DNA of 34,051 nucleotides from Acidobacteria bacterium RIFCSPLOWO2_02_FULL_67_21 (GTDB lineage: Bacteria; Acidobacteriota; Vicinamibacteria; Vicinamibacterales; UBA2999): NCBI GenBank assembly GCA_001767195.1, contig MEKU01000002.1, positions 6,900 through 40,950 on the forward strand, given 5' to 3'. Positions 1 through 34,051 of this stretch are shown piece by piece. How positions within the stretch are numbered: the stretch's first letter is position 1; each line of letters starts with the position of its first letter. The position numbers and the translations under genes are program-made. Under the pieces are notes generated by a model, which was not told the DNA's origin, ran no database searches, and was given only the letters and a program-made list of their open reading frames with translations.

Positions 1-321
1 GCGCTCAACGGGACATCTGACGGCCGGCCTGAGACGGCGCTCCGGCACCAGGAGGAAGTCTGCAATCGCCTCTTCCGGGTAATCATGGCCAGTCGGACGT
101 CCGTCGTCCTCGACCCCCAGGAGAAGCGTGCCGCCATCGGCGTTTGCGAAGGCTGCGACGTATTCGGCGATCGTGTCGCGAACCTGCCGCCGTTCAAGTG
201 ATCGCCGCGTATCCTCGCCCTGGTCCCAGAGCGATTTGAATTCAAGGAACTGCCCCTCTTCGCGGGCAAGCATCCCTCGAATCTCCTCCTCCAGGAACCG
301 GACGGGCCTCTCCGCGCTCAC
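1..321 (-). CDS. AlbA_2 (Schlafen-type) domain protein, 5' part only, runs off the left edge of the window
   Basis: Own translation of the minus strand from GTG at 321: VSAERPVRFLEEEIRGMLAREEGQFLEFKSLWDQGEDTRRSLERRQVRDTIAEYVAAFANADGGTLLLGVEDDGRPTGHDYPEEAI...; the EFK and AFANADGGTLLLGVEDDG motifs are typical of AlbA_2. Absent from the ORF track because it is open at the edge. Confidence 0.72.
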   Translation of the reverse strand, partial: MSAERPVRFLEEEIRGMLAREEGQFLEFKSLWDQGEDTRRSLERRQVRDTIAEYVAAFANADGGTLLLGVEDDGRPTGHDYPEEAIADFLLVPERRLRPAVRCPVER

Positions 322-366
322 GGGGCAACTCCAGACACGCGAGACCCGGCAAGCCCGGCCGAAGGT

Positions 367-3300
367 TCACACACGGCTGACCTCCCGGGCGGCTCGCACG
401 CGCGCCGCCAGCTTTTCCGCGGTCGAATAGTACAGGTCGTTCCAGCGGCAGCCGTCGAACTCGGGGCCGCCCTTGAAGTCGGTCCGCTCATCGAGAGATC
501 CCTCGCCAGGACAGCCCCAGAACCAGGGGAATTCCTCGCTGGGGCGAATGCTCTTCGGCTCGGTGCCGCGGTCCTTCCTCCAGGTGATATTGGGTTTCCA
601 CCGAAGAATGCCGGAGCCGGCGCGGCCGCCCTTTCGCAGCGCCACCGACATGAACGGCCGGATGTTGATCCTGACGCCGTCATTGATATCGGGATCCCAG
701 CCGACGGGTTGCTCGTGTAGCGGCTTCCATCGCACGAAGATGTCGTACGGCGGTTCACCGGCGAGAATGCGTTCGAGCTGAGCCTGCAGATCCAGGGCTG
801 CGGCCAAACGACCATCGGCGCCGTCCTTGCCGTCTCGCTGATCGGCCTTCTGCCGTTCGATCCAGTCTCCGAGATAGCTGTACGTCAGGGCTTCCATCGT
901 GCGCCGGCCCTCGCCATTGGGGCCGGCGAGCTTGTCGTAGTTGACCAACGCATGAAAGCCGTCCGGACGACCATCCCAGATGTGCCAGATGAACGGGACA
1001 TCGTGAAAGAGCCTGCAGTGCTCCTGGAAGAAATCGTTCCTCAGCCAGTCATCGAGGTCTCGGTCGGGCTTCAGTGCGCAGGCTGACAGAAGCGCCAACA
1101 GCCGATCGGCCGCTGGCTTTTCGCCACGAACGCTCGGAATACAGACGATGCCATCGTTATCCGCAAATTCAGCGAGTTCGCCGCATCGCTCAACGAGGCC
1201 CCTCGCCCGTGTGCTAAGGCGCATACTCGGGTCCAACTCGGCCGGCCAACGAATTCCAAGCAGTCGAATAACAGCAACCTGCATCGGCGCGTCAGAGTGC
1301 TCGGGGCGCCCATGGAATACCCACTGCGATGGGTCATTGCTTTCTGGTTCTGGCCGTCCGGTCGCGAACGCGTGCTCAGCCCCAAGCCGCCAACGCTGAA
1401 TGTCGAAGGGAACCTTGCTGACATAGCCATTGTTGACGCTCAGCTTGGAGTTCACCTTCCGCAACTCACCACGAAAGCTCGATGAACTCACGAATAGCCA
1501 CAACGCTCCCAAGTCGCGCTCGTGCCTTGGGACGATGACAGGGCTTGAGTCTGCGAACAGCTCACCAGAATAAAGAGTCGCAGGCAGCGCGCTAACCTGT
1601 CCGATCGCGATGCCCAGCTTTCCCCAGGCGTTCCGGCCTCGAAGGGCGGCACCGATCGTCCCGCTAGAGAGAGTTAACCAGTCGATGATGGCTTCACGGC
1701 CGGCGAAGTCACTGGTCTTTGCCGGCGGGCCTTGGAATAACCTCCACCGGTTTCGAAGGGAGTCCAGCTCCCAGAACGACCGCGCAAACCTCGGGGCGTC
1801 CGTCGATGACAGGCCCTGGTAACAATCGGAAAAATGGCCTAGCGTGCGGTCCGAGCCGATGGGCTCCGACAAGATCGCGGCATCCTGGTTCGTCAGCTGA
1901 TCTGATTGCAGAACCACGCGGACAGCCGATGCAGCAGGGCCGGTCAAAGCAGCTGCCTTGTCAGCAGCCCTCCGCTGCGCCGCCACGTCAATATCCGCCA
2001 TCTTTGCGCTCTCGGGCGGAACGCCGGCGGTGAGGGCGAGCAGCGCGACATTTACTCGTTCTCCGGAAATCGTCTCGAACGCCCGAGGGCCAAGTCTGGC
2101 AACGAGATTCCACTGGTCTGTTCTGAGTGACCTTTCACGAAGGGTGGCGTACGTCGTCAGGAACAGCCAGTTCTGGGGTGTGACAAGTGCGGCCGTGCTG
2201 CCCTTTCGACAAAACGACAAGCAGCGAATGACAAAGGCGGTCGCCAAGTCAGACTTACCCGCCGCGTAGTGCTCTTCGATGTGTGTCTTCAGGTCCTCGC
2301 CTTGGTTCCCGCTACCAAGGTACGGGACATTCGTAATGACAAGTGTGTACTGCCCCGCCAGCACCTCAGCCGCCATCGCCAACCCCTGTGCGGCGACGCC
2401 CATTTCATTGCGTTCCGGCGCGCCCTCGGTGCTCGCTACGGCCGCCCCGAGAGCGGCCAGCAGAGCATCGGTGCCCTTCCGATCGAGCATCCCACCGCCC
2501 TGGAATCGGCGCGGATCGATGAGGCTGCCGAGCGAAGGCGCCTTGGAAAAGAGGTCGTACAGCTGGCCGAATGCGAAGCGCGGTGACGACTCGGTCCCTT
2601 CGCCAAGCAGCCCAAGCCACTCATCCCGCGTTCCGCCAACAGACTGCCCCGAGCAACTGATATTGAGCGGCGGCAAGTCAATCGGTTGGCCCAAGAGCTT
2701 CCACGCGGCCAGCGCCAGATTGAACGCAGCGATCTGCGTGCAGCGCGCGTCGATCTCGAGACCGAAGAGGTTCTCCGCGAGAACGCCGCGAATCGCCTCG
2801 TCGACCGAAAGTCCCTCCTCTTCCATGCGGAGGCGAACGAGCAGCTCGAAGCCCTCGACCAGGAAGTGCCCGCTGCCGCAGCACGGATCGAGCACCTTCA
2901 GCTCGGCGGCGTGCGCCGGCCAGCCGTCGAACGTTCCCGCAGCCGGTCGCCACGGTCCGCTTGGCGTCTCGTCGGCATCGGCGTCAGCATCACGGTCCGG
3001 CTGAAGCCGGACACTACGTACGCTGGTATCGCCCTCGACACGCTCACGGACGAATCGCAAATACGAGAAGTCGTACCCGCCCTGTGCCGACAACCGAACC
3101 GCGCGGCGGAGTTCCTCTTCGTCACGCGCATTTCTGGCGAGCTCAGGACTCGCCGCCAGCATCCTGCCGGCCCGCCAGGCACCGATGGTGTTGTGAAAGA
3201 GGAAGAGCACCATGTAGTGCTCAGTGAAGAGCTGCGTGACAGCCGGCAGTTCGTCAGCGCCGATCTTGACGCCGGAACGGTTGACATCGTCCTTCCTCTC

Positions 3301-3870
3301 AGCCTGCCAGAACTGATACGTCCATCCCAGCGAGTCATCTGCCGTGAAGACGAGGGACGGCAGGGTCTGAAGAGTGCGTTCGAGCGCCAGATAGGTTTCC
3401 GGAGGCAACTGCACTTCGAGCACCGGATCATCGACGCGAAAGATCCTCGGCAACATCGTCTGCGCGTACGACGCGGCGAGAGCCCAGGGATTGCCTCCCT
3501 GCGCACGCGCCAGTTCTTCGCACTCCTCCATGGAGATCGCTACGCCATGTGTCGGTTCGATGAGTAGGTTGTTCTCGGCGAGAAATCGCGCGAACAGCAT
3601 GCGGTGCCAGTGTTCGTACGCCACTTCGTGCGCGAGGCGGTCGATCTGCTGCGTATCCTTGACCGGATCGCGCACATCGCCAAGCTGCTTGCCGTGCGCG
3701 CGCAGGCGCCCGCGTAAGCTCCGCCCGGCGGCATCCATCGAGTCGTGTGCTTTGCCCAGGTGCACGGCCAACGACTGGAGCGCCTTGCGGGCGCCGGCCT
3801 CGCCCTCGCGCCGGGCCTCCTGAATGGCGCGGGCAAGCTGGTTACGAAGGTCAACCGGAAGCGGAGCCAT
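367..3870 (-). CDS. pglX: BREX-type adenine-specific DNA methyltransferase (PglX-like, Eco57I-like)
   Basis: 1167 aa; motif I DPCCGSGHFLVEGFELL; motif IV variant TNVPYLGSG; sits downstream of brxA/B/C-like genes on the same strand. Confidence 0.85.
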   Translation of the reverse strand: MAPLPVDLRNQLARAIQEARREGEAGARKALQSLAVHLGKAHDSMDAAGRSLRGRLRAHGKQLGDVRDPVKDTQQIDRLAHEVAYEHWHRMLFARFLAENNLLIEPTHGVAISMEECEELARAQGGNPWALAASYAQTMLPRIFRVDDPVLEVQLPPETYLALERTLQTLPSLVFTADDSLGWTYQFWQAERKDDVNRSGVKIGADELPAVTQLFTEHYMVLFLFHNTIGAWRAGRMLAASPELARNARDEEELRRAVRLSAQGGYDFSYLRFVRERVEGDTSVRSVRLQPDRDADADADETPSGPWRPAAGTFDGWPAHAAELKVLDPCCGSGHFLVEGFELLVRLRMEEEGLSVDEAIRGVLAENLFGLEIDARCTQIAAFNLALAAWKLLGQPIDLPPLNISCSGQSVGGTRDEWLGLLGEGTESSPRFAFGQLYDLFSKAPSLGSLIDPRRFQGGGMLDRKGTDALLAALGAAVASTEGAPERNEMGVAAQGLAMAAEVLAGQYTLVITNVPYLGSGNQGEDLKTHIEEHYAAGKSDLATAFVIRCLSFCRKGSTAALVTPQNWLFLTTYATLRERSLRTDQWNLVARLGPRAFETISGERVNVALLALTAGVPPESAKMADIDVAAQRRAADKAAALTGPAASAVRVVLQSDQLTNQDAAILSEPIGSDRTLGHFSDCYQGLSSTDAPRFARSFWELDSLRNRWRLFQGPPAKTSDFAGREAIIDWLTLSSGTIGAALRGRNAWGKLGIAIGQVSALPATLYSGELFADSSPVIVPRHERDLGALWLFVSSSSFRGELRKVNSKLSVNNGYVSKVPFDIQRWRLGAEHAFATGRPEPESNDPSQWVFHGRPEHSDAPMQVAVIRLLGIRWPAELDPSMRLSTRARGLVERCGELAEFADNDGIVCIPSVRGEKPAADRLLALLSACALKPDRDLDDWLRNDFFQEHCRLFHDVPFIWHIWDGRPDGFHALVNYDKLAGPNGEGRRTMEALTYSYLGDWIERQKADQRDGKDGADGRLAAALDLQAQLERILAGEPPYDIFVRWKPLHEQPVGWDPDINDGVRINIRPFMSVALRKGGRAGSGILRWKPNITWRKDRGTEPKSIRPSEEFPWFWGCPGEGSLDERTDFKGGPEFDGCRWNDLYYSTAEKLAARVRAAREVSRV
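2996..3011. repeat. REP-like palindrome inside pglX
   Basis: TCCGGCTGAAGCCGGA: 7-bp arms around GA, flanked by ACACTACGTACG; translated in pglX as SVRSVRLQPDRDADADADE. Confidence 0.65.
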
Positions 3871-3879
3871 GCTCTTGGC

Positions 3880-4263
3880 TTATCCCTCATCACGAAGGCA
3901 TGCCTGGCCGGCCCGGATGAACTCTTCAGCCTGGGAGATCACCTCGACGGCCTGATCGCTCGATACCTCGGTCCCCACCCCGTAATCACCCACATTCCGG
4001 ATGTCCTGCCCATCGATCAGCCACCGATGAAACTTGACATCAAGCTTCCCGGTCTTGGCAAACTCCTGTCCAAAACCGCCGAGCACGCCAGCGTGACTGC
4101 TGTAAGACTTTCCGAGAGAAGCCAGTAGCGCCTCGGCGACGTAGAACATCGCGTAGTAGGCACGGGCGGCAGCGAAACCGTGGTACCCCCGATCGAGAAG
4201 GAGCCTCGCGGCGGCAAGACTCTCCTGTGCCTTCGCCATGAGAGACTGGAGGTCTTCGTTCAC
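3880..4263 (-). CDS. HEPN domain protein, likely toxin partner of the adjacent MNT protein
   Basis: 127 aa; MAKAQESLAAARLLLDRGYHGFAAARAYYAMFYVAEALLASLGKSYSSHAG is HEPN-like; ATGA overlap with the upstream MNT gene. Confidence 0.8.
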   Translation of the reverse strand: MNEDLQSLMAKAQESLAAARLLLDRGYHGFAAARAYYAMFYVAEALLASLGKSYSSHAGVLGGFGQEFAKTGKLDVKFHRWLIDGQDIRNVGDYGVGTEVSSDQAVEVISQAEEFIRAGQACLRDEG

Positions 4264-4589
4264 GCAGGCACCCCTTCACGCCTGACGTTCATGAAGAACG
4301 GAAGGTTGCGCGTCTTGAGATCCGCCTCGGAGACGAAGACACGCGACAGAACGACGTCGTACGCGAGGCTCAGGCTCGCGGTGAGTTCGGAAGATCTCCG
4401 GACGGCCTCCCCGTAATCGAACGGGCCGCGCAGGACGCAGAGCACGTCGATATCCGAGTCCTCGCGCCCTTCTCCCCGCGCGAAGGAGCCGTAGAGGGTC
4501 ACGCCGACAAGCTGGTCTCCGAACAGCTTCTCAAGACCTTCTCGATATTCGCGGACGGCCTTCTCAACCTTCGATTGGTCCATACTCAT
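4260..4589 (-). CDS. MNT-type minimal nucleotidyltransferase, likely antitoxin
   Basis: 109 aa; LYGSFARGEGREDSDIDVLCVL matches the GSxARGE...SDID nucleotidyltransferase motif. Confidence 0.9.
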   Translation of the reverse strand: MSMDQSKVEKAVREYREGLEKLFGDQLVGVTLYGSFARGEGREDSDIDVLCVLRGPFDYGEAVRRSSELTASLSLAYDVVLSRVFVSEADLKTRNLPFFMNVRREGVPA

Positions 4590-4644
4590 CGGCCTCCCTC
4601 ACACGATGCTTTTTGCACGTCCATGAACGGCACACGCCACGATG

Positions 4645-7600
4645 CTAACTCACGATCACAGGACCGCTCTTCGCCGCCCCGAGGAGCCTGCGTTCGTGCT
4701 CCTCGATCCACATGCGGACGGCGGCCTCGTCCACCAGCGTGGCCCGCCGGATCGCGACAGTGGTGGTCACGCGGTGCGGCTCGTCCGGCATCGATTTCGC
4801 CGCGGCCGCGCTCAACGCGCGCGACAAGCGCTGCGGCACCGCGTCGGTCTGATCCCCCCACGAGGCAAGCGCCCGCTCGTCCAAGGCGTGCTGCAGTGCG
4901 GCGTCAGTGGAGATCTCGAGCGGCGCCGGCACATCGAGACCCACCTCCCGGCGGACGGCCGCTTGGGCCGCTTGATCGAGTTTTGCCCAGCCGGCATCCG
5001 CGGCGAGTGCAGAGGCCGCATCGGCGATCGCCGCTACCAGGGCCGCGTGCGCACGCGTCAGATCTGCTCGAAGCGCGGCGGCCAGTCTCGACACCAACGG
5101 GCTGACATGGTTGGTCTCGTCCAGGAGACTGCGCTGCGCGGCGATGGCGTCGAGCTGCCGCGCGGCCTCCTCACAACCAGGTAAGCTCCCCGCGTGCTGC
5201 CGCAGCGCGGCCGCCAGGTCCCACTCCTCTCGACGAGCCGACGCCCGCTGCGAGATGGCTGACCACGCCTCGATGCTGGCTTCCAACTCAGCTTTGCTGG
5301 CAAGAATCGCGCTCAACTGCTCGGCGCCAACGAGCCGCTTCAGGTCATCAACCGACCGTGTATCAGCCGGAGCCGGCAAAGGCGGCGCCCCACCGGTTCG
5401 CTCGGCCAGGTTGACGAGGGCATCGAGAAACTGCGGCGCGCGCTGCTCCTCTTCGTTGCTCTTGCAACTGATGCCGACCTTACTGAACAGACCGCGAAGC
5501 GCGATTCGGTCGCCGGCGGGAATGCGGATTCGCTCGGCGCGAAACTCGGCGGTCTTGAGGGCGGTCTGATCCAGCGAACCCGGCGCCACGGCCTGGCCGT
5601 TCTTCGTGGCGCGCAGGTGACCGCTGCGGTGGAGCGCCGTCAGCGCGGCGTCGATCGCGTCCTGGGGCCACCCGCACGGCGCCGCCTTCAACGCTCGCTG
5701 GAGCTCACTGCCCTTCACAGCCGATGCGGCGCGCTGCAGCACCTCCCTCGCGACTGGGTGCTCCTCCGTTGCGCCATCCCATCCGACAACCTTCAGAGGC
5801 TGATCCGAGCCCTGTTGCGCACGCTTGAGCGCCGATTCCCACGCCTTGTGATCGCCCTCGTGGAAGCGCGGAAATAACCGGGCCAGCGACGCCTGGGCGC
5901 CAGCGTTGATCCTGGCCGTGAGGTCGTCACCGAAGAGCTCGTTGCCACCGCCCTGAAACGCGACCGCCGCCCGCAGGACGTCGCGCACGATCTCGTCTCG
6001 TGCGGCCTCGGCGTTGCGCAGACGACTCTCCATGCTCGCTTGCGCTTCCTTGCCTTCGGGAGGAACCTGCGGGCCGTAGTGATCCAGCACCTGGCGGGCT
6101 GCCTCCACGTCGATGATGCGGTCGCGGAGGCGATCGTCGCTGCGCCTGGGCAGGAACACATGAACGGTGGGGTCGTTCTGGCCCAGACGCCTGGCGTCAC
6201 GCTCGGCGTCTTTCTGCGAGCATGCCCACCCATCACGCAACCAGACGCTGATGTGGTCTACGCCAGCCTGCGGCGCCTCGTTCGCCACGTGGAGCACCAT
6301 GGTCCGTCGCAGCCTGGCGTCGCCGTGAATGAGCTTGACGGTGCTGAGAATGTCCTGAAGGGCTTTACCAAAGAGCTGGTCGCGGCGCGCGCCAATCTCG
6401 GGCTCGTTGCCGCGGACGCCCTGCTGACGCTCTCGAAACGCCAGGTCCCACGCGGCACCCTCAGTCGTCTGGAGGCGGAACTCCTCGCCCACCTTCATCA
6501 GCACGCCTTCGGTGGCCAGAGTCTCGAGCGTGTCGCTAACTTGCTTCCGGAACGAGCCGGATTCCTTCGAGATGTCCGACACGAGCAGATCGGCGATCGT
6601 GTTGGCATTCGCCCGAACGCCCAGGTCGACGCCTTCCTGTTTCGGCAGCTTGCCGACCAGGAACGCGATGCCGCACACGTCACGGCGCAACCGCCCGCTC
6701 TCCGTCCCGTCGTCCAGCTTCTGAATGCGCGTGTTGATCTCATTCAACAGGACACCGGAATTCACGAGGCTCGGGGCGAGCGCATCGAACAGATCGCTCG
6801 CCGGGATGGCCGCGCCGAGTTCCTGATTGGCGATGGCGTGCAGCGAGTCGTGCAGGATGCGAAGCTGCGACCGGAGTTGGCTGTGTGTGCCGGGCGCGTC
6901 GGCCGCCTGAAAGCAGGCCTCCCAGAACCGGCGTCGGACCGGCAACAAGGGATAGTCGTCAACGCGATACTTCCGATCATCGGACCGGGAGCCCATTTTC
7001 GTGCCTTGAAGGTGCCGGGCAATCTCACCGGCGTGGGTCTCGAATGTCGCCTCGATGTCCGGCCGGGCCGTGGGTTTCTTCTGCAGGAGCACACGCCTGG
7101 TCACGGCTTCCACGTCAGCGTCGGTCAGCTCGACGGCGATCCGGAACCTGTCTCGCAGCCACATCAGCGAATGAGTGCCGGCTGAAAGCGCGGACTGTCC
7201 GGCGCCCACGAGCATTACGCGGCTATCGAATTGCGTCTGCAGCGCCTCGGCGAGCTCGGTTATCGCAGCGGCGCGATCGGTGTCTTCATTGATGTACTGC
7301 TGCACCTCGTCCAGAACCAGGATCGTGAGCGGCAGCGTCGCGTCAGGTGACAGTGCATTCTTCGCAGCCGCCACAAACTCCGCGGTCGTGATGTCCGTGT
7401 TCCTTTGCGGAAACTGCCGGATCAATACCTGGCGCGCGGCCTTCTCATCCACCGCAAAATCGGGATCGACCTGAATCAGCGCTCGGGCGATGACAGGGCT
7501 CACGTGCAGGTCACCGAGCTCCTTGAACCAGTCCTTGCCCGCGGCTTCAACAGAGCGGCGGACCTCGCCAAGATGGCCGCTCTTGCGCAGCCAGAAACAG

Positions 7601-8115
7601 AACATCGCCTGCGAGTACTGCGACGGCCAGCCGGTCGCCTGAAGCAGGACGGACAGCACCGTCTCGCGAACCCGGTCAACGATGCCCCCCAGCATCGATC
7701 CGGCGGCAGCCACCGCCGGTCTGCCAGTGCGACGCGCATGGGTATCCAACTCTCGAAGCTGTGCATCGACCTCGTCGGGAAGGCCGCCGCGCACAAGACT
7801 CCGTGCAGTTGCGCCGTCCTCAAACGTAGTGTTCACCCACAGATGCGTGAGCATCTTGAGGAGGTGCGACTTTCCGCTTCCAAAGAAGCCGCTTACCCAC
7901 GCCGAGTCCTGGCGTGGCGTGCCAAGGTTTGCCAGAAACCTGTCGAGGATTCGCTGAAGAGCATCGCCGAACTGACCGTCGCAGACGAAGCTCTCGAGCT
8001 CCGCGCGAAGTTCGGCCCGTGCTCCGGAGTCTGCGATGTCCAGGATGCGAGCCTGGCCGCTGTTGGCGAGGCGTCCGGTCCGGGGATCGCGGTCGAGCAG
8101 TTCGTAGATCTTCAC
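4645..8115 (-). CDS. brxC: BREX P-loop ATPase BrxC-like
   Basis: Walker A GFFGSGKSHLLKMLTHLW; LVLDEVQQYI Walker B-like; N-terminus VKIYELLDRDPRTGRLANSGQARI. GTG start at 8115 gives a 4-bp overlap with brxB; the ORF-track start at 8166 is probably too early. Confidence 0.85.
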   Translation of the reverse strand: MKIYELLDRDPRTGRLANSGQARILDIADSGARAELRAELESFVCDGQFGDALQRILDRFLANLGTPRQDSAWVSGFFGSGKSHLLKMLTHLWVNTTFEDGATARSLVRGGLPDEVDAQLRELDTHARRTGRPAVAAAGSMLGGIVDRVRETVLSVLLQATGWPSQYSQAMFCFWLRKSGHLGEVRRSVEAAGKDWFKELGDLHVSPVIARALIQVDPDFAVDEKAARQVLIRQFPQRNTDITTAEFVAAAKNALSPDATLPLTILVLDEVQQYINEDTDRAAAITELAEALQTQFDSRVMLVGAGQSALSAGTHSLMWLRDRFRIAVELTDADVEAVTRRVLLQKKPTARPDIEATFETHAGEIARHLQGTKMGSRSDDRKYRVDDYPLLPVRRRFWEACFQAADAPGTHSQLRSQLRILHDSLHAIANQELGAAIPASDLFDALAPSLVNSGVLLNEINTRIQKLDDGTESGRLRRDVCGIAFLVGKLPKQEGVDLGVRANANTIADLLVSDISKESGSFRKQVSDTLETLATEGVLMKVGEEFRLQTTEGAAWDLAFRERQQGVRGNEPEIGARRDQLFGKALQDILSTVKLIHGDARLRRTMVLHVANEAPQAGVDHISVWLRDGWACSQKDAERDARRLGQNDPTVHVFLPRRSDDRLRDRIIDVEAARQVLDHYGPQVPPEGKEAQASMESRLRNAEAARDEIVRDVLRAAVAFQGGGNELFGDDLTARINAGAQASLARLFPRFHEGDHKAWESALKRAQQGSDQPLKVVGWDGATEEHPVAREVLQRAASAVKGSELQRALKAAPCGWPQDAIDAALTALHRSGHLRATKNGQAVAPGSLDQTALKTAEFRAERIRIPAGDRIALRGLFSKVGISCKSNEEEQRAPQFLDALVNLAERTGGAPPLPAPADTRSVDDLKRLVGAEQLSAILASKAELEASIEAWSAISQRASARREEWDLAAALRQHAGSLPGCEEAARQLDAIAAQRSLLDETNHVSPLVSRLAAALRADLTRAHAALVAAIADAASALAADAGWAKLDQAAQAAVRREVGLDVPAPLEISTDAALQHALDERALASWGDQTDAVPQRLSRALSAAAAKSMPDEPHRVTTTVAIRRATLVDEAAVRMWIEEHERRLLGAAKSGPVIVS

Positions 8116-8669
8116 AGAGGTGTCCCTTCGCCGTGGAGCGTGATGCCATTGGCCAGGTAATTCCATCCGTCCCGCGCGTCAAGCAGCCGGTAGTTGTTCC
8201 CGTTCTTCGTGCCTGGGAAGAGCACCACGAGTTGACCGCGAATGGCGCGCTCGACGTCGTGAATAATCTCGGCAACGCGCACGAATCCGTACAGTGATGC
8301 CACCCCGAGGAGCGCCACCACGGTGTTGTCATCCGCCTGTTCGAGCTGCTCCGTCAATCGGCGCACGATGTTGCGTTTGAAGTCGACCTTCAGCTTCATG
8401 ACGAGCAGCTCGGGCATCTCGAAGTACGACTCGCGGTATTCTTCGCCGGCCATCCACTCGGAGAACCATTTCGAGCAGTCGACCAGCTTCCAGGCATGCT
8501 GTGCTCGCAGGGTGGCCTGCTCGAACTCTCCTATGCGCGCACGAAGCGCGCGCTCGGCCTCTTTTTCGTAGACCACCAGCATCACGCGCTGAGCACCCGA
8601 CGAAGTGCGCTGCCAGGGCACGCTGATGTGCCGGTGATACGCCGCAGCGAGATCCTCCACTTTTCCCAT
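8112..8669 (-). CDS. brxB: BrxB-like protein (DUF1788 family)
   Basis: 185 aa directly upstream of brxC; ends LFPGTKNGNNYRLLDARDGWNYLANGITLHGEGTPL, resembling the BrxB/DUF1788 C-terminus. Confidence 0.75.
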   Translation of the reverse strand: MGKVEDLAAAYHRHISVPWQRTSSGAQRVMLVVYEKEAERALRARIGEFEQATLRAQHAWKLVDCSKWFSEWMAGEEYRESYFEMPELLVMKLKVDFKRNIVRRLTEQLEQADDNTVVALLGVASLYGFVRVAEIIHDVERAIRGQLVVLFPGTKNGNNYRLLDARDGWNYLANGITLHGEGTPL

Positions 8670-8670
8670 G

Positions 8671-9468
8671 TCAGGCCGCCTTCCACGCAGGATCCAGCCG
8701 GCTCGCGTCTATCTCGATCACGCCACCACCCACTCGCGCGTGCAGCAGACCGAGCTGTTTTGCCTGAAGCACCAGCGTCAATAACTCCTGGCCGCTCCGG
8801 TCAAGAACTGCGGTCCACCTGCCGGAAAGCAGGGCCTCGCCGCCGAGGCCCTCGAGCGTGCCGAGCCAGAGCGCGTACGCAACGGCGCCCGGCGTTGCCT
8901 GAACGCGCTGACGGATTTTTCTCATGCGGCCAAGCAGATGCCCAGACTGCGACCAGGAGCTGGCTGCATTGCGCGCAACCTTGTCTAGAACGGCGTCGTT
9001 CAGGCGCGATCCGACCGCCTCCCGCATGGCGCTGAGAAAGAGGGAGCGCACGAGCTCGAAGCCAACGGGCAATGACAACACCGAGGCCGCAGTCGCTCGA
9101 AGAAGGGGATCGCGTGTGAGGGCACACATCATCGCGACGAGCGGCCTCCCGTCCTCATCGAGATCCCACAAACGACGAAGCACGCGAAAGACGGGGATGG
9201 CGGGGTCGAGCCCGTACAACTCGCCGAGTCGCTGGTTTGTGAGGCGGCGGCTGGCGTTCGTCGATTTGCCGAGAACGTTGTGCTCGACGATGGCCGACCG
9301 GTAGTCGTCGCGGGTGGCGGACGCCGGCAAGGCGGCCAGGAGATCCGCCAGCTCCGCCAGCATCATCGTCCGGCTCGTGTGCATGCCGGTGTCACCGAAA
9401 CGGAAGCCGAACCTGGCGAGGTGCGCCTCGTGGTCGATCGCGTGCTCACGCCAAGTCGCCGTTGCCAT
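8671..9468 (-). CDS. brxA: BrxA-like protein (DUF1819-type)
   Basis: 265 aa, first gene of the operon; SRTMMLAELADLLAALPASATRDDYRSAIVEHNVLGKSTNASRRLTNQRL resembles BrxA; position supports it. Confidence 0.65.
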   Translation of the reverse strand: MATATWREHAIDHEAHLARFGFRFGDTGMHTSRTMMLAELADLLAALPASATRDDYRSAIVEHNVLGKSTNASRRLTNQRLGELYGLDPAIPVFRVLRRLWDLDEDGRPLVAMMCALTRDPLLRATAASVLSLPVGFELVRSLFLSAMREAVGSRLNDAVLDKVARNAASSWSQSGHLLGRMRKIRQRVQATPGAVAYALWLGTLEGLGGEALLSGRWTAVLDRSGQELLTLVLQAKQLGLLHARVGGGVIEIDASRLDPAWKAA

Positions 9469-9476
9469 CGGAGCCG

Positions 9477-9506
9477 ATCCTAGAGAGCGGCTTGGGGCAA
9501 TGTCAA
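9477..9506 (-). promoter_or_regulatory. candidate promoter for the BREX-like operon
   Basis: On the minus strand TTGACA (9506-9501), 18-nt spacer, TAGGAT (9482-9477), with the brxA ATG about 8 nt further on. Confidence 0.35.
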
Positions 9507-9522
9507 GTTATATATTTGTTTA

Positions 9523-9540
9523 GCCGGCAAATTTGCCGGC
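9523..9540. promoter_or_regulatory. perfect 18-bp palindrome in the divergent intergenic region, candidate operator
   Basis: GCCGGCAAATTTGCCGGC equals its own reverse complement. Confidence 0.7.
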
Positions 9541-9564
9541 GTTGTATTTGTATGTAAATGATTA

Positions 9565-9583
9565 TTTGCCACAATGTGTCAAA
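9565..9583. promoter_or_regulatory. second (imperfect) palindrome, candidate operator of the divergent regulator
   Basis: TTTGCCACAATGTGTCAAA: 8 of 9 arm positions pair; overlaps a possible plus-strand -35 (TTGCCA) with TATTTA 18 nt downstream. Confidence 0.5.
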
Positions 9584-9630
9584 TATTCATATTTAGACAA
9601 ATTATCTGATAGGCTTCTCTTGAGACCCCA

Positions 9631-10659
9631 TTGGAAGAGATCCCAACGACTGCTATTCAAGAAAATCAGCTTCTACGAGAGGTTCTGGAAATCGTCCGCT
9701 CCCGACTCCCCACGGGGTGGTCAATGACCGGTAGGACCGAGGCTTGTTGGGAGATTGAGACCCCCGGCGGCGAGCGGGCCACTCTCCCAATTGAGGTCCA
9801 GCCCCGACCGTCTCTGTCGTCGCTTCGGGCCGCGCTTGATCTGTCACAGGCGGGAGGGACACTGCTGATTTCCTCCTTTCTCTCTCCCGCCATTCGGCGA
9901 GAGCTCGCTGCGCGCGAGATGAGCTTTGCCGATCTGACTGGCAACGTGCGGATCATGCTGTCCAGGCCCGGTCTGTTCATGGAAACAACCGGCGCCACGT
10001 CGGATCCCTCGCCTCTGCGTCCGCAGCGATCACTCAAGGGGGCGAAGGCCAGCCGGGTGGTCCGCGCGCTCGTCGACTGGAGCCCGCCATTTCGCTTGAC
10101 GGAGATCGGCGCTCGGTCACTCGTTGACGTCGGCCATGTGTCCCGGATGCTGACGCAGCTCGAGCAGGAAGGCCTCTTGACCAGGAAGCCGCGTGGGGCC
10201 GTCACGGAGGTGAACTGGGAGGAACTGATTCGCCGATGGACGCAGGATTACCAGGTCACCAGGAGCAACGCGGCCACCTATATGTTCGAACCGCGAGGCC
10301 TCGCGTCTCTCCTGGCAGGACTGCGAGCCACGACGCTGCGATATGCCCTCACGGGTTCGGTCGCCGCCTCAATGCGCGCCGCCGTGGCGCCCGCGGCTCT
10401 CGCCATGCTCTACGTGGACGACCGCGGCACTGTTGCCGATGAGCTGAAGCTGCGTCCCGCTGACTCCGGCGGCAACGTCGTACTGTTGGTCCCGAAGGAC
10501 TCGCTGCCCCTCGAAGGTACGACTCGAGAACAGGATCTCGTGTTGGCGGCGCCGAGCCAGGTGGCCGCCGACCTGCTCAGCGGGCCGGGGCGGAGCTCGT
10601 CGGAAGCCGAAGCCTTTCTCGATTGGATGAAGGAACACGAAGATGTCTGGCGACGCTGA
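9631..10659 (+). CDS. AbiEi-like winged-helix antitoxin/transcriptional regulator
   Basis: 342 aa (TTG start); wHTH segment RVVRALVDWSPPFRLTEIGARSLVDVGHVSRMLTQLEQEGLLTRKPRG; followed by an overlapping nucleotidyltransferase-like gene. Confidence 0.65.
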   Translation: MEEIPTTAIQENQLLREVLEIVRSRLPTGWSMTGRTEACWEIETPGGERATLPIEVQPRPSLSSLRAALDLSQAGGTLLISSFLSPAIRRELAAREMSFADLTGNVRIMLSRPGLFMETTGATSDPSPLRPQRSLKGAKASRVVRALVDWSPPFRLTEIGARSLVDVGHVSRMLTQLEQEGLLTRKPRGAVTEVNWEELIRRWTQDYQVTRSNAATYMFEPRGLASLLAGLRATTLRYALTGSVAASMRAAVAPAALAMLYVDDRGTVADELKLRPADSGGNVVLLVPKDSLPLEGTTREQDLVLAAPSQVAADLLSGPGRSSSEAEAFLDWMKEHEDVWRR

Positions 10660-11192
10660 CCCGAGTCGCGGTTGATCTTCTGGTTCCTGAGTCGCTTGGC
10701 GGCGGTGGCACCCGCGGCGCGCGACTGGACGGGCATGACTCCAAAGCGGCGCGCAAAGTGCGGGGAATCGAAGGCTGCCTCGTTGACAAATCTACGTTCA
10801 CCATCGCAGCGCTTGAGGCGACGGACCAACGACGTTTCGAACTTGAAGTCGCGGGCCCGGCTGCCCTCCTCGTGTCAAAGTGCCACAAGCTCGCCGAGCG
10901 AATTGCGGAAGGCGGGCGTCGCGCCAAGGCGAAGGACGCGCACGATGTGCTGAGGGTCCTGCGAGGCGTCACCACCGACGTGCTGGCTGTCGGATTCACA
11001 CTGATGAGGACGGACGAACTCTCGCGGCAGGTTGCCGAGGCAGGTATTGACCAGCTGCAGTCTCTTTTCGGACGCCCCCGCCTCGCGGGCTGCGACCTCG
11101 CCGCGCAGGCGGTGGCTGGTCTGGAGAATGAGGAGACGATTCGACAGTCCTGCGCGGCGCTGACGGCTGATCTCCTGGCGGCCCTTCGATGA
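10643..11192 (+). pseudogene. AbiEii-like/nucleotidyltransferase-family partner gene, apparently internally deleted
   Basis: ATG at 10643 overlaps the regulator end but reads MSGDADPSRG*. A different frame (track ORF 10623..11192) carries TRVAVDLLVPESLGGGGTRGARLDGHDSKAARKVRGIEGCLVDKSTFTIAALEATDQRRFELEVAGPAALLVSKCHKLAERI with no GS...D nucleotidyltransferase core before it. Confidence 0.55.
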
Positions 11193-11238
11193 TCTCGTGC
11201 TCGCGGCCATCGTCGTACGGCCGGTTCGGTGAGCGCCG

Positions 11239-11742
11239 TCAGTCTTTCGGATTGGTGGCGAACACGGTCAGCTCGGTGATGAACCCCCGGTCGTCCATTT
11301 CAAGCGCTGACTGGACGGCGTGCGCGATGTCGTCGCCGTGCAGTTTGGTCGGGTTCTCCTGGGCCTGCGGTAGCCCCGCCGCCGAATAGAAACCGGTGAG
11401 TACTTCGCTGGGAGTCACCAGGATCACGCGGATATTGAACGGCTGTGTCTGCCCGCCGCGCCGCCAGACAAAAAACGCTCTGCCTTCGGTTAAGCCCCGG
11501 ACCGGGCCGAAAGGGCACTCATAGTTAGCGGCAAAGCCTCGAAACCAACAACGGAACGCGCAATAATACGCCGCGATGCCCGGGAATGGCATCGGCACGG
11601 AAGCCGTTGGACCATTCCACTTGAGGGCCAGGAGCGCAAAACTGGTGCGATACGCGACGTAATGAAAGTACAGGTAGGCCGTCGCGTAGACCAGCACGCT
11701 GGCCGCGAGCGCCCCGATGACCGCGATGGCGAGCCTCTTCAC
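11239..11742 (-). CDS. membrane-anchored protein of unknown function
   Basis: GTG at 11742: VKRLAIAVIGALAASVLVYATAYLYFHYVAY..., one N-terminal TM helix; GTGA overlap with the preceding gene. Confidence 0.6.
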   Translation of the reverse strand: MKRLAIAVIGALAASVLVYATAYLYFHYVAYRTSFALLALKWNGPTASVPMPFPGIAAYYCAFRCWFRGFAANYECPFGPVRGLTEGRAFFVWRRGGQTQPFNIRVILVTPSEVLTGFYSAAGLPQAQENPTKLHGDDIAHAVQSALEMDDRGFITELTVFATNPKD

Positions 11743-12056
11743 AACACGATCGAGTACTTGTACGGATACTCCGCCCGCTCGATGGCGTCCTCGAGCTGCT
11801 GGCGGGTCACCGATGCGCCGCGCTTCACCGTGATCCGGATCTCCTCCGCGTCCCAACGCAGGTCGATCTGCTCGATCTCCGGCATCTCGGCGAGTCGTTT
11901 TTCAATGCCGTACATGCAGTAGGGTCCCGGAATGCCCGGCACCGCAATGGTGACACCGCGCGGTGGCTGGCCTGCGGTGTCACCGGCCGTCACCATCACG
12001 AACACGGTCACGAGCGCGATCGTGGCGATGCGCATGGTCCAGGCGCGCGTCATCAT
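11739..12056 (-). CDS. exported small protein with HMA-like (ferredoxin-like fold) domain
   Basis: Start at 12056: MMTRAWTMRIATIALVTVFVMVTAGDTAGQ signal peptide, then GVTIAVPGIPGPYCMYGIEKRLAEMPEIEQIDLRWDAEEIRITVKRGASVTRQQLEDAIERAEYPY, HMA-like pattern with a single Cys. ATGA overlap with vapC. Confidence 0.6.
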   Translation of the reverse strand: MMTRAWTMRIATIALVTVFVMVTAGDTAGQPPRGVTIAVPGIPGPYCMYGIEKRLAEMPEIEQIDLRWDAEEIRITVKRGASVTRQQLEDAIERAEYPYKYSIVL

Positions 12057-12484
12057 CACGCCAGAGGATTCCTCCAGCGCAGGTCCGGGAAGCGGGAGAA
12101 GTCGCGATCGGTCGTGTAGAGTGTGGCGCCGTGCTCGATGGCGATCGAGGCCAGGGCGGCGTCCATCACGAGGGGCCCGGATGTCTGGCCTTGCCGCGTG
12201 AGGGCTCGCAGAATCGCCCAGTGCCGCTCGCCCGGGTCGAGAATGCCCGCGACGGGTTGGGCCAACCAGGCGCCCACGGCCTCCTCGGCCTCCGCCATCG
12301 TCAGCGGCTGTTCGAATACGCGAGGGCTCGTCGAAATCCGCAGAAACGCCCACAGCGAGAGCCAGGCGAAGCGCACGAGCGATGGCCCCGAGAGCGTGGC
12401 CTCCAGCCAGCGCCTGCTGCCTTCGTGGTCGGTCGCACGCGGGTTGTACGCGTACAGGAGGAGATTCGCGTCGATGAGAATCAC
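12056..12484 (-). CDS. vapC: PIN-domain ribonuclease toxin, VapC family
   Basis: MILIDANLLLYAYNPRATDH...; DAALASIAIEHGATLYTTDRDFSRFPDLRWRNPL, conserved PIN acidic residues. Confidence 0.92.
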   Translation of the reverse strand: MILIDANLLLYAYNPRATDHEGSRRWLEATLSGPSLVRFAWLSLWAFLRISTSPRVFEQPLTMAEAEEAVGAWLAQPVAGILDPGERHWAILRALTRQGQTSGPLVMDAALASIAIEHGATLYTTDRDFSRFPDLRWRNPLA

Positions 12485-12729
12485 CGGGCGAGCGGACCCT
12501 CGACGCGCTCGATCAACTCCGGGATGCTGTCGAGGTTCAGCCCGGGACGCAACGCGCCGAGGTCGCGCGTCACCACGCGGAAGGGCGCACGTGAGGAACC
12601 GGCGGGCGGGCGCGCCAGGCCGCGCCGCAGCGTGTCGTTGACGACCTCACGAAAGGCGCGTCCCGATCGCCGCGCCAACGATTTCAGCTTGGCGGCCACG
12701 TCGTCATCGAGCGTGAGGGTCGTTCGCAC
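12481..12729 (-). CDS. vapB: VapB-type antitoxin (ribbon-helix-helix)
   Basis: MRTTLTLDDDVAAKLKSLARRSGRAFREVVNDTLRRGL; ATGA overlap with vapC. Confidence 0.9.
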   Translation of the reverse strand: MRTTLTLDDDVAAKLKSLARRSGRAFREVVNDTLRRGLARPPAGSSRAPFRVVTRDLGALRPGLNLDSIPELIERVEGPLAR

Positions 12730-12733
12730 ATTG

Positions 12734-12755
12734 TGATGCTATGGGAGAAGCATCA
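12734..12755. promoter_or_regulatory. inverted repeat upstream of vapB, candidate VapBC operator
   Basis: TGATGCT-ATGGGAGA-AGCATCA, perfect 7-bp arms with an 8-nt spacer, 4 bp upstream of the vapB start. Confidence 0.5.
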
Positions 12756-12993
12756 TGATGTCAATGCCGGGCCGCTACCAGTCGTTCCTACCGTTGATCG
12801 TCTTCGACCCCCGCACAGCCGCTTCAGAGGTCTCGTGCAAGTGGCAAGTGGAAGGGCATGAAGCGGCCGTGGTGGAACCCGCCGATCCCGGCTGGTTGTG
12901 GCCGACGACATCGCGTGAGATCGCTCCTGGCGGTGGTCGTACGCAGGCCGATTGAGATTGAGGGTTCTACAGGGAGAGGAGCGGCTATCAGCA

Positions 12994-14792
12994 CTACTTC
13001 GCGCCGAGGCTGTGGGGGACGAGGACGGCAGTGGTCGCCGTCGAGGCGTCGCCGCCGAGGTCCGTGCAGGTGATCGCGATCGTGTAGACGCGACCGCTGC
13101 CCAGACCCGAGCGCTCGGCGCGCAGCCGCACGTGCCCGGCGTCGACAACCTCCCAGTCCGGCGAGAGGTCGCCGTCGCCCAGGCCATCCTCCGGCTCGTT
13201 GCTGCTGACGCTCAACGAGCAGGAGTCGACCGGAAGCGGGCAGTTGTCGGTGACGTCATAGTCGATGACCACGTCTTCGAGCCGGTGATCCGGGGGCCAG
13301 AGCACCGATTTGTCGACCGCCGCATCGGTGATGGCGGGCGGGGGATTCGAGGCGGTCGTGGTGACGAACGCGCTGTCGTTCAGCGAGTCCGGATCCAGAG
13401 TCGCCGCCGTGACGCTCGCCGTGTTGTTGATTACCGTGCCATCGGCCACCCCGCACAGGACCGTCGCCCGGAGCGAGACCGTGCGAAGGGCGCCGACCGG
13501 AATCGTCCCGAACTCGACCGTCCGATTGTTGTTGATTCCACCGCAGATACCATCGCCGTCGGCGGCGCACGCTCTGAAGATCGTCTGCGGTGGCAGCGTG
13601 TCGACGACGGTGACGTCCATGGCATCATCCGGGCCGTCGTTGTGAATCGTCAGCGTGTAGGTCAGATCAGTGCGCGTCTGTACGGGATCTGGAGCATCGG
13701 ACTTCGCGATCGACAGATCCGCCGCCTCCGTCCTCAATGTCAGTCTTCCCACGCGGATCGAAAACCCGGTCGTTTCAGTGCCAACGTCGTAATAGAGAAG
13801 ATAGGTGCCGTCGTGTAACCGGACAATATCGGGACCATTGCCGTCAATGCCCAGAGAATACAACGCATCGAACGTCACTCCATCTGTGGAGGTGCCGTAG
13901 CGCAGACGCGGGAGGGTGAAATTGTCCTGGTAGTGAGTGCTGTAGAAAAAGAGCGTGGCGCATCCATTCCCACGCTGCAGCGCGTGAGGCTGTTCCGCAG
14001 AATAATCGGATGCGCCGGTTCCCACTCTTATACCTTCGTCCATTGTCCACGTGAGCGGGTGCTCCGCCGAATCGGTCAGGATAGGGGCGCCGGGGCCGAG
14101 CCTGACGCCTTCTTCGACCGTTCAGGTGAGCTGATCCGTCGAGACCGCGCTCTTGACGAGATGCCCGCCGGGAGGGTCGCCGGGGCGCGACAGATCGCTG
14201 AAGTACATCCGGTATCGCCCATCCGCAAGGCGGACGATCGTGGCGCCGCCGGTCGCGCCCGTTTTGGTGGTACTGCTGAATCCGGCGGCCTCCGCCGTCA
14301 TTCGAAACCCGGGCTCGATGGTAAAGATCAAACCGTCGGCGCTCACGGCCGACCGGATGCTGCTCTCGCTGATGTAGAAGAGCCGCCGGCCGGATTGACA
14401 ACGACGCGCGGCATGCCGGCTCCGTCGGGAAGCCGCGCGCCAGCCTCGGGGACGAAGCTGGCCCCGTCGGCGGCCAGCGACACGGCGCTGACGATGCCGA
14501 GTCCCTGCGCAAACACGTGCAAGCGGACACGGCCGTCGGCGAGCCGCGCAGCCGACGCGTCTGCGACGGGCAGGCCGGCGGCCACGCCGAAGTCGGACGG
14601 TCCGAGCAGCGGTCCGACAATCGTGCAGGCGCCGGCGGCCGTGGGGGGCGGCGTCGGGGTCATCTGACCGGCCGATGCCTGCGGGAGCAGACAGAGAAGA
14701 CCCAGGACCGCTGCGCCGCGCGAGAAAGGCGCGGCGCGGCTGGTCCCACGAGCGAGCTCTTCAGGCGAGCGGGAAACGAATGCGCCGTACAT
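12994..14792 (-). pseudogene. secreted beta-propeller-like + DUF11-type surface protein, disrupted
   Basis: Start ATG 14792 with GGAGGGATTG upstream and a signal peptide; three ORF pieces (14343..14909, 14122..14346, 12994..14043) form one protein after correcting a frameshift near 14380-14395 and reading through an in-frame TGA at 14122-14124. DUF11-type segment DLSIAKSDAPDPVQTRTDLTYTLTIHNDGPDDAMDVTVVDTLP. Confidence 0.75.
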
Positions 14793-15183
14793 CAATCCCT
14801 CCTCCGGATGGGCCGACTTCGCCCCACGCGTGTCCGTCCAGCGCCGAATCCGCGTCGGCTCATGGATCCCGGATTTGGCGACTATATGGCAGAGGCATGT
14901 CGGCCTCAATCCCGCCTCGACAGTATGCCTCGACCGTATTGCATTGGACCGCTATATATCGTCTCCAATCGCTCGACGGGCTTGAGAACATTCTCGACGA
15001 CCTGGCGCACGACCGCATCGTTCGCGTCGTCGCCGGTGAGGTTAGGATGAAGGCACCGCCTGCAGCCCGATCGGCCTACACCGACCTGCCGTTGTGAACC
15101 CCGTCGATCCCGGCAAACAGATCCCGAAGCAGTGGGTGGCGGGATTCGGCCAGGGATTCCGTGAGGCAGGCGAGGGGGGGAGC

Positions 15184-15687
15184 ATGGCGACCACCACTGG
15201 CGGGCTGATCACCCGGAAGGGCATCTGCGGCGTCTGCCCGGCGGGTTGCTGGGTGGAAGCCGACCTTCGCGACGGGGCGCTCGAAGCGATTCGTCCGGAC
15301 CGAAGCCACCCGTTGGGCCAGATCTGCCGGCGGGGCGAGCACGCGGCCGAGATCGTCTATTCGCCGCACCGCCTGCGACATCCGATGCGGCGTACGGGGC
15401 CCAAGGGGACCCACGGCTTCGAGCGCATCTCCTGGGACGCCGCCTACGACCTCATCGTCGAGCGTCTGCACGCCATCAAGGACACCTCGGGACCGGAGGC
15501 GGTCGCCATCTACACCGGGCGGGGCGCCTTCGAGCTGTCGCTGTGCGACATCTTCCAGCCCAAGGGCGTCGCCGTGTCGTCGGCGTCGAGTGTGCGAGCG
15601 CTGCGTCTGCCCTGTGTCTGGGCGCGAGCGCCAAGGGACCGTGTCGCGTCGCAGAACGGGCTTCCGTCAACGTCGGGAGGCCGCTAA
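15184..15687 (+). pseudogene. N-terminal fragment of a molybdopterin oxidoreductase (4Fe-4S domain)
   Basis: GICGVCPAGCWVEADLRDGALEAIRPDRSHPLGQICRRGEHAAEIVYSPHRLRHPMRRTGPKGTHGFERISWDAAYDLIVERL is a Mo-bisMGD N-terminus; family-like sequence ends about 15590 and the ORF closes at 15687, far short of full length. Confidence 0.75.
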
Positions 15688-15690
15688 TGC

Positions 15691-15756
15691 TTCCTGGTCG
15701 GGCTGCTCGATGTGAATGCCCTCGTCGCGCTTCTGGTGCCGAACGTCCCGAGCTAG
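15691..15756 (+). pseudogene. possible N-terminal remnant of a PIN-domain (VapC-like) gene
   Basis: Own translation: FLVGLLDVNALVALLVPNVPS*, similar to the VapC start pattern LLDVNVLVALL; too short for certainty. Confidence 0.35.
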
Positions 15757-15818
15757 CCGAGGGACGGAGCGACAGACGGCTCCGCGCTGCCCTCTCCCGC
15801 GAGATACTAGATAACGGA

Positions 15819-16919
15819 ATGGCCAAGGACGCACTCGTCTCCGACGATCTCGCCCGGAAGTTCGCCACCGAGAAGGAGACCCCGTACACGCGCTGGGTCC
15901 GTTCGGAGGGGCTCGACATCATCAGCTCGTTCTACGTCCCCGACCTCCACACCGTGGAGCTCAAGCCGTGGGCGCGGCGCGGCGGACGCGGCGTGTTCCT
16001 GAACCACGACGCCTCGCGCACCTCGAACGACTGCTACGTCTGCGAAATCCCGCCGGGCCGGCAGCTCGAGCCGCAGCGGCAGCTCTACGAGGAGATGATC
16101 TATGTGCTCGACGGCCGCGGGTCCACGGCCGTCTGGAACGGCGCGGGAAAGCGGATCAGCTTCGAGTGGAAGGCGGGCGCCATCTTCGCCATCCCGCTCA
16201 ACACGTCGCACCAGCACTTCAACGGCTCGGGGACTCAGCCCGTCCGCTACGTGGCGGTGACCAACGCCCCGGTCATCATCAACGCGTTCGGCGACCTCGA
16301 TTTCGTCTTCAACACGCCGTATGACTTCACGGAGCGCTTCAACGGCGAGCCGGACTACTTTGCCGGCCGCGGCGAGCAGAAGGGGCTGCTCCTCGACACC
16401 AATTTCGTGGCCGACGCCGTCAACCTGCCGCTCTACATCGCCGATGAGCGGGGCGCCGGCGGCGGGCACATCCGTTTCAGCATGGCCCGCGGGTATCTCA
16501 ACAGCCACATCTCGCAGTTCCCGGTCGGCACCTACAAGAAGGCGCACGCGCACGGGCCCGGCGCGCACGTGATCGTCATGAGCGGCGAAGGCTACAGCCT
16601 CATGTGGCCCGAAGGTGAGGAGCCGAAGCGCTACGAGTGGAAGGCAGGGTCGATGATCGTGCCGCCCAACCTCTGGTACCACCAGCACTTCAACACGGGG
16701 GACGGCCCCGCGCGCTACCTCGCGTTCAAGGCCGAAGGGGTGGCGATTCGCAACGCGCAGGGTGTGCCCAAGGCCTGGATCTCGAAGCGCCTCGGCGGCG
16801 ACCAGATCGACTACGCTGACGAGTCGCCGCGCATCCGCCAGTGGTTTACCGAGGCGCTGGCGAAGAAGGGCCTGGAGTCGAGAATGGACAAGGCCTACGC
16901 CGCCGAGCTCAGTACGTAG
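15819..16919 (+). CDS. double-cupin domain protein
   Basis: MAKDALVSDDLARKFATEKETPYTRWVRSEGLDI...; two cupin-like segments (YEEMIYVLDGRG...HQHFNGSG and GPGAHVIVMSGEGYSLMWPEGE...WYHQHFNTGDGPARYLAFKAEG). ORF-track start at 15246 is too early. Confidence 0.85.
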   Translation: MAKDALVSDDLARKFATEKETPYTRWVRSEGLDIISSFYVPDLHTVELKPWARRGGRGVFLNHDASRTSNDCYVCEIPPGRQLEPQRQLYEEMIYVLDGRGSTAVWNGAGKRISFEWKAGAIFAIPLNTSHQHFNGSGTQPVRYVAVTNAPVIINAFGDLDFVFNTPYDFTERFNGEPDYFAGRGEQKGLLLDTNFVADAVNLPLYIADERGAGGGHIRFSMARGYLNSHISQFPVGTYKKAHAHGPGAHVIVMSGEGYSLMWPEGEEPKRYEWKAGSMIVPPNLWYHQHFNTGDGPARYLAFKAEGVAIRNAQGVPKAWISKRLGGDQIDYADESPRIRQWFTEALAKKGLESRMDKAYAAELST

Positions 16920-16965
16920 GGCGGGTCCCGGTCAGCGAAGGAGACCGGACCCGCCGAATATCGCA

Positions 16966-18015
16966 ATGATCAGATTTCCAGTCGCAATCCTCGTTCTCGT
17001 TGCCGCTGCCTGCGGCGGTTCCGCGCCCGGACCGGGCGCTGCCGTGTCGGTCGGCGACCTTGCCGTCTACGTCGGCGCCGACCGCGAGCAGAAGCTGCTC
17101 GAGGGCGCCAGGCGCGAGGGCGAGATCACCATCTACACCTCCGCACAGACCTCCGACCTGGGCCCCGTTGTCGAGGCGTTCGAGAAGAAGTACGGCATCC
17201 GCGCGAATCTCTGGCGCGCCGGGTCTGAAGTGGTCCTCAACCGCGCCCTGCAGGAAGCCCGCGCCGGCCGCCATACCGTGGACGTGGTCGAGACCAACGG
17301 CCCCGAGCTCGAGTCGATGTCGCGCGAGCAGATCCTGCAGGCCATTACGAGCCCGCATCATGCGGATCTGATTCCGCCGGCCATCCGCCCTCACGGCGAA
17401 TGGGTCGGCACGCGTCTCAACGTCTTCGTCCAGGCCTACAACACGAAGATGGTGAGGAAGGAAGACCTGCCGAAGACGTGGGAGGAGCTGCTCGACCCGA
17501 AGTGGAAAGGCAAGCTCGGCATCGAGGCGGAAGATTCCGACTGGCTGGCCGGCATCTTCGGCGAGCTCGGTGAGGAGCGGGGCCGCAAGGTCTTTCGCGA
17601 GATCGTGGCGAAGAACGGCATCTCGGTCCGGAAAGGCCACACCCTCCTCACGCAGCTCGTCGCCTCCGGCGAGGTGCCGCTCTCGCTCACCGTGTACAAC
17701 TACAAGGCCGAGCAGCTCCGCCGCGAGGGCGCGCCGATCGACTGGTTCACGATCGGCAACGCGATCGCGCGGCCCAACGGCGTCGGCGTCGCGAGACACG
17801 CGCCGCATCCGCACGCGGCGGTGCTCTTCTACGATTTCGAGCTGAGCGAAGAGGGCCAGCGGATCATCGCCGACCGCGAGTTCGTCCCCACCAGCCGGAA
17901 GATCGACACGCCGCTCAACAAGGTGCCGATGACGTTTGTCGACGCGCGCGTGTCGATCGACGAGTACGACAAGTGGAAGAATCTGTACATGTCCCTCTTC
18001 GGCGGTGGCCGGTGA
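16966..18015 (+). CDS. extracellular substrate-binding lipoprotein (FbpA-like, family 1)
   Basis: MIRFPVAILVLVAAACGG lipoprotein signal; GEITIYTSAQTSDLGPVVEAFEKKYGIRANLWRAGSEVVLNR; VQAYNTKMVRKEDLPKTWEELLDPKWKGKLGIE. Confidence 0.88.
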   Translation: MIRFPVAILVLVAAACGGSAPGPGAAVSVGDLAVYVGADREQKLLEGARREGEITIYTSAQTSDLGPVVEAFEKKYGIRANLWRAGSEVVLNRALQEARAGRHTVDVVETNGPELESMSREQILQAITSPHHADLIPPAIRPHGEWVGTRLNVFVQAYNTKMVRKEDLPKTWEELLDPKWKGKLGIEAEDSDWLAGIFGELGEERGRKVFREIVAKNGISVRKGHTLLTQLVASGEVPLSLTVYNYKAEQLRREGAPIDWFTIGNAIARPNGVGVARHAPHPHAAVLFYDFELSEEGQRIIADREFVPTSRKIDTPLNKVPMTFVDARVSIDEYDKWKNLYMSLFGGGR

Positions 18016-19022
18016 GCCTTCCGTGCTCTTCGTGTCCTTCGTGGTTCATTGTTCTTGTGCTCTTTGTGGCGGGGTGCGGCGGCGGAGGCAGCCCGACCGC
18101 CAGGCCCGGCGCCGGCCATGAAGGCGCCCTCACCCTCTACACGACGATCGCGGAGAAAGATCTCCCGACCCTCATCCAGCCGTTCGAGGCGAGGCACGGC
18201 ATCAAGGTCACCGTCTGGCGGGCCGGCACCGATCGCGTCCTGCAGCGGACGATGGCGGAGGCGGGCGCCGGCAGGAACGAGGTCGATGTCATTCACTTCG
18301 GCACGCCGGAGATGGAGGCGCTGGCGCGCGAGGACGTCCTGCAGCCGATCGAGTCGCCGGTGCATGCCGACCTTCAGCCCGGGTCCGTGCCTGCACACAG
18401 GAAATGGGCGGCCACGCTGCTGTCGGTCTGGGTCCAGGCCTACAACACGACGCTGCTGGCCCGGAGCGAGCTGCCCAGGACCTACGCCGAGCTGCTCGAC
18501 CCGAAGTGGAAGGGCAAGCTCGGGATCGAAGCCAAGGATCAGGACTGGTTCGCGTCGGTGGTCGACGTGATGGGCGGCGGAGAGAAGGGGCTGCAGTACT
18601 TCCGCGATCTCGTCGCGACCAACGGCATCTCGGTGCGGCTCGGCCACACGCTCCTCACCAACATGGTGGTCTCGGGCGAGGTGGCGCTCGGGCTGACCGT
18701 CTACAACTACATGCCGGAGCAGGCGAAGAAGAAGGGCGCGCCAATCGACTGGTTCGCGCTGGAGCCCGCCATTGCGCGTTCGAATGCGGTCGGCGTCGCC
18801 CGGCGGGCCCCGCATCCGGCGGCCGCGCGACTCTTCTACGACTACCTGCTCGGCGAGGAGGCGCAGCGGCACTTCGTCAGCATGGACTACGTGCCGACCA
18901 ACACGAAGGTCGCCTCGCCGCTTCAGGGCATCGAGATCCGGCAGGTTGACCCCGTTCGCGTCCTCGACGAGTCCGACACGTGGACGCGCGCGTTCCAGGA
19001 GACGCTCGTCACCCGCAACTGA
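18012..19022 (+). CDS. second, paralogous extracellular substrate-binding lipoprotein
   Basis: GTG start overlaps the previous stop (GTGA); lipobox VAGC; LTLYTTIAEKDLPTLIQPFEARHGIKVTVWRAGTDRVLQR; VQAYNTTLLARSELPRTYAELLDPKWKGKLGIE. Confidence 0.87.
   Translation: MSLPCSSCPSWFIVLVLFVAGCGGGGSPTARPGAGHEGALTLYTTIAEKDLPTLIQPFEARHGIKVTVWRAGTDRVLQRTMAEAGAGRNEVDVIHFGTPEMEALAREDVLQPIESPVHADLQPGSVPAHRKWAATLLSVWVQAYNTTLLARSELPRTYAELLDPKWKGKLGIEAKDQDWFASVVDVMGGGEKGLQYFRDLVATNGISVRLGHTLLTNMVVSGEVALGLTVYNYMPEQAKKKGAPIDWFALEPAIARSNAVGVARRAPHPAAARLFYDYLLGEEAQRHFVSMDYVPTNTKVASPLQGIEIRQVDPVRVLDESDTWTRAFQETLVTRN
18022..18070 (+). repeat. CTTCGTG-type short repeat inside the signal peptide of the second lipoprotein
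   Basis: GTGCTCTTCGTG (18023-18034) and GTGCTCTTTGTG (18057-18068), with TCCTTCGTGGTTC between. Confidence 0.55.
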
Positions 19023-19031
19023 CCGCCGGAC

Positions 19032-19475
19032 TCAAATCTTGAAGAGGTCGTCGAACGCTTTGCGGGCGTCGTCGGTGCGCGGCGCGGTGGTTTCGCGCTC
19101 CACGGTCGTGCGCGGCGCGTACAGCGTGCAGGCATTCGTGGTGTTCTTGGGCGTCACCCGCGCCGGGATCGGCTGCATGCATTCGAACCGGCTGCCGGGG
19201 TCGAACGAGCTGCACTGCGAGCAGGTGTGCAGCTCGACGCCGCACCGCGGGCAGCGGCTGTCGGACCGGACGTCGGGCTCGATGCCCGAGCCGCACTGCG
19301 TGCAGCGCACCACCTCTCGAAAGCCGGGCATGTTGATGTTGCGGGGCCCGAGCTGCGAGATGCGGCGCGCACCGGCCGGGGCTCCTGGCTCGGGGGCGGG
19401 CCGTGACGGCGCCGGCTTCTCGCGGCGCTCGCCCTCGTCTTGGTAGCCGCGCTGCCGGTACTTGCGGTCACTCAT
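19032..19475 (-). CDS. zinc-ribbon protein of unknown function
   Basis: CTQCGSGIEPDVRSDSRCPRCGVELHTCSQCSSFDPGSRFECMQPI, several CxxC pairs. Confidence 0.75.
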   Translation of the reverse strand: MSDRKYRQRGYQDEGERREKPAPSRPAPEPGAPAGARRISQLGPRNINMPGFREVVRCTQCGSGIEPDVRSDSRCPRCGVELHTCSQCSSFDPGSRFECMQPIPARVTPKNTTNACTLYAPRTTVERETTAPRTDDARKAFDDLFKI

Positions 19476-19644
19476 GGTGGGTTTCTGACGCTCCGCCGAG
19501 ATTCTACCGTTTTCGCATACAATTTCGCGGTTTGGCCCGGGCAGGCATGGCCGGCCGGGTCGCTTGATCCTTTTTTCACAACATGGTACAAATTCGGATC
19601 GTTTCGGCGGATGGCACGGTGCCTACTGCCTGGTCCCTCATCTG

Positions 19645-20295
19645 ATGCCGCAGATCTTCCGTCGCAGCGCGAACTCGTATGCGAGACTCAGCCTCCTCGG
19701 CGCCCTTCTCCTGGCCGGCGGTCTCATCGGGCTGATCATGGCCATCGGCAGCTCGTCCTACGTGACGCGCGCCAACGAATTCATCGAGCAGCCGATTCAG
19801 TTCAGCCATCTCCATCACGTGGGCGACGACGGCATCGACTGCCGGTACTGCCACACGTCGGTCGAGTCGTCGCCGTTTGCGGGAATTCCGCCGACCAAGA
19901 CGTGCATGAACTGCCACTCGCAGATCTGGGCGACCGCGCCGTTTCTCGAGCCGGTCCGCTCCAGCTTCCGCGATGACCGGCCCCTTCGCTGGATCCGGGT
20001 GCACGACCTGCCCGATTTCGTCTATTTCAACCATAGCATCCACGTGAAAAAGGGGATGGGATGCGAAACGTGCCACGGCCGGATCGACGAGATGCCGCTC
20101 GTGCTGCAGCAGAACTCGCTGCAGATGCAGTGGTGCCTCGAGTGCCATCGCGCGCCCGAGCAGTTCGTCCGTCCCCGCAGCGAAGTGTTCACGATGGGGT
20201 ACCGTCCGGCGGTGCCGCAGTCGGTCCTTGGCCCCCAGCTCGTCAAGGAGTACGGCATTCAGAGCCTGACGAGCTGTTCGACGTGTCACCGGTGA
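19645..20295 (+). CDS. actA: alternative complex III pentaheme cytochrome c subunit ActA
   Basis: Five CxxCH motifs (CRYCH, CMNCH, CETCH, CLECH, CSTCH) and an N-terminal TM helix, upstream of actB. Confidence 0.9.
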   Translation: MPQIFRRSANSYARLSLLGALLLAGGLIGLIMAIGSSSYVTRANEFIEQPIQFSHLHHVGDDGIDCRYCHTSVESSPFAGIPPTKTCMNCHSQIWATAPFLEPVRSSFRDDRPLRWIRVHDLPDFVYFNHSIHVKKGMGCETCHGRIDEMPLVLQQNSLQMQWCLECHRAPEQFVRPRSEVFTMGYRPAVPQSVLGPQLVKEYGIQSLTSCSTCHR

Positions 20296-20302
20296 GCGCC
20301 TC

Positions 20303-23300
20303 ATGACCGTACCGCCCGACATCGAGGCGCTGCGCGCCCGGCTCGAGAAGACCCGCGGACGGGAGTACTGGCGCAGTCTGGAATCGCTGACGGAAACGGC
20401 GGAATTCAAGGAGTTTCTGCACCGCGAGTTCCCGCAGAACGCCTCGGAATGGCTCGACCCGGTGGGGCGCCGCAACTTCCTGAAGCTGATGGGCGCCTCG
20501 CTGGCGCTGGCCGGCGTCAGCGCGTGCACGCGCCAGCCCACCGAGGAGCTGGTGCCGTACGTGCGGCAGCCCGAGGAGCTGGTGCCCGGCAAGCCGCTGT
20601 TCTACGCGACGGCCATGCCGATGAGCGGCGCCGGGATGGGGCTGCTGGTGGAAAGCCACGAGGGGCGCCCGACGAAGATCGAGGGCAATCCCGATCACCC
20701 GTCGAGCCGCGGCGCGACCGACCTCTTCGCCCAGGCGTCCATCCTGACGCTCTACGACCCCGATCGCTCGCAGATCATTACGAATCTCGGAGAAATCAGG
20801 GCCTTCAGCGCGTTTACCGCGGCCGCGCAGGCGGCCATGTCGTCGCAGCAGGGGTCGCAGGGCGCCGGCACCCGCATTCTCACTGAGACCGTGGCCTCGC
20901 CGACGCTCGCCGCGCAGCTCGACGAGTTCCTGGTGCGCTTTCCGAGCGCCAAATGGGTGCAGTGGGAGCCGGTCGGCCGCCACAACGCCCGCGAGGGCAG
21001 CCGGCTGGCGTTCGGTGAGTACGTCGACGCGCAGTACGCGGTCGAGAAGGCCACCGTCATCCTGTCGCTCGACGCCGACTTCCTCTGCACCGGGGGATCG
21101 GGCGTGCGGAATGCGCGCGCGTTCGCGGCGCGCCGCCGCGCCGACGGCGATCACACCCAGCCGAACCGGCTGTACGCCGTGGAAAGCACCGCGACGAATA
21201 CCGGCACCAAAGCGGACCACCGGCTGCCGCTGCGCCCGTCCGAGGTGGAGCCCTTCGCCCGCGCGGTCGCCGCGGCGCTCGGCGTGGCCGGCGTCTCGGC
21301 CGGGGAGCTGTCCGAGCCGGCCCGTGCCTGGATTGGGCCGCTTGTCACGGATCTCCAGGCGCATCGCGGCCAGAGCCTCGCCATCGCGGGCGACGGCCAG
21401 CCGCCGGCGGTCCATGCGCTCGCGCATGCGATGAACGAGACGCTCGGCAACGCCGGAACGACCGTCCTCTACACCCAGACGACCGAGGCGCGGCCGATGA
21501 ATCAGCTGGCCGCCCTCCAGGAGCTCGTCGGCGAGATGAACGCCGGCACCGTCGACTTCCTGCTGACACTCGGCGGCAATCCCGTGTACACGGCGCCCGC
21601 CGACCTCGATTTCGCGGCGGCGCTCGGGAAGGTCCGGCTGCGCGCGCACCTCGGGCTCTACGAGGACGAGACCTCCGCGCTCTGCCACTGGCACATCCCC
21701 GAGGCGCATTACCTGGAGGCCTGGAGCGACGTGCGGTGCGACGACGGGACCGTCACGATCGTGCAGCCGCTGATCGCGCCGCTCTACAACGGGAAGTCGG
21801 CCCACGAGGTGATTGCCGCCCTGAGCGAACGAGGCGAGCGTCCGGGGTACGAGCTGGTTCGCGAGTACTGGTCGCGACAGACCGGGCTCTCGACGCAGGC
21901 GCCGCCGCCGCCCGCGACGGCCGCCCCGCCCGCCGCCGTCCCTCCGGTCTCGCAGCCTGCGCCGACCGGCAACACGGCTGGCGCGGCCGCCGGCGCCCAG
22001 GCCGCTCCGGAGCGGCCGCCGATTGCCGCGGCGCCCGTTCCGCAGCTCTCGCCGTTCGATCGCGAATGGCGGCGCTGGCTGCACGACGGCATGGTGCCGA
22101 ACACGGCGTTTGCACCGCGCACGGCCACCGTCCTGGGCGCGCCGGCGGCGCCGCCGTCGGGCGGCCGTCCGCAGGGGCTGGAAGCGGTCTTCCGGCCCGA
22201 CCCGAGCATCTACGACGGCCGGTTTGCCAACAACGCGTGGCTGCAGGAGCTGCCGAAGTCGCTGACGAAGCTGACCTGGGACAACGCGGCGCTGATCTCG
22301 CCGGCCACCGCCGCTCGTCTCTCGCTCGTCAGCGGCGACGTGGTCGAGCTGCGGCAGGGCGGCCGGTCGGTGCGCATTCCGGTCTGGCTCGCGCCGGGTC
22401 AGGCCGGCGACACGCTGACGCTGCATCTCGGCTACGGCCGCACCCGCGCCGGCCGCGCGGGCAACGGCACCGGGTTCAACGTCAACCCGCTGCGCACGAC
22501 CGCCGCGCCCGACATGATTGCCGGCGTGGAGCTGGTGAAGACCGGCGACACCTACCAGCTCGCGTCGACGCAGGACCACTGGTCGCTCGAAGGCCGCAAC
22601 CTGGTGCGCGTCGCCACCACGGCGCAGTTCGCCGCCGACCCGCAGTTTGCGGCGAAAGAGGAGCACCAGCCGCTCCCCGGCATCTCGATGTACGGCGATT
22701 TCAAGTACGACGGCTACGCCTGGGGCATGACGATCGACCAGAGCGTCTGCACCGGCTGCAATTCGTGCGTGGTCGCCTGCCAGGCGGAGAACAACGTGCC
22801 GGTGGTCGGGAAGTCGCAGGTCCTCAACGGCCGCGAGATGCACTGGCTCCGGGTGGACCGCTACTACACCGGCGATCTCGAGAACCCCGAGACGTACCAC
22901 CAGCCGATGCCCTGCCAGCAGTGCGAGACCGCCCCGTGCGAGGTCGTGTGTCCGGTGTCGGCCACCACGCACAGCACCGAGGGCCTCAACGACATGGTCT
23001 ACAACCGCTGCGTGGGGACGCGGTACTGCTCCAACAACTGTCCCTACAAGGTGCGGCGCTTCAACTTCCTCCTCTATCAGGACTGGAACACGCCGACGCT
23101 CTGGCTCCAGCGCAACCCGGACGTGACCGTGCGGAGCCGCGGCGTGATGGAGAAGTGCACCTACTGCGTGCAGCGGATCAATCACGCGCGGGTGGCGGCC
23201 AAGCTGGACGACCGGCAGATTCGCGACGGCGAGGTGCTGACGGCGTGTCAGTCGGCGTGCCCCACGGAGGCGATCGTGTTCGGGAACATCAACGACCCGA

Positions 23301-23451
23301 ACAGCCGCGTCTCGCGGTTGAAGGCGCACCCGCTGAACTACGCGCTGCTCGCGGAGCTGAACACGCGCCCGCGCACCACCTACATGGCGATTGTGCGCAA
23401 CCCGAATCTCGAGCTGGAACCGGCGGCCGCCGCCGCTGAGGACGAACGCTG

Positions 23452-23452
<1 letters not shown>
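20303..23452 (+). CDS. actB: alternative complex III molybdopterin-like/Fe-S subunit ActB
   Basis: 1049 aa; internal Tat-like RRNFLKLMGASLALAGVSAC; ferredoxin motifs CTGCNSCVVACQAE, CQQCETAPCEVVCP, CSNNCPYKVRRFN, CQSACPTEAI. Confidence 0.93.
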
Positions 23453-24875
<1,423 letters not shown>

Positions 24876-24876
<1 letters not shown>

Positions 24877-25424
24877 TGGCACACGACGCACCTGCGGTCA
24901 CGCTGCACGGCCTGATGGCCGAGTTCGATACGCCGACGGCGCTCGTCCATGCGGCCGAACGGGCGCGCCTCGAAGGGTACCGGGAGATGGACGCCTACTC
25001 GCCGATTCCGGTCGAGGAGCTGTCCGAAGCGCTCGGGCTCCGGCGCACGCGCCTCCCGAGGCTCGTGTTCGCGGGCGGCATCCTCGGCGGCCTGGCGGGG
25101 TACGGGCTCGAATACTGGTCCCAGGCGATTGCCTACCCGTTGAACATCGGCGGCCGGCCGTACCACAGCTGGCCGCACTTCATTCCGGTCACCTTCGAGA
25201 CGACCGTCCTCGGGGCGGCGCTGGCGGCCTTCATCGGCATGTGGGCGCTCAACAGGCTTCCGCAGCCGTATCACCCGGTGTTCAACGTGCCGGCGTTTGC
25301 CCGGGCGTCGGTGGACCGGTTCTTTCTCTGTATCGAGGCGACCGACCCGAAGTTCGATCGCCATGCCACGTGGAAGTTCCTCGAGAGCCTCCACCCGGTA
25401 GGAGTCGCTGAAGTTGCGCCCTAA
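24876..25424 (+). CDS. actD: alternative complex III subunit ActD (DUF3341)
   Basis: LHGLMAEFDTPTALVHAAERARLEGYREMDAYSPIPVEELSEALGL; ATGA overlap with actC. Confidence 0.9.
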
Positions 25425-26103
25425 TCAGAACTCCCAATTCCGCAACTCCCAACTCCCAAGGGGTCTTGGGCGTTGGTCTTTTGGGCGGTGGGAGTGTGCC
25501 GCCATTCTGCTCTGTGTGCTGGCGGCCGGCTGCCGGCAGGACATGCACGACGCGCCCCGGTACGATCCGCTCGAGGCGAGCCCGTTCTTCCGCGACGGCC
25601 GCAGCGCGCGCTCGCTCGTCACGAACACCGTCGCCCGCGGTGGTCTGCGCGAGGACGACCACCTGTACCAGGGCAAGGTCGACGGGCAGCTCACCGACAC
25701 CTTCCCGATGCCGGTCACCGCCGAGCTGCTGGCGCGTGGCCGGGAGCGGTTCAACGTCTTCTGCGCGCCGTGCCACGGCCGCACGGGACAGGGCAACGGG
25801 ATGGTCGTGCAGCGCGGCTTCCGCGCGCCGCCGTCCTACCATGAGCAGCGGCTGCGCAACGCCCCTGCCGGGTACTTCTTCGATGTCATGACCAACGGGT
25901 TTGGCGCCATGTCCGACTATGCGGCCCAGGTGCCGGTCGCGGACCGCTGGGCGATTTCCGCCTACATCCGCGCCCTGCAGCTCAGTCAGCGCGCGACCGT
26001 CGACGACGTCCCGGTCGATCGCCGGCCGGAGCTGGACCAGGCGCCTGAGGTGAGGCTCCCGCCTGGACGGCCCGAGACCCCGCCGGCGCCGGAGGCACGA
26101 TAG
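25414..26103 (+). CDS. actE: alternative complex III monoheme cytochrome c lipoprotein ActE
   Basis: TTG start overlapping actD; lipobox LAAGC; heme site FCAPCHGRTGQGNGMV. Confidence 0.88.
   Translation: MRPNQNSQFRNSQLPRGLGRWSFGRWECAAILLCVLAAGCRQDMHDAPRYDPLEASPFFRDGRSARSLVTNTVARGGLREDDHLYQGKVDGQLTDTFPMPVTAELLARGRERFNVFCAPCHGRTGQGNGMVVQRGFRAPPSYHEQRLRNAPAGYFFDVMTNGFGAMSDYAAQVPVADRWAISAYIRALQLSQRATVDDVPVDRRPELDQAPEVRLPPGRPETPPAPEAR
25429..25496. repeat. 7-bp-periodic inverted repeat at the start of actE
   Basis: Left AACTCCC-AATTCCG-C-AACTCCC-AACTCCC-AAG, loop GGGT, right CTTGGGC-GTTGGTC-TTTTGGG-CGGTGGG-AGTG; perfect core CCCAAG/CTTGGG. Confidence 0.7.
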
Positions 26104-27320
26104 TGGCCGAGACGACCTACGCCCCGCCCGCTGATATCGATGCGCTGCGTTCGCGCGCGCTCATCGCCGGCGCCGCCGGCCTCGTCGCCTGCGGCATCGG
26201 ATTCATCGTGGACCGCGATCACTTCTTCCGTTCATGGCTCATTGCCTACCTGCTGTTCCTCGGGATCGCGCTCGGATCGATGGGGCTGCTGATGATCCAG
26301 CATCTGTCGGGCGGCGCGTGGGGCGTCTTCCGGCGGATCTTCGAGGCGTCGAGCCGGACGCTGCCGCTGCTGGCGATTCTCTTCCTGCCGATCGTGCTCG
26401 GCATGGGGACGCTCTACTCGTGGACGCACCCGGAGCACGTGCAGGCCGACGAAGTCCTGCAGCACAAGGCCGTCTACCTCAACACCGGGTTCTTCCTGCT
26501 GCGGGCGTTCATCTACTTCGCCGGCTGGATCCTGATCGCCTGGACGATGACGCGCTGGTCGCGGCGGCAGGACGAGGGCGACATGAGCGTGAACCTGCGC
26601 CTCCAGTACCTGAGCGGAGGCGGGATCGTGTTCTACGCGTTTGCCGCCACGTTTGCCGGCATCGACTGGGTGATGTCGATCAACCCGCACTGGTTCTCCA
26701 CGCTCTTCGGGTTCATCTTCATCGGCGGCCACGGCCTCGCCGCGCTGTCGTTTACGATCGTGATCAGCGCGTTCCTCGTGCGGCGCGCGCCGATGGAGCA
26801 GATCCTCAAGCCGGGCCATTTCCACGACCTCGGCAAGCTCTCGCTGGCGTTCGTCATGCTCTGGGCGTACTTCAACTTCTCCCAGTACATGCTGGTCTAC
26901 GCGGCCAACCTGGTCGAGGAGGTTCCGTACTTCGTCGCCCGGATCAGCCACGGATGGCAGTTCCTGGCGATCTTCCTCGTGCTGTTCCAGTTCGCGGTGC
27001 CCTTCCTGCTGCTGCTCTCGCGCGATCTCAAGCGGATGCCCCACCGGCTGGTGTGGGTGTCGCTGGCGCTGCTGCTGGTCCGCTACATCGATCTCTTCAT
27101 GCTCGTCTCGCCCGAGTTCGCGTCGACCGGCGCGAACCTCCACATGCTGGAGGGCGAGCACGCGTCGGGGTTCTTCGTTCACTGGCTCGACCTGGCCGCC
27201 CCGCTGGCGGTGGGCGGGTTGTGGCTCTGGATGTTTCTGACCCAGCTGGCGCAGCGGCCGCTGGTGGCGTTCGCGGACCCGTACCTGCGCGAGGCGCTGC
27301 AAAGCTCGGGAGGCCACTGA
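26103..27320 (+). CDS. actF: alternative complex III NrfD-like membrane subunit ActF
   Basis: 405 aa polytopic protein, GTG start, downstream of actE. Confidence 0.88.
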   Translation: MAETTYAPPADIDALRSRALIAGAAGLVACGIGFIVDRDHFFRSWLIAYLLFLGIALGSMGLLMIQHLSGGAWGVFRRIFEASSRTLPLLAILFLPIVLGMGTLYSWTHPEHVQADEVLQHKAVYLNTGFFLLRAFIYFAGWILIAWTMTRWSRRQDEGDMSVNLRLQYLSGGGIVFYAFAATFAGIDWVMSINPHWFSTLFGFIFIGGHGLAALSFTIVISAFLVRRAPMEQILKPGHFHDLGKLSLAFVMLWAYFNFSQYMLVYAANLVEEVPYFVARISHGWQFLAIFLVLFQFAVPFLLLLSRDLKRMPHRLVWVSLALLLVRYIDLFMLVSPEFASTGANLHMLEGEHASGFFVHWLDLAAPLAVGGLWLWMFLTQLAQRPLVAFADPYLREALQSSGGH

Positions 27321-27826
27321 TGGCGCATGACGACCCGGTAGGACACGCCTCGGCAGACGACGAGTATCTGGCGACGCCGCCCGACTCGACCTACGAGCAC
27401 ACCGACGCGCACGTCGGTCCGATCGTCAAGTTCATGGTCTGGCTCGCGGCGTCGGCGATCGTCATTCACATCGGCCTCGGCTTCATGTACGAGTTCCTGA
27501 TCCAGCAGTCGATGATCGCCGAGCAGCCGTACCCCCTGGCCACCGGCCAGGAGCCGCGCCTCCCGCCGGCGCCCCGGCTGCAGCAGTTTCCGCACAACGA
27601 GATCTACCAGTTCCGCCTGGACGAAGCGACGCTGATGGACCGGTACGGCTGGATGAACAAGGACGCCGGCATCGTGCATATTCCGATTGAGGAGGCGATG
27701 CGGCTCACCGTCGAGCGCGGGCTGCTGCAGACGCGGACACCGGACGCGGCGCAGCCGGCCGGCGTGCCGGGGCAGATGGCGTCCGACGCGAGCTCGGGCC
27801 GGACGATGGAGCGGCGGAGGCAGTAG
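27320..27826 (+). CDS. single-TM protein of the ACIII cluster, unknown function
   Basis: MAHDDPVGHASADDEYLATPPDSTYEHTDAHVGPIVKFMVWLAASAIVIHIGLGFMYEFL; overlaps actF. Confidence 0.7.
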   Translation: MAHDDPVGHASADDEYLATPPDSTYEHTDAHVGPIVKFMVWLAASAIVIHIGLGFMYEFLIQQSMIAEQPYPLATGQEPRLPPAPRLQQFPHNEIYQFRLDEATLMDRYGWMNKDAGIVHIPIEEAMRLTVERGLLQTRTPDAAQPAGVPGQMASDASSGRTMERRRQ

Positions 27827-27832
27827 GACGGC

Positions 27833-27938
27833 AATGCTCAATGCTCAATGCTCAATGCTCAATGTCCAACGCGGCAGACGTGTGTGTGCGGTCGCCCTTT
27901 TGTCATTGGGCATTTGGCATTGGGCATTGGGCATTGAT
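27833..27938. repeat. 7-bp tandem inverted repeat covering the SCO1 start and signal peptide
   Basis: Left arm four perfect AATGCTC units plus AATGTCC (27833-27867); right arm CATTGGG/CATTTGG/CATTGGG/CATTGGG/CATTGAT (27904-27938); arms largely complementary, allowing G.U pairs. Confidence 0.85.
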
Positions 27939-28742
27939 GCGGCGGCCCAGGCCGGCTTCCCGAGCGGCTACGGCAGCACGCAGGAGCCGGGCATGGTGTC
28001 GACCGACGTGCCGCCCCAGCTCCGCGACGTGACGTTCAGGCAGCGGTTGAACGAGCGGCTGCCGCTCGATGCCGCGTTTCGCGACGAGAGCGGCCGGCCC
28101 GTGACGCTGGGCGACTACTTCGGCCGCCGGCCCGTCCTGCTGGCGTTTGTCTACTACAGCTGTCCGATGCTGTGCACGCAGGTGATGAACGGGCTGTCGA
28201 GCGCGCTCAAGGTCACGCCGTTCAAGGCGGGCGAGGATTTCGACGTCGTGCTCATCAGCTTCGACCCGCGCGACACGCCGGCGACGGCCGCGGAGAAGAA
28301 GCGCGCCCACCTGGAGTACTGGTCGGTCGAGCAGGATGCGGCGGCGTGGCACCTGCTGACCGGCGATGAGGCGACGATCCGGCGCGTGACGTCGGCGGCG
28401 GGATTCACCTACCGCTGGGACGAGCCGAGCGGGCAGTTCGCCCACGTGAGCGGCGTGCTGGTGGCCACCTCCGACGGCCGCCTGTCGCGCTACTTCTACG
28501 GCGTCGAGTACTCGCCGAAGGAGCTGCGGCTGGCGCTGGTCGAGTCGGGCGACGGCCGCGTCGGCTCGGCGATCGACGAGCTGCTCCTCTACTGCTTCCA
28601 CTACGACCCGGAGAGCGGCCGCTACGGGCTGATGGTGATGAATCTGGTGCGGCTCGCTGGTGTCATGACAGTACTGTTCATCGGCGGCTCGATCCTGCTG
28701 ATGCGCCGCCGCGACGCGCGCCCGCGGCTGGACCGGGCCTGA
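27834..28742 (+). CDS. SCO1/SenC family copper chaperone
   Basis: LAFVYYSCPMLCTQVMNGL copper-site motif; LISFDPRDTP; C-terminal TM helix; next to cytochrome oxidase genes. Confidence 0.92.
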   Translation: MLNAQCSMLNVQRGRRVCAVALLSLGIWHWALGIDAAAQAGFPSGYGSTQEPGMVSTDVPPQLRDVTFRQRLNERLPLDAAFRDESGRPVTLGDYFGRRPVLLAFVYYSCPMLCTQVMNGLSSALKVTPFKAGEDFDVVLISFDPRDTPATAAEKKRAHLEYWSVEQDAAAWHLLTGDEATIRRVTSAAGFTYRWDEPSGQFAHVSGVLVATSDGRLSRYFYGVEYSPKELRLALVESGDGRVGSAIDELLLYCFHYDPESGRYGLMVMNLVRLAGVMTVLFIGGSILLMRRRDARPRLDRA

Positions 28743-28747
28743 AACCT

Positions 28748-29755
28748 ATGCTTTCTGGAATCCCGCTGTTTCCCGAGCAGGCCTCCACCATCGCCCCCGC
28801 GGTGGACAACCTGTATTTCTTCGTCACGGCCGTGACGGCGTTCTTCGCGCTGCTGGTGGTGGTGCTGGTCACCATCTTCGCCATCAAGTACCGCGACAAG
28901 ACAGGCGAGAAGGTGGGCGCTCCGATCACCGGGTCGCTTCCGCTCGAGCTCGGCTGGTCGATCATCCCGTTCTTCATCGCGATGGGGATCTTCGGCTGGG
29001 CGACCGTCGTCTTCTTCGATCTCGTGCGGGCGCCGGATCAGACGCTCGAGATCTACTCCACCGGGAAGCGGTGGATGTGGCGCTTCCAGCACCTCGACGG
29101 CCAGAGCGAGCTCAACGAGCTCCATGTGCCGCTCGGTAGGCCCGTCAAGGTGATCTTCACCTCCGAGGACGTGCTGCACTCGCTGTACGTTCCGGCATTC
29201 CGCGTGAAGGCCGACGCCATTCCCGGCCGGTACAGCTCGATCTGGTTCACGGCGACCCGTGTCGGCGAGTACCACCTCTTCTGCGCCGAGTATTGCGGCA
29301 CCCGGCACTCCGGGATGATCGGCCGCGTCGTCGTGCAGGAGCCGGGCGAGTATCAGGCGTGGCTGAGCGGCGGCGGCGGGCTGTCGATGTCGGCCCGCGG
29401 GGAGCAGCTCTTCCAGCAGCTCGGGTGCGTGGGGTGCCACCTCAATGACGGGTCGGGGCGTGGGCCGTCGCTCGCCGGCAAGTACGGCGCCCAGGAAACG
29501 CTCGCCACGGGCGCCACCGTGAACGTCGACGACAGTTACATCCGCGAATCGATCCTGACGCCACAGCTCAAGCTGGTGGCCGGCTATCAGCCGTTGATGC
29601 CGACGTTCCAGGGCCTCGTGAATGAAGAAGGGCTCATGAGCCTGATCGAGTACATCAAGTCGCTGCCGGGAGCCCGGCCGCCGGCAACCGCGGCGCAGGC
29701 CAGCGCCGCAGCGGTTCCCGCGACGGCTCCGGCCCAGGGCAGCAGTCCAAGGTAA
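28748..29755 (+). CDS. ctaC: cytochrome c oxidase subunit II with fused C-terminal cytochrome c
   Basis: CuA motif CAEYCGTRHSGM; heme site GCVGCHLNDGSGRGPSLAG. Confidence 0.95.
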   Translation: MLSGIPLFPEQASTIAPAVDNLYFFVTAVTAFFALLVVVLVTIFAIKYRDKTGEKVGAPITGSLPLELGWSIIPFFIAMGIFGWATVVFFDLVRAPDQTLEIYSTGKRWMWRFQHLDGQSELNELHVPLGRPVKVIFTSEDVLHSLYVPAFRVKADAIPGRYSSIWFTATRVGEYHLFCAEYCGTRHSGMIGRVVVQEPGEYQAWLSGGGGLSMSARGEQLFQQLGCVGCHLNDGSGRGPSLAGKYGAQETLATGATVNVDDSYIRESILTPQLKLVAGYQPLMPTFQGLVNEEGLMSLIEYIKSLPGARPPATAAQASAAAVPATAPAQGSSPR

Positions 29756-29761
29756 GACCAG

Positions 29762-31367
<1,606 letters not shown>

Positions 31368-31375
<8 letters not shown>

Positions 31376-32093
31376 CGGCCTCGCCGCACGCGCCGATCCG
31401 CACGGGCACGCGCCCGCCTCCGCCACCGGCTCCGGCGCGGCAGGCCATCATCCGGCGCTGCAGCACCACTTTCAGACGCTGGAGCAGCAGCACGAAGTCG
31501 CGACGCTCGGGATGTGGGTGTTCCTCGTCACCGAAGTGATGTTCTTCGGTGGCCTCCTGATGGCGTACCTCCTCTACCGCGTCTGGTACCCGGCGGCCTG
31601 GTCCGAAGGCAGCCTCGAGCTCGACATCCGGCTCGGCGCGTTCAATACGGTCGTCCTGATTGGCAGCAGTCTCACGATGGCCTTTGCCGTGCGCTCCGCG
31701 CAGACGGGCGCCCAGCGGGCCACCGTCCGCTGGCTGATCGTGACGATGATCCTGGGCCTGACGTTCCTGGTCGTGAAGTATTTCGAGTACAAGCACAAGT
31801 GGGACCTGAACCACATTCCCGGCGCGAACTTCCAGTTCGAGGGACCGCACGCGCACCAGGTGGAGATCTTCCTGTCGCTCTATTTCGGCCTGACCGGTCT
31901 GCACGCGCTGCACATGATCATCGGCGTGAGCATCCTGGCCGTGATCACCTGGATGGCGTCGCGCGGGCGCTTCAGCCCTCAGTGGAACACGCCAGTGGAG
32001 ATATCAGGTTTGTACTGGCACTTTGTCGACATTGTCTGGATCTTCCTGTTCCCGCTGCTCTACCTGGTAGACCGGGCGCATCAACTGGGGTAA
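31368..32093 (+). CDS. ctaE: cytochrome c oxidase subunit III
   Basis: Polytopic; [16 protein letters not shown] and [21 protein letters not shown] start overlaps ctaD. Confidence 0.94.
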
Positions 32094-32096
32094 GCC

Positions 32097-32501
32097 ATGG
32101 CAGGGCATGTTTCTCCGAAGCGCGTCTACTACACCATTTTCGGCTCGCTGATGGTGCTGACCGCCATCACGGTGGCGGTGGCGTTCATCAATCTCGGGGC
32201 GCTGAATTTTCCGGTCGCGCTCGGCATTGCGATCGTCAAGGCCACGCTGGTGATCCTCTTCTTCATGCACCTGAAGTACAGCAGCCGCCTGACGAAGCTG
32301 GTCTGCGGAAGCGCGTTCTTCTTCCTGATCGTCCTGTTCGGCTTGACGATGTCCGACTACCTGTCGAGAGGATGGTTCACGGCGCCCGGCGGCACCACCG
32401 CGGCGGGAACGCGGGTCACGATCGAGCCGCCGGCGGAGGCCCCGCCGGGGGCGCCAGCCGAGGGCGCCGAGCCTTCAACACCCGCCCAGCCGGTGCCCTA
32501 G
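32097..32501 (+). CDS. ctaF: cytochrome c oxidase subunit IV-like
   Basis: Small protein, KRVYYTIFGSLMVLTAITVAVAFINLG...ILFFMHLKYSSRL, last gene of the oxidase operon. Confidence 0.88.
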   Translation: MAGHVSPKRVYYTIFGSLMVLTAITVAVAFINLGALNFPVALGIAIVKATLVILFFMHLKYSSRLTKLVCGSAFFFLIVLFGLTMSDYLSRGWFTAPGGTTAAGTRVTIEPPAEAPPGAPAEGAEPSTPAQPVP

Positions 32502-32506
32502 ATCAT

Positions 32507-32692
32507 TTAGAACACCTCGCCGAAATAGCTCCACAGCTTCTCGCGCCCGCGGATGTGCAGCGGGCGCTCGCGCCAGCGCACGGGGTCGATCCGCACGGAT
32601 CGCTCGATGTCGCGCTCGAGATCGGCGCGCAGCCGCCGGGCGAGCTCTCGGTCGAAGACCGCGACGTTGAGCTCGCGGTAAAGTGGTGGCGA
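32507..32692 (-). pseudogene. C-terminal remnant of a phospholipase D/cardiolipin synthase-like protein
   Basis: Own translation, not in the ORF track: YRELNVAVFDRELARRLRADLERDIERSVRIDPVRWRERPLHIRGREKLWSYFGEVF*, resembling PLD-family C-termini; no HxKxxxxD upstream because the CitE-like gene begins there. Confidence 0.55.
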
Positions 32693-33552
32693 TGATCGGC
32701 CCGCTGCGATCGCTGCTGTTCGTTCCCGGAACCCGCGCCGACAGGTTCGAGAAGGCCCTCAGCACCGGCGCCGACGCCGTCGTCTTCGACATGGAGGACA
32801 GCGTCGGGCCTGCGCAGAAAGACCAGGCGCGCGGCGCTATTGCCGAGTTCCTGGCGGCCGGACGGCAAGCGGGGCCTCACCGCCTGATCCGGCTGAATCC
32901 GGTTCACACGGCGTTCGGCACGGCCGATCTCGAGTTCTTTCGCGGCCGTGACGGGTTCGACGGGGTGCTTCTCCCGAAGGTGGATGCGCCTGGAACGCTC
33001 GAAACCGCCGCCCGCGCGCTAGCCACGAGCCGATCCGGAGGCGTGGCCTCGCCCCTGCTGCCGCTGCTCGAATCGCCGCGCGCCGTGCTTCGGGCGCTGG
33101 AGATCGCGTCTGCTGACGCTCCGGTGGCGGCGCTGCTGCTTGGCGCCGAGGATCTGGCTGCCGCGCTCGGTGTGACGCGGACCATGGACGGCGAGGAGCT
33201 CATCCTCGCGCGCGCCCAGATTGCAATGGCGGCCGCGGCCGTCGGCGCCGAGGCCATCGACGCCGTGTTCACCCATCTTGACGACGAAGAAGGGCTGCGG
33301 AGGGACTGCGCCCGCGCCCGCGGTGTCGGGTTCGGGGGAAAGATGGCGATCCATCCGCGCCAGGTCGCCATCATCAACGAGGCCTTTACGCCCTCCGACG
33401 CCGAACTGGACCAGGCGCGGCGGACGATCGAGACCTACGAGGCGGCGCTGGCGGCCGGGCAGGGTGTGACAAGACTGGGCAGCGACATGGTGGAGCTGCC
33501 GATGGTGGTACGCGCCCGCCGGCTCATCGCGCTGGCCGGGCGGCTCCGCTAG
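32692..33552 (+). CDS. CitE-like CoA-ester lyase (HpcH/HpaI aldolase family)
   Basis: RSLLFVPGTRADRFEKALSTGADAVVFDMEDSV; LGAEDLAAALG; GFGGKMAIHPRQVAIINEAFTPS. An alternative GTG start lies at 32683. Confidence 0.93.
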   Translation: MIGPLRSLLFVPGTRADRFEKALSTGADAVVFDMEDSVGPAQKDQARGAIAEFLAAGRQAGPHRLIRLNPVHTAFGTADLEFFRGRDGFDGVLLPKVDAPGTLETAARALATSRSGGVASPLLPLLESPRAVLRALEIASADAPVAALLLGAEDLAAALGVTRTMDGEELILARAQIAMAAAAVGAEAIDAVFTHLDDEEGLRRDCARARGVGFGGKMAIHPRQVAIINEAFTPSDAELDQARRTIETYEAALAAGQGVTRLGSDMVELPMVVRARRLIALAGRLR

Positions 33553-34013
33553 AACCGGACGAGGGTCACGCCGGCGTTGTGCGGATCGAGCTCGAAGCTG
33601 TTCACGACCGGCAGGGTCTTCAGATGCCGGTGCACCGCTTTCCGAATCCGTCCGGAGCCCTTGCCATGGACGATGTCCAGGCGATCGGCGTCGTCGCGCA
33701 GCGCGTGATCGATCGCGTCGACGACGAGGGCGATGGCTGCTTCAACGGTGAGCCCGTGGAGGTCGATCCGCGCCGTCATGGCGGGCGCCGCCGGCTGTTG
33801 CTCCCGCGACGCCTCGGACCGTCCCTCTCGCGATCGGCGTTTGCTGCGCTTCCCCTCAGCCGGAGGCGGCACCGACAGGTCGTCTTCGAGGCACGACACC
33901 GTGACGTTGCCGATGCGCACCCGGTAGTGGCCGCCGCGGCCTGCTTCGACGACGACGCCCCGTTTCTTCCCCAGCGTCGCGACGATGACTTCCGCCCCAA
34001 CGGCCAGCGGCAT
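33549..34013 (-). CDS. Smr domain protein (MutS2 C-terminal-like)
   Basis: IDLHGLTVEAAIALVVDAIDHALRDDADRLDIVHGKGSGRIRKAVHRHL; N-terminal KOW/SH3-like GAEVIVATLGKKRGVVVEAGRGGHYRVRIG. Confidence 0.9.
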   Translation of the reverse strand: MPLAVGAEVIVATLGKKRGVVVEAGRGGHYRVRIGNVTVSCLEDDLSVPPPAEGKRSKRRSREGRSEASREQQPAAPAMTARIDLHGLTVEAAIALVVDAIDHALRDDADRLDIVHGKGSGRIRKAVHRHLKTLPVVNSFELDPHNAGVTLVRF

Positions 34014-34015
34014 TG

Positions 34016-34049
34016 ATGAAGGCCTCCCGTTGTAGCGGCGGGCCTTCAG
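34016..34049. repeat. hairpin-forming inverted repeat at the right edge
   Basis: TGAAGGCC...GGCCTTCA, 8-bp perfect arms about 18 nt apart. Confidence 0.45.
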
Positions 34050-34051
34050 GC

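Follow-up and report, generated by a model that had tools for sequence, protein, structure and literature searches.

A paired inverted heptad repeat as the probable source of the start codon and signal peptide of an acidobacterial SCO1 gene

Introduction

Rickettsia palindromic elements are palindromes inserted in frame within protein-coding genes, and phase-variable simple sequence repeats are short tandem units in or near the start of a gene. Heptameric repeats with the consensus sequences GGGNATC / GGGGA(C/T)T have been described in Xanthomonas and Nostoc (Rehm et al. 2015, PMC4692102); their units are 7-bp, G-rich, dispersed and mostly intergenic near open reading frames, and those of Xanthomonas include 70-75 convergent inverted pairs (PMC4692102); the main text of that paper makes no mention of 'signal peptide'. 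G-quadruplex formation in vitro is a further property of this type of repeat. The TAACTGA heptamers of marine Beggiatoaceae lie directly upstream of start codons, where a role in translation was proposed (MacGregor 2015, PMC4679880); they are direct repeats with one inverted case, and their forward units have stops in all frames (PMC4679880). Searches of the open-access literature yielded no account of heptads that act as signal peptides.

Here we report a paired inverted array of 7-bp units at the start of a SCO1 gene of Acidobacteria bacterium RIFCSPLOWO2_02_FULL_67_21, located in a window of 34,051 nucleotides (the whole stretch of DNA that was analysed; contig MEKU01000002.1, positions 6,900 to 40,950). 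Like the Xanthomonas/Nostoc repeats, the elements of this genome are 7-bp units that occur in many copies above chance, mostly in intergenic DNA near the ends of open reading frames. Their units (GGGCATT/GAGCATT and GGGAGTT) differ from the GGGNATC consensus and form a different family of the same kind; moreover, pairs predominate here, and there are copies whose translation looks like a signal peptide or that are inserted in frame. With inverted pairs of heptads already described from Xanthomonas, the element is of a known kind, with other units and in another phylum. In contrast to the Beggiatoaceae heptamers, the units are open in the frames used. The in-frame palindromic insertions (MetH and RimO by alignment, an ImuB-like gene by its reading) resemble Rickettsia palindromic elements, from which they differ in that the arms are heptad arrays with unit-level homology between copies and that the N-terminal captures read as leaders; given these unit-level arrays, homology to a known family of such elements is unlikely. 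The difference from phase-variable simple sequence repeats lies in the frame logic, which here buffers the reading frame and does not switch it.

Results and discussion

The features around the start of the SCO1 gene are as follows.

27320..27826, + strand: upstream gene, 168 aa, no Pfam match; its stop TAG (27824-27826) ends 7 nt before ATG 27834
27825..27828, + strand: AGGA, possible Shine-Dalgarno motif by sequence and putative in function, 5 nt before ATG 27834
27834..28742, + strand: SCO1/SenC gene (Pfam PF02630), 302 aa from ATG 27834; alternative in-frame ATG 27855
27833..27867, + strand: left arm, (AATGCTC)4 + AATGTCC, encoding MLNAQCSMLNV (sequence, TRF, shuffle control)
27868..27898, + strand: spacer, encoding an Arg-rich segment and the first part of the hydrophobic core, approximately QRGRRVCAVAL (translation)
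about 27899..27937, + strand: right arm of CATTGGG-type heptads, encoding SLGIWHWALGI, the hydrophobic core (sequence, TRF, folding)

The left arm consists of four AATGCTC units (27833-27860) with AATGTCC adjoining at 27861-27867, as read directly from the sequence, and its ATGs (27834, 27841, 27848, 27855 and 27862) follow each other at 7 bp, exactly as given in the preliminary description; of the five, 27834 and 27855 alone share the reading frame of SCO1. The right arm reads CATTGGG, CATTTGG, CATTGGG, CATTGGG, CATTGAT at 27904-27938, with GG in place of GGG in one unit. That this arm encodes the hydrophobic SLGIWHWALGI, which had also been proposed, was confirmed by sequence and translation. 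TRF reported 4.7 copies for each arm, with 100% matches in the left and 92% in the right. A 21-nt query, (AATGCTC)3, with up to three mismatches had three matches, every one within the SCO1 array, and none in dinucleotide-preserving shuffles (0/100); by chance, no such left arm is expected.

The SCO1 product matches Pfam PF02630 with an E-value of 1.6e-9, and the nearest named matches are from acidobacterial MAGs. Read from 27834, the N-terminus is MLNAQCSMLNVQRGRRVCAVALLSLGIWHWALGIDAAAQA|GFPSG. By inspection, MLNAQCSMLNVQRGRRVCAVALLSLGIWHWALGIDAAAQA has a positive n-region, a hydrophobic core and an A-x-A-like site, and orthologues have the same at the same place. The leader thus looks like a Sec-type signal peptide, and SCO1 would be exported through this repeat-encoded peptide. 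Because the orthologues carry a signal peptide at the same place, the gene appears to need the repeat-encoded N-terminus; what the preliminary description had named as evidence to the contrary, a start that is conserved, unrelated to the repeat and located downstream, was not found in them. From Shine-Dalgarno spacing and the orthologues, ATG 27834 is the probable start; besides the AGGA motif, a GGAGG (27816-27820) lies 13 nt before it. Pfam supports SCO1/SenC, a cytochrome c and CoxB in the window, and NCBIfam supports CoxA with a score slightly below the cut-off. By their order, the genes neighbouring SCO1 look like an alternative-complex-III operon.

Folding of the two arms as RNA yielded a 32-bp stem of 21 + 11 stacked pairs with -60.4 kcal/mol and a z-score of -7.21 against dinucleotide shuffles, the best of which was worse. 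All five left-arm ATGs lie inside the predicted stem, in agreement with the earlier suggestion that the arms can pair and that each candidate start would lie in a stem. Gating of SCO1 translation by this hairpin is plausible, and the stem could make translation of SCO1 conditional on ribosomes that complete the adjoining upstream gene, by translational coupling.

A 7-bp unit does not divide into whole codons, and three units make seven codons; a tandem heptad therefore yields the same heptapeptide whichever frame is read, and one free of stops stays open in each of them. The hydropathy of a heptad and that of its own reverse complement are negatively correlated (-0.72 across the 8,264 heptamers with no stop on either strand). 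The A/C-rich arm comes first in nearly all heptad pairs seen in this genome, so the reading order is polar, then hydrophobic. AATGCTC itself has a small polar/hydrophobic contrast, and its perfect complement has a stop, which the real right arm avoids by consisting mostly of GGGCATT. When the left arm was simulated with 1-7 units, or the right arm with -2 to +3, an in-frame, stop-free ATG was present in all cases. The arrangement therefore buffers the frame instead of switching it, and the proposal that a change in copy number by 7 bp shifts the reading frame, as in phase variation, is not supported. Gain or loss of units would still change the Shine-Dalgarno spacing and how the spacer is read, possibly with graded effects.

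Across the genome, a degenerate heptad-doublet pattern gave 84 matches versus 29 with the reversed control, and a stricter AATGCYC doublet gave 38 versus 0. Tandem heptads of AATGCYC and of the sister units AACTCCC/GGGAGTT are present at approximately 45 loci, a count that covers the searched patterns only (pattern searches and sequence stretches). At most loci, a C-rich array is followed by a short spacer and then by its G-rich reverse complement, with an element size of ~60-135 bp including both arrays and the spacer. The two main unit families are AATGCYC and AACTCCC; a third is AAATCCC/TTTGGGA. The bulk of the elements occupy short intergenic gaps, often 1-16 nt from a start codon, as placed with a home-made gene caller, so that individual gene starts are approximate. 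At one locus (L042, ~3050-3110), a REP-like hairpin (GTAGTGCCGGGCTTCAGCCCGG...) is nested within the spacer of a heptad pair, and at another (L056), three genes are set apart by two elements, which flank an apparent ribosomal protein L20, one upstream and one immediately after it. A RAYT transposase was considered as mobiliser and rejected: the genome has two Y1_Tnp genes, and heptad arrays are absent from their fetched flanks.

Few elements lie within coding sequence; where they occupy an N-terminus, their translation resembles a signal peptide or membrane anchor. The window holds a second such element, which belongs to another unit family.

25414-26103, + strand: cytochrome c lipoprotein gene; likely start TTG 25414, AGGAG upstream
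25429..25497, + strand: second element (AACTCCC/GGGCGTT family), within the N-terminal coding part of this gene

Its architecture is that of the SCO1 leader. Elsewhere in the genome, heptad arms of this architecture read as the leader MLNAQCLMPKPGARWALGIGHWALGIFCCAPVAAQ of an Omp85/BamA-like protein and as leaders of an SBP_bac_5 lipoprotein and of a small exported protein with a carboxypeptidase-regulatory match below the cut-off; N-terminal arms also read as a leader in a putative membrane protein without Pfam match. The preliminary description had proposed a test for enrichment at genes for exported proteins. Such enrichment is weakly supported: most copies are intergenic, and N-terminal captures are few. 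N-terminal captures were also recognised in part by their signal-peptide look, and an element before a cytosolic gene would count as intergenic, so that 'all N-terminal captures are exported' is no clean statistic. Four further genes have internal elements (MetH, L046; RimO, L071; an ImuB-like gene, L061; CysG, L044). Alignments of MetH and RimO with solved structures have in-frame extra residues at the element, the reading frame of the ImuB-like gene passes through it, and the element of CysG lies near a domain linker, where the poor alignment gives no clear sign of an insertion.

Among 99 SCO1 loci, the signal-peptide region had period-7 DNA (threshold >=18/28) in ten, one of them a duplicate record (nine without it), and the gene body in none; shuffles gave 0. 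At control lags of 3-6 and 8-13, the same region was positive in 0-4 of the 99 loci, and at lag 14, the double period, in seven. The units vary between orthologues (TTTGGGC, TGGTGCC, AAGATTC/TTTTGCA, GAATTCA/CTGCATT, GGCAGTT/ACTGCCT), and the signal peptides finish with ..AQ directly ahead of the conserved core. The heptad label requires at least six changes on the SCO1 tree. Within one genus, the SCO1 leader is ordinary at L076 and built of TTTGGGC at L081; the latter, together with L074, L075 and L078, has one arm only, straight after the start codon. The leader in the cytochrome c slot likewise has period 7 at L104 and L117, and lipoproteins at L291 and L312 are likely further captures with the same architecture.

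Two specific units occurred in 7/246 and 1/246 genomes, and AATGCYC doublets in 9/43 family members, being abundant in two; this rules out a single unit common to the phylum and indicates that unit families are largely genome-specific. In stretches totalling ~1 Mb and chosen irrespective of their repeat content, the first 120 nt of every gene stayed below the period-7 threshold. A survey of N-termini with a crude signal-peptide rule, which over-calls, had eight positives, all from SCO1 loci (seven SCO1, one cytochrome c). Given this near-absence among the other sampled genes, any one gene seldom undergoes capture, and within the clade the SCO1 slot looks like a hot spot.

We consider it probable that a dispersed, intergenic, paired inverted heptad element was captured as the start and signal peptide of SCO1. 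The element straddles the translation start and would now serve as n-region and hydrophobic core. Such a capture would be feasible because heptads are frame-neutral, being open in three frames if stop-free, because the left arm supplies an ATG in each frame, and because polar codons, when reverse-complemented, tend to specify hydrophobic residues, so that arm, spacer and arm would read as polar, Arg-rich and hydrophobic, in the order of a signal peptide. The earlier proposal of a mobile repeat domesticated as a secretion signal is thereby retained in part: the genome-wide class, the orthologous leaders at the same place and the recurrence favour it, and its phase-variation component is dropped. 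The same capture with different 7-base units in relatives suggests that repeat DNA is reused for export signals; the arrays of unlike units could also stem from one array by descent with unit drift. None of the compared orthologues offered a clean empty site at SCO1. We regard as tentative, and on balance doubtful, the wider view that paired inverted heptads are a recurrent source of signal peptides in Acidobacteriota, with SCO1 leaders rebuilt repeatedly and the hairpin coupling translation to the upstream gene.

The heptads might instead have arisen by slippage within a pre-existing signal-peptide region and been retained as hydrophobic, with no capture of intergenic DNA. The single-arm arrays directly after the start codon and the differences in unit between species agree with such local expansion, which may apply to the single-arm orthologues. 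The array described here (G000), however, is two-armed, and its unit is common to many intergenic copies and the Omp85/BamA-like gene; since the unit is shared beyond SCO1, slippage at SCO1 alone would not yield this array, and we hold local expansion to be unlikely as its origin.

The remaining explanations are considerably weaker. A phase-variable locus toggling SCO1 by gain or loss of 7-bp units would have perfect tandem units, of a length indivisible by 3, where the gene begins, as is the case here, but the simulated arrays never lost their open start and phase variation was judged unlikely for the similar Xanthomonas/Nostoc heptads by their authors (PMC4692102); we consider it very improbable. 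Equally improbable is a purely intergenic element followed by a SCO1 start at ATG 27993 without signal peptide. Most copies are indeed intergenic, and a codon-based caller chose this start, but it would delete the signal peptide and the conserved residues before it that are present in orthologues, and the frame upstream of it has no stop and encodes what looks like a signal peptide, A-x-A site included. Signal peptides are biased in composition, and those rich in Leu, Gly and Trp might be periodic by themselves; chance or codon bias of this kind is hardly credible, given the excess at lag 7 over the neighbouring lags, the zero counts in gene body and shuffles, the near-complete lack of periodicity in other signal-peptide genes and the zero chance expectation for the left arm.

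Capture of a heptad pair at SCO1 would represent a concrete path, at the level of DNA, from non-coding repeats to secretion signals, with a simple rationale in frame-neutral 7-bp units whose inverted arms tend toward opposite hydropathy. For annotation, caution is warranted because start codons next to heptad arrays are ambiguous.

Repeats of other kinds were also encountered in relatives. Some sister genera (L313-L327 in G030, and L090-L102) have 8-bp repeats, e.g. GGTGATTG, some of which are interspersed with heptads; the G-arm precedes the other arm in G030. At L105, the signal-peptide region of the cytochrome c gene has a non-heptad inverted repeat, CACAAAGGACACCAAGG...CTTGGTGTCCTTTGTG, in the same slot.
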